Source: Clostridia bacterium
GTDB taxonomy: Bacteria > Bacillota > TC1 > UBA5767
DNA: 64,000 bases
Direction of reading: 5' to 3'
NCBI GenBank assembly: GCA_016887505.1
Contig: CP069393.1
Coordinates: 682,001 to 746,000 of the forward strand
This document shows, piece after piece, positions 1-64,000 of this stretch (positions within the stretch are counted from its first letter, which is position 1; the number at the start of each line of letters is the position of its first letter). Made by a program: the position numbers and the translations under genes. Below the pieces are notes generated by a model. The model was not told the origin of the DNA. It saw only the letters and a program-made list of their open reading frames with translations, and did not search any database.

Positions 1-1391
1 AAACTCCGGTGTATCACATTGAAGAAGCTTGTGAGCTAAAAAATAAATGGTTCGCAAGTACGGATACAGTTGGGGTAACAGCTGGCGCATCAACGCCAGA
101 CTGGATCATTGAGGAGGTTGTTGTAGCAATGGAAGAGATTAAGAACGAAACAATGGAGGAAAATACGGAATTAACTATGGCCGATATTTTCACCCCCAGC
201 AGCGATGAGACTTATAAAGTCGGCGATATTTTAAATGCAGTAGTCGTGCAAGTGGGGCAAGACGAGGTTCTCGTGGACATCGGCGCAAAACGCGAAGGCG
301 TAGTTGCAGCTAGAGAACTGGAGAATTTTGAAGAACTTAAAGCTGGTGATGAGCTTGAGTTGATGTTGGTTAAGAAAAGCAACAGAGAAGGCGCACCTGT
401 GCTTTCTAAAAAAGCGATTGCCAGAAGAAAATATGAGAATGAAAAAAGACAACAAAAACGCGAGATGGCTAAAAAGTTCGACGGACTTAGTGCAAGCTTT
501 GAAGAAAAAACTGAATTCGAAGTTACCGTTACCGAAGAAGTTAAAGGTGGCGTAGTCGTCGATTTAGATGGCCTTAGAGGATTTGTACCTGCTTCTCATT
601 TAGAGATTGGGTTTGTTAACGACCTGAGCAAGTATGTAGGTGAAAAACTTCGTGTTCGCATTATTGAACTTGATAAAAAGAAAAATAGAATCGTTTTATC
701 TCAAAAGGATATTTTAGCTGAAGAACGTGAATCACTAAAAGTAGAAACTTGGGCTAAACTTGAAGAGGGTGCTGTAGTAGAAGGTACGGTTTGCCGTACT
801 GCAAAATTTGGTGCCTTCGTTGACCTTGGTGGCATTGATGGTTTGCTCCACATTTCTGAAATGGGATGGAATAAGGTAGATAAACCGGAAGACGCTGTAA
901 ACATTGGCGATAAAATCGAAGTGAAAGTTCTTTCTATCGACCGCGATAAAGAGAAAATTGCACTTAGCTTGAAAGCCCTCCAGGAAGATCCTTGGGTAGT
1001 AGCTTCTACTAAGTATCCTGAAGGTAGCGTTGTTAAAGGTAAGGTATTAAGAACCACTGATTTCGGTGCATTCGTTGAAATCGAACCTGGTTTTGAAGGC
1101 TTGCTACATATCTCCGAACTAGCTTACGAACGTGTTGAAAAGGTTGAAGATGTCGTTAAACCTGGTGACATCGTAGATGTGAAGATCATCAAGATTAATC
1201 CTGATGAGAAAAAAATTGGATTGTCTATCAAAGCTACACTTGAAAAACCTGCAGCACCTGCAAGACCTAGACCTAAGAAAAAAGTTGCTCCTAAAGTAGA
1301 GAAAAAAGAGTTCCAATACTCTACAGAAGACGATGTTCCATTGACATTGGGAGATGTATTCGGCGATTTGCTGGATAGCACAAAAGAGTAA
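1..1391 (+). CDS. ispH-rpsA: IspH–ribosomal protein S1 fusion (3' part; 5' end lies outside the window)
   Basis: The frame is open to the left edge, so the gene is truncated by the window. The first ~43 visible residues are the C-terminus of 4-hydroxy-3-methylbut-2-enyl diphosphate reductase (VGVTAGASTPDW), the last enzyme of the MEP isoprenoid pathway. An acidic linker follows, then four S1/OB RNA-binding repeats at about visible residues 69-138, 165-237, 253-325 and 338-410. The last two are the most canonical (KFGAFVDL, DFGAFVEI, GLLHISE). A basic Pro/Lys linker and an acidic tail end the protein. IspH fused to S1 repeats is a known arrangement in Clostridia, where the S1 part is thought to act in translation. 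The IspH cluster cysteines would lie upstream. A strong terminator follows directly. Confidence 0.92.
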   Translation, partial: TPVYHIEEACELKNKWFASTDTVGVTAGASTPDWIIEEVVVAMEEIKNETMEENTELTMADIFTPSSDETYKVGDILNAVVVQVGQDEVLVDIGAKREGVVAARELENFEELKAGDELELMLVKKSNREGAPVLSKKAIARRKYENEKRQQKREMAKKFDGLSASFEEKTEFEVTVTEEVKGGVVVDLDGLRGFVPASHLEIGFVNDLSKYVGEKLRVRIIELDKKKNRIVLSQKDILAEERESLKVETWAKLEEGAVVEGTVCRTAKFGAFVDLGGIDGLLHISEMGWNKVDKPEDAVNIGDKIEVKVLSIDRDKEKIALSLKALQEDPWVVASTKYPEGSVVKGKVLRTTDFGAFVEIEPGFEGLLHISELAYERVEKVEDVVKPGDIVDVKIIKINPDEKKIGLSIKATLEKPAAPARPRPKKKVAPKVEKKEFQYSTEDDVPLTLGDVFGDLLDSTKE

Positions 1392-1394
1392 TAT

Positions 1395-1425
1395 AAAAGC
1401 GATGGCCTTGGCCATCGCTTTTTTT
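1395..1425 (+). terminator. Intrinsic terminator after ispH-rpsA
   Basis: A 9-bp GC-rich stem (GCGATGGCC / GGCCATCGC) with a 2-nt loop is flanked by AAAA and followed by seven T. It begins 3 nt after the stop codon. The symmetry also lets it stop minus-strand transcripts coming from the tRNA gene. Confidence 0.92.
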
Positions 1426-1474
1426 ATTCTTTCTTTTGAAAAAAGAAGTTTTAAATATGTTAAAATAAACAAAG

Positions 1475-1550
1475 TGGTGCGCTTGACAGGATTCGAACCT
1501 GCGACTTCTAGCTCCGGAGGCTAGCGCTCTATCCACTGAGCTACAAACGC
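1475..1550 (-). tRNA. tRNA-Arg (anticodon CCG)
   Basis: On the minus strand the gene folds into a full cloverleaf. The acceptor stem is GCGTTTG/CAAGCGC with one G-U pair. The D-arm is GCTC...GAGC, the anticodon stem CTAGC/GCTAG with loop CTCCGGA (anticodon CCG, reading CGG), and the T-arm GCAGG TTCGAAT CCTGT. The discriminator is A and the 3' CCA is encoded. The total is 76 nt including CCA. Confidence 0.95.
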
Positions 1551-1561
1551 GAACAACTAGT

Positions 1562-1590
1562 AGTATACTGAATTCTATGCCAGATGTAAA
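1562..1590 (-). promoter_or_regulatory. Promoter of tRNA-Arg
   Basis: The minus strand reads TTTACA, a 17-nt spacer, then TATACT, ending 11 nt before the mature 5' end of the tRNA. This is a near-consensus sigma-A promoter. It lies in the divergent gap before the fumarase operon. Confidence 0.8.
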
Positions 1591-1608
1591 GTGAGGAATA
1601 CATAAAAT

Positions 1609-2451
1609 ATGAGAAGCATACAGTACAATCAAATCGTGCAAACTTTATCCAAAGCTTGCATAGATGCCAACATTCTGGCATCAGAGGATTTGCTCTGCGC
1701 CTACCAAAATGCAATTAAACATGATACTCAAGATATTGCTACGGAAGTGCTGCAGGACCTTTTTTTGAATGCCGAAATAGCCAAAAAAAATAATATGCCA
1801 ATTTGTCAGGATACGGGTAGTGCCGTAGTGTTTTTAGAATTAGGTCAAGATATTCAAATAGAAGGCGGCTATTTGATGGATGCTATTAATGAAGGGGTAC
1901 GCAAAGGGTATCGTGAGGGGTACCTAAGAAAATCTATCGTTTCCGATCCCTTAAAACGCATAAACACTGGCGACAACACTCCAGCCATAGTTCACACAGA
2001 AATAGTACCTGGTGATACCTTTCAGATTACAGTAGCACCGAAAGGTGGTGGAAGTGAAAACATGTCTAGATTAAAAATGCTCACTCCTTCAGATGGATGG
2101 GAGGGATTTAAAGACTTTTTACTTACGACTGTAAAAGAAGCTGGTCCCAATCCATGTCCTCCGATAATTGTCGGTGCTTGTCTTGGGGGCAATTTTGAAA
2201 GTTGTGCCTTGGAAGCTAAGAGAACATTGCTTAGACCTATTGGTGAACGACATAGCGACCCGGAAATAGCATCCTATGAGATGGAATTATTGGCGGAGGT
2301 TAACAAGCTGAATATTGGCCCCCAAGGATTTGGCGGTGATACCACTGCTTTTGATGTGCATCTTTCCTTTTTACCTTGCCATATTGCCTGTATGCCCGCA
2401 GCAGTAAACTTGAACTGTCATGTCGCACGACACATCTCGTTTACTCTTTAA
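1609..2451 (+). CDS. Fumarate hydratase class I, alpha subunit
   Basis: 280 residues matching the N-terminal (cluster-binding) subunit of two-subunit class I fumarases, which interconvert fumarate and malate with an oxygen-sensitive [4Fe-4S] cluster. Probable cluster ligands are C66 (ICQDTG), C191 (GACLGG) and C270 (NLNCHVAR). The motif KGGGSENMS near 145-153 is typical of the family. ATG start; GAGG at 1593-1596 is about 12 nt upstream. The beta subunit lies 680 bp further on, after an intervening membrane-protease gene. L-tartrate dehydratase (TtdA) is a close paralogue and cannot be excluded from sequence alone, but gene length and context favour fumarase. Confidence 0.9.
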   Translation: MRSIQYNQIVQTLSKACIDANILASEDLLCAYQNAIKHDTQDIATEVLQDLFLNAEIAKKNNMPICQDTGSAVVFLELGQDIQIEGGYLMDAINEGVRKGYREGYLRKSIVSDPLKRINTGDNTPAIVHTEIVPGDTFQITVAPKGGGSENMSRLKMLTPSDGWEGFKDFLLTTVKEAGPNPCPPIIVGACLGGNFESCALEAKRTLLRPIGERHSDPEIASYEMELLAEVNKLNIGPQGFGGDTTAFDVHLSFLPCHIACMPAAVNLNCHVARHISFTL

Positions 2452-2465
2452 CTAGTGGAGATTTT

Positions 2466-3113
2466 ATGAATTTAATGATTGCCATTGCCCCGGCTATATT
2501 GGTCTTGTATTACATCTATCAAAAGGATATCCTAGCAAAGGAACCTCCAGGCACATTATTGAAGTTGTTTATTTGGGGCGCTTTTTTGGTAATTCCTGCC
2601 AGCATCTTGGAAAATTCTTGGTATATAAATCCAACAGGTACTGATGTTATTGATTATTTTATGTTATCTTTTTTCAATGTGGCTTTGATAGAAGAAGGAC
2701 TAAAATATCTAGTATTTATTGTTTTTATTTGGAAAGGCGAAAAAGAGTTTGATGAGTTTTTCGATGGGATAGTATATGCCATATTTATCTCTCTTGGATT
2801 TGCGACAATTGAAAATATTTTTTATGTAACGACTTTTGGTACATCAACAGGTATAATCAGGGCTATAACCGCAATACCTCTACATGCTGTTTGCGCTGTA
2901 ATAAGTGGAAGCTATTTGAGCCGTGCTAAGTTTTTAAATCACGCATCAGTCAATTTAGTGAAAGCGTTTATTTATCCGATCCTGTTACATGGTTTATATA
3001 ACTTTATACTATTTTTGAATAATCCGGTCATGTCAACCATAGTATTTCCTCTTTTGGTTATTTCTTACTACAGACTAGGATTAAAAAATATCAAAATGCT
3101 ATCTGGAAAATAG
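2466..3113 (+). CDS. PrsW-like intramembrane metalloprotease family protein
   Basis: About 215 residues, very hydrophobic, with roughly six to seven predicted membrane segments. It carries the PrsW-family pattern: glutamates in LIEEGLK (E76, E77), FDGIVYAIFISLGFATIEN with E116, and a histidine in IPLHAV (H140). PrsW of Bacillus cleaves the anti-sigma factor RsiW, and relatives of this CPBP/PrsW clan are membrane proteases or binding proteins. An ATG at 2466 is chosen because GTGGAG sits 5 nt upstream; the frame is also open further upstream, overlapping the fumarase gene, but without a suitable site. It sits between the two fumarase subunits. No anti-sigma substrate is visible nearby, so the target is unknown. 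Confidence 0.85.
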   Translation: MNLMIAIAPAILVLYYIYQKDILAKEPPGTLLKLFIWGAFLVIPASILENSWYINPTGTDVIDYFMLSFFNVALIEEGLKYLVFIVFIWKGEKEFDEFFDGIVYAIFISLGFATIENIFYVTTFGTSTGIIRAITAIPLHAVCAVISGSYLSRAKFLNHASVNLVKAFIYPILLHGLYNFILFLNNPVMSTIVFPLLVISYYRLGLKNIKMLSGK

Positions 3114-3129
3114 AGGAGGAAGATCCTAA

Positions 3130-3678
3130 ATGCCTAAAGAAATACATCTTACGACACCGATCAAAACAGAGGATATTTCTGAGCTTCGGGCAGGCGACCG
3201 TATTCTGTTGAGTGGAACTATATTTACAGCTAGAGATACAGCTCATAAAAGAATTGTGGCCAGCCTCGATAAAAATGAAAAACTACCTTTTGAACTTGCT
3301 GGATCAGTAATATATTATGCAGGACCTGCACCTGCTCCGCCGGGAAAACCAATCGGCTCAATTGGACCTACGACTAGCTATCGCATGGATGCATATGCAC
3401 CTAGATTAATTGAACATGGTCTGAAGATTATGATCGGTAAGGGTTTGCGAAACAAAGAAGTGAAAGATGCAATTGTTAAACATCAAGCCATTTATTGCGC
3501 TGCCTGGGGCGGTGCAGGTGCCTTGCTTGCCAGTCGAATTATCGCAGCTACCTGTATTGCCTATGAAGAATTAGGGCCAGAGGCGGTATATAAACTGGAG
3601 GTTAAAGACTTTCCGGTAATGGTTGTAAATGACACCAAGGGACACGATGCATACGAACTATATGGAGGGATCAAATGA
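3130..3678 (+). CDS. Fumarate hydratase class I, beta subunit
   Basis: 182 residues matching the C-terminal subunit of class I fumarase, the partner of the gene at 1609. It shows the LRAGDRILLSGTIFTARDTAH segment, the Pro-rich PAPPGKPIGSIGPTTS stretch that binds substrate in the family, and GGAGALLASRI. GAGGAGG precedes the ATG by about 10 nt. Its end overlaps the next gene by 4 nt (ATGA), which indicates coupled translation. Confidence 0.92.
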   Translation: MPKEIHLTTPIKTEDISELRAGDRILLSGTIFTARDTAHKRIVASLDKNEKLPFELAGSVIYYAGPAPAPPGKPIGSIGPTTSYRMDAYAPRLIEHGLKIMIGKGLRNKEVKDAIVKHQAIYCAAWGGAGALLASRIIAATCIAYEELGPEAVYKLEVKDFPVMVVNDTKGHDAYELYGGIK

Positions 3679-4649
3679 AAAAAATTGCAGTACTGATGGG
3701 CGGTACATCCACTGAAAGTAAAATCTCTCTCAAATCAGGAAAGGCTGTTGCGGAGGCTTTGCTAAGCAAGGGATATGACGTACTTTCACTAGATACATCT
3801 GAGACATCTTGGTTTACTAAGCTAGATAGTTTTGGCCCTGATGTAGTTTTTATTGCACTACATGGCAAAGGTGGCGAAGATGGTACTATGCAAGGCTACC
3901 TTGAAACCAAAGGCTATGTCCATACTGGAACAAATGTCTTGGGAAGTGCTGTTGCTATGAATAAAATAACCTCACAGCATATCCTGTCAAAAGCGGGGCT
4001 ACCAATACCTCAATATTTTGTGATCGATATAGAAGCATATAAAAAGCAAGGGACTCAACACTCTATTCAATCCCTAAAGGAAGCTATTGGGTATCCGATG
4101 GTCGTTAAAGCGCCTTCCCAGGGCTCTTCGATTGGAATATATTTTGTTGAGAACGATGAAGAACTAATACAAGGGTTAGAAGCTGCCTTCCAATTAGAAG
4201 ACCAATTGTTGGTGGAGTCTTTGATAGAGGGAATGGAGATTACGGTATCTGTTGTCGGCAATGAAAATCCGTTTCCTATGAATACATTGGAAATTACAAC
4301 AACTACTGGATGCTACGACTATGAGACAAAGTATACACCTGGTATGAGTCAACATATTATTCCAGCTAGACTTCCAGAGTCGGTTAGACTACATTGCCGT
4401 CAAGTTTCCCGCGAGGCGTATAAGGCTTTAGGGTTACGTGGCTTTGGTAGGGTTGACTTAATGCTGGATAAGGACAATAATCCTTATATTCTAGAAGCGA
4501 ACACCATCCCTGGCATGACTGAGACAAGTCTGATACCGGACGCAGCACGATACCTTGGAATAGATTTTGTAACGCTGGTGGAACTGATATGCGAAATGGC
4601 ATTGGGAAATGATTTTCCCGAGAAGTATAAGGACATAACGAAGTGGTAA
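3675..4649 (+). CDS. ddl: D-alanine–D-alanine ligase
   Basis: 324 residues, an ATP-grasp ligase that joins two D-alanines for peptidoglycan precursors in the cytoplasm. N-terminal MGGTSTESKISL holds the substrate glutamate. ALHGKGGEDGTMQG and VKAPSQGSSIGI are the expected ATP-grasp loops. The C-terminal metal-binding region is DLMLDKDNNPYILEANTIPGMT. The YDYETKY segment keeps the tyrosine typical of D-Ala-D-Ala rather than D-Ala-D-Lac (Van-type) ligases. GGAGGG precedes the ATG. It overlaps fumarase beta by 4 nt at its start and the next gene by 7 nt at its end. Confidence 0.93.
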   Translation: MKKIAVLMGGTSTESKISLKSGKAVAEALLSKGYDVLSLDTSETSWFTKLDSFGPDVVFIALHGKGGEDGTMQGYLETKGYVHTGTNVLGSAVAMNKITSQHILSKAGLPIPQYFVIDIEAYKKQGTQHSIQSLKEAIGYPMVVKAPSQGSSIGIYFVENDEELIQGLEAAFQLEDQLLVESLIEGMEITVSVVGNENPFPMNTLEITTTTGCYDYETKYTPGMSQHIIPARLPESVRLHCRQVSREAYKALGLRGFGRVDLMLDKDNNPYILEANTIPGMTETSLIPDAARYLGIDFVTLVELICEMALGNDFPEKYKDITKW

Positions 4650-5893
4650 ATAGTATTGATTTAAATCAACTCAAAAAATATTATGATCAGGCCAATGAAG
4701 CTGTTAATCAATGGTGGCTGAGCTATCAACCAATTTACGAATCAAATCATGCAAAAATGATTAAAGCGTTCCAAGAATTCAAGGTGACGCAGGAATGCTT
4801 CTCTGGTAGCACAGGATATGGTTATAGCGATTATGGCCGTGATCTTTTGGATAACATCTTTGCCCATGTATTTGAAGCTGAAGACGCGCTTGTACGCACG
4901 CAGTTGGTCTCAGGAACACATACCCTAGCTGTATGTCTATTTGGTCTTTTGCGACCGTCTGAACGCCTGGTATCGTTTTGTGGTACACCATACGATACCT
5001 TATTAGAAGTCATTGGACTGACAGGGAATCAAAAGGGAAGCCTGATGGAATTTGGAATACATTATTCTGAACTTCCGGAAAATCTTCCTCTACAAGAAAA
5101 AGTAGAGCAACTTCCAAAAGATACCAAAGTTGTGTTAATTCAACGCTCTAGGGGATATGCCTGGCGGGCCTCCTACAGCATTAATCAAATTCAAGATATG
5201 TGCCGAGCCATAAGGTTAAAAAGACCGGATGTTACGATAATGGTAGATAATTGTTATGGCGAATTTACCGAAGAAAGAGAACCTCTTGCTGCAGGAGCAG
5301 ATATCATCGCAGGATCTTTAATTAAAAATCCTGGTGGCGGTCTTGCACCGATTGGAGGGTATATAGCAGGGCGCAAAGACTTGATTCAAGATGTAAGTTA
5401 TCGGCTAACCTCTCCAGGAATCGGTCGGGAGGTAGGGGCTGTCGATGGCAGTACAAATCGGATGCTCTATCAAGGATTTTATTTGGCTCCTCATACGGTA
5501 GGAGAAGCCCTGAAATCAGCAGTTTATACCGCCTCCATTTTTTCGCAGCTGGGGTATGACGTGTCTCCTGGCTTACAGGATGTACGTTCAGGAATTGTGC
5601 AAGCTGTTCGCTTTAATAAAGAAGATGAACTTATCGATTTCTGTCAGGCTATTCAAAAAAACTCCCCCATAGATTCTCATGTAGTACCGTTGCCATGGGA
5701 TATGCCGGGCTATGATGATGCAGTTATCATGGCAGCCGGAACCTTCATTAGTGGGGCTACTAGTGAATTAAGTGCAGATGCACCCATTCGCACGCCGTAC
5801 ACACTTTACGTGCAGGGTGGATTAAGTTTTGAATATAGTAGATTGGCAATTAATGAGGCAGTAAGAATGATTGTTAGCAACCGAAATTCCTAA
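4643..5893 (+). CDS. YnbB-like PLP-dependent protein (methionine gamma-lyase-related, 'aluminum resistance' family)
   Basis: 416 residues of the fold-type I PLP family that includes Bacillus YnbB. The signature SLIKNPGGGLAPIGGYIAGR near 215-235 contains the probable PLP lysine. TGYGYSDYGRD near the N-terminus and the C-terminal YVQGGLSFEYSR are typical of the family. The start is GTG at 4643, overlapping the end of ddl; AAGGA lies 9 nt upstream. The family is annotated as methionine gamma-lyase-like or as aluminium resistance protein, but its substrate is not established. It is the last gene of the operon and is followed by a hairpin. Confidence 0.87.
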   Translation: MVNSIDLNQLKKYYDQANEAVNQWWLSYQPIYESNHAKMIKAFQEFKVTQECFSGSTGYGYSDYGRDLLDNIFAHVFEAEDALVRTQLVSGTHTLAVCLFGLLRPSERLVSFCGTPYDTLLEVIGLTGNQKGSLMEFGIHYSELPENLPLQEKVEQLPKDTKVVLIQRSRGYAWRASYSINQIQDMCRAIRLKRPDVTIMVDNCYGEFTEEREPLAAGADIIAGSLIKNPGGGLAPIGGYIAGRKDLIQDVSYRLTSPGIGREVGAVDGSTNRMLYQGFYLAPHTVGEALKSAVYTASIFSQLGYDVSPGLQDVRSGIVQAVRFNKEDELIDFCQAIQKNSPIDSHVVPLPWDMPGYDDAVIMAAGTFISGATSELSADAPIRTPYTLYVQGGLSFEYSRLAINEAVRMIVSNRNS

Positions 5894-5933
5894 GTACGAA
5901 AGCATTTGAAATAACAATTGAACAAGTACAGTA

Positions 5934-5970
5934 AAGGGCACGTTCATTTTTTTGAACGTGCCCTTATATT
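5934..5970 (+). terminator. Terminator between the convergent ynbB-like gene and lexA
   Basis: A perfect 12-bp stem AAGGGCACGTTC / GAACGTGCCCTT has a T-rich 8-nt loop and is followed on the plus strand by ATATTTA. The U-tract is weak. Being symmetrical, it probably serves both converging transcripts. Confidence 0.7.
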
Positions 5971-6001
5971 TACACATATAGCATTATCATTAGATTAGAG
6001 G

Positions 6002-6640
6002 TTAGGAAATATTTCGGTAAATCCCAATCACTTTACCGAGTATATCCACCTTATCCGCAAATATGGGTTCCATAGTGTGGTTTTCTGGTTGCAATCTGAA
6101 ACGTTTATTTTCTCGGTAAAATCTTTTAATAGTTGCTTCATTGTCTGGTAGCATGGCAACCACGATTTCACCATTATTGGCCGTGTTTTTCTTTTCAATA
6201 ATTGCTAAATCACCATCATTAATTCCTGCTTCAATCATGGATTCCCCAACAACTTCCAAGATGTAAGCATCTCTGCTGCCAATCAAAGATAGAGGAAGGG
6301 GATACGTTTCCTGGATATTCTCGATGGCTTCAATGGGAATACCAGCGGTTACTCTACCTAAAAGAGGAACATTGACCATTTGAACATCTGCTAATAGTTC
6401 AGGAGCAACAGAAATGGAATCATCCATTTCTACAAGCTCAATCGCTCTTGACATAGCATGATTGCGTCTGATATAACCCAAAGCCTCCATATTTTTTAAA
6501 TGTGTATGTACAGTGGAAATGGAATGTAGTCCAACTGCTTTAGCAATTTCGCGTACAGTGGGCGGATACCCTTTTTCTGAAACGTATCTTTTGATCATAT
6601 GATAAATTTGTTCTTGGCGCTTGGTTAAATCAGTCATCAT
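6002..6640 (-). CDS. lexA: LexA SOS repressor
   Basis: 212 residues. The N-terminal winged helix-turn-helix spans about 1-68 (YPPTVREIAKAVGLHS...GYIRR) and the C-terminal S24 autopeptidase domain follows. The self-cleavage site is A99-G100 (RVTAGIP). The catalytic serine is S134 (GESM) and the lysine K172 (ATIKRF). Two consecutive ATGs are possible; AAGGAGG is 4 nt before the first and 7 nt before the second, so the second (6637) may be the actual start. It represses the SOS regulon until RecA filaments trigger cleavage, and is itself preceded by SOS boxes. Confidence 0.96.
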   Translation of the reverse strand: MMTDLTKRQEQIYHMIKRYVSEKGYPPTVREIAKAVGLHSISTVHTHLKNMEALGYIRRNHAMSRAIELVEMDDSISVAPELLADVQMVNVPLLGRVTAGIPIEAIENIQETYPLPLSLIGSRDAYILEVVGESMIEAGINDGDLAIIEKKNTANNGEIVVAMLPDNEATIKRFYRENKRFRLQPENHTMEPIFADKVDILGKVIGIYRNIS

Positions 6641-6657
6641 ATATCCTCCTTAAATGG

Positions 6658-6686
6658 ATTATATCATAGGTAGATTGTTGTTACAA
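6658..6686 (-). promoter_or_regulatory. lexA promoter
   Basis: The minus strand has TTGTAA at 6681-6686, a 17-nt spacer and a perfect TATAAT at 6658-6663. SOS box 1 overlaps the -35 element. Confidence 0.85.
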
Positions 6687-6697
6687 ACATATGTTCT
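6684..6697. promoter_or_regulatory. SOS box 1 (LexA operator)
   Basis: CAAACATATGTTCT is a one- to two-mismatch copy of the Bacillus-type operator CGAACatatGTTCG. It overlaps the -35 of lexA. Confidence 0.8.
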
Positions 6698-6706
6698 GTT
6701 TATTTC

Positions 6707-6735
6707 TTTACAACGAACTAATGTTCTGTTATTAT
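6707..6735 (+). promoter_or_regulatory. Promoter of the LysM (YneA-like) gene
   Basis: TTTACA at 6707-6712, a 17-nt spacer, then TATTAT at 6730-6735. SOS box 2 occupies the spacer. Confidence 0.72.
6714..6727. promoter_or_regulatory. SOS box 2 (LexA operator)
   Basis: CGAACTAATGTTCT lies exactly 30 bp from box 1 and within the spacer of the divergent LysM-gene promoter, so LexA binding here should block that promoter. Confidence 0.87.
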
Positions 6736-6743
6736 AGCTATAG

Positions 6744-6757
6744 AGAACGAATGTTCG
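6744..6757. promoter_or_regulatory. SOS box 3 (LexA operator)
   Basis: AGAACGAATGTTCG lies exactly 30 bp from box 2, at or just after the expected transcription start of the LysM gene. Confidence 0.87.
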
Positions 6758-6773
6758 CATAGGAGGCGATGTC

Positions 6774-7139
6774 ATGTTTTGGAATAAGAGAAAGAAAGCA
6801 AAGAGAAGAAGAATTGTAATTCGGATAAGCAAGGCAGCTTTTGTAGTTCGTGTTTTGAGCATGATAATTGCTTTACAGCTGATTTTGATACCAACAGCGT
6901 ATGCAATTAATCGAGTGGCCAAGACTGATAAGATACTATCCAATAATGAGCTAGCTTCTATAGAAGCTACTTCCTATAGTACAATACTAGTCCAAAAAGG
7001 CGATACGCTATGGGATCTTGTTGAGGAAAACTATTCTGGTACCAAGGATATACGCGAAATAATTTATTTTGTAAAAGAGTCTAACGGCATTGATTCTACC
7101 ATATATCCTGGGCAGACTTTAAATATCCCAATTGAGTGA
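6774..7139 (+). CDS. SOS-controlled LysM membrane protein, YneA-like cell-division inhibitor
   Basis: 121 residues: a very basic N-terminus (RKKAKRRR), one membrane segment at about 28-46, a short linker, then one LysM domain at about 70-120 (VQKGDTLWDLVEENY...IYPGQTLNIPIE). This is the layout of YneA, the SOS-induced division inhibitor encoded next to lexA in Bacillus. Divergence from lexA across three SOS boxes supports the same role: stopping septation while DNA is damaged. Sequence similarity alone between LysM proteins is weak, so the function rests on context. AGGAGG is 7 nt before the ATG. Confidence 0.85.
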   Translation: MFWNKRKKAKRRRIVIRISKAAFVVRVLSMIIALQLILIPTAYAINRVAKTDKILSNNELASIEATSYSTILVQKGDTLWDLVEENYSGTKDIREIIYFVKESNGIDSTIYPGQTLNIPIE

Positions 7140-7145
7140 TTATAT

Positions 7146-7175
7146 TTGCTAACATGAACTAAATAGTAATATACT
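7146..7175 (+). promoter_or_regulatory. Possible promoter of the MacA-like operon
   Basis: TTGCTA at 7146-7151, an 18-nt spacer, TATACT at 7170-7175. Transcription would start inside the following hairpin, so the operon's own transcript would not form the full terminator that stops the upstream gene. Confidence 0.5.
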
Positions 7176-7176
7176 T

Positions 7177-7205
7177 ATGCTACAAGTAATCTTGTAGCAT
7201 TTTTT
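7177..7205 (+). terminator. Terminator of the LysM gene
   Basis: A 10-bp stem ATGCTACAAG / CTTGTAGCAT with a TAAT loop and five T follows the LysM gene. It ends 4 nt before the ribosome binding site of the MacA-like gene. Confidence 0.85.
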
Positions 7206-7218
7206 AATGGGAGGTATT

Positions 7219-8391
7219 ATGAAACGCAGATATAAAATTGGTTTAACGGTCGTTATCCTTGTATTAATCGCAGCGGTATTTTGGGTAGTGACTGGTGATA
7301 AGCCACAAAGTATTACTAGTAAGGTTGTTGCGCAAGAGCCACTACGACAAATATTTAGTGCTTCAGGGAAAATTGTTCCTCACAAAACTATCGATATTCA
7401 ATCGCAAATATCTGGAATTATAAAAAGCATACCTGTAAGCGAGGGACAACTAATTGAAGAAGGCGATATTTTGGTTGAATTGGATAATACGGATGCCTTA
7501 AATGCATTGGAAGCGGCAGAACTTCGAGTTGAAATTGCACAAAGCTCACTAAAAGAGTTAGAAACATCAAGCTTATCTATGGCTGGAGAAACATTAAATC
7601 AAGCAAAAATTGCATTAAACAGTCAAGAAGAATTAGTTGCAGATTATGAATATCTCTATTCGAATGGTGCTTTGGACCAAAATACCTTGGAAAATGCCAT
7701 AGCAAGATACAAAGCACTCTCATCTCAATACAATAGTGCATTAGCCAATTACAGATCTTTTCAAGGTGGCGGTGCTCTAAATAAATCTGCAAAACTACAG
7801 ATAGAACAAGCGAAAAAAGATTTACTTTCTGCTACTACAACTTTAGATAAATATTGTCTAGTTAGCCCTACAAGTGGACTTCTAACAAATATTGTCAAAG
7901 AAGAAGGCGAAGTGGTACAGGCTGGTACAACCATCCTAACTATTGCTGATGAACCCAACTCCTACGTATTATTAAAAGTAGATGAAAAGAGCATAGGAAA
8001 GATTGAGCTTGGTCAAACTGCCTCCGTTTGGCCAGAAGGAAACCCCAATAAACTTGTTCCTGCTGTAGTTGATAATATCGGTTCTAAGGTGGACGATGAT
8101 ACTGGAACGGTTGATGTTAGGCTTAAACTAGATCAATCAGATAATGCTTTCATCCAAGATCTAACAGTAAGAGCAGAAATTTTAGTAAAAAGTTTAGAAG
8201 AAGCAATTATTTTGCCTGCTGAATTTCTATATGACGATAATCCTAGTAGTGTACTGGTAGTAGAGGGGGACCAAACTGTTGTTCGTACAATTCGTATCGA
8301 ACAGGTTGATTTAACCAACTATTTGGTCTTAGAAGGATTAGAATTGGGTGACGAAATTGTATTGCCCAATGAAAGCAATCGACTTAATTAG
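7219..8391 (+). CDS. MacA/HlyD-type efflux adaptor (membrane fusion protein)
   Basis: About 390 residues. An N-terminal membrane anchor (IGLTVVILVLIAAVFWVV) is followed by the first half of a lipoyl/barrel-sandwich domain (SGIIKSIPVSEGQLIEEGDILVEL as a region), a long coiled-coil hairpin at about 85-210, the second lipoyl half (SPTSGLLTNIVKEEGEVV) and a beta-barrel with C-terminal region. Such adaptors connect an ABC permease to the outside of the membrane. ATG at 7219 is used because GGGAGG at 7209-7214 precedes it; an in-frame ATG at 7207 runs into that site. It is first in a three-gene operon with permease and ATPase. Confidence 0.88.
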   Translation: MKRRYKIGLTVVILVLIAAVFWVVTGDKPQSITSKVVAQEPLRQIFSASGKIVPHKTIDIQSQISGIIKSIPVSEGQLIEEGDILVELDNTDALNALEAAELRVEIAQSSLKELETSSLSMAGETLNQAKIALNSQEELVADYEYLYSNGALDQNTLENAIARYKALSSQYNSALANYRSFQGGGALNKSAKLQIEQAKKDLLSATTTLDKYCLVSPTSGLLTNIVKEEGEVVQAGTTILTIADEPNSYVLLKVDEKSIGKIELGQTASVWPEGNPNKLVPAVVDNIGSKVDDDTGTVDVRLKLDQSDNAFIQDLTVRAEILVKSLEEAIILPAEFLYDDNPSSVLVVEGDQTVVRTIRIEQVDLTNYLVLEGLELGDEIVLPNESNRLN

Positions 8392-8406
8392 TGAGAGGAG
8401 CGTTAT

Positions 8407-9627
8407 ATGCGTTTCGAATTAAAAATGGCAACACGATTTTTACAAGCCAGTAAAGGACAGACTGTGTTCATATTGATGGGCATCGCAATCGGCGTTTCAG
8501 TGCAAATATTTCTTGGTACCTTAATTACAGGTCTTCAAGAAAATTTGATTGACGCTACGGTGGGAAACTCACCACATATTACTATTACAAATGAGAGTAG
8601 CCAACAATCTGAGTATGATTTATTGGATCGGAATGATAATGATTACCGCTCAGAGATTAGTTTTGAAAAGACTGACGAAAACCTTTTTGAATGGGAACGA
8701 ATAGTCGATTACTTAGATAAGAAAGACAAATTGAGTGCTGTATCTCCAGTGCTAAATGCAAATGGTTCAATAATTAAAGGGAATTTACGATCACCATTAG
8801 TTGTTCGAGGAATTAAAAGTGAACGGGCAAATATGATTTATGACTTTGAATCGAGCATGAAGCAGGGAGACTATAGCCTAGAATCCAACAAAGCTCTTAT
8901 TGGTGATGGCTTAGCAGAAAAATATGCTCTTTCTACTGGAGATAGTTTTACCCTTACTGTTGCAAATGGCAGAAATGAGAATTTCATTGTTGAAGGCATT
9001 TTCAGTTTGGGTCAAAAAGCAATCGATGAATCTTGGATGTTTGTGGATTTGGCTAGAGCTCAAAAGCTTGTAGATGATACTGGCTATATTAGTTCCATTG
9101 AAATTCAAGTTTTCGACGTTTTTGAAGCAGATACCATTGCCTCAGAACTCGATCAGCAAATGATTGATGTAGAATTGTCTAATTGGAAAGTGGAGAATAA
9201 AAGCCTGCTTAGCGCCTTGCAAAGCCAAAGCAGCTCATCTTATACCATACAATTCTTTGTCTTACTCGCTATAACCCTAGGAATAGCGAGTGTGCTTTCC
9301 GTCAGCGTGGTTCAAAAGCAACGGCAAATAGGTATCCTTAAGGCTATGGGAGCATCCGCTAAAAGTGCTCGGAATATATTTATATTGCAAGGTCTAATCC
9401 TAGGCCTAATAGGTTCTGCTCTAGGAGCTTTGATGGGTTATCTTCTTATACAAGGATTTCTCTATGGGACAGCTTTTGCAACTGGTGAACCGCTATTTCC
9501 GCTCACTATTCGTTTTGGCCAGACCATGATCATTCTAAGTATTACTACCATAGCCAGCTTGATTTCGGCCATTATTCCTGCAAATAAATCGTCCAGGCTT
9601 GATCCTGTTGATGTTATGAAAGGTTAG
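8407..9627 (+). CDS. MacB/FtsX-family ABC transporter permease
   Basis: 406 residues. One N-terminal membrane segment (VFILMGIAIGVSVQIFLG) is followed by a large extracytoplasmic MacB-PCD-like domain (about 45-270), then three C-terminal membrane segments of the FtsX type, ending with RLDPVDVMKG, a characteristic last motif of this family. VVQKQRQIGILKAMGAS is the conserved cytoplasmic coupling loop. GAGAGGAG precedes the ATG. It presumably works with the adaptor upstream and the ATPase downstream to export a lipid, peptide or drug; the substrate cannot be told. Confidence 0.88.
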   Translation: MRFELKMATRFLQASKGQTVFILMGIAIGVSVQIFLGTLITGLQENLIDATVGNSPHITITNESSQQSEYDLLDRNDNDYRSEISFEKTDENLFEWERIVDYLDKKDKLSAVSPVLNANGSIIKGNLRSPLVVRGIKSERANMIYDFESSMKQGDYSLESNKALIGDGLAEKYALSTGDSFTLTVANGRNENFIVEGIFSLGQKAIDESWMFVDLARAQKLVDDTGYISSIEIQVFDVFEADTIASELDQQMIDVELSNWKVENKSLLSALQSQSSSSYTIQFFVLLAITLGIASVLSVSVVQKQRQIGILKAMGASAKSARNIFILQGLILGLIGSALGALMGYLLIQGFLYGTAFATGEPLFPLTIRFGQTMIILSITTIASLISAIIPANKSSRLDPVDVMKG

Positions 9628-9629
9628 TT

Positions 9630-10385
9630 ATGTCTGAATGTTTACTAAAAACTTGTGGTATAAAAAAAATATATGGTTCTTTAATTAAGACAGAAGTATT
9701 AAAAGGAATAGATTTTTCACTTGAAACAGGAGAATTTGCCAGTCTGATAGGTTATTCTGGCAGCGGGAAAACGACTTTCCTTAATATTTTGGGTGCATTG
9801 GATAAGCCTACTGAAGGAGAGGTCTTTTTCAAAAAACAGTCTTTAGCCACGATGGATGAAAAAGAATTGGCTTATTTTCGAAACTCTAATATAGGTTTTG
9901 TTTTTCAATTTCACCATCTTCTTCCCGATTTCTCTGTTCTTGAAAATGTTCTTATACCGACTTGGATTAGAAGTGGGGTAGCAGATAATACCAAAAAAGA
10001 ACGGGCCATAGAGTTGTTGGAGCAAGTGGGCTTGAAAGATAGGATTAACAACAATGCCAACGATATTTCAGGCGGCCAGCAGCAAAGAGTCGCTATTGCA
10101 CGTGCCCTCATTAACAACCCATCCTTGATTTTGGCAGACGAACCTACTGGAAATCTGGATACTGAGGCAACGGAACAAATTTATGAATTATTACGTAGTC
10201 TCAATGAAGAATTGAATACTACATTCTTAATCGTGACTCATAATGAGCATATCGCTGAAAAATCGGACCGCGTAATTGAAATCAGTGATGGTTTGATCAC
10301 CAGAGATTATCAGACATCCGGTAAGACAAAAGCAGAGGTATGGGAGGAACTTGGTTCTTGTTCCTGCAAGTCATCAAAAGAATAG
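9630..10385 (+). CDS. ABC transporter ATP-binding protein (MacB/LolD type)
   Basis: 251 residues with all nucleotide-binding motifs: Walker [11 protein letters not shown]-loop [16 protein letters not shown], signature [15 protein letters not shown], Walker [13 protein letters not shown] and H-loop VTHN. It belongs to the MacB/LolD/FtsE-like group that pairs with FtsX-type permeases. It starts 2 nt after the permease stop. The short C-terminal tail contains CSC followed by a charged end, which is not part of the core fold and could bind metal or be incidental. Confidence 0.92.
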
Positions 10386-10503
10386 AGCCCGTATATGCCC
10401 TTTAAAAGCTTTTAATGGCACAAGGCATACAAAGAGTTGGGGAGGTAACGTTTAAAGCTTAAAACCGGCTTTATGGCTCTTTTATGGGCTAAATAGGATT
10501 AGA
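10386..10503. other. Non-coding gap between convergent ABC and lrgB genes
   Basis: 118 bp without a usable reading frame. It holds a perfect 14-bp palindrome TTAAAAGCTTTTAA (10402-10415), enclosed by a bulged inverted repeat GTATATGCC / GGCATAC, and a related AT-rich palindrome TTTAAAGCTTAAAA near 10451-10464. I see no clear U-tract terminator. Confidence 0.4.
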
Positions 10504-11214
10504 TTAAATCAAATAGAGCAGATATGCGACGAGTGGTAAGTAAAATACCGATACCAAGCCGGCTATTGCTAACGCTAATCCAGAAATTGCACCTTCTGTT
10601 TCTCCAATTTCCAAAGCTTTTGATGTCCCTAAAACGTGTGAACTGGTTCCAATCGCGACACCTTTCGCAATTGGATTTTCAATACCACCCAACCTTAGTA
10701 TGGTCTTAGCAAGTACAGTCCCAGATATACCACTTACCAATATAGATAAAACCGTAATGGGTACAATTGCACCCATAGAAGTAGAAACTTCAATCCCCAT
10801 GGGGGTGGTTATGCATTTGGGTAATAGTGATACTATGGTTCTAAGGTCATACTTTAAAAGAAAAGTTAAGCCTACAAGGCTAATACTCGATACCAACACG
10901 CCACTCATAATACCTACAAGGATAGGTATTTTATTTTGCAAAAGATGAGGGAGGCGCCGATGAAGAGGAAGGGCCAATATTACTACCGAGGGTTTTAAAA
11001 AGAAGTTTATGGAGTCGGTTGCTGGCTTATAGAATGTATAGTCTATCCTAAATAGCAACATAATTAGTACAATTATAACGATGCTGAATATGTTAGGGGT
11101 CAAGATATCAATTTTATATCGGTTATAGAGTTTTTGACCAGTGATGTAAACTGCTATGGTAACCAAAATCCCAGCTAGAGCAATTAGGGCGGTAATGATA
11201 TTGCTAGTGATCAT
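10504..11214 (-). CDS. lrgB: LrgB-family membrane protein
   Basis: About 236 residues with many membrane segments and the family motifs PLHRRLPHL, TTPMGIEVSTSMG and GTSSHVLGTSKALE. LrgB with LrgA was first described as controlling murein hydrolase activity; later work in several Firmicutes and plants links the family to transport of pyruvate or glycolate. The ATG at 11214 is used: GAGGTG lies about 6 nt upstream, and the longer frame starts without a site. It overlaps lrgA by 11 nt, so the two are co-translated. No lytSR regulator pair is visible nearby. Confidence 0.9.
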   Translation of the reverse strand: MITSNIITALIALAGILVTIAVYITGQKLYNRYKIDILTPNIFSIVIIVLIMLLFRIDYTFYKPATDSINFFLKPSVVILALPLHRRLPHLLQNKIPILVGIMSGVLVSSISLVGLTFLLKYDLRTIVSLLPKCITTPMGIEVSTSMGAIVPITVLSILVSGISGTVLAKTILRLGGIENPIAKGVAIGTSSHVLGTSKALEIGETEGAISGLALAIAGLVSVFYLPLVAYLLYLI

Positions 11215-11566
11215 CTTTATCACCTCGCATATCAATAAGTTTCTGCGTTGTTTTACCAGTTACCAGCATAACCAGAGCCATACTAAGGACCAGAATCAGA
11301 GTCATGCTTACCCAAATATCCTTAACAAGATCAGTATATGCTAGGATAGCTACACCGGAAGGAACAAAGAAAAAAGGGAGAACCTTCAGAAAAAGGTCAC
11401 CAGCGGCTCTGATATTTTCTTCCTTAATGATTTTACTCTCAAGCAAAAACAAAAGTAATAGCATACCCAATATTGAGCCAGGTATGATTAGATTAAAGGT
11501 ATTGGAAATCCATTCACCAATTTGCCATATAATCAGGATAAGTGCGAATTGTAAAGTAATTTTCAT
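11204..11566 (-). CDS. lrgA: LrgA/CidA-family holin-like membrane protein
   Basis: 120 residues, four membrane segments, with the family segments GEWISNTFNLIIPGSILGMLLL and FFVPSGVAIL. It is the small partner of LrgB in the CidA/LrgA family, proposed holin-like or metabolite-transport subunit. The start is ATG at 11566 (KITLQFALILIIWQ); the upstream ribosome site (AAAGGT) is weak compared with other genes here. It is first in a two-gene operon. Confidence 0.9.
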   Translation of the reverse strand: MKITLQFALILIIWQIGEWISNTFNLIIPGSILGMLLLLFLLESKIIKEENIRAAGDLFLKVLPFFFVPSGVAILAYTDLVKDIWVSMTLILVLSMALVMLVTGKTTQKLIDMRGDKDDH

Positions 11567-11640
11567 ATCGAGATAAACCTTTCATAAGAACTTACAAAAG
11601 TTTACCATAGAGAGGTTTTGTTGAACATCCCTAATTAAAA

Positions 11641-11692
11641 TTATAATTAAGTCCGATAATATATATTATGTAAACTTTTAATTGTAAAAAAG
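11641..11692 (-). promoter_or_regulatory. Likely promoter zone of lrgAB
   Basis: Very AT-rich stretch whose minus strand contains TTTACA/TTACAA, then TATATATTAT about 16-18 nt later. The exact -35/-10 pair is ambiguous. A partially symmetrical sequence CTTAATTATAATTTTAATTAG follows and might be an operator. Confidence 0.35.
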
Positions 11693-11713
11693 ATGCATGC
11701 CGTATTGGCATGC
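11686..11713 (-). terminator. Terminator of the 31-codon gene
   Basis: The minus strand has a 7-bp stem GCATGCC / GGCATGC with loop AATAC, followed by ATCTTTTTT. It closes the short transcript starting near 11890 and insulates lrgAB. Confidence 0.75.
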
Positions 11714-11763
11714 CTTTGAAAGCCACTGTACACTCTATCGCGTGCGTGTCTTTGATTGTTTTT

Positions 11764-11859
11764 TTACTTGTTGCGTTTTCCCATTCTTAAAAGTGGGTTT
11801 ACAACAACATTGGCGCAACAAAGTGCTACCATAATACTAATTCCAACTCCTGCTTCCAT
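11764..11859 (-). CDS. Putative 31-residue hydrophobic micropeptide, unknown function
   Basis: I do not recognise this gene. It encodes 31 residues: M-E-A-G start, a hydrophobic stretch at about 4-24 (VGISIMVALCCANVVV) with two adjacent cysteines (C14, C15), and a basic tail ending GKRNK. That is the layout of a single-span small membrane protein with the C-terminus in the cytoplasm. Support for expression: AAGGGAG lies 9 nt before the ATG, a -10 element TATACT lies about 38 nt upstream, and a good terminator follows. It could be a small transporter subunit, a toxin-like peptide or a regulator; nothing in the sequence decides between them. Confidence 0.55.
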   Translation of the reverse strand: MEAGVGISIMVALCCANVVVNPLLRMGKRNK

Positions 11860-11890
11860 AATTAATTACTCCCTTCTATTTCAAACGTAC

Positions 11891-11934
11891 TTGCTTAGTA
11901 TACATACATATAGCTACTAAGCAAAGTTTTTTTT
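11891..11934. promoter_or_regulatory. Inverted repeat enclosing the promoter of the 31-codon gene
   Basis: Perfect 10-bp arms TTGCTTAGTA (11891-11900) and TACTAAGCAA (11915-11924) are separated by 14 bp. On the minus strand the arms overlap TATACT at 11897-11902 and a weak -35 at 11920-11925 (17-nt spacing), the layout of an operator covering a promoter. On the plus strand the same repeat is followed after 2 nt by eight T, so it could also act as a terminator, although no plus-strand gene precedes it. Confidence 0.5.
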
Positions 11935-11977
11935 ATGATTTTTTTCAATTTAACCGTACTCTTGCTACTATAAGTTA

Positions 11978-12003
11978 AAAAGTGCTCTTTTTAGAGCACT
12001 TTT
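11978..12003 (-). terminator. Terminator of the iscR-iscS-mnmA operon
   Basis: 11-bp stem AAAAGTGCTCT / AGAGCACTTTT with a 4-nt loop; on the minus strand it continues into five T. It starts 3 nt after the mnmA stop codon. Confidence 0.88.
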
Positions 12004-12005
12004 AT

Positions 12006-13064
12006 CTATTCAATTATTCCCCCACCCAATAATACATCATCATGATAAAATACAGCGGATTGACCTGGTGTAATAGCAGAAGCCATTGAATGGAGCTGCA
12101 CCTTGTAGCGTCCTTCTTCTAAATATTGGATTGTACATGGTACCGCATTACTACGGTAGCGCACCTTAACCGTGGCCTCAATTGCCTCTTTGGGGGTATC
12201 AATAGCGCTAAAAACGGTATTTTTGATGTGAAATGAATCTGTTAAAAGATCCTCTTTAAACCCTACCGTAATCGTATTGTCATCACAATTTAGGCTAGTA
12301 ACATAGGCTGGCACACCTAGAGCTATGCCAAGGCCCTTTCTTTGGCCTACAGTATAATATGGTAATCCGTTGTGCTCTCCAATAATATTTCCTTTTGTAT
12401 CGATGAAAGAACCTTTATCAATGGTATGGTCTGTTCTGCTCCCAACAAAAGAACGATAGTCATCATCCGGAATAAAACAAATTTCCTGACTCTCCCCCTT
12501 CGCTTCTACATCAAACCCTAATTTTTCTGCAATGACTCTTACATCATCTTTATGGTAATCTCCTAGAGGAAATAGACAATACTCCAATTGTTCTCTGCTT
12601 AGTTGATACATGAAGTAGGATTGATCTTTTTTAGTATCTTTTCCCTTCACCAATACCGTTCTATCATACTCGGCTCTGTATTCTAAATTAACATAATGAC
12701 CGGTTACGATTTTGTCATAGCCATTCTTTTTAGCAAAAGAAATCAATTCTCCAAACTTCAAAAATTTATTACAATTTACGCAAGGATTCGGTGTCCTGCC
12801 ATGTAGGTATTCATCAATAAATGGCTCTATGACTTCTTTTTTAAAAATATCTCTTAAGTCTAACAGGTGAAAAGGAATATTTAGGAGTTCACAAACCCTC
12901 TGCGCATCCTGTCTTGAAGAATCATAGGCACTGCTAGCCTCTAGGTCTTCAGGCAAGAGACGCATCATAACGCCTCCTACATCATAGCCTTGTTGTTTGA
13001 GCAAGTAGGCTACTGATGAGCTGTCAATTCCACCGCTCATGGCAACCAATATTTTTTCTTTCAT
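12006..13064 (-). CDS. mnmA: tRNA-specific 2-thiouridylase
   Basis: 352 residues. MnmA activates U34 of tRNA-Lys, -Glu and -Gln with ATP and inserts sulfur to give s2U34. N-terminal PP-loop MSGGIDSS; catalytic cysteines in NPCVNCNKFLKFG and EICFIPDDDY. The C-terminal beta-barrel follows and ends LLGGGIIE. The ATG at 13064 is chosen because GGAG (inside the iscS end) lies 10 nt upstream; a TTG three codons earlier would sit almost on that site. It directly follows iscS, its likely sulfur donor. Confidence 0.95.
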   Translation of the reverse strand: MKEKILVAMSGGIDSSSVAYLLKQQGYDVGGVMMRLLPEDLEASSAYDSSRQDAQRVCELLNIPFHLLDLRDIFKKEVIEPFIDEYLHGRTPNPCVNCNKFLKFGELISFAKKNGYDKIVTGHYVNLEYRAEYDRTVLVKGKDTKKDQSYFMYQLSREQLEYCLFPLGDYHKDDVRVIAEKLGFDVEAKGESQEICFIPDDDYRSFVGSRTDHTIDKGSFIDTKGNIIGEHNGLPYYTVGQRKGLGIALGVPAYVTSLNCDDNTITVGFKEDLLTDSFHIKNTVFSAIDTPKEAIEATVKVRYRSNAVPCTIQYLEEGRYKVQLHSMASAITPGQSAVFYHDDVLLGGGIIE

Positions 13065-13069
13065 AATAA

Positions 13070-14251
13070 TCAAACTCCACTTCTTCTAGCCAAGGGAGAC
13101 ATTTTTCGCAATCTTTCTACAATAATTGGAATCTCTTTGACCAAATAATGTACTTCTTCTTCTGTGTTATACCGGCCGACCGTAAAGCGGATAGAACTTT
13201 GAGCTTCAATGGGGGGTAATCCCATCGCAGTCAGCACATGTGAGGGCTCGCTTGATCCAGTAGTACAAGCTGAACCACTTGAGCATGCAATGCCTTTCAA
13301 GTTTAAAGACATCAAAAGAGACTCACCTTCTACAAATTTAAATGTTACGTTTACATGCCCCGGAATCTTACAAGCTTCGTTTCCATTAAAATAAATATCT
13401 GGAATGGATTCCTTTAGTCCCTTTTCTAAAAGATTTGCAAGTCTTTGCTTTTCGAGATTCTCATTTTCAAAGTCTTCTAAAATCAGTTGACAAGCTCTTG
13501 AAAAACCAACAATTCCTAACATATTCTCCGTTCCAGGACGTAGTCCATATTCTTGGTGTCCGCCTTGAATATAGGGATGCATAGGAATTCCCTGCTTTAC
13601 ATACATGGCTCCAATGCCTTTGGGGCCATAAATCTTATGTCCAGATATAGTCAAAAGATCAACATCCAGCTCTTTTACATCAATCCGAATTTTTCCTAAA
13701 GCTTGCACCGCATCGGTATGAAAGATAGCGCCTACAGTATGTGCATACGCTGCCATTTCTTTAATATTTTGTATGGTTCCCACCTCATTGTTCGCATACA
13801 TAATGCTAACAAGAGCTGTGCTATTATTGACAGCAGCCTTAAACTGATCCAATGAAATACTTCCCTTTGAGTCCACAGGAAGATACTCTACATCATATCC
13901 TTGGCGTTCCAAATACTGAAAGGTATTTAAAACAGCCGGATGCTCAATTACACTCGTTACTAGATGTCTTTTTGAACCATCCATAGCCAATATGGAGCCC
14001 ATTATGGCAAGATTATCCGCTTCTGTCCCTGACCCAGTAAAGAATAACTCTCCCTGATTGTCAATATCGCCAGGTACTGCATTGATCGTCCTGGCAACTT
14101 GTGCTCTTGCCTTTAGCAATTCCTTTCGGGCAGTTCTTCCCTCCTGATAAGGACTAGAAGGATTCCCATACGTCTTATTCATATATGCTATTAGTGTTTC
14201 TTTTACTTCAGGTGCCAATTGTGTAGTTGCGCTATTATCGAAATATATCAT
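13070..14251 (-). CDS. iscS: Cysteine desulfurase (IscS/NifS family)
   Basis: 393 residues, PLP enzyme that takes sulfur from cysteine for Fe-S clusters and tRNA thiolation. The PLP lysine is K206 (SGHKIYGPKG); the persulfide cysteine is C329 in a flexible loop (SSGSACTTGS). The N-terminal YFDNSATT is the family hallmark. It lies between an Rrf2-type regulator and mnmA, so it serves at least tRNA 2-thiolation; no iscU scaffold gene follows here. RBS GGAGG is present ahead of the ATG. Confidence 0.94.
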   Translation of the reverse strand: MIYFDNSATTQLAPEVKETLIAYMNKTYGNPSSPYQEGRTARKELLKARAQVARTINAVPGDIDNQGELFFTGSGTEADNLAIMGSILAMDGSKRHLVTSVIEHPAVLNTFQYLERQGYDVEYLPVDSKGSISLDQFKAAVNNSTALVSIMYANNEVGTIQNIKEMAAYAHTVGAIFHTDAVQALGKIRIDVKELDVDLLTISGHKIYGPKGIGAMYVKQGIPMHPYIQGGHQEYGLRPGTENMLGIVGFSRACQLILEDFENENLEKQRLANLLEKGLKESIPDIYFNGNEACKIPGHVNVTFKFVEGESLLMSLNLKGIACSSGSACTTGSSEPSHVLTAMGLPPIEAQSSIRFTVGRYNTEEEVHYLVKEIPIIVERLRKMSPLARRSGV

Positions 14252-14262
14252 TGCTGCCTCCG

Positions 14263-14694
14263 TTACAACAAGTCGCTATCTTTGTATTTTGCCTCGACAA
14301 TGAGGTCTTCCAAAGTATATGCATCTAAGGTTCTTTGTACTGAACGGTTTATTCTTTTCCAAAGTATTTTCGTGGGACAAATTTCAGCACGATTACATGG
14401 TTCTGATTCATTTGCAAGACATGTAACAACAGATAGGTCGCCTTCTAGGGCCTCGAGTATATCTTTAACTTTGATATCCTTAGGTTCCCGGTCTAAATAA
14501 TACCCGCCCTGAATACCACGCTTACTCATGACCAATCCGCTCTTTTTGAGTTTTGAAAAAATCTGTTCTAAATATAGTTCAGATATTTCTTGTCTAGCAG
14601 CAATTTTTTTTAGTGAAACTGGCTTAACTTGACTAAAAATTGCCAAATCAACCATTGCTCGTAAACCGTATGTACCCTTTGTAGATATTCTCAC
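14263..14694 (-). CDS. Rrf2-family regulator, IscR-like with three cysteines
   Basis: 143 residues. A winged helix-turn-helix spans about 1-65 (STKGTYGLRAMVDLA...RGIQGGYYL). C92, C100 and C106 match the position and number of the [2Fe-2S] ligands of IscR, so it can probably sense Fe-S status and control the operon it heads. CymR-type Rrf2 regulators lack these cysteines. The start is a GTG with GGAGGG about 8 nt upstream. iscS follows after 11 nt and mnmA next. Confidence 0.88.
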   Translation of the reverse strand: MRISTKGTYGLRAMVDLAIFSQVKPVSLKKIAARQEISELYLEQIFSKLKKSGLVMSKRGIQGGYYLDREPKDIKVKDILEALEGDLSVVTCLANESEPCNRAEICPTKILWKRINRSVQRTLDAYTLEDLIVEAKYKDSDLL

Positions 14695-14745
14695 AAATCA
14701 GCCCTCCACGTTAAAATTCGAAACACACTAACGTTTACATTTTTA

Positions 14746-14774
14746 ATCCTAGCACCATAGTAGACTTTAGTCAA
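14746..14774 (-). promoter_or_regulatory. Promoter of the iscR-like–iscS–mnmA operon
   Basis: Minus strand TTGACT at 14769-14774, a 17-nt spacer, TAGGAT at 14746-14751. The leader to the GTG start is about 45 nt. Confidence 0.7.
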
Positions 14775-14836
14775 TGTACTTAAGTTATTTTCATACTATT
14801 TCTCTATGTTTTCTCCAGCCCTTGTTATATAAGGGT

Positions 14837-16111
14837 TTATCCATCTTTTCTCTCTTTATAATATTTTTTTCCAATTAATGTATTGGGCATATACTCTTGA
14901 TCTGTCTGATAATTATGTTCTGGTGGATAGATGTAAAGGTTTTCTTCTTGACTGTCTTTTTGAGGCTTAGGGTAATTATTATCTTGCAAATATGGAGGAA
15001 CTTCCCCTATATCTGCACTTTCAATATCTTGTAATGCGTCTTTCAGGGCAACTTTGCAAGCATTGGATTTGGGCACCGTACTTAGATAAATGCAAGCTTC
15101 ACTTAATGGATAGTAGGCTTCCGGTAGTCCTAAATTCTTCAAAGCATAATCAGCAGCAGTCGCAATGCTAAGTGCCTGAGGATCCATCAAACCAATATCT
15201 TCTGCAGCAAATATCATCATACGACGTGTTATATACCGTGGGTCTTCACCAGCCTTAAGCATCCTAAGCATATAGTGTAAAGCAGCATCCGGTTTCGAAG
15301 CACGCATACTCTTAATAAATGCTGAAACAATATCATAATGGTTGTCTCCAGCCTTATCATATGCAATCGCTCTTTTTTGGATCGATTCTTGAGCAACTTC
15401 TAAGGTTATGCGAATTACCCCTTCTGTATTAGGGGTCGTAGTTAAGACAGCCAATTCTAATGCATTCAGCGCCATCCTCGCGTCTCCATTAGGCATGGTT
15501 GTTAGATGATTCATCGCTTCTGGCGTGATTTCAACATCTAATTGTCCATATCCACGTTTTGTGTCGTGAACTGCTCCCATTAGAACCTGCTCTAACTCAT
15601 CTGAAGATAGTGGATTTAATCGATATATAGTTGATCTTGAAAGCAAGGCTCTATTCACTTCGACATAGGGGTTTTCTGTTGTAGCTCCGATTAATACTAC
15701 TAATCCTTCTTCAACGTGAGGTAAAAGAGCATCTTGTTGGCTCTTATTGAATCGATGGATTTCATCAATAAAGAGAATGCTCTTTTTGCTGTACATACCT
15801 AAGTTATCTTTAGCACCAGCTACAACCTCTTTGATATCTTTAACGCCTGAAGTAACTGCATTCAAGACTTGAAAATCAGCCTTGGTCTGTCTGGCAATCA
15901 GTCTTGCTAAGGCCGTTTTCCCCGTTCCTGGCGGTCCATACAGAATAATAGATGTCAACTGATCTGAATCAATGACGCGGCGCAGCATTTTACCTTCTGC
16001 CAATATATGCCTTTGTCCAATGTATTCATTGAAATTTCTAGGACTCATTCGCTTAGCCAGTGGTTCATTCTTCTTAATTTCATTTTTTCTAACTACATCA
16101 AAAATATCCAT
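14837..16111 (-). CDS. rarA: RarA/MgsA-type AAA+ ATPase (replication-associated recombination protein A)
   Basis: About 424 residues, clamp-loader-like AAA+ protein acting at stalled replication forks. Walker A ILYGPPGTGKTALARLIA, Walker B ILFIDEIHRFNKSQQDALLP, sensor 1 IGATTENP, and the MgsA tetramerisation region with DPRYITRRMMIFAAEDIGLMDP. The ATG at 16111 is used because AGAGG lies 5 nt upstream; an in-frame GTG two codons before is part of that site. It follows the terminator of the CsoR-like gene, and its own promoter is not evident. Confidence 0.93.
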   Translation of the reverse strand: MDIFDVVRKNEIKKNEPLAKRMSPRNFNEYIGQRHILAEGKMLRRVIDSDQLTSIILYGPPGTGKTALARLIARQTKADFQVLNAVTSGVKDIKEVVAGAKDNLGMYSKKSILFIDEIHRFNKSQQDALLPHVEEGLVVLIGATTENPYVEVNRALLSRSTIYRLNPLSSDELEQVLMGAVHDTKRGYGQLDVEITPEAMNHLTTMPNGDARMALNALELAVLTTTPNTEGVIRITLEVAQESIQKRAIAYDKAGDNHYDIVSAFIKSMRASKPDAALHYMLRMLKAGEDPRYITRRMMIFAAEDIGLMDPQALSIATAADYALKNLGLPEAYYPLSEACIYLSTVPKSNACKVALKDALQDIESADIGEVPPYLQDNNYPKPQKDSQEENLYIYPPEHNYQTDQEYMPNTLIGKKYYKERKDG

Positions 16112-16123
16112 TGTCACCTCTTG

Positions 16124-16152
16124 TAATAAAAAAAGGTGGAATCGCCACCTTT
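16124..16152 (-). terminator. Terminator of the hisS–aspS–tcdA–CsoR-like operon
   Basis: 8-bp stem AAAGGTGG / CCACCTTT with a 5-nt loop; the minus strand continues into eight T. The stem begins within the stop codon of the CsoR-like gene and the U-tract runs to just before the rarA ribosome site. Confidence 0.85.
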
Positions 16153-16699
16153 AAATGATAAACTTCTTTGCCATGTTCAAAATTCGCTCCAAGGAATCGT
16201 ATTCATCTGAATCCTCTCTTTTCATTAAGGTGTTCTCGATTTCCTGTTCAAACAGAATTAGTCCGACTCTACTTAGAAGCTCGCGAATTTCAGAAGTATT
16301 GCTTAGTACATCCGCACAACGATTCTCTTTAAAATCTTCTATGGTCTCTATCACGATACTAGTTTTTCTAGCAGATTCATCTAATAATATATCCAAGTCT
16401 TGTCTGATAACAGGAATAACGTTTTTCCCGTATTTGTAGTTGCGAATAAATGAGATCAGGCTTGCTTTTTGGTCTTCTAAGGAAGATTCATCTTCAGCAC
16501 CCAAAACACAGGTATGCATGTGATTTTCCAAGACCAATAGTGAAGCCTTATCTAGTGCCGATTTTGCTGCAGATAATTGTATAAAAATATCTTTACAGGA
16601 TTTTTCCGGCAACATTCGCTGAATACCCAGTATCTGACCTCTAATTTTTTTGAACCTTACGACAAGCGCTTTGCGTAATTCAGTATTATCTTCTGGCAT
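16151..16699 (-). CDS. CsoR/FrmR-type regulator with ~100-residue C-terminal extension
   Basis: 182 residues. The first ~85 match the CsoR/FrmR (DUF156) four-helix repressors: RFKKIRGQILGIQRML, then C35, H60 and C64 in the C-x24-H-x3-C arrangement that binds Cu(I) in CsoR. The family is normally 85-120 residues. The remaining ~100 residues form a mostly helical, charged extension with one more cysteine (in ENRCADV) that I do not recognise. It lies 3 nt after tcdA and ends the T-box operon hisS-aspS-tcdA, an unexpected place for a copper regulator. The only copper gene in the window is copA, 45 kb away. Confidence 0.75.
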   Translation of the reverse strand: MPEDNTELRKALVVRFKKIRGQILGIQRMLPEKSCKDIFIQLSAAKSALDKASLLVLENHMHTCVLGAEDESSLEDQKASLISFIRNYKYGKNVIPVIRQDLDILLDESARKTSIVIETIEDFKENRCADVLSNTSEIRELLSRVGLILFEQEIENTLMKREDSDEYDSLERILNMAKKFII

Positions 16700-16702
16700 T
16701 GG

Positions 16703-17398
16703 TCACACTTCCTTTTCCAATAAATCCTTAAGTACCTTGTTTGCCAACATCAACCCCGCAACAGAGGGAACTGTAGATATACTTCCGATTTCACCTAAAG
16801 CACGTTCCCTTATATCTAAACGGATTGGGGAGCTTGAGAACAATACGTTTACCCCTTTGTTAATGCCTCGCAACTTTAATTTACGTCGCACAGTCCTAGC
16901 AAGAGGACAAGTATGGGTTTTGGAGATATCTTCAATCAAAAACCGGGTGTTGTCAAGCTTGTTGCCAGTTCCCATGGATGATATGATGGGTGAATTACAA
17001 TGAATGGCCTGTTCAATTAAATCAACCTTATCATCCACTGAATCAATAGCATCAACGATATAATCATAATTACCCAGATCTAAAGACAAGTCCGAATATC
17101 TTTTATCCAACGTATAAACAGTAGCTTCCGGGTTAATATCTGCTATACGTTCTGCAAGTACATCCACTTTTTTTCGTCCCAAAGTAGAATGATAAGCCAT
17201 AATCTGTCTATTCAGATTGCTGATTTGTATCGTGTCGAAATCTACTAAAGTCAAAGTACCTATTCCTGCTCTAACCAATCCTTCCACAACGAAAGAACCA
17301 ACACCACCAACTCCGACCACGAGCACATGACTATTTCTTAATTTTTCCATACCTGATGCGCCGATAAGTATTTCCGTTCTGTGATGTTGGCTTTCCAT
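16703..17398 (-). CDS. tcdA: tRNA threonylcarbamoyladenosine dehydratase (ThiF/E1-like)
   Basis: 231 residues. N-terminal nucleotide-binding motif VLVVGVGGVGSF and the E1-like IQISNLNRQ, followed by DAIDSVDDKVDLI. The CPLARTVRRKLK segment and short length fit TcdA, which converts t6A37 of tRNAs to its cyclic form ct6A. Other ThiF-family roles (ThiF, MoeB) are less likely because no thiamine or molybdopterin genes are near, while the gene sits 12 nt after aspS in a tRNA-related operon. Confidence 0.88.
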   Translation of the reverse strand: MESQHHRTEILIGASGMEKLRNSHVLVVGVGGVGSFVVEGLVRAGIGTLTLVDFDTIQISNLNRQIMAYHSTLGRKKVDVLAERIADINPEATVYTLDKRYSDLSLDLGNYDYIVDAIDSVDDKVDLIEQAIHCNSPIISSMGTGNKLDNTRFLIEDISKTHTCPLARTVRRKLKLRGINKGVNVLFSSSPIRLDIRERALGEIGSISTVPSVAGLMLANKVLKDLLEKEV

Positions 17399-17410
17399 AA
17401 TTTCCTCTTT

Positions 17411-19186
17411 CTACTTGTTTGGGATAGTTGTTTTAATGAACAGCTCCTGTAATTGCTTTTCTACCACTGGACTGGGAGCATTGACCATCAGGTCGGATGC
17501 ACTTTGCGTTTTGGGGAAAGCGATTACGTCGCGGATGCTGTCTCTATTTCTCATAAGCATTATCATACGGTCTAATCCAAATGCTACTCCACCGTGTGGG
17601 GGCGCACCGTATTCAAAAGCATCAAGCATGAATCCAAACTTCTCTTGGGCTTCTTCGTGACTAAAGCCAATCAAATCAAAAATCTTCTGTTGCATATCTT
17701 TTTGGTGTATCCGGATGGAGCCACCACCTAATTCTATACCATTTAGAATTAAATCATACGCTTTTGCTCTAACCGCTAGGGGGTCGGTATCCAACAAGGA
17801 CACATCTTCATCTTTAGGAGCAGTAAACATATGGTGAATCGCTACATACCTTGCACTTTCCTCATCATACTCAAATAAGGGGAAGTCTACTAACCAGCAG
17901 AAATTCAGCTCATCTTCATCCATCAAGCCAAGACGTCGTCCGAACTCTAATCTTAGAGCCCCAAGTGAAGCTGCTACGACACTAGGTGCATCGGCAACAA
18001 ATAAGAGTAAATCTCCTTCTTTCGCGTCCATACGTTCTTTAATTCCAGCCATTTCTTCATCGCTTAAGAATTTCTTGATCGGTGATTTAATTCCCTCTGC
18101 ACCATATGCAATCCAGGCGAGGCCCTTGGCACCGTAAGTAGATGTAATGTCCATCAAGGCATCAATATCCCTTCTGGAATAGGTAGCGCAGCCAGGTGCC
18201 TTAATTCCTTTGATTTGACCTCCACCCTTAATGACAGATGCAAATACCTTAAACTCAGATTCAGAAACAACATCACCAATATCCACCAATTCCATTCCAA
18301 AACGCAAGTCTGGTTTATCAGATCCATAGCGGTCCATCGCTTCTTTGTACGTAATTATGGGGAAACTTTTCGGTAACGTTTTTCCAAGTGTTTCCGAGAA
18401 TATCCGTCCCATCATCTCTTCTATTAGCAACATGATATCTTCTTGTTTTACAAAAGACATTTCCATATCCAGTTGCGTAAATTCCGGCTGACGGTCGGCG
18501 CGTAAATCTTCATCTCGGAAACAACGGGCAATTTGAAAATATTTTTCCATTCCAGAAACCATCAGAATTTGTTTGAATATCTGTGGAGATTGAGGTAATG
18601 CAAAAAATTCACCAGGATTCACACGGCTAGGTACCAAGTAGTCTCTAGCTCCTTCTGGTGTACTTTTGGTCAACATTGGTGTTTCAATTTCGAGGAAACC
18701 TTTTTCATCTAAGAATTTTCTCATTTCCATCGTTACCTTGTGACGCAGTATCATGTTTTGCTGCATTTCAGGACGTCTAAGGTCTAAATAGCGGTATTTT
18801 AAGCGTATGTTCTCATCTACTTTCACATCGTCGGTAATCTCAAATACTGGCGTTTTCGCTTTATTTAGAACTTCAATTTCATCACAAATAACTTCAATCT
18901 CTCCAGTCGCCATTTTATCGTTTACGGCTTCTGGTGCTCTTGCTACCACTGTTCCTTTTACTGCTAATACATATTCTGTACGTATTGACTCAGCAACAGC
19001 AAGGGTTTCCTTAGAAAGTTCTTCATTGAATACGATTTGAACAATCCCACTTCGATCTCTCAAATCGACAAAAATCAAACCACCATGGTCTCTTCTCTTG
19101 TTTACCCAACCATTAAGAATAACCTGTTTAGTTTCAAGTTGCTTGTTTACATCACCACAATATACGTTTCTTTGCATGCTTTTCAT
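17411..19186 (-). CDS. aspS: Aspartate–tRNA ligase
   Basis: 591 residues, bacterial-type class II synthetase. N-terminal OB anticodon-binding fold ([15 protein letters not shown]...FVDLRDRSG), motif 2 region [18 protein letters not shown], the GAD insertion at about 280-410, and motif 3 [14 protein letters not shown]. The start ATG overlaps the hisS stop (TAATG), with AAGGAGG 7 nt upstream inside hisS. Whether it is strictly aspartate-specific or also charges tRNA-Asn cannot be told here. Confidence 0.96.
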
Positions 19187-20445
19187 TATGCTTCCTCCTT
19201 CAAGGTGTGAATCATTTCTTCAACACCAAGTCTTCTTTCTTCCTTTTTCTTCATATCTTTCAAGGGATAGATCATATTTTTCACTTCTTCATCTCCAACT
19301 GTTACAACATGACTAAATCCTTGTTTATTCGCATATTTGAATTGTGCTTTCAAGCTACGCCCCATCACTTCCATCTCAGCAGCTATCCCCTCTTTTCTGA
19401 GTGCTTGCATAAGTTGATACGCTGGGACTTTTTCTGCAATACTAACAGCAGCTATAAATACACTTTGGGATAAATCGTCAAGTATAGGTACTTCTTGGGC
19501 CTTCATAGACAATAAGGTTCTTTCAAGACCTACAGCAAAGCCGATACCTGGCATATCTGGGCCACCCACTTCCTCAACCAATGAGTCATAGCGTCCACCC
19601 CCTCCAATCGAGCTTTGGGCTCCTATATCAGAAACCATAATTTCAAAAGCAGTCTTGGTGTAATAGTCAAGCCCCCGGACTAAATTCTCGTCTAGAATGT
19701 ATTGTATTTTTGAGGCATCTAATAATGACTTTAATTCTGCTAAATGATCCTCACATTCTTCGCAAAGACAGCTAGTAATGGTTGGGGCATTTTTAACAAT
19801 AGCTTGACAAGTATCGCTTTTACAATCGAATATTCTCAAAGGATTGGTATCGAAGCGTTTCTTGCAGGTATCACACAATTCATCAAAGTGCGGTGTCAAA
19901 TAATCCTTCAACGCTTGTTTGTGAACTGGACGGCATTTTTTGCATCCAACACTATTAATGTGCAACTCTAACTGCTTTAATCCCAATCTTTCAAAAAATT
20001 CCATACAAAGCGTAATTACTTCTGCATCGATGGCTGGATCTTTTGAACCTAGAGCTTCTACACCAAATTGATTAAACTGACGATAGCGACCCGCTTGTGG
20101 TCTTGAATAGCGAAACATAGGACCTTGATAGTAATATTTTGTTGGTTGTGCTTCTGCATAATCTCTATTTTCCACAAAAGCTCTAACAACAGAAGCTGTT
20201 CCTTCTGGTCTCAGTGTGATACTTCTTTTTCCTTTATCTTGGAATGTGTACATTTCCTTTTCCACGATATCCGAAGTCTCACCCACGCCTCTTTGAAAAA
20301 GCTCCGTGTTTTCAAACATAGGTGTTCTTATCTCATGGTACCCATATGTCTGACAAATTTCTCTCATGATATTTTCCATGTAATGCCAGAGTTTCATCTC
20401 GTCTGGCATGATATCATTAGTACCTTTTGGTCTAGTTATAGCCAT
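19186..20445 (-). CDS. hisS: Histidine–tRNA ligase
   Basis: 419 residues, class II. It shows [12 protein letters not shown] at the start, motif 2 [12 protein letters not shown], the histidine-specific [11 protein letters not shown] and motif 3 [12 protein letters not shown], then the C-terminal anticodon-binding domain. An insert with several CxxC pairs (CKKC, CDTCKK, CLCEEC) at about 170-235 is typical of clostridial HisRS. GGGAG precedes the ATG. It is the first gene after the T-box leader and is co-transcribed with aspS. Confidence 0.95.
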
Positions 20446-20471
20446 AACTCATTCTCCCTTTTCTTTGCATA

Positions 20472-20668
20472 TAAAAAGCTCCCGTCCGGCCAGGGACGAA
20501 AGCTTGTTCCGCGTTGCCACCCTGATTGGACGGAAAATCCGCCCCTCTCAAAAGTTCATTCGCTCCGGGGTGTCTTTATCCACAAGTTTCATCAGAAGCT
20601 CCCAGCCAAGGCTTCTTTCTCTTTGCATGTCTCTTGCTTTCTTGTCCCATCTACGCGACTATTTAATT
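20472..20668 (-). ncRNA. T-box leader of the hisS-aspS operon
   Basis: The minus strand carries the T-box sequence AGGGTGGCAACGCG (20510-20523), which pairs with the uncharged tRNA acceptor end. It is followed by a terminator whose arms AAGCTTTCGTCC and GGACGGGAGCTT (20473-20504) precede a T-run. Upstream are a stem III-like hairpin (GGCGGATTTTCCGTCC, 20537-20552) and a stem I with AGAAGC/GCTTCT apical arms (20601-20632 region). The specifier position, aligned by its flanking sequence, reads AAAGACACCCC at 20567-20577. This contains GAC (Asp) and an overlapping CAC (His). When uncharged tRNA binds, the antiterminator forms and hisS, aspS, tcdA and the CsoR-like gene are expressed. Confidence 0.9.
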
Positions 20669-20673
20669 ACCTA

Positions 20674-20703
20674 ATTCTATCGGAAATAGTATTCTCTTGT
20701 CAA
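20674..20703 (-). promoter_or_regulatory. Promoter of the T-box operon
   Basis: Minus strand consensus TTGACA at 20698-20703, 18-nt spacer, TAGAAT at 20674-20679. It begins just after the stop of the Ldh2-family dehydrogenase gene. Confidence 0.82.
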
Positions 20704-20711
20704 CTGAATTT

Positions 20712-21818
20712 CTAGAAGGGAAACCCGCAATCATCCATATGGTAGGTTTTCATCAGTTCCTTTATTTCCTTTTGTAGTTCAGCACCAATAGGAACTCCTT
20801 CTACCTTCCGTTTCAAGTAGGTTAAATGTTCTTTTTCGCCAGCCGTATAGATGCGTTCTGCTCCAGGTGCTACTGTCGAATTTCTTAGTTCCTTGACAAT
20901 ACGACCTGATATTTTCTTGAATTCTTTTTCTCCAATAAAGTGATCTGTATCGATGGCTATGAAAAAGTGTCCTAGTGGATAGGGAATTCTATTGCCTTCG
21001 CTATCAAAACCGGTAAGCATCTTCATAAAGCTTCCTCCGGCTAAAGCTGCAGATAAGATTTCAACTACAGCTGCGTAACCATACCCTTTGTAACCACCTG
21101 TATCTTCGCCACTACCGCCTAAAGCCAGTAACGCTGCCTCTCCATCGACTAGTGCTTTCAAGATTTGAGGGCTGTCCGTCATCTCGTTGCCTTGCCGGTC
21201 AATTACTAAGCCGTTCGGTGTATCCATATTATTTCGAGCATAATATTCTATCTTACCTCTTTGGGTGACAGAAGTAGCACAATCTAGAAAGAAGGGAAAT
21301 TCTTCATCTGTCGGAATACCAAACGTTAAGGGGTTTGTTCCCATCATATTATCTACACCAAACGTTGGTGCAATCGAAGGTCTTGCATTGGTTCCCGTGA
21401 TGCCAATCATATTTTCTTTTGTAGCCATCAAGGCATAATAACCAGCTATGCCATAATGGGTAGAATTTCTAACAGCACTCATACCCATGCCATATATTTT
21501 TGCTTTTTGAATTGCGGTTTCCATGGCATGTTTAGCTACAACGTGTCCCATACCATTGTGTCCATCAAATATGGCTGTAGTGGGTGATTCCTTTACCAAT
21601 TCAATCTCTGTTATGGGATTCAGAATCCCTTGATTAATCCGGTCTATATAGATAGGTTTCAAGCGATTAATGCCATGAGAATCAATGCCCAGTTTGTCTG
21701 CTTGAATCAAGACGTCTGCAATAATTTCAGCATCTTTTTCAGGTACCCCTGCAGACTGCAAGGTTCTCTTCATAAATCTTTCCAATGTTTCGAAGTCAAC
21801 ATACTTCACATTATTCAT
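20712..21818 (-). CDS. Malate/L-lactate dehydrogenase family (Ldh2) oxidoreductase
   Basis: 368 residues of the Ldh2/MDG2 family, NAD(P)-dependent 2-hydroxyacid dehydrogenases with a fold distinct from classical LDH/MDH. The conserved ADKLGIDSHGINRL, NSTHYGIAGYYAL, GTNPLTFGIPT and GGYKGYG segments are present. Members oxidise malate, lactate, ureidoglycolate or sulfolactate, so the substrate stays open; malate would fit the fumarase in this window. GGGAGG is 6 nt before the ATG. It overlaps the upstream hydrolase gene by 8 nt, so they form an operon. Confidence 0.88.
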   Translation of the reverse strand: MNNVKYVDFETLERFMKRTLQSAGVPEKDAEIIADVLIQADKLGIDSHGINRLKPIYIDRINQGILNPITEIELVKESPTTAIFDGHNGMGHVVAKHAMETAIQKAKIYGMGMSAVRNSTHYGIAGYYALMATKENMIGITGTNARPSIAPTFGVDNMMGTNPLTFGIPTDEEFPFFLDCATSVTQRGKIEYYARNNMDTPNGLVIDRQGNEMTDSPQILKALVDGEAALLALGGSGEDTGGYKGYGYAAVVEILSAALAGGSFMKMLTGFDSEGNRIPYPLGHFFIAIDTDHFIGEKEFKKISGRIVKELRNSTVAPGAERIYTAGEKEHLTYLKRKVEGVPIGAELQKEIKELMKTYHMDDCGFPF

Positions 21819-22458
21819 TGCTTCCTCCCATCAACTCTTGAAAAAAAGGATTCACTTTCTTTTGCTCTCCAATGGTTGTATCGTAGTAACCGTGACCTGA
21901 ATATATGATTGTTTCATCTGGCAAGGTTAAAATCTTATCTTTCAAGGTTTTCATTAATTGCTCTGAACTTCCACCCGTTAGGTCAGTTCGTCCCACTGAA
22001 CCATTAAAGACAAGGTCACCCACGAATAATGCTTTCCCACGTTTTAAACTTATACTGCCTGGTGTATGGCCTGGCGTGTGAATAACAGTTAACTCTTCTG
22101 AGCCAAACTGAATTACATCACCCTCTTCAATGAATACATCTGCCGGAGGTCCATCCAAGGAATATCCTAAATATTCACTTAAATTTGTTGTTTGGTCAGT
22201 TAAGGATGGCGCATCAAGCTTATGTATCATAATATCCGCTCCATATTTTTCCTTAAAATATCCATTGTTATGCACATGATCAGCATGTCCATGTGTATCA
22301 ATAATATGTAATAATGTAAGCCCTTCCTCTTCAATAAATACATCTGCTTCTTTTTGAGTATAACCAGGGTCAATCATAACTGCTTCTTTTGTTTCTTCGT
22401 CTCCTAGAATGTAGGTGCATGAAGCAATGCTTCCAGATGTAAATCTTTTGTAAATCAT
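21811..22458 (-). CDS. Metallo-beta-lactamase-fold hydrolase (glyoxalase II-like)
   Basis: About 215 residues. The metal motif THGHADH, the later HTPGHTPGS, GDLVF and the final YSGHGYYDTTIGEQK match the hydroxyacylglutathione hydrolase-like group of the MBL fold. Members hydrolyse thioesters or have persulfide activity; the substrate is not established. The ATG at 22458 is used because GGAG lies 6 nt upstream; an in-frame ATG at 22470 overlaps the dtd stop and has no site. It lies between dtd and the dehydrogenase gene. Confidence 0.85.
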   Translation of the reverse strand: MIYKRFTSGSIASCTYILGDEETKEAVMIDPGYTQKEADVFIEEEGLTLLHIIDTHGHADHVHNNGYFKEKYGADIMIHKLDAPSLTDQTTNLSEYLGYSLDGPPADVFIEEGDVIQFGSEELTVIHTPGHTPGSISLKRGKALFVGDLVFNGSVGRTDLTGGSSEQLMKTLKDKILTLPDETIIYSGHGYYDTTIGEQKKVNPFFQELMGGSNE

Positions 22459-22469
22459 AGTATTCTCCA

Positions 22470-22922
22470 TTAGAACTGTTTTTTTGTATCCAATAAAATT
22501 GTTACCGGTCCATCATTAAGCAGTGAAACTTGCATATTGCAGCGAAATTTCCCTGTCTCCACTGTTAAACCATATGTCGTTTCCAACTCTTTTTTCACAA
22601 GCAGGTATAAACTATTCGCCAGCTTGGGTTCAGCAGCTTTAGAAAAACTTGGCCTATTGCCTTTTCTAGCATCCCCTAAAAGAGTAAATTGGGAAATCAG
22701 CAAAACTTCACCCTTACCTTCCCCGATAGAATGGTTTAATTTTCCATTCTCATCAGGATAGATTCTTAATTTAGCGATTTTTTTAGCCATGAGTGATGAA
22801 TCCTTCTCAGTATCATCGTCCTCAACACCCAATAGAACCACCATGCCCTTGTCAATACTGCCTACGATTTGACCTTCTACTTCCACTTTGCTATTTCTTG
22901 TTCTTTGTACGACTGCTCTCAC
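22470..22922 (-). CDS. dtd: D-aminoacyl-tRNA deacylase
   Basis: 150 residues, complete. It carries the two family signatures, SQFTLLGDARKGNRPSFSKA and NDGPVT. The enzyme removes D-amino acids, and glycine from mischarged tRNA-Ala, protecting translation. The start is a GTG (RAVVQRTRNSKVEV) that overlaps the end of relA by 32 nt, with GGAAGG upstream. The relA–dtd pairing is common in Firmicutes. Confidence 0.94.
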   Translation of the reverse strand: MRAVVQRTRNSKVEVEGQIVGSIDKGMVVLLGVEDDDTEKDSSLMAKKIAKLRIYPDENGKLNHSIGEGKGEVLLISQFTLLGDARKGNRPSFSKAAEPKLANSLYLLVKKELETTYGLTVETGKFRCNMQVSLLNDGPVTILLDTKKQF

Positions 22923-25131
22923 TTTTTTTTCCTTCCGCCCAACCCTTTTTACGTGGCGTGACCCGTTTTACATTTATTACATCATTGATTTTCATGAGGC
23001 GCTGTATGATGAATTCCAAATGTCCTAAATCATTTATTAGAATTTTTACATCAATCTGTGCCATTAAATCTTTGGTAACTCTAGCATTAAAGGAATTTGT
23101 GGTTGTCTTGGCATCGTTTAATACCTTCATAACATCTAGAGCAAGTTGACTTCGGTTTATCCCGATAATTTCCAGCATTACTTGATATATGCTGTCTTGC
23201 TTGTTATCCCATGCAACTTCAATAATTCTCTCTGGCTCTGTCTTTTTCAAATACTTAAAGTTTGCACAATCCTGCCTGTGTACAGATATCCCAGCGCCGC
23301 GGCTGACGTATCCACCAATCGCATCATCCGGAATTGGATTACAACACCTCGAAATGCGGATTATGGTATCATCGATACCTTTTACTCGCACACCATTAGA
23401 TGCCTTACCATACCCACCCCAAGGTTTAATGTTTTTTTCATAATAAGACAGGGTTTCTTTATTTTCTTTTTTTGCAATATCCTTCATTCGATTTACAACT
23501 TGGGTCGCTGTAAGTCCATTATCACCGATGGCGGCATACATATCAGCAAATGCATTCATTGAATAAATCTTAATCAATTGCTCCATGTAGCTATCACCAG
23601 CATATTTCATGTTCAGTCGTTCTTTGTTCATTTCACGCATCAACAAATCCCGACCTAGATCAATCTTCTGATCTCGGTTTAGCTTTTTAAAATAGTTCCG
23701 AATCTTATTCTTGGCTTGGGTAGTTGCTACAATTTTAAGCCAATCCATACTGGGTTTACCACTTCTTGAGGTCTTCACCTCAACGATATCACCTGTTTTA
23801 AGCTTATGGTCAAATTGAACCATTTTCCCATTTACCTTAGCCCCCACTGCCCGGTTGCCAATATCAGTATGAATCATATAAGCAAAATCAATGGGAGTTG
23901 AATCTTGTTTTAACTCAATTACATCACCTTTCGGCGTGAACACATAGACTCTATTAGAAAATATATCTGTTTTTAAGGTATCAATGAAATCTTTAGCATT
24001 TCCAGTATCCTTTTGTAAATCTATGATTGTATTTCGAAACCAGGAAAACTGCTTGTTAATATCCTCAGAACCCTTTCGTTTTCCCTCTTTATACTCCCAA
24101 TGTGCTGCCACGCCAAATTCTGACGTTCTATGCATTTCCCATGTTCTTATTTGCACCTCAAACGGTTCTCCACCTGGTCCAATTACCGTTGTGTGGAGAG
24201 ATTGATACATATTGGGTTTGGGCATAGCGATATAATCTTTAAATCTTCCAGGAATCGGTTTCCACAAAGTATGAATAACCCCTAGAACAGCATAGCAATC
24301 CTTTACATTATCCAAAATAATTCTGATTGCAATCAGATCATAAATTTCGCTAAGCTCTTTATTTTGTTTGGTCATCTTATTGTAGATACTGAAAAAATGC
24401 TTCGGTCTACCTTGGATATCGACCGAAATGTTCAACTCTTCAATTTCTTTTTTCAATATCTCGATAACGCTATTAATATATTCTTCTCTTTCCTTGCGTT
24501 TCATGGATATTGTCTGCACGAGCTTTCGATAGCTTTCTGGTTCTAAATGTTTTAGAGCCAAGTCTTCAAGCTCCCATTTAATTCTGAACACACCCAATCG
24601 ATGGGCTAACGGTGCATAAATTTCTAAGGTTTCTTGCGAAGTTCTCTTTTGTTTCTCAATTGACATATATTTGAGTGTTCGCATATTATGCAGACGATCT
24701 GAAAGCTTAATCATGATGACCCGGATATCTTTGGCCATTGCAAGAAGCATCTTGCGCAAGTTCTCTACCTGATGCTCTTCCCGGTCCTTGTATTGGATCA
24801 TCGAAAGTTTAGTAACTCCATCAACTAGAAGAGCAACTTCTTCGCCAAACTCTTTTTCCACTTCTTCTAATGAGATGACCGTGTCTTCAACAACATCATG
24901 CAATAATCCTGCTACAATTGAGGCTGTATCCATCTGAAAATTAGCAAGGATAAATGCTACATTCAAAGGATGTATTATATATTCCTCGCCAGATTTACGT
25001 TCCTGACCTTTATGAGCTTCAAATGCAGTATGATACGCTTTTTGAATTAGCGCACCATCTACATCAGGATTATACTCTTTTATTCGCTCGATTAACTTAT
25101 CGACACTAAGATTTTCCTTTTCGTTCGTCAT
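22891..25131 (-). CDS. relA: Bifunctional (p)ppGpp synthetase/hydrolase (RSH)
   Basis: 746 residues, full-length RelA/SpoT homologue that makes and degrades the stringent-response alarmone. HD hydrolase domain at about 30-180 (VAGLLHDVVEDT, LSDRLHNMRTL), synthetase at about 235-345 (IPGRFKDYIAMPKPNMYQS, EVQIRTWEMH), TGS domain near 400-460 (YVFTPKGDVIEL), the conserved cysteine region ISRCCNPIPDD and a C-terminal ACT domain. An intact HD domain makes it bifunctional rather than synthesis-only. The ribosome site ahead of the ATG is weak (GGTTGG). Confidence 0.96.
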   Translation of the reverse strand: MTNEKENLSVDKLIERIKEYNPDVDGALIQKAYHTAFEAHKGQERKSGEEYIIHPLNVAFILANFQMDTASIVAGLLHDVVEDTVISLEEVEKEFGEEVALLVDGVTKLSMIQYKDREEHQVENLRKMLLAMAKDIRVIMIKLSDRLHNMRTLKYMSIEKQKRTSQETLEIYAPLAHRLGVFRIKWELEDLALKHLEPESYRKLVQTISMKRKEREEYINSVIEILKKEIEELNISVDIQGRPKHFFSIYNKMTKQNKELSEIYDLIAIRIILDNVKDCYAVLGVIHTLWKPIPGRFKDYIAMPKPNMYQSLHTTVIGPGGEPFEVQIRTWEMHRTSEFGVAAHWEYKEGKRKGSEDINKQFSWFRNTIIDLQKDTGNAKDFIDTLKTDIFSNRVYVFTPKGDVIELKQDSTPIDFAYMIHTDIGNRAVGAKVNGKMVQFDHKLKTGDIVEVKTSRSGKPSMDWLKIVATTQAKNKIRNYFKKLNRDQKIDLGRDLLMREMNKERLNMKYAGDSYMEQLIKIYSMNAFADMYAAIGDNGLTATQVVNRMKDIAKKENKETLSYYEKNIKPWGGYGKASNGVRVKGIDDTIIRISRCCNPIPDDAIGGYVSRGAGISVHRQDCANFKYLKKTEPERIIEVAWDNKQDSIYQVMLEIIGINRSQLALDVMKVLNDAKTTTNSFNARVTKDLMAQIDVKILINDLGHLEFIIQRLMKINDVINVKRVTPRKKGWAEGKKSESSRTKNKK

Positions 25132-25190
25132 GTTACCAACCAGCTTTCGATAGTTACTATGGACTAGTTATCTAAAAATAATTCATAATC

Positions 25191-25217
25191 AAAAAAAGCC
25201 TGAACAATCAGGCTTTT
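25191..25217 (-). terminator. Terminator of the Asp23–FakA-like operon
   Basis: 10-bp stem AAAAGCCTGA / TCAGGCTTTT with a 4-nt loop; the minus strand continues into seven T. It lies 7 nt after the FakA-like stop codon and separates that operon from relA. Confidence 0.9.
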
Positions 25218-25223
25218 AAGCTT

Positions 25224-26825
25224 CTACTCAATCGAAATTAAATAATAATACAAGGGTTGTCCCCCATAGTATATTTCAATCTCAGCCTCTTTGTGTGTTT
25301 CCTCAAGAATATTTGCCAAATGGTTGGCCTCTTCCTGGCTTACATCCTCACCATAGTACAGGGTAATAATTTCTTGATCATCCAATATCTTACCAATTAA
25401 ATCAATCGTTGTTTCTTCTACATTTCCACCAGTAATTTGAATCTTTCCTTCAGAAAGCCCTAAGATTTCGCCTTCCATAATGTTGTGTCCATCTAGTTCC
25501 GTGTCTCGCACAGCATATGTCACTTCAGCGGAAACAACTTCCTTAAGAGCTTCTTTCATGGCAATCTCATTATCATCTATGGATACATCTGTATTAAAAG
25601 CAATCAATGAGGCCATTCCCTGAGCAAATGAGCGGCTAGGGATTACACGAATATCCACATCCTTAAGTAGATGTACTGATTGTTCTGCTGCCATGATTAT
25701 ATTTTTATTGTTTGGAAGAACAAAAACCGTTTTCGCATGGACTTCCTTGATTCCGGCCACAATATCCTCCGTAGAAGGATTCATGGTCTGTCCACCAGAA
25801 ACTATATAATCCACGCCCATACTTCTAGCAATTTCTTTTAATCCATCGCCTGCAGCTACGCAAAGAAAACCATATTCTTTCATTTCCTTTGGTTTTTTCT
25901 GACGATCTTCAAATTGTTCTCGCATATTTTCAATTTTAATATCATGCAGACTGCCTAGGCCTACGGCATATTCAAGTATCTTACCAGGATCATCTGAATG
26001 CATATGAATCTTAGCCATCTCATCTTGGACTACAACAACCATTGAATCTCCATCTATCTTGCTTAATTCGTGGATAATTATGTTCCGCTGTAGGTTAATC
26101 CCTTTTATAAATAATTCTGTACAATAGGGATAAACGATATCTTCTTCTCTAAGATCACTATGGTCCTTAATTTCATTTTCTTCTACAGTCTCTATGGTAT
26201 GGTCTATCTCAATACCTTGTAGATGAGCCTCGGCCCCTTGCAGTAAAACAAGTAGACCCATTCCACCCGCATCTACTACATTCGCCTGTTTCAAAGCAGG
26301 TAGCATATCCGGTGTTTTATCTAGGGTCTTAAAGCCTTCTTTAATCATGTAGCTGACCATTTCATCAATGTCAATATCCATGTCCTTGGCGGCTTCACCA
26401 GCCTCACCCAAAGACCTTATTACGGTCAGTATCGTTCCTTCAACGGGTTTTATAACCGCCTTATAGGCAATTTCCACTGCGTGTTGTGTTGCTTTTGCCA
26501 ATAATTCTTTATCGACAATCGTTGCTTCCCCGATAATTGCGGAGAATCCACGAAATATTTGGGACAAAATTACACCTGAATTTCCTCTAGCACCCATCAA
26601 TGCTCCCATTGACAAGGCCTTTGCAAATTCTTTATAATTTGGTTCATCGAGATTTTCTAACTCTTTCACAGCTGCCAAGACGGTTAAACTCATATTGGTA
26701 CCAGTATCTCCATCAGGTACTGGAAACACATTGAGATTATTAATCATCTCTTTATTGGCTGCGAGGTTCTTTGCACCAGCAATAAACATTGCTTTTAATT
26801 GAGGTGCATCAAAGTAGTCTCTCAT
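25224..26825 (-). CDS. DAK phosphatase-domain protein, FakA/YloV-like fatty acid kinase
   Basis: About 533 residues. The N-terminal DhaL-type ATP domain (NNLNVFPVPDGDTGTNMSLT, GARGNSGVILSQIFRGF) binds Mg-ATP through its aspartates. A middle and a C-terminal domain follow the YloV/FakA layout. FakA phosphorylates exogenous fatty acids bound to FakB; no fakB is seen here. The ATG at 26825 is used, with AGGAGGTG upstream; the longer GTG start overlaps this site. Downstream of an Asp23 gene, the standard yloU-yloV order. Confidence 0.9.
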   Translation of the reverse strand: MRDYFDAPQLKAMFIAGAKNLAANKEMINNLNVFPVPDGDTGTNMSLTVLAAVKELENLDEPNYKEFAKALSMGALMGARGNSGVILSQIFRGFSAIIGEATIVDKELLAKATQHAVEIAYKAVIKPVEGTILTVIRSLGEAGEAAKDMDIDIDEMVSYMIKEGFKTLDKTPDMLPALKQANVVDAGGMGLLVLLQGAEAHLQGIEIDHTIETVEENEIKDHSDLREEDIVYPYCTELFIKGINLQRNIIIHELSKIDGDSMVVVVQDEMAKIHMHSDDPGKILEYAVGLGSLHDIKIENMREQFEDRQKKPKEMKEYGFLCVAAGDGLKEIARSMGVDYIVSGGQTMNPSTEDIVAGIKEVHAKTVFVLPNNKNIIMAAEQSVHLLKDVDIRVIPSRSFAQGMASLIAFNTDVSIDDNEIAMKEALKEVVSAEVTYAVRDTELDGHNIMEGEILGLSEGKIQITGGNVEETTIDLIGKILDDQEIITLYYGEDVSQEEANHLANILEETHKEAEIEIYYGGQPLYYYLISIE

Positions 26826-26840
26826 TTCGGCATGCACCTC

Positions 26841-27197
26841 CTAGTCTATAGTACGTACTCCTTGTACGATTACGTTTATTTTTTCTATTCCTACGCCTGT
26901 CAGCTTTTCAACCTTGTAGCGAACATTTTCTATGATGTTTTGGGCAACGACGCTAATCTTTGTGCCGTAGCTTACTAAAATATACAGGTCAATTGAAATC
27001 TTATCGTCTTTAGTCTTAACACTAATCCCTTTATTTAGAGATTCAGTTCCGATAAGCTGAAAGAGACTGTCCTGCAATGTCTGTGTAGCCATTCCCACAA
27101 TACCGTAGCATTCAATAGTAGCTGCACCCGCAATGTCAGCGATGACATCTTTGGTTATGGTAATTGTACCATCTTTAGAGATAATTTTATTTGGCAT
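26841..27197 (-). CDS. Asp23/Gls24-family protein (YloU-like)
   Basis: 118 residues of the Asp23 family: IASIAGAA-like segment ADIAGAATIECYGIVGM, then VDLYI-type strand and VRYKVEKLTGVGIEKINVIVQGV. Members associate with the cell envelope or lipid metabolism; the yloU–yloV pair next to rpmB is widely conserved in Firmicutes. ATG at 27197 has AAGGAG about 7 nt upstream; a TTG six codons earlier includes that site and is rejected. Confidence 0.9.
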   Translation of the reverse strand: MPNKIISKDGTITITKDVIADIAGAATIECYGIVGMATQTLQDSLFQLIGTESLNKGISVKTKDDKISIDLYILVSYGTKISVVAQNIIENVRYKVEKLTGVGIEKINVIVQGVRTID

Positions 27198-27218
27198 ATG
27201 ACACTCCTTTCTCAAAGG

Positions 27219-27247
27219 ATTATAACACGAATGACCTTAAATCTCAA
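27219..27247 (-). promoter_or_regulatory. Promoter of the Asp23–FakA-like operon
   Basis: Minus strand TTGAGA at 27242-27247, a 17-nt spacer, TATAAT at 27219-27224. It is divergent from the rpmB promoter 22 bp away. Confidence 0.83.
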
Positions 27248-27269
27248 ACCAAAAATAGCCAATTGGGGG

Positions 27270-27298
27270 TTGCGTAAAGTTTGGTGTCCTGCTATAAT
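27270..27298 (+). promoter_or_regulatory. rpmB promoter
   Basis: TTGCGT at 27270-27275, 17-nt spacer, TATAAT at 27293-27298, about 45 bp before the rpmB start. Confidence 0.83.
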
Positions 27299-27346
27299 CT
27301 AGAGGTATGCAAAGAGGGAAACTCAAGGCTAAAGGAGGAGCGGAGA

Positions 27347-27535
27347 ATGGCAAAATGTGATGTATGTGGAAAAGGAACTGTTGCTGGTATAACAGCTTCC
27401 CACTCTAATATAAAAAATAAGAGAGTATGGCGCGCGAACATCCAAAAAGTTCGTGTCGACGTGGATGGTACAACTAAGAAACTTAATGTATGCACCCGTT
27501 GCCTACGATCAGGTAAAGTTAAAAGAGCAATCTAA
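27347..27535 (+). CDS. rpmB: Ribosomal protein L28
   Basis: 62 residues, complete, with N-terminal AKCDVCGKG and C-terminal [13 protein letters not shown]. The two CxxC pairs mark the zinc-binding form of L28. ATG at 27347 with AAGGAGG 8 nt upstream; the frame is open upstream but has no site there. Own promoter and terminator, so it is a single-gene unit. Confidence 0.96.
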
Positions 27536-27549
27536 TGAGATGAGAAATG

Positions 27550-27579
27550 AAAAAAGACTTCGTGTGAAGTCTTTTTTTT
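27550..27579 (+). terminator. Terminator of rpmB (probably bidirectional)
   Basis: Stem AAAAAAGACTTC / GAAGTCTTTTTT with GTGT loop and an eight-T run. The reverse strand also ends in six T, so it can serve the converging chromate-transporter genes. Confidence 0.9.
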
Positions 27580-27600
27580 ATTTCCAATTAATTCTTTCAA

Positions 27601-28119
27601 CTAGTATAAAAGTAGTCCTACTATTCCCGAACAAATAATAATCAAAGCTGGATTAAATCGTTCACTTGCAAAAATAATCAATGTAACGATAAATATCAAG
27701 AATCCCTTAAGGTCAACAATTGAAGTTGGAGTCAAAATGATGGCTGTTGATGCAATCAGCGCTATTGCTACAAGCTTGATGATTTCTAGGACATTCTCAT
27801 AAGCATTATGACCTCGCACCTTTTGAAATACCATCGCCAATGTTAAACAAATCAAAAACGATGGCATCGTAACCCCTAATGTGGCAAACAAACTACCTGA
27901 AATTCCATGAACCTTGAATCCACTGTAGGTCGCTACATTTAGAGCAATGGGTCCCGGCGTCACCTGCGCAATGGCAATTGCATCTAAGAACTCGCCATGG
28001 GTAATCCAATGCATCTTCAATACAACCTCATTCTGAATTAAAGGAAGCATTGCAAGGCCTCCCCCAAAACTGAACAAACCAATCTTAAAAAAAGCAATAA
28101 ATAATGTCAGCAATATCAT
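27601..28119 (-). CDS. Chromate transporter family protein, second half-size subunit
   Basis: 172 residues, about five to six membrane segments, single-domain ChrA-family protein. The hallmark FGGGLAMLPLIQNEVV is near the N-terminus, followed by QVTPGPIALNVATYSGF. Short ChrA proteins usually occur as tandem pairs forming a heterodimer. It overlaps its partner by 4 nt (ATGA). Substrate may be chromate or another oxyanion. Confidence 0.9.
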   Translation of the reverse strand: MILLTLFIAFFKIGLFSFGGGLAMLPLIQNEVVLKMHWITHGEFLDAIAIAQVTPGPIALNVATYSGFKVHGISGSLFATLGVTMPSFLICLTLAMVFQKVRGHNAYENVLEIIKLVAIALIASTAIILTPTSIVDLKGFLIFIVTLIIFASERFNPALIIICSGIVGLLLY

Positions 28120-28661
28120 TTTCTCGCCTCCCGAGCCACATACCAGGAGTAGCCAAATCCCGCACTCACACCGAATAGGATCAATATAATAGGATTGATT
28201 CTATAAAATAAAATCACTGAGAAAAATACCGCCAACAGAACTCCCTTTATTGCATTCCACTTCATTCTTTTGGCCATGGTAAAAGCAAAATAAAGAATCA
28301 AGGCTACAACTGCAGGACGTATTCCCATGAAAAACTGCATAACGATAGGATTTTCACCAATTTTATTGAAAAAATAGCTAATAACACTAATCACGATAAA
28401 TGAAGGGGAGATACTTCCCAATACAGCGGCTATGGCTCCTTTCAATCCGTTGAGCCTGTAACCAATAAACGTTGCACAATTTACGGCTAGTGAACCTGGT
28501 AAGCCTTGTACTAGCGAAAGGTATTCTTGAAATTCGTCTTCTTCTATAAGGGACGTTTTTACGACAAAATGATTTCGCATAACTGGTAGGATTGCATAGC
28601 CACCACCTAATGTAAATAATGCTATTTTGAAAAACTGAAAAAACAATTGAATATTAAGCAT
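28116..28661 (-). CDS. Chromate transporter family protein, first half-size subunit
   Basis: 181 residues, membrane protein with the same family signature in a variant form (TLGGGYAILPVMRNHFV, then LVQGLPGSLAVNCATFIGYRL). With the downstream gene it forms the two-subunit short-chain ChrA system. AAAGGAG precedes the ATG. It lies after the terminator of the arsenic operon, so it is probably transcribed on its own. Confidence 0.9.
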   Translation of the reverse strand: MLNIQLFFQFFKIALFTLGGGYAILPVMRNHFVVKTSLIEEDEFQEYLSLVQGLPGSLAVNCATFIGYRLNGLKGAIAAVLGSISPSFIVISVISYFFNKIGENPIVMQFFMGIRPAVVALILYFAFTMAKRMKWNAIKGVLLAVFFSVILFYRINPIILILFGVSAGFGYSWYVAREARK

Positions 28662-28679
28662 AACTACTCCTTTCCACTC

Positions 28680-28708
28680 ACTTTAGTAGAAAAGGATTTA
28701 TATTACAA
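28680..28708 (-). promoter_or_regulatory. Possible promoter of the chromate transporter pair
   Basis: Minus strand TTGTAA at 28703-28708, 17-nt spacer, TAAAGT at 28680-28685. The -10 is a poor match, so this is tentative. Confidence 0.35.
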
Positions 28709-28710
28709 GA

Positions 28711-28734
28711 AAAAAAATCACATAAGTGATTTTT
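28711..28734 (-). terminator. Terminator of the arsenic operon
   Basis: 9-bp stem AAAAATCAC / GTGATTTTT with ATAA loop; the minus strand continues into more T. It lies about 80 nt after the thioredoxin-like gene. Confidence 0.8.
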
Positions 28735-28810
28735 CTTCTTGTTGAATTACTATTCAGTACAACTCACTATGGTTATTATCCAAACCAAAAGTTATGATGT
28801 TGACCCTTTT

Positions 28811-29038
28811 CTATAGCATATCTACGATTTGTTTAGATTTTAAAACTTTACCACTTGAAACTACTTTTCCATCAATAACCAAGGCAGGCGTACTCATTAC
28901 ACCATATGCCATGATATCTTTCATATCTTCCACTTTGACAATTTCCGCTTCGATGCCTTTTGCCTCGACTGCTTCTATAGCAGCTTTATGAAGCTGTTTA
29001 CATTTTTTACAACCGGTTCCTAAAATTTCAATTTTCAT
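28811..29038 (-). CDS. Small thioredoxin-fold redox protein (TM0996/MTH895 type)
   Basis: 75 residues, with a thioredoxin-type active site GTGCKKCKQL (C10, C13) and the cis-proline region MSTPALVIDGKVV. This matches the small 'redox-active disulfide protein 2' family. The ATG at 29038 has GGAGG 5 nt upstream. It ends an arsenic operon next to the permease, a frequent pairing, where it may supply reducing power to ArsC or to the transporter. That role is inferred. Confidence 0.87.
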   Translation of the reverse strand: MKIEILGTGCKKCKQLHKAAIEAVEAKGIEAEIVKVEDMKDIMAYGVMSTPALVIDGKVVSSGKVLKSKQIVDML

Positions 29039-29081
29039 ACGTTCCTCCATTTCTAATTTTAAAACCATATTAGCACTTTTT

Positions 29082-30092
29082 CTATCCTATCAAAAGGAAA
29101 GAAAAAGCATTGAACAAATATCCTATGATTATAATTCCTCCAGATACGATACCCACAAAAGTAAATAATAGTTTTCTTTTAATAACTTTACTAATCATGA
29201 TAATGGATGGCAGTGATAAGGCTGTTACTGACATCATAAAGGCTAGCACAGTACCAACACTTACACCCTTCAAAAACAGCGCTTCTGCAATGGGAATCGT
29301 TCCAAAGATATCAGCATACATCGGAATACCGACTAAGGAAGCCAAAATCACAGCAAATGGATTATTGCTTCCAACTACATTTTCAATAATACTTTGAGGA
29401 ATCCAGTTATGAATAGCAGCACCAATACCCACACCAATCAATACATATTTCCATACTTTAATGAAAATACTTTTGACCTGTTCTACTGAATATTCACGAC
29501 GATCTTTATGGGTAAGTTCCTCTAGTGGTACATCAGAAATGCCACCCTCTTTTACATAATCCTCAATATATTTTTCCATGCCCAGTTTTTCAATGATTGT
29601 TCCACCAAGTACAGCTAGTATTACTCCTACCACCACATAGGCAATGGCAATTTTGAATCCAAAAAAGGAAGCCAGAACTAGCAAGGATGCTAAGTCTACA
29701 AAGGGTGAAGATATTAGGAAAGAAAACGTGGTGCCAATTGGCAAGCCTGCTGAGGTAAAACCAATGAATATGGGGATGCTAGAACAACTACAAAACGGGG
29801 TTATAGTACCCAATAACGCCCCCATAATATTCCCCTTAATACCTTTCATACCACCCAGAATAACCCTGGTTCTTTCTGGTGGAAAATAACTTTGTATATA
29901 GGATATTAAGAATATTAATACGCTAAGTAATATGAAGATCTTAATTACATCAAAGATAAAAAATTGCAAACTTTGTGCTACACGTGTTTGCATGTCCATG
30001 CCAACTACGTTGTCCAATAGATTGTATACTAGTTCAGACAGCCAATCCATCCGAAGTATTACACTGTTAAGCCAAGTAAATACACTACTCAT
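29082..30092 (-). CDS. ArsP/UPF0718-type permease
   Basis: 336 residues, about eight membrane segments. The family signature TPFCSCSSIPIF is present at about 98-109, with a central cytoplasmic loop and a second half related to the first (GVGIGAAIHNWIPQ, VGIPMYADIFGTIPIAEAL). Characterised members (ArsP) export trivalent organoarsenicals; many others are uncharacterised. Operon context with arsC and arsR supports an arsenic role. AGGAGG precedes the ATG. Confidence 0.87.
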   Translation of the reverse strand: MSSVFTWLNSVILRMDWLSELVYNLLDNVVGMDMQTRVAQSLQFFIFDVIKIFILLSVLIFLISYIQSYFPPERTRVILGGMKGIKGNIMGALLGTITPFCSCSSIPIFIGFTSAGLPIGTTFSFLISSPFVDLASLLVLASFFGFKIAIAYVVVGVILAVLGGTIIEKLGMEKYIEDYVKEGGISDVPLEELTHKDRREYSVEQVKSIFIKVWKYVLIGVGIGAAIHNWIPQSIIENVVGSNNPFAVILASLVGIPMYADIFGTIPIAEALFLKGVSVGTVLAFMMSVTALSLPSIIMISKVIKRKLLFTFVGIVSGGIIIIGYLFNAFSFLLIG

Positions 30093-30113
30093 TTTTCTGC
30101 CTCCTTGTTAACC

Positions 30114-30455
30114 TTATATTTTGCATTGATTCAAATAATGTTGTTTTAGATGTTGACGCGACCGCACCACTTCTAAAGACGGGTCATCGTGTTTCTTTTG
30201 TAGAATTTCCATAATCTGCATAAGGAATATATTATTATCATTTATACTATATTCAACAAACTGGTCTTTTCGGAGTGTTTTCACCAAGTCCGCGTCTCTA
30301 AGTTTTGCCAAATGCCTAGAAATTTTTGCCTGTGGTTCTTCTAATACTCCAGTAATTTGGCAAACACAAACCGGTCCATGATATAACAAGTCTAAGATAT
30401 GTAATCTCGTCTCATCTCCTAGCAACTTAAATATCTCTTCCGTTTTATTAGGCAT
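30114..30455 (-). CDS. arsR: ArsR-family metalloregulator
   Basis: 113 residues, winged helix-turn-helix (TRLHILDLLYHGP, EEPQAKISRHLAKLRDADLV). The As(III)-binding CVC (C30, C32) lies at the start of the recognition region, as in classical ArsR. ATG at 30455 with GAGGAGGG 5 nt upstream; it overlaps arsC by 8 nt. It should repress its own operon in the absence of arsenite/antimonite. Confidence 0.9.
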   Translation of the reverse strand: MPNKTEEIFKLLGDETRLHILDLLYHGPVCVCQITGVLEEPQAKISRHLAKLRDADLVKTLRKDQFVEYSINDNNIFLMQIMEILQKKHDDPSLEVVRSRQHLKQHYLNQCKI

Positions 30456-30843
30456 ACTTTCCCTCCTCAATCTGTTTTAGGAGATCCAAAACCTTGTTTT
30501 TAATTTCATTTCTTGTATTCCTAAAAAAGTCAATATCTTTACCTACTGGATCATCAATCTGCCAATCTATACGGTATCTAGCCAATTTCATTGGACATTC
30601 CACACCACAGCCCATGGTCACCACAATATCTAAATCCGGTATATTTTCGAGTTTTTTCGGACGATACATAGAAATGTCTAGCCCAATTTCTTCCATAACC
30701 TTTACTGCTTTAGGATTTACTTGCATAGTGGGATGAGTGCCCGCACTATATACTTCTATATCAGTATTTTCTAAAGCATTGGTTAGACCTTCAGCCATTT
30801 GGCTCCTGCATGAATTACCAATACAGATATATCCTATCTTCAT
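30448..30843 (-). CDS. arsC: Arsenate reductase, low-molecular-weight phosphatase type
   Basis: 131 residues. The P-loop CIGNSCRSQMAEG (C7, R13) and DWQIDDPVGKD match thioredoxin-linked ArsC. C79 and C83 (MGCGVECP) can form the disulfide relay. It reduces arsenate to arsenite. ATG at 30843 has AAGGAGG 4-5 nt upstream; upstream in-frame codons are AT-rich promoter sequence. It is the first gene of the arsenic operon. Confidence 0.9.
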   Translation of the reverse strand: MKIGYICIGNSCRSQMAEGLTNALENTDIEVYSAGTHPTMQVNPKAVKVMEEIGLDISMYRPKKLENIPDLDIVVTMGCGVECPMKLARYRIDWQIDDPVGKDIDFFRNTRNEIKNKVLDLLKQIEEGKYA

Positions 30844-30860
30844 ATTTCCTCCTTGTTTGT

Positions 30861-30909
30861 ATATGCGCATATCCATATATAAGTATATATACTTTTTCAC
30901 AAGTGTCAA
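30861..30909 (-). promoter_or_regulatory. Promoter and likely ArsR operator of the arsenic operon
   Basis: Minus strand consensus TTGACA at 30904-30909, 16-nt spacer, TATACT at 30882-30887. Downstream lie two symmetrical AT-rich sequences, ATATATAAGTATATAT (30875-30890) and the perfect palindrome ATATGCGCATAT (30861-30872), suitable as ArsR sites. Confidence 0.68.
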
Positions 30910-30911
30910 TA

Positions 30912-30938
30912 AAAAAAACACCCTTTCGGGTGTTTTTT
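30912..30938 (-). terminator. Terminator of pnp
   Basis: Stem AAAAACACCC / GGGTGTTTTT with a 4-nt loop; the minus strand continues into eight T just before the -35 of the arsenic operon. Confidence 0.9.
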
Positions 30939-30942
30939 AAGT

Positions 30943-33108
30943 TTATTTCGTTTCTTTTTTCAAAGCGTCTTTGCGAGATAATTTCAATCTTCCTTGCTTG
31001 TCATAGCCAATGGCCTTAACTAGCATCATATCTCCTTCTTTGCAGATATCCTCAACTTTTTCAACACGCTTATGATCCAACTGAGAAATATGTACTAACC
31101 CTTCTTTTCCATTCGCGCCATAAGCACCAGGAATTACTTCTACAAACGCACCAAAGTCCATGACTTTAACGACTTTTCCTTCGTAAATTTTTCCAGGTTC
31201 TACATCTGCGGTGATTGCATTTACGATGTCAATTGCTTTTTGTCCAGCAATCTGGTCGATTGCAGCAATATCTACTCTTCCATCGTCGGTAATGTTAATT
31301 TCAACACCAGTATCTTCCACAATTTTCTTAATAATCTTACCACCCGGTCCGATGACTTCTCTGATTTTATCTTTATCGATCCATAAGGTTGTAATCTTCG
31401 GTGCAAATGGCGAAAGCTCTTTATTCGGTTCCACGATAGCTTCTTCCATCTTCGATAGAATATGCATACGGCCTTTCAAAGCTGCATCCAATGCTTCCGT
31501 CAGGACTGCACGGTCAATACCGTCACATTTGATATCCATCTGCATCGCTGTTACACCTTCTCTGGTTCCCGTAACTTTAAAGTCCATATCTCCTAAGTGG
31601 TCTTCCATTCCTTGAATGTCTGTAAGGATAATTACCTCATCATCCTCTTTAATTAATCCCATGGCAATGCCAGACACACCTGCTGAGATAGGTACACCAG
31701 CACTCATTAAGCTCATACTAGAGCCACAAACACTACCCATCGAAGTAGAACCATTAGAGCTCAGAGCTTCAGATACCACACGAATTACGTATGGGAACTG
31801 GTCGTCTTGTGGTACAACAGGGAACAATGCTCTTTCAGCCAAGTTACCATGTCCAATTTCTCTTCTTCCAGGTCCACGCATAGGTCTAGTTTCCCCTACA
31901 CTATAAGGTGGGAAGTTATAGTGGTGGATGTAGCGTTTAGTTACTTTCATGGTGTTCAGTCCATCAATCATCTGTTCTGAAGCGCCAGTACCTAAGGTTA
32001 CTGCTGAAAGAATTTGCGTTTCACCACGAGTAAACAGCGCTGATCCATGCACACGTGGCAACAGGTTTACTTCACAATTAATTGGTCTAACCTGGTCAAG
32101 TGCTCTGCCATCTACGCGTACTTTTTCTTTTACCATCATCTGTCTAATGGTTTTCTTTTCTACTTCTCCATAAATATCTGAAAACCACTTCATGTATTCA
32201 GGATGTTCTTCAAGTTCCGCGTCTTTTCCTTCGAAAAATGAAGCTTTCACAGAATCTTTGCAACTACTAAATAGCAAGTCCCGTTCCATTTTTCCTACTT
32301 TTTCATCTTTTGCTTTATGCACTACGTCGTACACTGGTCCACCGATAAAATCGACTACAGCCTTTTTAAAATCAGGATCAATTTCTTCAGGTTCGTAGAC
32401 ATACTTCTCTTTCGCTAGTCCTAATGCCAAAGCTTCTTCTCTGAACTTTTCTATAAAACGTACAATTTTTTTAATTTCTTCGTGAGCCAGTAAAATTGCT
32501 TCCAAGACTTTTTTCTCTGGAACCATTTTAGCGCCGGCTTCTACCATCATAACAGCATCAAAAGTTCCTGCTACCGTAAGGTTTAACAGGCTTTCTTCGT
32601 GTTGTTCCATCGTAGGGTTGAAAATATATTCATCGTCAATCAATCCCACACGCACCGCTGCTATCGGTCCTAAAAAAGGAGCATTCGATATATGAAGAGC
32701 TGCCGATGAGCCAATCATACCAACAATATCACACTCATTGTCCTCGTCATTAGACAAGATTGTATTAACGATTTGGATATCATTGCGGAAACCTTTTGGA
32801 AATAATGGTCTAATCGGACGGTCTGTAAGACGCGAAGCCAAAATGCCCTTTTCACCAGGACGTCCCTCACGCTTGATAAAACCACCAGGAATCTTACCAG
32901 CAGAATACATTTTTTCTTCAAAATCTACCGTCAATGGGAAAAAATCCATTCCCGGACGTGGTTGCTTCGCCATAGTAGCAGTGGAAAGCACCATGGTATC
33001 TCCGTAACGAGCAACTACAGCACCACTAGCCATTTGAGCCATTTTCCCAGTTTCTAGGGAAAATTCTCTACCTGCAATCTCCATCGATTTTTTTAAAACT
33101 TTTTTCAA
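30943..33108 (-). CDS. pnp: Polyribonucleotide nucleotidyltransferase
   Basis: About 721 residues: two RNase PH-like domains (about 1-210 and 310-545; [35 protein letters not shown]), a KH domain ([15 protein letters not shown]) and a C-terminal S1 domain ([12 protein letters not shown]). It degrades RNA 3' to 5' with phosphate. I place the start at TTG 33108: a perfect AGGAGG lies 5 nt upstream and the product begins [15 protein letters not shown], matching family N-termini. The ATG at 33132 has no good site. Confidence 0.95.
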
Positions 33109-33173
33109 ATTGTCCTCCTTTGACTGAGCCATCCCAGTCCCTATATTGTAAACTTTTTATCCTTTACCTTACT

Positions 33174-33202
33174 AGTATAATTGTCCTGCCATTAAAAGAC
33201 AA
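33174..33202 (-). promoter_or_regulatory. pnp promoter
   Basis: Minus strand TTGTCT at 33197-33202, a 17-nt spacer, TATACT at 33174-33179, immediately after the rpsO terminator. Confidence 0.72.
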
Positions 33203-33210
33203 GCAAAAAT

Positions 33211-33238
33211 AAAAGACAGGCAATCACCTGTCTTTTTT
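33211..33238 (-). terminator. Terminator of rpsO
   Basis: 10-bp stem AAAAGACAGG / CCTGTCTTTT with a 6-nt loop; the minus strand goes on as TTTTATTTTT. Some readthrough into pnp would be expected, as in other rpsO-pnp pairs. Confidence 0.88.
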
Positions 33239-33257
33239 GTATGCAAAGATTATTTCT

Positions 33258-33521
33258 CTAGCGTCTGATTCCCAGACTTTGGATAACTGCTCTGTAACGC
33301 TCGAAATCGTTTTCCCGCAAGTAGCGCAGGAGTCTTTTACGTTTTCCGACCAACTTGAGAAGACCTCTTCTGGTATGGTGGTCTTTCTTGTGGACTTGAA
33401 CGTGTTCAGTCAAGTGATGGATGCGATTGGTCAAAAGTGCAATCTGTACTTCTGAAGAACCGGTATCATTTTCACTTTGTCTAAACTCTTCGATAATGTC
33501 TTTCTTTTCTTTCAATGCCAT
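33258..33521 (-). CDS. rpsO: Ribosomal protein S15
   Basis: 87 residues, complete, with [36 protein letters not shown]-type core (seen at about 26-62) and the conserved end [13 protein letters not shown]. It binds the central domain of 16S rRNA. TTAGGAGG is about 7 nt before the ATG. It has its own promoter and a ~80-nt structured leader. Confidence 0.97.
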
Positions 33522-33600
33522 GATTTTTCCTCCTAACTTTATTTAATCGCCTTTAGCTTCGTAGAACGTTGAGGACTCGTTGAACCAAGCAAAAGGTTCT
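33522..33600 (-). promoter_or_regulatory. rpsO 5' leader, possible S15 autoregulatory RNA
   Basis: About 80 nt between the transcription start and rpsO. It contains a hairpin GAACC/GGTTC with an 8-nt loop and further partly complementary segments down to the ribosome site. S15 represses its own mRNA through diverse leader structures in bacteria; I infer this role only from position and folding potential. Confidence 0.4.
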
Positions 33601-33610
33601 TACCCGAATA

Positions 33611-33639
33611 ATATTATCGCAAATTTATACTTTTGACAA
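33611..33639 (-). promoter_or_regulatory. rpsO promoter
   Basis: Minus strand TTGTCA at 33634-33639, a 17-nt spacer, TAATAT at 33611-33616, just after the ribF stop codon. Confidence 0.75.
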
Positions 33640-33642
33640 GCA

Positions 33643-34599
33643 TTAATATAGAGAATCAGGGAACTTAGCAATATTTTTGCTTTCACTCATCATTCTCTGA
33701 CGCGTAAGTTCTTCATCTTCTTGTAACTGATGTCTTAACTCTTCTAGTGTATCAAATTTAACTTCATCGCGAATACGCTCTGTAAATGAAATCTGAATGG
33801 TTTTATCATATAAGTCTCCGGAATAGTCCAGTAAGTGTGCCTCAATATTGGTTTCAAAATTATCACCAATTGTCGGCCTTTTCCCTACGTTGATCAGCGC
33901 TCTATGAATAGCATCTTTTTCTTTGACATACCCCATATATACCCCAACTTTGGGAACCAGTAGCTTTTCATTTAGATTGATGTTGGCCGTAGGAAACCCT
34001 ATGCTCCGCCCGATACAGTTGCCTTTCACTACAGTTCCCTCGATAAACGGAAAGTATCCCAGCAAGGTCCCAGCCAAGGCAACATTTCCTTCATTAATCA
34101 TGTCGCGAATTGCGGTAGAGCTAACACTCATTTCCTGGGTTCGAATCTCTTTTTGGATATATAATTCATAACCAAATTTTTCTTTCAAGGCATCCAGCAA
34201 ATAAACATTCCCCATCTGTTTGTCACCAAAATGGTAGTTGTAACCTACACAGATATACTTTGCATTAAACTTTTCCAAAAGAATTTCTTTAATAAACACT
34301 TCTGGCTCCATCGTGGCTGTCGTAATGTTGAACGGTAGGACGATAAGATAATCCACTCCCATGCTTTCTAAAATTGCATCTTTTAGATGATGTGGAAGAA
34401 TCTGTTCTGGTCCTCTTCCAAAAAAGAATTCCTTAGGGTGAGGAGAAAATGTGAGAACTGCAGTTGCGAGTCCTTTTTTCTTACCAACTTCCAAAGCATG
34501 TTCAATCAGCTTTCGATGTGCAATATGTAATCCGTCAAAATTTCCAAGTGAAATGCAAATAGGCTCTTCAATCATAGTCATGCTTTTAATGAGTTTCAA
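33643..34599 (-). CDS. ribF: Bifunctional riboflavin kinase / FAD synthetase
   Basis: 318 residues. N-terminal FMN adenylyltransferase domain (SLGNFDGLHIAHRKLI; YNYHFGDKQMGN; SSTAIRDMI) and C-terminal flavokinase (GRSIGFPTANINL). It makes FMN and FAD. The start is taken as TTG at 34599, which overlaps the truB stop as TTGA, with AAGGTG 8 nt upstream; this gives the usual N-terminus (KLIKS...). The first ATG is six codons later and would also be possible. Confidence 0.94.
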   Translation of the reverse strand: MKLIKSMTMIEEPICISLGNFDGLHIAHRKLIEHALEVGKKKGLATAVLTFSPHPKEFFFGRGPEQILPHHLKDAILESMGVDYLIVLPFNITTATMEPEVFIKEILLEKFNAKYICVGYNYHFGDKQMGNVYLLDALKEKFGYELYIQKEIRTQEMSVSSTAIRDMINEGNVALAGTLLGYFPFIEGTVVKGNCIGRSIGFPTANINLNEKLLVPKVGVYMGYVKEKDAIHRALINVGKRPTIGDNFETNIEAHLLDYSGDLYDKTIQISFTERIRDEVKFDTLEELRHQLQEDEELTRQRMMSESKNIAKFPDSLY

Positions 34600-35519
34600 G
34601 CTATAAACACCTTCTTCATCCTGATAGTAAAGCTTTCGCCTTCTTTTATGCAAACTGCTACGCCAAGTAACGTACCGTCAGGTAAATAAATCATTAGCGG
34701 TTCATCACACTCAACTTCATCCATTTTATGGATTCCCATATCTTTCAATGAAAGGCTATTTCCATGTTTAGCACGCTCCACAGCTTTATCGTTTTGTATC
34801 GTATATTTCTTTCCTGGAACCACATCACCTATGTTCTGTAGAAAAGAATCATCGTTATTCTTTGTCATATCTTCGATTTCTTGGATAGTAAGGGAATCTG
34901 AAATATCGAATATGCCGACTTTTGTTCGTTTCAGGTCACTCATCACACCAATGGTTCCTAAGGCTGCAGCAAGATCTTTACAATAAGTACGGATATACGT
35001 ACCTTTAGAGCAAACTACTTCTATCCCAGCTGTCCAATTTTCTTCATTCCTAACTGGACCATATAACAGTTTATTGTCATAAATACGTATCGTCCTAGTT
35101 GGACGCTCAATTTCTTGACCTTTGCGAGCCAATTTATATAGCTTTTGTCCGTTAATCTTAACAGCCGAATACATGGGCGGAATCTGTTCAATTTGTCCTT
35201 TCATCTTTGAAAGAACACAACGTAAGTTAGCTAATTCATCCGCCTCCACAAGACGCTGTTCTAGAACTCTTCCCTGCATATCTTCCGTATCGGTAGAAAG
35301 TCCAAACGTGATTTCTGCAACATAAGTCTTTTTGACATCTTCCATGTATTGAATCATTTTTGTGGCTTTTCCGACTGCAATCACCAAAACGCCTTCAACT
35401 TCAGGGTCCAAAGTACCGGTATGCCCAATTCTTTTGGTTTTCAGTATACCTCGCAGTTTTGCTACCACATCATGAGAAGTCCAACCCTTTTCCTTTTTTA
35501 GGTTAATGAATCCATGCAT
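34596..35519 (-). CDS. truB: tRNA pseudouridine(55) synthase
   Basis: 307 residues. Catalytic aspartate in GTLDPEVEGVL (near residue 38), and the family segments KKTYVAEITFG, PPMYSAVKINGQKLYKLARKG and GTYIRTYCKDLAAAL; a C-terminal PUA-like domain ends the protein. It makes psi55 in the T-loop of tRNAs. AAGGAG precedes the ATG. The start overlaps nrnA by 22 nt. Confidence 0.95.
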   Translation of the reverse strand: MHGFINLKKEKGWTSHDVVAKLRGILKTKRIGHTGTLDPEVEGVLVIAVGKATKMIQYMEDVKKTYVAEITFGLSTDTEDMQGRVLEQRLVEADELANLRCVLSKMKGQIEQIPPMYSAVKINGQKLYKLARKGQEIERPTRTIRIYDNKLLYGPVRNEENWTAGIEVVCSKGTYIRTYCKDLAAALGTIGVMSDLKRTKVGIFDISDSLTIQEIEDMTKNNDDSFLQNIGDVVPGKKYTIQNDKAVERAKHGNSLSLKDMGIHKMDEVECDEPLMIYLPDGTLLGVAVCIKEGESFTIRMKKVFIA

Positions 35520-36496
35520 TGGTACTCCTTATCTACCTCTTCCTGAACGAGTTTAATAATTCTTTGCTCTTGTTCGTCCAGTTTTCCTTCTACTTTAAAT
35601 CCAGCTGCTCTCTTATGTCCACCACCGCCAAATATTGATGCAATCTTAGTTGCGTCGATACATGATTTCGTTCTAACCGATACTTTAAGTTTACCCATTT
35701 CCATTTCTTTTATAAATAGGGCAACTTCTACACCAGTTACGGTGCGTGGATAATCAACAAAGGACTCCAAATCTCCATTGTTTAATTTGTGTCTTTGAAT
35801 TTCCTCTAAAGATATTTTAATCCAAGAGATACGTCCGTCTTTTGTAATTTTAAGGTCATCCAAAACATCTGACAGAGCTCGAATCCTATTGTACGGTTCA
35901 TTCTCCCATATGCTTGCCCGAATGATATTGATATCTGCTCCATAATCAATAAGAGATGCTGCAATTCTAAGCGTCTCGGAAGAAGTAGATTCATACTTAA
36001 AGGACCCGGTATCCGTAGTAATGCCAGTATATAGCGCATTCGCAATTTGACTATTCCACTGAACCTCCCATTCTGTAAGAATTCTAAAAAGAATCTCACA
36101 ATTTGCAGATGCAGTGTCTTCTACAATATTTAAATCCCCAAAACCAACGTTACTCCTATGATGATCAATATTTATTATCGTATGGATGCGCGGAAATTCT
36201 TTCTTCATATCGTAACCCAAGCGGTTCAAATCACTCGAGTCTAAAACAACAACTACCTCATGTTTCCTATCAGGAATGTGATCTATATCGTAAATCAATT
36301 TTGACGGGTCGCAGAATGTGTAGCGATAAGGAATCTCGTCCAAATTTAAGGCATCTGCCTCAAAACCCAGTTGTTTTAAGGCGAGCGTCATAGCCACAGT
36401 TGAACCGATGCAATCTCCATCGGGATCTCTGTGGCTAGTCACCAATACCTTTTTTCCTTTGAGCATTGAAAGTATTTCACTAGATTTTTTACTCAC
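35498..36496 (-). CDS. nrnA: DHH-family oligoribonuclease / pAp phosphatase (NrnA-like)
   Basis: 332 residues. DHH domain with SHRDPDGDCIGST, VVVLDSSDL and INIDHHRSN, and a DHHA1 domain ending GGGGHKRAAGF. NrnA degrades nanoRNAs and removes the 3' phosphate of pAp. The start is GTG 36496 (SKKSSEIL), 6 nt after GGTG, overlapping rbfA by 8 nt. A longer open frame runs into rbfA without a site. The rbfA–nrnA–truB order is typical of Clostridia. Confidence 0.92.
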   Translation of the reverse strand: MSKKSSEILSMLKGKKVLVTSHRDPDGDCIGSTVAMTLALKQLGFEADALNLDEIPYRYTFCDPSKLIYDIDHIPDRKHEVVVVLDSSDLNRLGYDMKKEFPRIHTIINIDHHRSNVGFGDLNIVEDTASANCEILFRILTEWEVQWNSQIANALYTGITTDTGSFKYESTSSETLRIAASLIDYGADINIIRASIWENEPYNRIRALSDVLDDLKITKDGRISWIKISLEEIQRHKLNNGDLESFVDYPRTVTGVEVALFIKEMEMGKLKVSVRTKSCIDATKIASIFGGGGHKRAAGFKVEGKLDEQEQRIIKLVQEEVDKEYQCMDSLT

Positions 36497-36845
36497 TAGC
36501 TTCACCTTGCTTGATTTTCTCCAGCAAAGCGTCAATATGTGTACCTTGTTCAATGGAGTGATCATATAAAAAATGAATCTCTGGCACATGTCTTAGCTTT
36601 ATGCGTTGGCTAATTTCGCGCCGAATGTAACCCTTCGCACTTTCTAGAGCAGCTACAGTCTCATCGATGGTGTTTTGTTCACCCATAACGCTAAAATAAA
36701 TTTTAGCTACACTTAAGTCTCCAGACAAATCCACACTGGTGATGGTTACGAATCCCACGCGGGGATCCTTCACGTTATCACGAATAATCTTGGCTACTTC
36801 TTTCTTTATTTCCTCAGATACTCTTCTTGCTCTTTGTTTGCTCAT
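36489..36845 (-). CDS. rbfA: Ribosome-binding factor A
   Basis: 118 residues, KH-type fold protein for late 30S maturation and cold adaptation. Family features: RVSEEIKKEVAKIIRDNVKDPRVG (two adjoining segments) and RHVPEIHFLYDHSIEQG. AGGAAG precedes the ATG. Downstream of infB by 18 nt. Confidence 0.96.
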   Translation of the reverse strand: MSKQRARRVSEEIKKEVAKIIRDNVKDPRVGFVTITSVDLSGDLSVAKIYFSVMGEQNTIDETVAALESAKGYIRREISQRIKLRHVPEIHFLYDHSIEQGTHIDALLEKIKQGEASE

Positions 36846-36863
36846 TTCATCACTTCCTAATTT

Positions 36864-39203
36864 TTAAAGTTCGCGGGCAATTTTCTCAAAGGTATAAGCC
36901 TCAATAATATCGCCCTCTTTCATATCATTGAATTTCTCAAATCCTATGCCACATTCAAATCCGCTGGCTACTTCCTTCGCATCGTCTTTAAATCGTTTTA
37001 AGGAAGAAAGTTTTCCATCAAATACAATTACGCCGCCACGGACTATCCGCACATTAGCAGAATTGGTAATCTTCCCACTAGTTACGTAGCAACCAGCAAT
37101 CGTTCCAGCTTTTGGCACCTTGAAAGTATTTCTCACTTCGGCAACACCTAGCTCTACTTCACGAATTTCTGGTTCCAACAGGCCAGACATAGCAGCTCTA
37201 ACATCATCAATCGCTTCATAGATGATACGGTAAAGCTTGATGTCTACTTCTTCTTGTGCTGCTACTTTTTTAGCATTGCTATCCGGTCTTACATTGAAAC
37301 CGATGATGATGGCATTTGATGCAGAAGCTAGTATAACGTCAGTTTCAGTAATGGCGCCAACTCCGCTATGAATAATACCCACTTTTACTTCATCCGTATT
37401 CAGGTTCAACAATGACTGTGATAATGCTTCCACACTACCTTGCACATCGCCCTTGATGATTAATGAGAGTTCTTTCTTTTGGCCTTCTTCAAAGTTTTTG
37501 AATAAATCCTCTAAAGTTACTTTACGGCTTTTAGAAACAGTTTCTTCTTTTTCAACTATGCAACGTTGCTCAACGATATCACGTGCATATTTTTCATTAT
37601 CTACAGATTGGAAAATATCTCCAGCCTTTGGTACGGAACTAAGTCCTAACACTTCAACCGGAGTTGCAGGGGGCGCAGTGGTAATACTTTCCCCACTCTC
37701 ATCGTTCATCGCCCTAACCTTACCAACACACTGTCCAGTTACAACTACATCGCCGACATTTAATGTGCCTTGCTTAACGAGCAAAGTAGCTACAGGGCCT
37801 CTGCCCTTATCCAACTCAGCTTCAATTACGAAGCCATCAGCATGGCGTTCTGGATTGGCTTTTAATTCCAATATTTCAGATACTAACAGAATCATTTCCA
37901 GTAAATTATCCAGACCTTCTTTGGTTACTGCAGATACTTTACAGAATATGGTATCACCGCCCCAATCTTCTGGAACCAATTCATATTCGGTTAGTTGTTG
38001 CATAACACGATCAGGATTTGCACCTTCTTTGTCCATCTTATTCACAGCTACTATGATGGGCACACCAGCTGCTTTTGAATGCGCAATAGCCTCAATCGTT
38101 TGTGGCATAACACCATCATCAGCTGCTACTACTAAAATCGCGATATCTGTTATTTGCGCACCCCTGGCACGCATAGAGGTAAAGGCAGCATGTCCAGGCG
38201 TATCAATAAATGTCATTTTCTCGCCGTTTTTCTCTACCTGGTAAGCACCAATATGCTGCGTTATTCCACCAGCTTCACCTTCTGTAACTTTGGTTGCACG
38301 GATGGCATCCAAAAGGGAGGTTTTACCATGGTCAACGTGACCCATAACTGTAATAATTGGTGGACGTCTCTTCAAATCTTTAGCATCGTCTACTTCAGTA
38401 ATTTCAATCTCAGTTACTCTCTTATTCGTTTTGAATTCAGCCTTGATTTTAAATTCATCCAATACCAAAACCGCCGTATCAAAATCGATGCTTTCATTAA
38501 TTGTCGCCATAACACCTAGCTTCATTAATTTTGAAATCACTTCACCGGCCGTTTTCCGAATTTTCATAGCCAGATCCTTAATCGTGATTTCCTCACCAAT
38601 CGTAACTTCCGTGATTAATGCAGGTGGTTGTTTCGGACCTTTTGATTTTTTCTTTCTAGTTTTTTGATAGCTTCTACGCTCACTTAAAGAAAGATTTCTG
38701 TCGATTTTTTCTTTCTTAATCTTTTTCTGGCGTCGTTCTTCATCTGAATTATATATTTTCTTTTTAGGTGGAGCCTGTTTTAATTTTTTGCTTGGTTTTA
38801 TCTCGAATGCTGGTTTTTCATCAGGGATATCAGCTTTTCTTGGTGGTCTACTATCCCTAGAGCGATCTTGTCGTGGCTGTGGACGTCTATCCGTTGCAGG
38901 TCTCGCCGCTGGTTTTCTTTTGGTCGCGTCTTCAGACTTTTTCTTTTCTTCTGCTTCGCGCCTAGCTGCTTCTCTTTTTTCTGCATCCTTACGTTCTTTT
39001 ACAGCTCTCTTACGTTCATTCTCTTTTTGTTCCAATCTTTTAAATGCTTCCGCAATAAAAGCTCTAACCTTTTTCTCGTCATCTGGAGCTAAAGTACTCA
39101 TATGATTTTTAGCTTCAATTCCAAGTTTGTTTACCACCCATAGCATTTCTTGATTTGTTGTCTTTAGCTCTTTCGCCAATTCATAAAGTCTTTTCTTACC
39201 CAT
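36864..39203 (-). CDS. infB: Translation initiation factor IF-2
   Basis: 779 residues. N-terminal IF2N motif ([16 protein letters not shown]), a ~150-residue Lys/Arg/Glu/Pro-rich linker, then the GTPase core with G1 [12 protein letters not shown]3 DTPGHAAF and G4 NKMD, followed by domains II-IV ([15 protein letters not shown]). It brings initiator tRNA to the 30S subunit. GGAGG is 7 nt before the ATG. Only one clear IF2N repeat is seen at the N-terminus. Confidence 0.97.
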
Positions 39204-39217
39204 ACACTATACCTCCG

Positions 39218-39520
39218 TTACTTCTCATCCATTGACCCTATCATGGATTTCTCAATGCTTCTTGCAAACTGTGAGTCTTTGATTCCAATCACCGTACGAG
39301 GTGATTTACCGATGGCTATTCCTAACTCATAGCGGTCTCCGGTCTGATAACATCTATTTCCAAATTGCTTCTTAAAGTATCCTGCTGTCTCATTACTGCA
39401 ATCTTTGCTGAGGATCACCAGCTTGATGGATTTCAGATGTGCGCGACAGGTATTATCACCGGATACTAAGTTTCCTGATTTTGCAGCAAACCCTAAAAGG
39501 GTTCTAGTTTCTTCATTCAT
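39218..39520 (-). CDS. ylxQ: L7Ae-like RNA-binding protein, YlxQ family
   Basis: 100 residues of the L7Ae/L30e fold (LLGFAAKSGNLVSGDNTC, LVILSKDCSNET, ELGIAIGKSPRTVIGI). The family binds kink-turn RNAs; YlxQ itself has no firmly assigned target. It overlaps ylxR by 8 nt and precedes infB by 14 nt, the standard operon position. Confidence 0.92.
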   Translation of the reverse strand: MNEETRTLLGFAAKSGNLVSGDNTCRAHLKSIKLVILSKDCSNETAGYFKKQFGNRCYQTGDRYELGIAIGKSPRTVIGIKDSQFARSIEKSMIGSMDEK

Positions 39521-39782
39521 GTTTCAAAACCTGGTTGTTCAACTCTACAATCAGATCATCACTTAGTTCCATTTCCAATGCTCTGGACAGATTTTTATTC
39601 TTAATGGCCTTGTGTAAGCATTCTTCTTTCTTACATAAGTAAGCCCCTCTGCCGGGTGCCTTGCCTTTTGGGTCTATCTTAATTTCCATATCTGGTGTGC
39701 GAACAATTCGCAGCAAATCTTTCTTTTCTTTCTTTTCCCTGCAACCCACACAACTACGCATTGGTATTTTATTATTCCTCAT
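39513..39782 (-). CDS. ylxR: YlxR (RnpM) RNA-binding protein
   Basis: 89 residues with the family motif RSCVGCREKKEKKDLLRIVR and GRGAYLC. YlxR has been reported to bind the RNase P RNA and modulate its activity (RnpM) and to influence transcription. It overlaps nusA by 11 nt and ylxQ by 8 nt. Confidence 0.92.
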   Translation of the reverse strand: MRNNKIPMRSCVGCREKKEKKDLLRIVRTPDMEIKIDPKGKAPGRGAYLCKKEECLHKAIKNKNLSRALEMELSDDLIVELNNQVLKHE

Positions 39783-40989
39783 CCGTTTGGATCACTTCCT
39801 CTTCCACTGCTTCTTTCAATATTTCTTCTTCTAATACTTCTTCTGTTTCTTCTGGCGTTTCTTCATCTTCATCTGCCATTATTGCAGCTAGCCGAAGTGT
39901 GAAATCAGATCCCTCAATCCGAAATGCCTCCTCGCCGCCATGTTCCTCAATATATTGCTCCATCTGAGTTTCGCTTTTAATATCAATTTTCCAACCAGTC
40001 AATTTTGCCGCTAGTCGTACATTTTGTCCTTCCTTGCCGATGGCTAGTGAAAGTTGATTATCTGGTACAACAACTCTTGCTGCATTCGTACCTTCTTCTA
40101 AAAAGATCTCTACAACTTTTGAAGGCGATAAAGCATTGGCTACAAAAAGGCGTGGATCCTCATTCCAATTGATAATATCAATTTTTTCCCCAGAAAGTTC
40201 ATCTACGACCCTTTGGACACGCGAGCCTTTTGGTCCTACACAGGAGCCAACAGCATCAACATTGTCGTTTTCAGAATAAACTGCAATTTTACTTCTTGCA
40301 CCTGGTTCTCTTGAAACGCTCTTAATTTCCACAGTTCCATCATGAATTTCAGGAACTTCCAATTCGAACAATCTCTTAATCAGACCAGGATGCGTTCTAG
40401 AAATAATTATTTGTGGACCCTTATTGGTCTTTTTAACTTCCACAATATATATTTTGATTCGATCGCCCGTATTGTAGCGTTCCTTGCTAATTTGCTCCGC
40501 TACTGGCAACATTCCTTCCGTCTTTCCAAAATCAATAAAAATGTTACCGTTTTCAATACGCTGTACTACACCAGTAATAATATCACTAGTACGGTTGCTG
40601 AATTCTTCATAAATGATATTTCTTTCCGCTTCGCGGATTCGTTGTACAACAACCTGTTTCGCAGTTTGAGCTGCAATACGACCAAAGTCGCGAGGTGTTA
40701 CTTCTTCCTCAATCACATCGCCTACTTCGTATTCGATATCAATTTTTTTAGCATCCTCAAGTGAGATTTCCATCCGCTCATCATTGACTTCTTCAACAAT
40801 GTTGGTTTGAGCAAAGACTTGAATATCACCAAGTTCCCTATCAATTACTACTCGAACGCTTTGAGGTGTACTAAAATTCTTTTTATAAGCTGAAATCAAT
40901 GCTGCTTCCAATGCTTCTAAAAGAATGTCTATCGATATGCCTTTTTCCTTCTCAATTTCTTTTAAAGCTGAGATAAATTCCTTATTCAT
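39772..40989 (-). CDS. nusA: Transcription termination/antitermination protein NusA
   Basis: About 405 residues: N-terminal RNA-polymerase-binding domain (1-125), S1 domain (VQRIENGNIFIDFGKTEG), KH1 and KH2 (VGSCVGPKGSRVQRVVDEL; LAIGKEGQNVRLAAKLTGW) and an acidic tail. It lacks the extra C-terminal AR repeats of E. coli, as usual in Firmicutes. ATG at 40989 has GGAGGAG 6-8 nt upstream; a TTG five codons earlier overlaps that site and is rejected. Confidence 0.96.
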   Translation of the reverse strand: MNKEFISALKEIEKEKGISIDILLEALEAALISAYKKNFSTPQSVRVVIDRELGDIQVFAQTNIVEEVNDERMEISLEDAKKIDIEYEVGDVIEEEVTPRDFGRIAAQTAKQVVVQRIREAERNIIYEEFSNRTSDIITGVVQRIENGNIFIDFGKTEGMLPVAEQISKERYNTGDRIKIYIVEVKKTNKGPQIIISRTHPGLIKRLFELEVPEIHDGTVEIKSVSREPGARSKIAVYSENDNVDAVGSCVGPKGSRVQRVVDELSGEKIDIINWNEDPRLFVANALSPSKVVEIFLEEGTNAARVVVPDNQLSLAIGKEGQNVRLAAKLTGWKIDIKSETQMEQYIEEHGGEEAFRIEGSDFTLRLAAIMADEDEETPEETEEVLEEEILKEAVEEEVIQTDEE

Positions 40990-41007
40990 TTTGTTCTCCT
41001 CCAAAAT

Positions 41008-41472
41008 TTAAAACTGTACTGCCAACCGCGCAGAACTGATCATCTCACGCTTTAATTGCCTTGATGATCCATTTATATCAAGCATTATACTATCGTCATT
41101 AAACGATTCTAAAATTCCTTCGAATTCCTTTTTACCGTCAATTTTCTCATAAAGTTTTATATGGATAAGCGAACCTATCGCTTCTTCATAATCCCGTTTC
41201 TTCCGCAAAGGAGCTTCAATGCCAGGTGAAGAGACTTCTAGAATATAGCCTTCGTTTGAAGGTTTATACTCCTCATCTAAGATAGGGTCAAGATAGCGCG
41301 AGACAAGCTCACAGTCATCAATAGAGATTCCTTGCTCAGAAGAGATGAAAAACCTAAGGAACCATTCTGCCCCTTCTTTCTTCCATTCCACGTACCGCAA
41401 GTCATAACCTAACTTTGCAATCTCTTTTTCAAATCTTTCTTCCATTTTTTGCTGGATGTCTTTCGCACTCAT
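41008..41472 (-). CDS. rimP: Ribosome maturation factor RimP
   Basis: 154 residues, two-domain RimP needed for 30S assembly. The conserved stretches GYDLRYVEWKKEGAEWFLRFFI, DCELVSRYLDPILDEE and YILEVSSPGIEAPLRKKRDYE are present. GGGAGG is 7 nt before the ATG. First gene of the nusA–infB operon, directly after a terminator-like hairpin in the leader. Confidence 0.94.
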   Translation of the reverse strand: MSAKDIQQKMEERFEKEIAKLGYDLRYVEWKKEGAEWFLRFFISSEQGISIDDCELVSRYLDPILDEEYKPSNEGYILEVSSPGIEAPLRKKRDYEEAIGSLIHIKLYEKIDGKKEFEGILESFNDDSIMLDINGSSRQLKREMISSARLAVQF

Positions 41473-41497
41473 CCGACTACCTCCCGTAGATAATATA

Positions 41498-41523
41498 AAA
41501 AGTGGGCTATGAGCCCACTTTTA
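41498..41523 (-). terminator. Intrinsic terminator in the leader of the rimP–nusA–infB operon (attenuator candidate)
   Basis: 11-bp stem AAAAGTGGGCT / AGCCCACTTTT with ATG loop; the minus strand ends in five T. It lies between a consensus promoter (41547-41575) and rimP (start 41472), so all transcripts from that promoter must pass it. Confidence 0.82.
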
Positions 41524-41546
41524 CTGTCGTCAATTCATTTCTATTA

Positions 41547-41575
41547 ATTATAATGCATAGTTGTAACTTTTACAA
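41547..41575 (-). promoter_or_regulatory. Promoter of the rimP–nusA–infB operon
   Basis: Minus strand TTGTAA at 41570-41575, a 17-nt spacer, perfect TATAAT at 41547-41552. The predicted start is about 17 nt before the hairpin at 41523. Confidence 0.82.
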
Positions 41576-41660
41576 GAGTTTTCGGTCCAATTGTCATAAA
41601 TATGATTTATACCCAAAATTCTACTGAAAAAGCGATCTTACACCGATAGCAAACTTTCAT

Positions 41661-41691
41661 CAAGATGCCTTGTGATAGCGCTTGCATCTTG
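41661..41691. repeat. Inverted repeat after the FTR–rubredoxin gene
   Basis: Perfect 8-bp arms CAAGATGC / GCATCTTG separated by 15 bp, starting 1 nt after the stop codon. No T-run follows closely, so it is more likely an RNA-stability hairpin than a terminator. Confidence 0.45.
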
Positions 41692-42174
41692 TTAGATGAA
41701 TCGTTCAAAACGTTCTTGATCAACACCACATATTGGGCAACGTTTGGGGGGCTGATCCTTTGCCATAAGATATCCACAAACCTTGCATCGATACACTGGA
41801 TAAGCAAGTCCTTGATCGGATAGTTTTGCATCAACCAGATTTGACACAGCTTTTTTCCGTCGTCTTTCCGGTATTGAACGGACACTTTTGGTCCCAGCAA
41901 ATACTTCTTCGTCTACATACAAGGCACAATAGCAGGCACCATACTCTGCCAAATCATCATCCCGATAATCACAGGGACAGATAAGGTCCATATCGTCTTC
42001 CTTTTTCCCAACTGAAAGGCGACAGGGGCAGGATTGGTATCCATAACGATCTTGGTTTTCCAATAATCCCTTTAAGAGCATGTTTACAAATTCCCGGTCT
42101 GGGTTTAAATAATATCCCTTACCAGCAATTTCATTTTCAATTTGCTGATACAGTTTTTCAATCCGTTTTTCCAT
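41692..42174 (-). CDS. Ferredoxin-thioredoxin reductase catalytic domain fused to a rubredoxin-like domain
   Basis: 160 residues. The N-terminal ~95 match the catalytic (beta) chain of ferredoxin:thioredoxin reductase, with CPC (C49, C51), CPC (C66, C68) and CYC (C81, C83), the ligand and disulfide cysteines of its [4Fe-4S] site. A rubredoxin-like knuckle follows: CKVC (C130, C133) and CPIC (C146, C149). The ATG at 42174 with AAGGGG upstream starts at MEKRIEKLY. It lies 1 nt after a glutaredoxin-like gene, pointing to a ferredoxin- or rubredoxin-linked disulfide reductase. The plant-type variable subunit is absent, as in other anaerobes. Confidence 0.88.
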   Translation of the reverse strand: MEKRIEKLYQQIENEIAGKGYYLNPDREFVNMLLKGLLENQDRYGYQSCPCRLSVGKKEDDMDLICPCDYRDDDLAEYGACYCALYVDEEVFAGTKSVRSIPERRRKKAVSNLVDAKLSDQGLAYPVYRCKVCGYLMAKDQPPKRCPICGVDQERFERFI

Positions 42175-42175
42175 C

Positions 42176-42457
42176 CTATTTCCCCTTGATGATTTCTTCA
42201 ATTTTTTCTGGTTTATAACCTTGAATCGAATCTTTACCATCAATAACTAGCAATGGAAAAGCCTGCTCACTTACATATGATACCATTTCTTCTAATGCTT
42301 TTTCTTGGTCTGAAGAATCCAAATTATCTACAAAAACATAGTCATAGGCAACACCATGTTCGTTAAGAAGATCCTTAGTTTTTTTGCACCAGCCACAAGT
42401 AGACAATGCGTAAAGCTGTAACGTTACCCCTTCATTTCCATCTACATGAATCCACAT
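42176..42457 (-). CDS. Glutaredoxin-like protein
   Basis: 93 residues, thioredoxin fold with CGWC active site (C21, C24) after LQLYALST, a glutaredoxin/NrdH-like pattern. The cis-Pro region is AFPLLVIDG and the end is YKPEKIEEIIKGK. The ATG at 42457 has AAAGGAG 7 nt upstream; the ATG six codons before overlaps this site. The adjacent FTR-like gene is the obvious candidate to reduce it. Confidence 0.88.
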   Translation of the reverse strand: MWIHVDGNEGVTLQLYALSTCGWCKKTKDLLNEHGVAYDYVFVDNLDSSDQEKALEEMVSYVSEQAFPLLVIDGKDSIQGYKPEKIEEIIKGK

Positions 42458-42483
42458 ATGTTTTCTCCTTTTCATTTATTAAT

Positions 42484-42513
42484 AGTATATCCTATTGAAA
42501 CATTTTTATACAA
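42484..42513 (-). promoter_or_regulatory. Promoter of the glutaredoxin–FTR operon
   Basis: Minus strand TTGTAT at 42508-42513, an 18-nt spacer, TATACT at 42484-42489, about 27 nt before the start codon. Confidence 0.72.
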
Positions 42514-42610
42514 ATTAAAAAGTACCTTATCACTATTCTCTCGTTTGATGAATGACATCCAGCAAGAATTATTTAGATACATAGTTCTGTGATGGCTCAC
42601 TTATGCAAGT

Positions 42611-43288
42611 TTATGAAAGTGAATCTAGTTCAAAGTCGTTTTGTGAAATTGCTTCTCCTGGTTGTTTGATTATAAACTGTGTATTCCAATTCTTAGATAG
42701 TAACGCCAAAATTATATTTAAATCACCTTCAATAATATTCTCCGGCAATCCAATTAAATCATTTAGCTCATCTACCTTTTCCCGAACTTCTGCCATGGAA
42801 TAGCAGCCAGTTTCGATAACATCAATCGCCTTATAGCCTGAAAACATCTGTTGGAAAATATTACTCGTTTTTTCATAGCCATATTTATCTTTGATTCTTT
42901 GGATGCACAATATTCCAACTTGGTCCATGCATCTAGCCCAGCCTTTCGTCATGAAAAATGGATGGTCTCTCTCATTGATCTCCATCCTTACCTTTTCACT
43001 TCCCAATAGCAAAGAGATACAATCACTCACTTTCGGAACAATTAGCGTAGATTTTTTAGAAATCAGGTCTTTAATCCCGCCCCCACAATATCCATATCCC
43101 AACAAAATAAAATCGTATACTCCATCGTAATTTTCAATCAGAGACTGGATTCTATTTTGAAGTTTTTCTGGATTCTCATGTAAACCACCATCGACCCATT
43201 CTATATCTAAATCATGAATATTTCCCTCGGTAATCACGAATAATAATTCTTCTTTTAACGTTTCACAAGCAATCAATAGTGTTTTCAT
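42611..43288 (-). CDS. DUF1638 family protein
   Basis: 225 residues. Begins MKTLLIACETLKEEL, with YDFILLGYGYCGGGIKDL and KVSDCISLLLGS, the recognisable features of DUF1638. Relatives are often encoded with methylamine or corrinoid methyltransferase genes, but the biochemical role is unknown. Conserved cysteines (C8, C97 region CGGG, DC, GC) suggest metal or corrinoid handling; this is an inference. No methyltransferase or corrinoid gene is present in the window. AAGGGAG precedes the ATG. No clear terminator separates it from the neighbours. Confidence 0.78.
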   Translation of the reverse strand: MKTLLIACETLKEELLFVITEGNIHDLDIEWVDGGLHENPEKLQNRIQSLIENYDGVYDFILLGYGYCGGGIKDLISKKSTLIVPKVSDCISLLLGSEKVRMEINERDHPFFMTKGWARCMDQVGILCIQRIKDKYGYEKTSNIFQQMFSGYKAIDVIETGCYSMAEVREKVDELNDLIGLPENIIEGDLNIILALLSKNWNTQFIIKQPGEAISQNDFELDSLS

Positions 43289-43417
43289 GCAGAACTCCCT
43301 TCAGCACTAATCACTTCATTTCCCTACCACAATCATTTATTCCTTTAACTCTATTGGAGGGGATTTTTCGCGTCTTGATTGTAATTGGCCTAATATCATC
43401 TGTTAACGTATTTCTCT

Positions 43418-46400
43418 TTATCCAAAAAGACTCATCTGTTCGCTTTCAGGAAGTCCTTCGAGCATACCCATTTCTCGCATTTTATCTACTACCGTTGTGC
43501 TTATTCTTGTCCGCAACCGCAGATCTTCAATAGACATAATTTTATTGCTATCCCGCACTTCCACAATACTATTTGCGGCCTTCGTTCCAAGCCCCGGTAT
43601 CGTATTAAAAGGTGGAAGTAGTGCATTTTCTTCAACTATGAAATCACTAGCACTAGATCGATACAGGTCCATTGGCAACAGTTTTATACCTCTCGCATAC
43701 ATTTCAAGAGCAATTTCCAATATCGTCTCTACATTTTTCTCGCGAGCCGATAATCTCGGTAATGCATGCAATTTTTTCATCTCTTTTTTGATATTTCTGG
43801 GACCTTGTCGGATGATATCCAAATCAAATTCATCTGCTCTAACTGTGAAGTAGGTAGCGTAGAAAGCCTCTGGATAATTAATCTTATACCAAGCAATCCG
43901 GAAAGCCATCGTGACATAGGCTACTGCATGCGCCTTGGGGAACATATACTTGATTTTCTTGCAAGAATCTATATACCAAGCCGGAACCTCATGCTCTTTC
44001 ATATCCTGCTCGTATTCTGGTTTTAAGCCTTTCCCCTTTCTCACATCCTCCATGATCCGAAAGGCTACGATTGGCTCTAGTTTTTTATGCAACAAGTATG
44101 ACATAATGTCGTCCCTTGTTGATATGGCTTCAGACAGTTTAGCAGTCTTATTCACAATTAGATCTTGGGCATTATTCAACCAAACATCCGTTCCATGAGA
44201 AAATCCTGATATACGAACCAACTCAGAAAAAGCCTTCGGTCTTGTGTCCTGGAGCATCTGACGAACAAACTTTGTGCCAAACTCCGGAATACCTAGCGAG
44301 CCCACGTCAAGTGGTAAAATATTGCAATCTAAATCCAGTGCGTCGGCTGAGGAAAATAAGGATAGTGTAGCTGGATCATCTAGTGGAATGGATTTTGCAT
44401 TTGTTCCTGTTAAATCTTCCAACATTTTGATTGCCGTTGGATCATCGTGACCCAGCAAATCTAGTTTAACCAAGCTGGCATCGATGGAATGGTAGTCAAA
44501 ATGACTCGTCCTAATGTCTGAATTCGTATCTTCAGCGGGTCTTTGAAGCGGAGTAAAACAGTTTACGTCTTCCCCTTTGGGCAATACGATAATACCACCT
44601 GGATGTTGGCCTGTGGTTCTCTTAACACCTGTACAGCCACTCGCTAAAGCCGCTAGTTGCGCATTTCGAGCGTTAGTAACCCCATTTTCTTCTAAGAATT
44701 TCTTTACAAATCCAAATGCCGTTTTTTCAGCAACAGTTGCTATGGTTCCAGCTTTAAAAACATTGTCTTTGCCAAATAGAACCTCGGTATATTTATGAAT
44801 CGTTGTCTGATAATCTCCGGAAAAGTTAAGGTCAATATCCGGAATTTTATCTCCATTAAATCCAAGAAATGTCTCAAATGGAATTTCATGGCCATCCTTG
44901 ATCATTTTAGTACCACATTTTTCACAAACTCGGTCTGGTAAATCGGCACCACAGCCGACCGAACCATCTGTAATAAATATATTGTTATGGCAGCTGGGAC
45001 AGCTATAGTGAGGAGCCAAGGGATTCACTTCCGTGATTCCTAACAAGGTGGCCACAAACGATGACCCTACTGATCCTCTTGAACCCACTAAGTATCCATC
45101 CTGATTGGATTTTTTCACCAGTTTTTCAGCAATCAGATAAAGAACTGAGAATCCATTTTCAATAATTGAACCTAGTTCTCTTTCCATACGCTCTTCTACA
45201 ATTTGAGGCAAAGGCTCTCCATAGAGTTCAATCGCTCTTGCCGCACAAGTAGTTCTAATTTCTTGCTCTGCTCCCTCAATCTTAGGTGGATGCAGTTTTG
45301 TCTGAACTGGATTCATATCTTTTTCAATGCTTTGACAAATCTTTATAGGATTATCGATAACAATCTCTCTCGCCTTTTCCTCATCAAGGTAAGAAAATTC
45401 CTGCAACATTTCTTCTGTTGTACGGTAATACAGCGGTGGCTGTGTTGTATCCTTATATCCCTGCCCTGTTTGAATAATCTTACGATATATTTCATCCTCT
45501 GGATCTAAAAAATGAACGTCGCCAGTAGCAACAACAGGTATATCTAATTTCTCACCGAGTTCAACAATCTGTCGATTCAAATTTTCCAATTCTTGGCGTG
45601 ATGAAACCATGTTTTCCCGTAGCATAAACTCATTGTTACCAATGGGTTGGATTTCGAGATAATCATAGTACCTTGCTATGTTTTCGATGGTCTCTGTATC
45701 CTCGCCCCGATACAAGGCCTGGAAAAGTTCTCCTGCCTCACATGCGCTCCCAATGATCAGTCCTTCCCTCGATGCGTCCAGTTCACTTCGTACTACCCTG
45801 GGTTTTCGATAGAAATGATTCAGATTGGAAGAAGTTACCAATTTATATAAGTTGGGAAAGCCCTTGGGATTCTTAACTAGAATAATCATATGATACGGTC
45901 TAGCTTTGGGATCCTTCCCTTCTCGGTCATCAATATAATAGGCTTCCATACCATAAACTACATTGACATCGAGTCCTTCTTTTTTAACAATAGTATGTGC
46001 CGCAGGAAATGCTTGCACCCCACCATGATCTGTGACGGCCATATAGGGATGTTTCCAATCGTGCGCTCTTTTCAGGGCCATCTTAAGATCGGTCATTCCA
46101 TCTAAAGCACTCATGGTAGTATGCAGATGTAGCTCAACTCTTTTCTGCTCAGAATCATCCGTTCTCGTTTTATGTTCCGCTCGGTTAATATCCTTGAGCA
46201 TCATGGTGAGTTCTTGGCTGTATCGGTCAGTCTGAACCGATCCACGTACCTTCACAAACTGATTGTTGCTCATATTCACATTAAATGATTCATTTTCTTG
46301 CGTAAAATATTTAACTGTTATGCCACTTTTCTTATCGACTAAATCAAAAGTAACGAGCGTTCTTCCACTTCTCAGTTCTCTAATCTCGAGGTTAATTACC

Positions 46401-47083
46401 TTACCTTGTAACGTTGCACTTCTTTCTTCTTCTTTGATGGAGAAAATTGGCTGAGGTGCCTCCTTGATTTGTCTTCCCAGTAGCACAGCACCATTGCTTG
46501 AAGATTCTTTCTTCGAATCCATATTTTGATTAGATTCATGTATGGTGAGTAAACGATCTTTTTCAAGCACCTCTAGACTCTTGCTAAAATCCTTATCTTC
46601 ATCTAGATGAAAAACGACATCTTTTAGCCAAGGCATCATGATATGTATCATCTCATAGATTGAACGCTTATGTTTTTCTTTTTTAAAGTAGTCAACAGCC
46701 AGTACAACATTAAGGCCTAAATCGAGCATATCATCTTTTATCTCAATAGTAGATATACATCCTTTAAGCAAAAAGGCCTTTTGCCCCATTTCCTCTCGTA
46801 AAACTTCTAGAAAACGGTCTCTTGTCGCCTCACACCAATTTTCTCTTTCTATGCTTGGCCACATACATACAGTATCCAACTTCAGTAATTCTTCCATGCC
46901 TGTAGCCAACTTAAGTAACATTTCATGCGGTATCGTACTCACGCCATTCATAAGCAAGAGCATCTTTTTTTTCTTTTCATACAGGTATACTTTAGAGAAC
47001 TGTAATTGATCTATCTTATCCAAATACATTTTGGGTAGACTTGCTTGTTCAGCTGCTTTTTGCAACAGTTTTCTCGTATCCAT
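43418..47083 (-). CDS. polC: DNA polymerase III PolC-type alpha subunit lacking the embedded exonuclease domain
   Basis: 1221 residues; typical PolC is about 1430. N-terminal region (1-215), OB fold (about 220-305), PHP domain (about 314-530), polymerase core. PHP metal ligands look complete: H319, H321, D352, H353, E380, H398, C448, D522, H524. Between GMEAYYIDD and YHMIILVKN, where other PolCs carry the ~190-residue DEDD exonuclease, there are only about ten residues. Zinc knuckle C695/C698/C720/C723; polymerase aspartates D749, D751 and D875. ATG 47083 has AGAGGAG 4-6 nt upstream. It follows proS by 18 nt. Essential leading-strand polymerase. Confidence 0.95.
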   Translation of the reverse strand: MDTRKLLQKAAEQASLPKMYLDKIDQLQFSKVYLYEKKKKMLLLMNGVSTIPHEMLLKLATGMEELLKLDTVCMWPSIERENWCEATRDRFLEVLREEMGQKAFLLKGCISTIEIKDDMLDLGLNVVLAVDYFKKEKHKRSIYEMIHIMMPWLKDVVFHLDEDKDFSKSLEVLEKDRLLTIHESNQNMDSKKESSSNGAVLLGRQIKEAPQPIFSIKEEERSATLQGKVINLEIRELRSGRTLVTFDLVDKKSGITVKYFTQENESFNVNMSNNQFVKVRGSVQTDRYSQELTMMLKDINRAEHKTRTDDSEQKRVELHLHTTMSALDGMTDLKMALKRAHDWKHPYMAVTDHGGVQAFPAAHTIVKKEGLDVNVVYGMEAYYIDDREGKDPKARPYHMIILVKNPKGFPNLYKLVTSSNLNHFYRKPRVVRSELDASREGLIIGSACEAGELFQALYRGEDTETIENIARYYDYLEIQPIGNNEFMLRENMVSSRQELENLNRQIVELGEKLDIPVVATGDVHFLDPEDEIYRKIIQTGQGYKDTTQPPLYYRTTEEMLQEFSYLDEEKAREIVIDNPIKICQSIEKDMNPVQTKLHPPKIEGAEQEIRTTCAARAIELYGEPLPQIVEERMERELGSIIENGFSVLYLIAEKLVKKSNQDGYLVGSRGSVGSSFVATLLGITEVNPLAPHYSCPSCHNNIFITDGSVGCGADLPDRVCEKCGTKMIKDGHEIPFETFLGFNGDKIPDIDLNFSGDYQTTIHKYTEVLFGKDNVFKAGTIATVAEKTAFGFVKKFLEENGVTNARNAQLAALASGCTGVKRTTGQHPGGIIVLPKGEDVNCFTPLQRPAEDTNSDIRTSHFDYHSIDASLVKLDLLGHDDPTAIKMLEDLTGTNAKSIPLDDPATLSLFSSADALDLDCNILPLDVGSLGIPEFGTKFVRQMLQDTRPKAFSELVRISGFSHGTDVWLNNAQDLIVNKTAKLSEAISTRDDIMSYLLHKKLEPIVAFRIMEDVRKGKGLKPEYEQDMKEHEVPAWYIDSCKKIKYMFPKAHAVAYVTMAFRIAWYKINYPEAFYATYFTVRADEFDLDIIRQGPRNIKKEMKKLHALPRLSAREKNVETILEIALEMYARGIKLLPMDLYRSSASDFIVEENALLPPFNTIPGLGTKAANSIVEVRDSNKIMSIEDLRLRTRISTTVVDKMREMGMLEGLPESEQMSLFG

Positions 47084-47101
47084 TTTTCTCCTCTGGGACA
47101 A

Positions 47102-48817
47102 TTATGCCAATGTATTAAGTATTTGACTCGCTTTCTTTGCAGCATCTTCTACAGGAACATCGATTTTTTCCCCTGTGCTACGAATGAAAATCTCGACTTT
47201 ACCTTCATCTATTTTTTTGCCGGCAGTTATTCGTATTGGATAACCGATTAGCTCACTATTGGCGAATTTAACTCCAGTACGTTCCTTGGAATCGTCCAAT
47301 AAAACATCTACTCCCATCCCGAGGAGTTCGTCATATATTTGATTTGCTGCGTCTACTTGTTCTTGCTTTTTATGTACAGCGGGGATAACAATAACCTCGA
47401 ATGGTGCAATTGCTTTGGGCCATATGATTCCGGATTCATCATTGTTTTGTTCCACACTTGCTTGCATAGTACGACCGATTCCAATCCCGTAGCAGCCCAT
47501 AACCATGGGTTGTGATTTTCCATTTTCATCCAAATAGGTTGCGCCCATCGATTCGGAATATTTGGTTCCCAGCTTGAATACCTGACCTACTTCCGTACCA
47601 CGAGCAGCAATTAGCTCTGCTTGACATTTAGGACATGGGTCACCTTTTTTTACTTCCTTGATATCCACCACGCGTTCACACGTAAAGTCGCGACCATAGT
47701 TTACATTCTTTATGTGGTAATCCTTCTCGTTGGCTCCACAAACTAAATTTTTAAGTCTAGTAATTTCTTCATCCACCAAGACAGTTACATTATTCAAGCC
47801 GACTGGTCCAATAAATCCAGGTTGTATTCCCAATTGTTCAATGATTTCTTCATTCGTATCCATGTCTACTGCCAAGGCACCCAGGGCGTTTTGAATTTTA
47901 ATTTCATTAGCCTCCCTGTCTCCTCTAACAAAAGCCACAACATATTCTTCCTTGTCATCAAAAACTGCACGATAAAGAAGTGCTTTTATTGATTTGGCTG
48001 GTTCAGCATCCAAAAATTCACATACTTCTGCAATGGTTTTTTGATTCGGCGTTAAGACTTTCTCCATTGCCTTTTCTTCTTCAGGATCCAGATAGCTCAT
48101 ATCCATCAGTGCTTTTTCTGTATTCGCAGAATAATCACATTCTGGGCAATAAACGATACCTGCTTCTCCACTTTCGGCCATAACCATAAATTCATGGGTA
48201 TTGCTACCACCAATTGCTCCAGAGTCCGCTTCTACAGCCCGATAGGATAAACCACAACGATCGAAAATAGCACTATAGCCCTCGTACATTGCTTTATAGG
48301 TTTTATCTAATCCAGCCTCATCCTTGTCGAATGAATACCCATCTTTCATCAGAAACTCACGACTTCGAATCAGACCAAATCTAGGTCTTCTTTCATCCCT
48401 GTACTTATTTTGAATCTGGTAAATATTCAAAGGAAGTTGTTTATAGGAACTAACGAAGCTTCTTACCAAATCAGTAATCACTTCTTCGTGTGTCGGTCCT
48501 AAGCAATAGTCATTATCGTGCCGGTCTTTAAATCGTATTAGTTCTTTTCCATATACTTCCCAACGTCCACTTTCAATCCAAAGTTCTGCTGGTTGAATAA
48601 TGGGAAGCATCACTTCTTGGCAATCTCTTTTATTCATTTCTTCTCTGACAATATTGGAAATTTTATTCATTACTTTCCAACCAAGAGGCAGGTAGCTATA
48701 TACACCTTGAGATAATTTCTTAATCATGCCTGCACGCACCAACAACTGATGACTTCTCACCTCAGCATCAGCCGGTGTTTCCTTTAACGTAGGTATCAAT
48801 AGATTTGATGTCTTCAT
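47102..48817 (-). CDS. proS: Proline–tRNA ligase (bacterial type)
   Basis: 571 residues. N-terminal catalytic motifs (GVYSYLPLGWKVMNKI, RFGLIRSREFLMKDGYSFD), the editing INS/YbaK domain at about 235-375, motif 3 CYGIGIGRTMQASVEQ and an anticodon-binding domain at the C-terminus. The editing domain removes alanine from tRNA-Pro. GGAG lies 7 nt before the ATG within the end of ispG. Upstream of polC, as in Bacillus. Confidence 0.96.
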   Translation of the reverse strand: MKTSNLLIPTLKETPADAEVRSHQLLVRAGMIKKLSQGVYSYLPLGWKVMNKISNIVREEMNKRDCQEVMLPIIQPAELWIESGRWEVYGKELIRFKDRHDNDYCLGPTHEEVITDLVRSFVSSYKQLPLNIYQIQNKYRDERRPRFGLIRSREFLMKDGYSFDKDEAGLDKTYKAMYEGYSAIFDRCGLSYRAVEADSGAIGGSNTHEFMVMAESGEAGIVYCPECDYSANTEKALMDMSYLDPEEEKAMEKVLTPNQKTIAEVCEFLDAEPAKSIKALLYRAVFDDKEEYVVAFVRGDREANEIKIQNALGALAVDMDTNEEIIEQLGIQPGFIGPVGLNNVTVLVDEEITRLKNLVCGANEKDYHIKNVNYGRDFTCERVVDIKEVKKGDPCPKCQAELIAARGTEVGQVFKLGTKYSESMGATYLDENGKSQPMVMGCYGIGIGRTMQASVEQNNDESGIIWPKAIAPFEVIVIPAVHKKQEQVDAANQIYDELLGMGVDVLLDDSKERTGVKFANSELIGYPIRITAGKKIDEGKVEIFIRSTGEKIDVPVEDAAKKASQILNTLA

Positions 48818-48821
48818 TTTC

Positions 48822-49892
48822 TTACTCCATTTCCTTCAGTAATATTTCCAATTCCTTTTTGAACGCTGGAATTAATTCCTCCTGGCGCACTTTCCGGATA
48901 ATCTTTCCTTTGCGAAATATGAGGCCTAGATTCTTGCCTCCAGCTATCCCAAGATCTGCTTCTCGAGCTTCTCCGGGTCCATTGACAGCACAACCCATAA
49001 CAGCCACCTTAATGGGGATGTCAATTTCATGTAAGATAGATTGAACTTTTTCAGCCAAACCAATTAGATCCACTTCTGTTCTTCCACAAGTAGGGCAAGA
49101 AACCAAGGTGGGACCAAAACAACGTAGATTTAAGGCTGAAAGAATATCTCTAGCTGCTTTCACCTCATCTACTGGATTTCCTGTAATAGATACTCGAATG
49201 GTATCGCCTATTCCTTCTGCTAGTAAAGTGCCAATCCCAATCGATGATTTAACCAAGGATTGTTCTTTCAATCCAGCTTCGGTTACTCCAATATGCAACG
49301 GGTAATGGCATCTGTTGGCAAGAAGCCTGTTGGCTTCAATCATAGTCGAAACATCGGAACTCTTTATGGATAATTTAATATCAGTAAAGTTCATATCCTC
49401 TAGGATTCGCATATGGTTTAAGGCACTTTCTACCATGGCTTCCGTTGTTGGACCGTGATAACGTTCCAACAGTTCTTTTTCTACAGAACCACTATTTACG
49501 CCTATCCGGATGGGGACTTTTAAGTCTTTTGCCATGTCAACAACTTGCCTAATTTTATCTTTCGACCCAATATTTCCTGGATTGATACGTAAACCTTGTA
49601 CGCCCGCTTCCATAGAGGCTAGAGCCAGCTTATGGTCAAAGTGAATATCCGCTATTAGCGGGAGGCTGGACTTCCCAATAATTGTTTTTAGTGCATGGGC
49701 TGCTTCCAAATCTACAACGGCTAAACGAACTATTTCACACCCTGCTTTTGCAAGCTCTGAAATCTGCTTTACGCTAGCCACAGTATCACGAGTGTCCGTC
49801 GTAATCATGGACTGGATGCTTACCGGTTCATCTCCACCTATACCGATGTTGCCAACATGAATTTTTTTGGTTTTTCTTCTCGTATACAGCAT
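48822..49892 (-). CDS. ispG: 4-hydroxy-3-methylbut-2-en-1-yl diphosphate synthase
   Basis: 356 residues, MEP-pathway enzyme before IspH. TIM-barrel N-terminal part (VQSMITTDTRDTVASVKQI, IADIHFDHKLAL, RINPGNIG) and a C-terminal cluster domain with CPTC and GCAVNGPGEAREADLGIAGG holding the three [4Fe-4S] cysteines. It starts 2 nt after rseP and is in the same operon as dxr, so two MEP enzymes are co-expressed. Confidence 0.96.
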   Translation of the reverse strand: MLYTRRKTKKIHVGNIGIGGDEPVSIQSMITTDTRDTVASVKQISELAKAGCEIVRLAVVDLEAAHALKTIIGKSSLPLIADIHFDHKLALASMEAGVQGLRINPGNIGSKDKIRQVVDMAKDLKVPIRIGVNSGSVEKELLERYHGPTTEAMVESALNHMRILEDMNFTDIKLSIKSSDVSTMIEANRLLANRCHYPLHIGVTEAGLKEQSLVKSSIGIGTLLAEGIGDTIRVSITGNPVDEVKAARDILSALNLRCFGPTLVSCPTCGRTEVDLIGLAEKVQSILHEIDIPIKVAVMGCAVNGPGEAREADLGIAGGKNLGLIFRKGKIIRKVRQEELIPAFKKELEILLKEME

Positions 49893-49894
49893 AA

Positions 49895-50908
49895 TCAGTT
49901 ACCAAATAGCTTCAGTACGTCATTGTAGGTTGCAAAGACCATGATTGCAATAATCAGAAAGAAGCCAACCATATTGATAAGTGCTTCCTTTTCAACCGGT
50001 AATCTCTTACCCCTGATTTTTTCTATCAAGACTAGAATCAGCTTTCCTCCATCTAAGCCTGGAATAGGCAACATATTAATAATTGCCAAATTTAGACTAA
50101 GGATTGCAGTAAAATACATCAAAGACAATAGTCCTGCATCGGATGCATCTTTCACCATGGTTGCAATTCCCACTGGTCCGCTAAGTTCAGCAGGCATCGC
50201 TCCGGTTACCATCATGAAGAGTGCTTGTACCATCAGTACTATAAACGTATAAGACTCTACAATACCACGATAGATGGCTTGGAATGGATTGAGTTTAACA
50301 ATTGGTCTTCCAATACCAATCATGAGTCGCCCCGTTTCTAGATCCTCATACGGTGTCAATTGCGTTTCAATATTTTCACCATCTCGTTCCAAAATTAAGT
50401 CAATTTCTACCGGTTCCACACTAGTAATAATTTCACTTATTTCATCCCAAGATTCAACGTTTTCTCCGTTAATAGAAAGAATTCGATCATCCTCTAGGAG
50501 ACCTGCTTCTTCAGCTGGAGAATCCATGCTAATTGAACCAATGATTGGCTCATCAGAAAGCACGCCCATACCCATAAAAATAATCATAAAAATGACGATA
50601 GCCAGAACAATGTTCATGGCACTGCCAGCTACCAACACTTTGGCTTTGGCACCAGGTTTAGCATTTAAGTATCCATTTTCTATGTTTTGTTCCTCAGAAG
50701 TTTCTCCTGCCAAATTCACGTAAGCAAATATCGGAATGATTCTTAGGGAAAACATGGTATGCTCACCTTGTTTTTGCATTATTTTGGGTCCAATACCCAA
50801 AGAGAGTTCCTTCACTGGTATTCCTTGCATTCTAGCAACAAAGAAGTGTCCTAGCTCGTGAACTGTGGCAATTATTCCAATAACGATAAAGGTTAATAGA
50901 AAAGTCAT
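49895..50908 (-). CDS. rseP: RIP zinc metalloprotease RseP/RasP
   Basis: 337 residues, site-2 protease with four membrane segments. Zinc motif VHELGHFF in the first segment and NMLPIPGLDGG in the third; one PDZ domain in between (EEAGLLEDDRILSINGENV). RasP cleaves anti-sigma factors and signal peptide remnants within the membrane. It overlaps dxr by 4 nt (ATGA). Confidence 0.95.
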   Translation of the reverse strand: MTFLLTFIVIGIIATVHELGHFFVARMQGIPVKELSLGIGPKIMQKQGEHTMFSLRIIPIFAYVNLAGETSEEQNIENGYLNAKPGAKAKVLVAGSAMNIVLAIVIFMIIFMGMGVLSDEPIIGSISMDSPAEEAGLLEDDRILSINGENVESWDEISEIITSVEPVEIDLILERDGENIETQLTPYEDLETGRLMIGIGRPIVKLNPFQAIYRGIVESYTFIVLMVQALFMMVTGAMPAELSGPVGIATMVKDASDAGLLSLMYFTAILSLNLAIINMLPIPGLDGGKLILVLIEKIRGKRLPVEKEALINMVGFFLIIAIMVFATYNDVLKLFGN

Positions 50909-52062
50909 TTCAATTTCCTTTCATGCCATCCATATAGGTAATCTCTAATTTCTCGATCCATTTCAAATATATGGTCAATCGATTCAATGTTCTGATGCAT
51001 AAAGCGTTCCATCGCTTTTTCAATAAAGGATGGAATTTCAACAAATGATATCCGCTCATTCAAAAACAGATCCACACCGACCTCATTTCCCGCATTATAG
51101 CAAAGTCCACCACACCCCTTATTCTTATCGGTCTGATAGGCTAAACGCAGCGCTGGAAAATCTTTAATCCTAGGCTCTTCAAAACTTAATGATCCAATTT
51201 TAGCGAGATCCAATCTTTCAAAGTCACTAGGCAAACTCCTAGGACTACTCAAAGCATATTGGATGGGTAATCTCATATCTGGTAAGCCCATCTGCGCCAA
51301 CACGGAGCCGTCTATGAACTGAGCCATGGAATGTACAATGCTCTGGCGATGTACCAAGACATCTATGGCCTTATATTCTAGAGAGAAAAGATGTGATGCC
51401 TCTATCATCTCAAGACCTTTATTGGCCAAAGTTGAAGAATCTATGGTAATTTTTTTGCCCATACTCCAATTGGGATGGTGAAGGGCTTTTTCCAGTGTAA
51501 TATTCTTAAATTCTTCTCGTGGTAAATCACGGAAAGCCCCCCCGCTAGCAGTAAGAATTATTTTTTCTACCTGGCGTTGGGTATTCTCAATACATTGAAA
51601 TATTGCTGAATGTTCGCTGTCCACGGGTTTTAAAATACACTGATTTTTTTTAACAAAATCCATGATTAATGTGCCAGCCGTTACCAAAGATTCCTTATTT
51701 GCTAATGCAATCTTCTTTCCAGCTACCAAGGAAGCCCAAACAGACGATAGACCCGCAAAGCCACCAATGGCAGCGACTACAGTATCAACCGAATCTGATC
51801 CCAAAGCCTGATTTAGTTCCTCTTTGGAATTCAAGATAGTCGCATTTTTGTCTTCCAGCACTTCCTTTAATTCTTCTTTTTTAATAACATTGTCCAAGTA
51901 TACAAATTGAGGTTTAAATTCCTCAATTTGATTTAATAAACTAGTAAGGTTGGAACCAGCAGCCAATAAAGACACTTCAAATGAATCCGGATGTGCTCGA
52001 AGCACATCCAGAGTTTGCGTTCCAATCGAACCAGTTGATCCCAATACAGCGATTTTTTCCAT
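50905..52062 (-). CDS. dxr: 1-deoxy-D-xylulose 5-phosphate reductoisomerase
   Basis: 385 residues. NADPH-binding VLGSTGSIGTQTLDVL at the N-terminus, and the substrate/metal region VDSEHSAIFQC and TASGGAFRD, HPNWSMGKKITIDSSTLANKGLE. It converts DXP to MEP, the committed step of the pathway that ispG and ispH complete. Overlaps rseP; follows cdsA by 13 nt. Confidence 0.96.
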   Translation of the reverse strand: MEKIAVLGSTGSIGTQTLDVLRAHPDSFEVSLLAAGSNLTSLLNQIEEFKPQFVYLDNVIKKEELKEVLEDKNATILNSKEELNQALGSDSVDTVVAAIGGFAGLSSVWASLVAGKKIALANKESLVTAGTLIMDFVKKNQCILKPVDSEHSAIFQCIENTQRQVEKIILTASGGAFRDLPREEFKNITLEKALHHPNWSMGKKITIDSSTLANKGLEMIEASHLFSLEYKAIDVLVHRQSIVHSMAQFIDGSVLAQMGLPDMRLPIQYALSSPRSLPSDFERLDLAKIGSLSFEEPRIKDFPALRLAYQTDKNKGCGGLCYNAGNEVGVDLFLNERISFVEIPSFIEKAMERFMHQNIESIDHIFEMDREIRDYLYGWHERKLK

Positions 52063-52075
52063 TTTTCCATCCGTT

Positions 52076-52879
52076 CTATAATACGTGTGTAATTAAATAA
52101 TAAGCAAGTGGTACAACAAATAGTGTACTGTCAAATCGATCTAATATCCCGCCATGTCCAGGCAATAGTTTACCGGAGTCCTTAACCCCAGCAGTCCTTT
52201 TTAGAGCAGATTCGAAGAGATCGCCAAATATACCGGCAATCGATACCGTTGCCCCCAATAAGATTCCTCCCCACACACTTAGAAATGGTGCAAAGATTCC
52301 AGCAATTATCCCAGCCACTACGGTAAATGTGACGGCTCCAATTGCTCCTTCTACACTTTTTTTAGGACTAAGTGATTCAGCCAGTCTTCTGCGCCCAAAC
52401 CGGGTACCTAAGAAATAGGCCGCACTGTCTCCTATCCAAATCATCGCCATAACGAAAAAGGTCCAAAAAAATCCATTTTCCAGTTGGCGGAGATCAAAAA
52501 AGAAAGAAAACAGTAAAAAAATATAAAATACACCAAAAAATCCCATCGTGAGGTCATCAAACTTCATCTTGGGATAACGAATTATCATTTCAAAGCACAT
52601 CAGCACAAATAAAGGAACTAGCAACAAGCCCCAGGATAAGTCCCATCCTAAGGATTTGTACAACATAATCGCAAAACCGGCTAGGGCACCCAATTCAAAG
52701 GGTACGTTTTTATCCATTTTTCTAGTGATTTGCACATACTCTGCATAAGCTAAGAAGGATATGGCTGTGATAATAATCGAAAAAAATATTCCTCCATAAT
52801 AGAAGGCACCGAGCAGCAATATTATCCCAAGAGCCGCTGTTACCGTCCTATAAGCTAGGTTCTTTTTGTCCAACGCCAT
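52076..52879 (-). CDS. cdsA: Phosphatidate cytidylyltransferase
   Basis: About 267 residues, about eight membrane segments, with the signature around LSPKKSVEGAIGA, GDLFESALKRTAGVKDSGKLLPGHGGILDRFDS (read in two parts). It makes CDP-diacylglycerol for phospholipid synthesis. ATG at 52879 is used; GGAGG from the uppS end lies 9 nt upstream, and the TTG two codons earlier is too close to it. Confidence 0.94.
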   Translation of the reverse strand: MALDKKNLAYRTVTAALGIILLLGAFYYGGIFFSIIITAISFLAYAEYVQITRKMDKNVPFELGALAGFAIMLYKSLGWDLSWGLLLVPLFVLMCFEMIIRYPKMKFDDLTMGFFGVFYIFLLFSFFFDLRQLENGFFWTFFVMAMIWIGDSAAYFLGTRFGRRRLAESLSPKKSVEGAIGAVTFTVVAGIIAGIFAPFLSVWGGILLGATVSIAGIFGDLFESALKRTAGVKDSGKLLPGHGGILDRFDSTLFVVPLAYYLITHVL

Positions 52880-52881
52880 AA

Positions 52882-53595
52882 TCAAATGCCTCCAAATCTT
52901 CTACCCCTATGTTGGTATGCAATCATTGCTTTTCTGTATTCTTCTTCACCAAATTCTGGCCAAAAAACGTCCGTCACATACAATTCTGCGTACGCAATCT
53001 GCCAAAGCATGAAATTACTAATTCTCATTTCACCAGAAGTCCGAATAACCAAATCCAAATCTGGCATATTCTTAGTATACATCAGTGAGGAGAGTTTTTC
53101 TTCAGTAATTTTATCCACAGGCACGTCTTCCGTAACTATATTTTTCACTGCTCTAAGAATTTCCTGACGTCCGCCATAGTTAAAAGCAATATTTAAAACC
53201 ATTTTTTTATTGTCTTTGGTTAATAAAAGACCCTTCTTAATGGCTTTTTGGGTCTCTTCAGGAAGAGGACCTAATTCACCTAGGATATTGACCTTTACGC
53301 CTGCTTCATGCAGTTCTTGCAATTCCTTTTGCATGACTTCTATCATCAGCTTCATCAGAAAATTGACCTCTGTATGAGGCCTTTTCCAATTTTCAGTTGA
53401 AAAAGCATATACCGAAACAATTTCAATCCCCCAAGCGGCAGAAAATTTTACAATCTCTTTTAATCTTTTCATACCCTCACGGTGTCCCATGGTTCGGGGC
53501 AATCCTTGTTTTTTTGCCCAACGACCATTTCCATCCATAATAATGCCAATGTGTCTAGGCAAACTATTTAAGTCCATTTCCTCCAATTTACGCAT
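52882..53595 (-). CDS. uppS: Undecaprenyl diphosphate synthase
   Basis: 237 residues, cis-prenyltransferase. HIGIIMDGNGRWAKKQG holds the catalytic aspartate; GHREGMKRLKEIV and the end RTSGEMRISNFMLWQIAYAEL (read in parts) are conserved. It provides the lipid carrier for cell-wall synthesis. AAGGAG is 5 nt before the ATG at 53595; an internal ATG six codons later has a site that is too close. Confidence 0.95.
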   Translation of the reverse strand: MRKLEEMDLNSLPRHIGIIMDGNGRWAKKQGLPRTMGHREGMKRLKEIVKFSAAWGIEIVSVYAFSTENWKRPHTEVNFLMKLMIEVMQKELQELHEAGVKVNILGELGPLPEETQKAIKKGLLLTKDNKKMVLNIAFNYGGRQEILRAVKNIVTEDVPVDKITEEKLSSLMYTKNMPDLDLVIRTSGEMRISNFMLWQIAYAELYVTDVFWPEFGEEEYRKAMIAYQHRGRRFGGI

Positions 53596-53610
53596 TTGTT
53601 CTCCTTGATG

Positions 53611-53634
53611 AAAACCCCCTATAAATAGGGGGCT
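53611..53634 (-). terminator. Hairpin between frr and uppS (weak terminator)
   Basis: 7-bp GC-rich stem CCCCCTA / TAGGGGG with a short loop; the minus strand then has only four T. It likely reduces rather than stops transcription into uppS–polC. Confidence 0.55.
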
Positions 53635-53637
53635 CTT

Positions 53638-54198
53638 TTATACTTGCATGATAGATGCTTCTTTTACTTTCGTTATTTCATCAATCTTATCTGAGTAGGT
53701 CTTTGTTATCTCCTGCACCTGTTCCTCAGCATTTTTAACTGCATCTTCAGAAACACCATCGGTTTTCATCAGTTTCTTTAGAGCATCGTTTGTCTGTCTT
53801 CTTATATTCCGAATTTCAACTTTGAAGTCTTCACCCTTTTTATGAACTTGTTTGACAAGCTCTTTTCTTCTTTCTTCTGTAAGTTGAGGTATCGGCAACC
53901 GGATGAGCTGGCCGTCATTTGCAGGATTAATACCAATATTTGCAGCCATAATCGCTTTCTCAATATCTGCAATTGCTGTTTTATCCCACGGTTGAACTAC
54001 CAACATTCTAGGTTCCGGAGCACTGATGTTGCCCACTTGGTTAATCGGTGTAGGTACACCATAGTAATCAACCATAATTCCTTCTAAGATGCTAGGGTTA
54101 GCGCGTCCAGTTCTAATCGTTGACAAATCGTGCTTATACGCATCAATGCCCTTCTTCATCCGTTCTTCTGCTTCAGTTATCGCTTTTGAAATACTCAT
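53638..54198 (-). CDS. frr: Ribosome recycling factor
   Basis: 186 residues, complete RRF with STIRTGRANPSILEG, YYGVPTPINQVGNIS and RRQTNDALKKL. With EF-G it splits ribosomes after termination. ATG at 54198 has GGGAGG 5 nt upstream. It begins 2 nt after pyrH. Confidence 0.97.
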   Translation of the reverse strand: MSISKAITEAEERMKKGIDAYKHDLSTIRTGRANPSILEGIMVDYYGVPTPINQVGNISAPEPRMLVVQPWDKTAIADIEKAIMAANIGINPANDGQLIRLPIPQLTEERRKELVKQVHKKGEDFKVEIRNIRRQTNDALKKLMKTDGVSEDAVKNAEEQVQEITKTYSDKIDEITKVKEASIMQV

Positions 54199-54200
54199 AG

Positions 54201-54917
54201 TTACCTCCCAACTACTGTTCCAATTTTTTCGCCACATACAGCTTTTAGAATATTTCCTGGTTGTGTCAAATTAAACACCAACAGGTTAATATCATTTTCC
54301 ATACACAAGGATGCGGCTGTTGCATCCATTACTTTAAGACCTTGGTTCAATACTTCTCTAAATGAGATTTCCGAATAAAACTTAGCCTCAGGATGTTGTT
54401 TTGGATCCATATCGTAGACACCATCTACTTTTTTAGCCATCAGAATTACTTCACAATTCATTTCTGCTGCTCTTAGAGCAGCTGCCGTATCTGTTGAAAA
54501 ATAAGGGTTACCCGTACCACCACCAAAAATTACTACTCGGCCTTTCTCCAGATGGCTGATGGCTCTTCTTCGGATGAAGGGTTCTGCAATCTCCCTCATT
54601 TCTATCGAAGTTTGTACCCTTGTTGGTACTTCTATTTTTTCTAAAGATCCCTGTATTGCCAGAGAATTCATGATGGTGGCAAGCATGCCCATATAGTCTG
54701 CTGTAGCTCGGTCAATTCCTGAAGAAGTCTGATTTGCACCTCTCCAAATATTGCCTCCTCCGACTACTATAATTACTTCCACACCCAAATCAACAATTCC
54801 TTTAATCTCGTTTGCGATACCCGCTACTGTGTCATTATCGATACCAAATCCCTTGTCGCCGGCTAGCGCTTCCCCACTAATTTTTAGAAGGATTCGTTTA
54901 TATATGGGCTCACTCAT
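54201..54917 (-). CDS. pyrH: UMP kinase
   Basis: 238 residues, bacterial hexameric UMP kinase of the amino-acid-kinase fold. [36 protein letters not shown] and [10 protein letters not shown] are present. It feeds pyrimidine nucleotide synthesis. The ATG at 54917 ([10 protein letters not shown]) lies 6 nt after AGTAGGT; an ATG two codons before is possible. Confidence 0.96.
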
Positions 54918-54954
54918 AGTCATACCTACTTTCATATTTACTATATTGTACTTC

Positions 54955-54985
54955 AAAAAAAGGGAACACAAAAGTGTTCCCTTAG
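54955..54985 (-). terminator. Terminator after tsf
   Basis: 10-bp stem AAGGGAACAC / GTGTTCCCTT with AAAA loop; the minus strand continues into seven T. It separates rpsB-tsf from the pyrH–polC genes. Confidence 0.9.
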
Positions 54986-54994
54986 GTTTTAGTT

Positions 54995-55639
54995 TTATTT
55001 CGTCATGGAAGCAACTTCTTCTGCAAAATTATCCTGTTTTTTCTCCAGTCCTTCTCCCAATTCATAGCGAGCGAACCTTCTAATCGAAATATTCTCGCCA
55101 ATTTTAGCAATCTTCGCGGTTACTAAATCACTAATTGTTTGGTCAGGATTTTTCACAAAGCTTTGATTCATCAAGCATACTTGCTCGTAATACTTTCTAA
55201 TTCTTCCTTCAACCATTTTTTCAACGATTTTTTCAGGTTTTCCTTCATTCAAAGCTTGATTTCTTAGAATTTCTTTTTCTTTTTCAATCGCTTCTTGAGG
55301 TACTTCTTCCTCACGGACATAGGTTGGATTCGCAGCTGCAATCTGCATGGCAACATCTTTAACAAATGATTTAAAATCATCTGTGTTGGCCACGAAATCA
55401 GTTTCGCAGTTTATCTCTACCAAAACACCAATTCTTCCACCAGCATGAATATAAGATTCTACAAGGCCTTCCGTTGCAATACGTCCTGCTTTTTTAGCAG
55501 CGGCTGCCATACCATGTTCTCTTAAATACTCTACTGCTTTTTCAATATTTCCATCTGTCTCGGTCAGGGCTTTTTTGCAGTCCATCATACCAGAGCCAGT
55601 CATTTCACGTAATTCTTTTACTAAGCTTGCACTAATCAT
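54995..55639 (-). CDS. tsf: Elongation factor Ts
   Basis: 214 residues. It has the UBA-like N-terminus ([22 protein letters not shown]), the [10 protein letters not shown] motif that contacts EF-Tu, and one core subdomain. It is shorter than the E. coli protein (283), a compact form found in several bacteria. AGGAGG is 7-8 nt before the ATG. Co-transcribed with rpsB. Confidence 0.95.
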
Positions 55640-55659
55640 AATAATTGTCCTCCTTTAGA

Positions 55660-56442
55660 TTAAGCCTCTTCAGTGGCAGCAGGTGCTTCTTTCGCAGCTT
55701 CCACAGTTTCTTCAACGATTGCTTCAGTTGTCACATCTTCAAAGTCTTCATCATCTACTTTGGTTTGTGAACCTTCAATAATCGCATCCGCCATTTTCTT
55801 GGTAATCAATTTTACCGCTCTAATAGCATCATCGTTACCTGGAATCACATAGTCAATCTCGTCAGGATCACAGTTAGTATCGACAATAGCCACTACAGGA
55901 ATGTTCAGTTTTTTAGCTTCTGCAATAGCAATACGTTCTTTTTTAGGGTCTACTACAAAAATTGCACCCGGCAGATTATTCATTTCTTTAATACCGCCTA
56001 GGAAGTTCTCCAATTTTTCTTTTTGCTTGTTTAATTTCATTACTTCTTTTTTAGGAAGTACATCAAATGTACCGTCAACAGCCATTTCTTCCAACTTTTT
56101 CAGTCTGTTTACACGTTTTTTAATGGTATTGAAGTTGGTTAGCATACCACCCAACCATCTGTGGTTTACATAAAAGGCACCTGAACGAACGGCTTCTTCT
56201 TTGATTGCTTCTTGAGCCTGTTTCTTCGTTCCAACAAAGATGACCTTTTTACCATCTGCTGATACACTGCGCAAGAAATTATAAGCATCATCTAACAGCT
56301 TAACCGTCTGTTGCAAGTCAATGATATAAATACCATTCCTGTCTGTAAAGATGTATCTTGCCATCTTCGGATTCCAGCGACGTGTTTGGTGTCCAAAGTG
56401 AACACCTGATTCTAATAATTGTTTCATTGAAATTACTGCCAT
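55660..56442 (-). CDS. rpsB: Ribosomal protein S2
   Basis: 260 residues. [20 protein letters not shown] start, [13 protein letters not shown] and [19 protein letters not shown] are conserved. The last ~30 residues are an acidic Glu/Ala/Thr-rich tail beyond the usual fold. ATG at 56442 has AAGGAGG 7-8 nt upstream; longer in-frame starts have none. It has a ~100-nt structured leader. Confidence 0.96.
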
Positions 56443-56541
56443 TTCAATATCCTCCTTGGTTTTTTTCTTCCACATCTTTCTTCACCAGAAAGCACCCGAG
56501 GGCACCCCTTTCCAATTCGAGATGTGTGATTTTTTAATACC
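56443..56541 (-). promoter_or_regulatory. rpsB 5' leader with long-range stem, possible autoregulatory RNA
   Basis: The minus-strand leader of about 100 nt has complementary ends CACATCT and AGATGTG about 45 nt apart, enclosing a GAAAG/CTTTC stem with a GC-rich centre. The structure ends about 20 nt before the ribosome site. Leaders bound by S2 or other ribosomal proteins are common; specific identity is not shown. Confidence 0.45.
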
Positions 56542-56547
56542 TGTGAA

Positions 56548-56576
56548 AGTATACCATAAGTCCCTTACTTCGACAA
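56548..56576 (-). promoter_or_regulatory. rpsB-tsf promoter
   Basis: Minus strand TTGTCG at 56571-56576, a 17-nt spacer, TATACT at 56548-56553. The -35 overlaps the last codons of xerC. Confidence 0.75.
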
Positions 56577-57482
56577 GCCATTTTTACCGTGGGGATGGGC
56601 ATTTCGGTAAACGTCTCGCAGGTGTTGCTTGCTTAAATGAGTATATATCTGAGTTGTAGATAGGTTTTCATGTCCAAGAAGCTCTTGAACCACACGAATA
56701 TCCGCACCATTCTCGAGCAAGTGCGTTGCATAGGAGTGTCTTAACATATGCGGATATATACGTCCCACACCCATTAATTCCCCATACTTTTCTAATATCT
56801 TGCGTACACTTCGATCTGACATTGGCGTCTTTCGAGTATTATATAATAAACGTTCTCCATTTTCAGGAGCGAGCTTTGAAAAACAATCATCCAAATAATG
56901 CACCAATAGTTCTTGCAATAACTGGCCAAATGGGACGATTCTCTCCTTATGCCCTTTTCCTAAAACCAAAATAAATCGTCTTTCCAAATCCAGATCCCCA
57001 ACCCGTATATTCACCAGTTCTCCCACCCGTATGCCTGTGCCATATAGTATTTCTAAAATTAGCCGGTCACGAACTCCTATGGCTTTTTTCATATCCGGTA
57101 GCTTCATTAAAGATTGAATCTGTTCTTGATACAAAAATTCAGGTATTTTTTTGGCGATTTTAGGACTAACAATGCGTTGCATAGGATTTTCATCCAGTAG
57201 TTCTTCTGATTCGAGATAGGTAAAATAGGCGCGTAGCGCAGTAATATGCCTAGCCATTGTGGAGCTCGCATATTTTTTACTATTTAGTTTTCCTAAATAG
57301 CGGCGCACCTGCAAATGGGTAATCATCTCTGGTCCATCGGACCCTTTTAACTCCCCTTTTTCCAACAAAAAAGCAAAAAACGCCTGCAGGTCTCTGCGAT
57401 AGGCGTTTATAGTATGTTTAGAATAGTTTTTTTCGTCTTCAAGTACTAAAAGGTACTGATTAAGCGAAGTATTGCAGTCCAT
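56565..57482 (-). CDS. xerC: Tyrosine recombinase XerC/CodV-like
   Basis: 305 residues. SAM-like N-terminal domain, then the catalytic set R (GTGIRVGEL), K (LGKGHKERIVP), H-x-x-R (HMLRHSYATHLLENG), H (ELLGHENLSTTQ) and Y (IYTHLS). Resolves chromosome dimers at dif with XerD. Position after trmFO–topA supports XerC/CodV rather than XerD or an integrase. AAGGGG precedes the ATG. Confidence 0.92.
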   Translation of the reverse strand: MDCNTSLNQYLLVLEDEKNYSKHTINAYRRDLQAFFAFLLEKGELKGSDGPEMITHLQVRRYLGKLNSKKYASSTMARHITALRAYFTYLESEELLDENPMQRIVSPKIAKKIPEFLYQEQIQSLMKLPDMKKAIGVRDRLILEILYGTGIRVGELVNIRVGDLDLERRFILVLGKGHKERIVPFGQLLQELLVHYLDDCFSKLAPENGERLLYNTRKTPMSDRSVRKILEKYGELMGVGRIYPHMLRHSYATHLLENGADIRVVQELLGHENLSTTQIYTHLSKQHLRDVYRNAHPHGKNGLSK

Positions 57483-57484
57483 GA

Positions 57485-58801
57485 TTATCCCCTTATCCCA
57501 TTTTCAATCAAAAAACTATCCAATTCTTCTAATGCGCGTTTTGCCAGTGCTTCATTTCGGAGTTTTTTCTTTCTAATTTTAGGTTGCATCTTGGGGATTA
57601 GTCCCCAATTTATATGCATTGGCTGGAAGTTTTTGGCTTCTGCTTCCGTAATGTAGCCCATTAAGCTTCCGATTGCGGTCGTTTTGGGAAAATACACAGA
57701 ATCTTTTTTATCGATTTTCCGGGCCAGGTTTAATCCCGCAATAAATCCAGATGCAGTACTTTCAATATAACCTTCCACACCCGTTATTTGACCAGCAAAA
57801 TATATCCTCTCATCCTTCTTAAACGACCCATCTGGATTCAAAAGTAATGGACTCTTTATATAGGAATTCTGGTGCATCACGCCATAGCGCACGATTTCAG
57901 CATTTTCCAGTCCAGGAATCAAGGACATCATTTTCTTTTGCTCACCAAATGTCAAACTTGTTTGAAAACCAACCAGATTGAATAGGGTTCTTTCTTTATT
58001 GTCTATTCGAAGTTGAACCACAGCATGTGCTTCTTTTCCAGTATGGGGGTTAACCAAACCAACTGGTTTTAAAGGACCAAAAGATAGTGTTTGTGCACCC
58101 CGTCTCGCCATTTCTTCTACCGGCATACAGCCTTCAAAGTACTGCTCTTCTCCCTCTATTTCCGGTTTGTGTTTTTCCGCTTTAATCAAGAAATCAACTA
58201 GCGCTTCATACTCTTCTTGATTTAGGGCACAATTGATATAATCTGCTTCTCCTTTGTCGTACCGTGAAGCCCACCAAGCCTTATCCATATTTATTGATTC
58301 TAAGGTTACAACTGGTGCCGCTGCGTCAAAGAAATGAAAGTATTCTTCAGAACAAAGTTCTTGTATTGAAGCTGCCAATGCTCCTTCTGTCAAAGGGCCC
58401 GAAGCTACTACCACATATCCATCTTTAGGAATTGATTCGATTTCTTCTCGCACAATTTCAATATTGGGATGATTGCTTATTGCTTCACTTACACCACGCG
58501 AAAATCCAAGGCGGTCCACTGCCAATGCTCCACCAGCAGGTACTTGATGCAAATCTGCCATGCGCATGATTAGAGATCCTACACGGCGTAATTCTTCTTT
58601 TAGCAATCCTGCACCGTTGCTCACATCAGCAGACCGCAATGAATTGCTGCATACCAACTCCGCTAGTTCTCCCGTTTGATGTGCTTTCGTTTTCACAGTA
58701 GGACGCATTTCATACAAGGTAACCTTATGTCCTCTTTGTGCCAACTGATAGCTAGCTTCTGCACCAGCAAGTCCACCGCCAATTACTTTAATGGATGTCA
58801 T
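57485..58801 (-). CDS. trmFO: Methylenetetrahydrofolate–tRNA-(uracil-5-)-methyltransferase
   Basis: 438 residues, FAD-dependent enzyme forming m5U54 in the T-loop of tRNA. N-terminal FAD motif VIGGGLAGAEASYQLAQRG; ELVCSNSLRSADVSNGAGLLKEE, RIYFAGQITGVEGYIES and TAIGSLMGYIT are typical (read in parts). AGGAAA precedes the ATG. Between topA and xerC as in Bacillus. Confidence 0.96.
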   Translation of the reverse strand: MTSIKVIGGGLAGAEASYQLAQRGHKVTLYEMRPTVKTKAHQTGELAELVCSNSLRSADVSNGAGLLKEELRRVGSLIMRMADLHQVPAGGALAVDRLGFSRGVSEAISNHPNIEIVREEIESIPKDGYVVVASGPLTEGALAASIQELCSEEYFHFFDAAAPVVTLESINMDKAWWASRYDKGEADYINCALNQEEYEALVDFLIKAEKHKPEIEGEEQYFEGCMPVEEMARRGAQTLSFGPLKPVGLVNPHTGKEAHAVVQLRIDNKERTLFNLVGFQTSLTFGEQKKMMSLIPGLENAEIVRYGVMHQNSYIKSPLLLNPDGSFKKDERIYFAGQITGVEGYIESTASGFIAGLNLARKIDKKDSVYFPKTTAIGSLMGYITEAEAKNFQPMHINWGLIPKMQPKIRKKKLRNEALAKRALEELDSFLIENGIRG

Positions 58802-58810
58802 CTATTTTTC

Positions 58811-60916
58811 CTACTCTTCCTTCTTGTCTTTTTTGTTTTCTTTCTTTTTTTGTTCTGAGTAATCACAGTCTTCGGATAAACAATACTTGTAGCCGCCATA
58901 GCGTTTACTCTTTTGCGCTAATGGGTAGCCGCATTTAGGACATTTTTCCTCAATGGGCAAGTCCCAACTCACAAAGTCACAGTTTGGATATTGCTCACAG
59001 CCATAAAAGGTTTTGCCAGTACGACTTTTTTTCTCGATAACTTCGCCACCACACTTAGGACATGTTTTTCCCGTTTTTATGATGATGGGTTTGGTATTTC
59101 TACACTCCGGGAATCCAGGACAGGCAAGGAATTTGCCGTATCGGCCCATCTTGAAGACCATATTTCGGCCACATTTTTCACAAATCACGTCCGAAACTTC
59201 ATCTTTTATTTCTATCTTTGCTACTTCTTTTTCTGCTTTTTCAAGCTCAGTGGAAAAAGGTCCATAAAAATCTTTCAGCACTTCTTTCCATGCTGCGGTA
59301 CCTTCCTCTACGCTATCCAAATTGCTCTCCATTTTGGCGGTAAAGGTAGGGTCCAAGACAGTCGTGAAACTAGATTGCAAAACATCCAACACAATCCGGC
59401 CTAATTCGGTTGAGTAGAATAATTTGCTTTCCTTGACTATATAGCCTCGTCTTACAATGGTATCAATAATTGTTGCATAGGTGCTGGGACGTCCAATGCC
59501 CATTTCTTCTAGTGTCTTCACTAATGAAGCTTCATTAAAGCGGGCCGGTGGCTGTGTGAAATGCTGCGAAGGCGCTAATTCGCTCAAATTCAACATTTCA
59601 TCAACTTCAAGAACGGGTAATGCAATCTCATTCAATGCTTTTCTTGCATCCTTATCTAGGTTCAAATACCCTAAAAATTTGACCCTTGAACCGTTTGCCT
59701 TAAACAAGGCTTTTCCAGCCCCAATGTCCACACTTAGGCTATCGATAATTGCGCTCGCCATTTGTGAACAGACAAAACGTGTCCATATAAGCTTGTACAG
59801 TTTATATTGGTCTTTCGTCAAGATATCTTTCAGTAGTTCTGGTGCTTTATCCACATAAGTTGGACGAATCGCCTCATGGGCATCTTGAGCATTCTTCTTT
59901 GAAGCATATACTCTGGTTTTTTCCGGTAGATACTCTTTCCCGTAATGCTCTTCAATAAACAGTTTTGCCTCATTTTGTGCTTGGCTAGAAATTCTCGTTG
60001 AGTCAGTACGTATATAGGTAATCAAACCGACGGTACCACCATGACTTTTCCCTAGATCGATTCCTTCATACAATTGTTGGGCAAAGCGCATGGTCTTTTT
60101 AGCGCTAAATCCCAATTTTCTAGATGCATCCTGTTGTAAACTAGAAGTCGTATAGGGTGGGTTGGGATTCTTCTTTTTGTCTTTTCGCAGCACTTTTAAT
60201 ACTTGATAGCTACTTCCACCCAACATATCCAGTATTTCTTTCATTTCTGCTTCTGAAGCAATAACTTGCTTTTTACCGTCTATTTGAGAAAGGCCTGCTT
60301 CAAATTCCATGTTTTCCTTGTTAAACTTTGCGGCAAGCTTCCAGTACTCTTCCGGAACAAACTTTTCTATTTCTTCTTCACGTTCAATAATAATTCGCAC
60401 AGCAACAGACTGAACTCTGCCCGCGCTGAGGCCTTTTTTTACTTTTTTCCATAATAAGGGGCTTAGTGAATAACCTACCAATCGGTCAAGTACCCTTCTA
60501 GCCTGTTGTGCCTCGACCCGGTGCATATCGATGGTTCTAGGCTGTTTAACTGCTTCTAATATTGCGTCCTTGGTAATCTCATTAAATTCAATCCTTGTTT
60601 TACTGTCTTCTGGCAATCCCAAAACCCGCTGAAGATGCCAAGCAATTGCTTCTCCTTCGCGGTCAGGGTCAGTTGCCACCAAAATTTTCTTGGCTTTTTT
60701 TGCTTGTTTTTTAATTTCTTTTAGTAGATTGCCTTTTCCCCGAATGGTTATGTATTGCGGTTCGAAATTGTTCTCCACATCCACCCCCATCTTGCTTTTA
60801 GGCAAATCAATCACATGCCCCATTGAGGAGGTCACTAAATACCTACTTCCTAAAAACTTATTTATGGTTTTGGCTTTTGCAGGTGACTCCACAATGACCA
60901 ATATCTTATCCGCCAT
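58811..60916 (-). CDS. topA: DNA topoisomerase I
   Basis: 701 residues, type IA enzyme that relaxes negative supercoils. Toprim domain at the N-terminus (VIVESPAKAKTINKFLG, ATDPDREGEAIAWHL), active-site tyrosine in GLITYIRTDSTRIS and TYATIIDTIVRRGY. Three C4 zinc ribbons end the protein (starting CEKCGRNM, CPKCGGEV and CPKCGYPL), followed by a Lys-rich tail. AAAGGA precedes the ATG. Second gene of the dprA operon. Confidence 0.96.
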   Translation of the reverse strand: MADKILVIVESPAKAKTINKFLGSRYLVTSSMGHVIDLPKSKMGVDVENNFEPQYITIRGKGNLLKEIKKQAKKAKKILVATDPDREGEAIAWHLQRVLGLPEDSKTRIEFNEITKDAILEAVKQPRTIDMHRVEAQQARRVLDRLVGYSLSPLLWKKVKKGLSAGRVQSVAVRIIIEREEEIEKFVPEEYWKLAAKFNKENMEFEAGLSQIDGKKQVIASEAEMKEILDMLGGSSYQVLKVLRKDKKKNPNPPYTTSSLQQDASRKLGFSAKKTMRFAQQLYEGIDLGKSHGGTVGLITYIRTDSTRISSQAQNEAKLFIEEHYGKEYLPEKTRVYASKKNAQDAHEAIRPTYVDKAPELLKDILTKDQYKLYKLIWTRFVCSQMASAIIDSLSVDIGAGKALFKANGSRVKFLGYLNLDKDARKALNEIALPVLEVDEMLNLSELAPSQHFTQPPARFNEASLVKTLEEMGIGRPSTYATIIDTIVRRGYIVKESKLFYSTELGRIVLDVLQSSFTTVLDPTFTAKMESNLDSVEEGTAAWKEVLKDFYGPFSTELEKAEKEVAKIEIKDEVSDVICEKCGRNMVFKMGRYGKFLACPGFPECRNTKPIIIKTGKTCPKCGGEVIEKKSRTGKTFYGCEQYPNCDFVSWDLPIEEKCPKCGYPLAQKSKRYGGYKYCLSEDCDYSEQKKKENKKDKKEE

Positions 60917-60931
60917 AACAATCCTTTCCTA

Positions 60932-61801
60932 TTACAATATTTCCTCTAGGGATAAAGCTACAAAGGCGCCATCCCGAATCAATCTGTTGCAACCTGCACT
61001 GGTAGAGCGATTAATATCTCCCGGTACAGCGTAAACATCTTTTCCTTGCTCAAGTGCGAATTGAGCCGTAATAAGGCTTCCACTCTTAACAGTCGCCTCA
61101 ACAACCAGAATTCTATCGCTAATACCACTTATGATGCGATTCCGTTCCGGAAACTGGTAAGCCTTTGGAGTATGATATAAAGGATACTCACTAAGTAAAA
61201 GTCCCTTTTCCCCTATACACTGTTGTAGTTCTGCGTTCTCCTTTGGATACTCATGATATATGCCATTACCCAAAACCGCAATAGTTTCCCCACCAACTGT
61301 CAGTGCAGCTTGATGAGCGGCAGCATCTATGCCATAAGCCAATCCACTAACAATGGTCTCGCCTTGATTTGCCAATGCTCTGGCGAATCTATTCGCTACG
61401 CAGCGACCATATGTTGTACATCTTCTCGAACCTACAATACCAAAAGTTTTCTGATTAAGCAAAGCTATATTGCCTCTTGCATATAAAAGCGCTGGTGGAT
61501 CGTCGATGTTTTTCAAACCAATAGGGTATCTTTTATCCCTATACGTTAGCACATAAATTTCTTTACGCAACATCTTTTTAATCTCCTCAACCCATCTTTT
61601 TAAGTCGCCTTTTATATCTTTCTTTGCTTTCTGGATTTGTGCAATTTCATTACGATTCAATTCCCTTTTCCGAGTTCCTCCCATGATTTGTTTACCCAAT
61701 TCATTTGTATATTCCAAAAAGTATAACTTACGCAATAAACGAGGGTTCTTCAGGCTCTCACTTAATCCGTACCAATAAGCTATGTTTATAATTGGATCCA
61801 T
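60932..61801 (-). CDS. dprA: DNA-processing protein DprA/Smf
   Basis: 289 residues. Rossmann-like DprA domain with FGIVGSRRCTTYGR, SGLAYGIDAAAHQAAL, VLGNGIYHEYPKEN and SGSLITAQFALEQGKDVYAVPGD. DprA loads RecA on incoming single-stranded DNA in transformation. The ATG at 61801 has AAAGGAGG 6-7 nt upstream. First of dprA–topA–trmFO–xerC. The winged-helix C-terminal domain of some DprAs is absent. Confidence 0.95.
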   Translation of the reverse strand: MDPIINIAYWYGLSESLKNPRLLRKLYFLEYTNELGKQIMGGTRKRELNRNEIAQIQKAKKDIKGDLKRWVEEIKKMLRKEIYVLTYRDKRYPIGLKNIDDPPALLYARGNIALLNQKTFGIVGSRRCTTYGRCVANRFARALANQGETIVSGLAYGIDAAAHQAALTVGGETIAVLGNGIYHEYPKENAELQQCIGEKGLLLSEYPLYHTPKAYQFPERNRIISGISDRILVVEATVKSGSLITAQFALEQGKDVYAVPGDINRSTSAGCNRLIRDGAFVALSLEEIL

Positions 61802-61837
61802 GTTTTTCCTCCTTTGTGTGGATTTTGACATAAAAAT

Positions 61838-61867
61838 AGAATGAGAAGAGTTTCCTCTTCTCATTCT
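61838..61867 (-). terminator. Terminator of copA
   Basis: 13-bp stem AGAATGAGAAGAG / CTCTTCTCATTCT with a 4-nt loop; the minus strand continues ATTTTTA. It lies about 57 nt after the copA stop and just before the dprA start region. Confidence 0.85.
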
Positions 61868-61923
61868 TCATTACAGTATCCTACACTTTTTTTGTATGCT
61901 CTTTAATGCTGACACAACGAACA

Positions 61924-64000
61924 TTAAATTTGTTTTCTTAACCTAAGAGCATTGCTTACCACCGAAACAGAACTAAACGCCATGGCTGCTGCCGCGATCA
62001 TGGGATTAAGCAACAATCCTGTGCTTGTATACAGTACGCCCGCAGCGATGGGTATGCCAATCATATTATAAAAGAATGCCCAAAACAGGTTCTGCTTAAT
62101 GTTTCGAATCGTTTTTGACGAAGCCCTCAGGGCCACTAGAATATTCATTGGGTCATCCTGCATCAAAACTACGTCAGCAGATTCAACCGCGACATCAGTG
62201 CCACCACCTACCGCCATACCCACATCTGCTTGAACCAAGGCAGGTGCATCATTAATACCATCCCCTACCATCGTAACAACATAGCCTTCCTTTTGAAGGC
62301 GTTCTACTTCCTCCACCTTATGCTCAGGCAATACTTCGGCAATGACCGTATCTATTCCCGCTTCTTTCGCAATATGATCGGCTGCAGTCTTATGATCTCC
62401 TGTCAGCAATACAGCCCTAATTCCAAGCTCTTTCAGTTGACGAACCATCTGCGGAATACCATCTTTTAGTCGATCTTTTGCCCCTATCAACCCAACTACT
62501 TCGTTTTCCAATACCAAAGCCATGATGGTATTGCCTTTGTTCTGTAACTGGTTTACATCTTCCTTAATCTTTTCTTCTTTTAGAAAACCTTTTTCCTCAA
62601 GCATCCGAAGTGATCCCATCCAAACATTGTAACCTTTGCCATCTAAAGATACTCTAGCTGCTATGCCTTTGCCTTGGATGGACTTAACGTTTTCGACCAC
62701 AGCCTTGGTCCATTTTTGAGATTTTTCTATTTCTTCTGCTCTTTTGATTACAGCATCTGCTAAGGGGTGTTCTGAACGACTTTCCACTAAAGAAGCCAGA
62801 GTATATAAATCGCCTACACTATAGCCACCATAAACAAATTCCTGATTGACCGTTGGTTTTCCCTGAGTTATGGTTCCCGTCTTGTCGAATACCATGACTT
62901 GCGTGCTATTCAGACGTTCTAAGGGCTCACCGCCCTTAAATAGAATTCCTTTTTCAGCAGCTCTTCCAGTACCCACCATGATGGCAGTAGGTGTAGCCAA
63001 TCCCAAGGCACAAGGGCAAGCAATAACGAGTACTGCGACAAAAATTGTAAGTGAAAACTCGAGATTCTTGCCGTATGCCATCCAAAATATAAAGGCCAAG
63101 ACAGCGATTGACATAACAATTGGAACAAATCGCCCAGCTACTTTATCTGCCAATCTAGCAATGGGGGCCTTACTTCCTTGGGCCTCACGAACCATGCGAA
63201 TAATTTGGAAGAGAATCGTATCCTCTCCTACCTTTGTTGCTTCCATTACCATGGAGCCATTGCCGTTTACGGAAGCACCGGTAAGATGATCTCCAGCAGA
63301 TTTAAATACGGGAATGCTTTCTCCACTAATCATGGACTCATCCACAGACGATTCCCCTGTAAGCACTTTCCCATCCGTCGGAATTGCCGAACCTGGTTTC
63401 ACCAATAGGTGATCTCCGGGTTTTACTTTTTGTATCAATATTTCCTTTTCACTTTGACCTTCTATCAAGAAGGCAGTCTTGGGTCTTAAATCCGTAAGGC
63501 GCTCGATTGCCTTACCCGTTTTGCGCTTGGCACTTCCTTCTAGATACTTACCTAGATTAATCAGTGCAATAATAACGCCCACACTCTCAAAATAGAGAGG
63601 AAATGAAATTCCATTTTGCAGTATTCTCACCGTATTGACGAGACTATATATGAAAGCTGCACTCGTTCCAACTGCCACCAGAGAATCCATGTTGGGCATA
63701 CGGCTAGCAAGAGATTTAAAGCCTATGCGGTAGTGGTCTCTGGCAATAATCAGTATCGGTACCGTTAAGAGTAGCTGCAAAAGAGACATCTGAATCGGAT
63801 ATGTTTGCTGCAGATTTCGAATGAAAGCAATCCCCAACATAGGTCCCATGCTGATTAGGAACAATGGAATGGCAAAGGAAAACAACGAATATAGCTTTCT
63901 TTTGGCTTTTTTTTGCTCTGCTGATTCGTTTAGGTTTTTCTCATCTAGAATAACCTGATACCCCAAGTTTTCGATGCTTTCATAAATCTGTTCAAGCTTA
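61924..64000 (-). CDS. copA: Copper-translocating P-type ATPase (5' end beyond the window)
   Basis: The frame is open to the right edge, so the N-terminus is missing. The visible part starts with the end of an HMA metal-binding domain (ENLGYQVILDE), then P1B-type membrane segments, the CPC ion motif (ACPCALGLATPT), phosphorylation site DKTGTITQGKP, SEHPLADA, and hinge GDGINDAP. YN in NLFWAFFYNMIG and the final MAFSS match Cu(I)-exporting CopA. A copper-specific regulator is not adjacent in the window. It likely protects the cytoplasm from Cu(I). Confidence 0.94.
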   Translation of the reverse strand, partial: KLEQIYESIENLGYQVILDEKNLNESAEQKKAKRKLYSLFSFAIPLFLISMGPMLGIAFIRNLQQTYPIQMSLLQLLLTVPILIIARDHYRIGFKSLASRMPNMDSLVAVGTSAAFIYSLVNTVRILQNGISFPLYFESVGVIIALINLGKYLEGSAKRKTGKAIERLTDLRPKTAFLIEGQSEKEILIQKVKPGDHLLVKPGSAIPTDGKVLTGESSVDESMISGESIPVFKSAGDHLTGASVNGNGSMVMEATKVGEDTILFQIIRMVREAQGSKAPIARLADKVAGRFVPIVMSIAVLAFIFWMAYGKNLEFSLTIFVAVLVIACPCALGLATPTAIMVGTGRAAEKGILFKGGEPLERLNSTQVMVFDKTGTITQGKPTVNQEFVYGGYSVGDLYTLASLVESRSEHPLADAVIKRAEEIEKSQKWTKAVVENVKSIQGKGIAARVSLDGKGYNVWMGSLRMLEEKGFLKEEKIKEDVNQLQNKGNTIMALVLENEVVGLIGAKDRLKDGIPQMVRQLKELGIRAVLLTGDHKTAADHIAKEAGIDTVIAEVLPEHKVEEVERLQKEGYVVTMVGDGINDAPALVQADVGMAVGGGTDVAVESADVVLMQDDPMNILVALRASSKTIRNIKQNLFWAFFYNMIGIPIAAGVLYTSTGLLLNPMIAAAAMAFSSVSVVSNALRLRKQI

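Follow-up and report, generated by a model that had tools for sequence, protein, structure and literature searches.

Biochemical work on ferredoxin:disulfide reductases (FDRs) and their redoxins is, to our knowledge, limited to Methanosarcina. The rubredoxin of the M. acetivorans FDR reportedly holds an iron centre, a ferredoxin-linked disulfide-reducing relay has been reported for this close homologue of the protein studied here, and the class III ribonucleotide reductase of Methanosarcina barkeri is said to receive its electrons via the redoxin NrdH. The M. acetivorans enzyme is reportedly the subject of Kumar et al. 2015 (PDB 4tpu), and Prakash et al. (2018, J Biol Chem) are said to have found that FDR reduces methanoredoxin and one thioredoxin, with homologues widespread in bacteria.

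The FDR of M. acetivorans reduces a thioredoxin and FDRs are found in both archaea and bacteria (PMC6262447). The same article cites Wei et al. 2015 for an FDR that supplies the class III enzyme among the ribonucleotide reductases, that of M. barkeri, with electrons. Methanoredoxin works with the thiol of coenzyme M (PMC7278568).

Gene layout of the locus

The window, which is the whole stretch of 64,000 nucleotides analysed from contig CP069393.1 of a Clostridia bacterium, carries on its minus strand a glutaredoxin-like gene followed by a gene combining the catalytic domain of ferredoxin:thioredoxin reductase (FTR) with a rubredoxin domain. Judged by sequence and homology, this pair is very probably a bacterial FDR together with its methanoredoxin-like redoxin, passing electrons from ferredoxin through the rubredoxin and a 4Fe-4S/dithiol site to the redoxin and its clients. 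The features of the locus are as follows.

42176 to 42457, minus strand: glutaredoxin-like (methanoredoxin/NrdH/YruB-type) protein of 93 aa with a CGWC active site (Pfam: PF00462; nearest solved structures 3nzn and 5cax)
41692 to 42174, minus strand: putative FDR of 160 aa, an FTR catalytic domain with a C-terminal rubredoxin (full-length match and top fold match to 4tpu)
41896 to 42162, minus strand: FTR catalytic (FeThRed_B) domain, residues 5-93, with six cysteines (Pfam: PF02943, 4.2e-24)
41704 to 41793, minus strand: rubrerythrin-type rubredoxin domain, residues 128-157, with four cysteines (Pfam: PF21349 RUBY_RBDX, 3.8e-14)
41498 to 41522, minus strand: terminator-like hairpin lying between the FDR and rimP genes; its stem has 11 pairs, 5 of them G-C, and a T-rich tail comes after it

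The gene order on the minus strand is polC, a DUF1638 gene (43288-42611), the glutaredoxin-like gene (42457-42176), the FTR-rubredoxin gene (42174-41692) and rimP. The initial annotation had placed the two genes 1 nt apart, as they are, with the glutaredoxin stop ending at 42176 and the FTR start codon ATG at 42174. The pair does interrupt the polC-rimP neighbourhood, but the DUF1638 gene is inserted there too. A shared promoter had also been proposed; the minus-strand scan just 5' of the glutaredoxin gene gave no promoter-like site, which leaves this proposal without backing. Rfam gave no match to an RNA element or riboswitch upstream of the pair. The list of open reading frames holds longer alternative starts at 42475 for the glutaredoxin gene and at 42243 for the FTR gene, but the likely starts are 42457 and 42174, judging by sequence that resembles a ribosome site and by where related proteins begin; an AAGGAG-type ribosome site fits the start at 42457. 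Downstream of the pair, rimP is also found in both same-genus relatives. Two terminator-like sites were detected in the region, compared to 0.5 expected.

The DUF1638 family has no assigned function, and the gene was undetected in the short sequences flanking the loci from the same genus. Just before rimP, at 41498-41575 on the minus strand, there is a good promoter-like site with a terminator-like hairpin immediately after it and no Rfam family match; the two could form a transcription attenuator for the rimP-nusA operon. PolC itself (43418-47101, minus strand) has 1227 aa, about 218 fewer than the PolC model. Nothing interrupts its PHP domain (323-479) and an exonuclease-domain match was not found, so that PolC here appears to lack the usual proofreading insert of the DnaQ type.

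The reductase and the redoxin

Both Pfam domains of the reductase score above their curated cut-offs, and the residues expected to bind metal or to act in catalysis are intact. The six FTR cysteines (C49, C51, C66, C68, C81 and C83) and the complete four-cysteine rubredoxin site (C130, C133, C146 and C149), both pointed out previously, are present. The FTR cysteines are identical in 87 out of 87 homologues and the rubredoxin cysteines in 86-87 of them. At the position of the plant FTR histidine, 82 of the 87 sequences have a tyrosine and five a phenylalanine; the motif, which includes the last two FTR cysteines, reads CYC in the window protein and in 4tpu, compared to CHC in 7bzk. Residues 2-160 align to 4tpu (3.8e-53, about 55% identity), which is also the top match of the fold search and whose entry is titled ferredoxin-dependent disulfide reductase (Methanosarcina acetivorans). 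With a six-cysteine FTR domain, a C-terminal rubredoxin on the same chain and the active-site tyrosine, the reductase is, as far as its sequence defines it, an FDR of the M. acetivorans type.

It is not a plant-type ferredoxin:thioredoxin reductase, the heterodimer partner of which, the variable chain FtrA (Pfam: PF02941), had no match in the genome or in its order, whereas the Synechococcus control was detected. The missing chain is what would be expected for an FDR. Superposed as a whole on 4tpu, the predicted model of the reductase has an RMSD of 19.3 Å and its linker (residues 108-118) is of low confidence. Because of this linker, domain geometry from the model was rejected as unusable, and since the predicted domain arrangement fails to superpose, the model does not confirm a route from rubredoxin to cluster.

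The redoxin has the active site C21-G-W-C24 and matches the Pfam Glutaredoxin family with 2.8e-12, above the curated cut-off; the CxWC motif is kept in 84-85 of 86 homologues. Among solved structures it comes closest to 3nzn, the glutaredoxin of M. mazei, and to methanoredoxin 5cax (RMSD of 0.7-1.2 Å over 84-90 columns). NrdH-like and classical glutaredoxins can be told apart by their motifs, the latter carrying those of the glutathione (GSH) site. Here the cis-proline motif is [S/A]-F-P rather than TVP, and as in NrdH there is a G-[F/Y] motif. The glutaredoxin fold and CxWC site, found without the GSH-site motifs of classical glutaredoxins, assign the protein by its motifs to the methanoredoxin/NrdH-like class. 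Its gene is the sole Glutaredoxin-family match in the genome.

Linkage and distribution of the gene pair

To survey named genomes we used the FTR domain alone as the query, leaving the architecture free, and kept the 80 best loci, which are weighted to close homologues. In 79 of these the rubredoxin continues in the same reading frame. A glutaredoxin of the same type lies upstream on the same strand in 79 out of 80, and within 300 nt in 78, which goes beyond chance adjacency and bears out both the fused architecture and the pairing suggested by the initial annotation. The pair is neither restricted to one genome nor poorly conserved in its CXXC/CPC cysteines. Across these 80 best loci, which cover more than 20 phyla of bacteria and archaea, redoxin and FDR thus form a near-invariant two-gene cassette. 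The cases include three Methanosarcina loci; in these a redoxin with 73-85% identity to 5cax/3nzn is closely followed on its downstream side by an FDR with 89% identity to 4tpu.

Closer to the window, the pair is present in all four genomes of its family and in one genome of a sister family, and within the order these five genomes with FDR are the ones with a strong Glutaredoxin match. Only 26 out of 398 genomes of the phylum carry any FTR, so the cassette is patchy there. The FTRs of the phylum without a rubredoxin are mostly preceded by a glutaredoxin too. The pairing does not depend on the rubredoxin, since many glutaredoxin-linked FTRs (L008, L009, L115-L119 and L122) lack it.

Glutaredoxin and FDR distances are correlated with r 0.48, shared ancestry being left uncorrected, while the maximum in 1000 permutations was 0.19. 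Bacterial and archaeal members are interleaved in the FDR tree, the deep branches of which are weakly supported. A search for plasmid or phage spread of the pair gave no match in the plasmid or phage collection. As a conserved third partner, the next commonest real gene family, a copper-type P-ATPase, was rejected with only 9 of 80 loci, and a 12-locus neighbour cluster among the 80 has the look of an artefact, an antisense frame lying across the FDR gene.

There are further FTR types among the loci. L131-L136 form a second FTR catalytic group, most of them with an N-terminal zinc-ribbon-like part, and a glutaredoxin gene precedes them as well. The FTR match crosses in-frame TGA codons in L135 and L136, which suggests that these two may be selenoproteins like the FtrB_double_U family. 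In L129 and L130 the frame that holds the FTR domain is about 215 aa long and has another kind of C-terminal extension; a glutaredoxin was not found nearby.

Other thiol systems of the genome

The initial annotation had proposed a self-contained system independent of NADPH and glutathione and had asked about an NADPH-thioredoxin reductase in the genome. One is present: a canonical thioredoxin reductase (TrxR) with the NADPH-type motif (GGGDTA, HRRDAFR in L138), besides a 425-residue TrxR-Trx fusion and a thioredoxin (Trx). The redoxin and FDR are therefore a pathway parallel to the NADPH system and not a replacement for it, nor the only disulfide-reducing system of the cell. Replacement of NADPH-TrxR by the pair was also considered across the order and rejected, with all ten genomes, with or without FDR, having a TrxR over the cut-off. 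The ferredoxin link stands. Independence from glutathione is plausible from the gene content, as Glu_cys_ligase and BshC, the two thiol-synthesis families searched, had no match in the genome and the redoxin is NrdH-like.

Proposed electron route and alternative explanations

Ferredoxin, once reduced by an enzyme such as pyruvate:ferredoxin oxidoreductase (POR), the genes of which are present in the genome, would donate single electrons to the fused rubredoxin iron. From there they would pass to the special [4Fe-4S] cluster adjoining the active-site disulfide, and the two-electron-reduced dithiol of FDR would then reduce the CGWC disulfide in the adjacent redoxin. The redoxin in turn would reduce disulfides of client proteins. 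We infer the metal content, the electron order and the FDR-redoxin reaction from homologues. For the step from FDR to redoxin in particular, the gene linkage, the natural fusion 7pwe, the correlated distances and the Methanosarcina homologue all point the same way. The relay reported for that homologue and the reduction of a thioredoxin by FDR (PMC6262447) support a ferredoxin-linked disulfide-reducing relay, as first suggested. A rubredoxin reductase, named earlier as the other possible donor, is not supported.

A refinement of this route, tentative and rather unlikely in our view, is that the redoxin chiefly feeds ribonucleotide reductase and that the pair is a dedicated pathway for dNTP synthesis. 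The M. barkeri class III enzyme is fed by an FDR (Wei et al. 2015, cited in PMC6262447), the redoxin is NrdH-like in its features and the class II ribonucleotide reductase of the genome has a cysteine-rich C terminus. Yet a ribonucleotide reductase gene recurs beside the pair in none of the 80 best loci, the Trx of the genome could serve the enzyme, and f2 genomes without FDR also show matches to the family. We regard class II ribonucleotide reductase as one candidate client.

It also seems unlikely that the bacterial pair is a ferredoxin-only relay with its own clients, apart from NADPH-thioredoxin, in which the rubredoxin would sense the redox state or oxygen. More doubtful still is a rubredoxin domain acting as a structural zinc site or as an oxygen or peroxide sensor, with ferredoxin feeding the 4Fe-4S cluster directly as in plant FTR. 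Glutaredoxin-linked FTRs that lack a rubredoxin, and the domain-to-domain geometry left unsettled by the predicted model, would allow for such direct donation. Against this reading, the rubrerythrin type to which the site belongs binds iron, and an iron centre is reported for the rubredoxin of the homologue from M. acetivorans.

We consider it very improbable that FDR mainly reduces the thioredoxin of the cell, with the neighbouring glutaredoxin as one of several substrates or as a separate small-thiol enzyme: the thioredoxin reduced by the M. acetivorans FDR (PMC6262447), the use of the coenzyme M thiol by methanoredoxin (PMC7278568) and the separate Trx of this genome are in its favour, but FDR near-universally adjoins a redoxin and not a thioredoxin, a natural Grx-FDR fusion exists (7pwe), the thioredoxins of the genome have an NADPH-type reductase, and no gene for the synthesis of glutathione or bacillithiol was found among the types searched.

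Comparison with known systems

For anaerobes, the FDR and its redoxin would be a common way of reducing protein disulfides straight from ferredoxin, and bacterial hosts such as that of the window are places to seek the clients of the pair. The window copy itself is ordinary; the sole addition made here is a measure of how widespread and how strict the linkage of redoxin and FDR is.

M. acetivorans FDR (4tpu) and the window FDR share their domain order, the six FTR and four rubredoxin cysteines, the C-Y-C motif and the RR motif before the linker, and they differ in a window linker that is about ten residues shorter and in the bacterial host. Methanoredoxin 5cax and M. mazei 3nzn, whose Methanosarcina genes lie just upstream of FDR, have the fold and the STCxWCKKTK motif of the window redoxin, at 36-42% identity. 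The window comes from a bacterial host, in which use of coenzyme M is not expected, so the small-thiol activity may not apply to its redoxin. The glutaredoxin/FDR fusion of Desulfotalea psychrophila (7pwe) matches both window proteins with the same order of catalytic partners, but is a single polypeptide and has no rubredoxin domain. The catalytic chain of plant and cyanobacterial FTR (e.g. 1dj7, 7bzk) shares the FeThRed_B fold and the CPC/CPC/CxC pattern; in contrast to the window FDR it has a variable subunit, C-H-C in place of C-Y-C, no rubredoxin and a thioredoxin as its partner. By these sequence comparisons, the window pair is the bacterial counterpart of the studied archaeal pair, with an architecture already known from 4tpu, 5cax and 7pwe.
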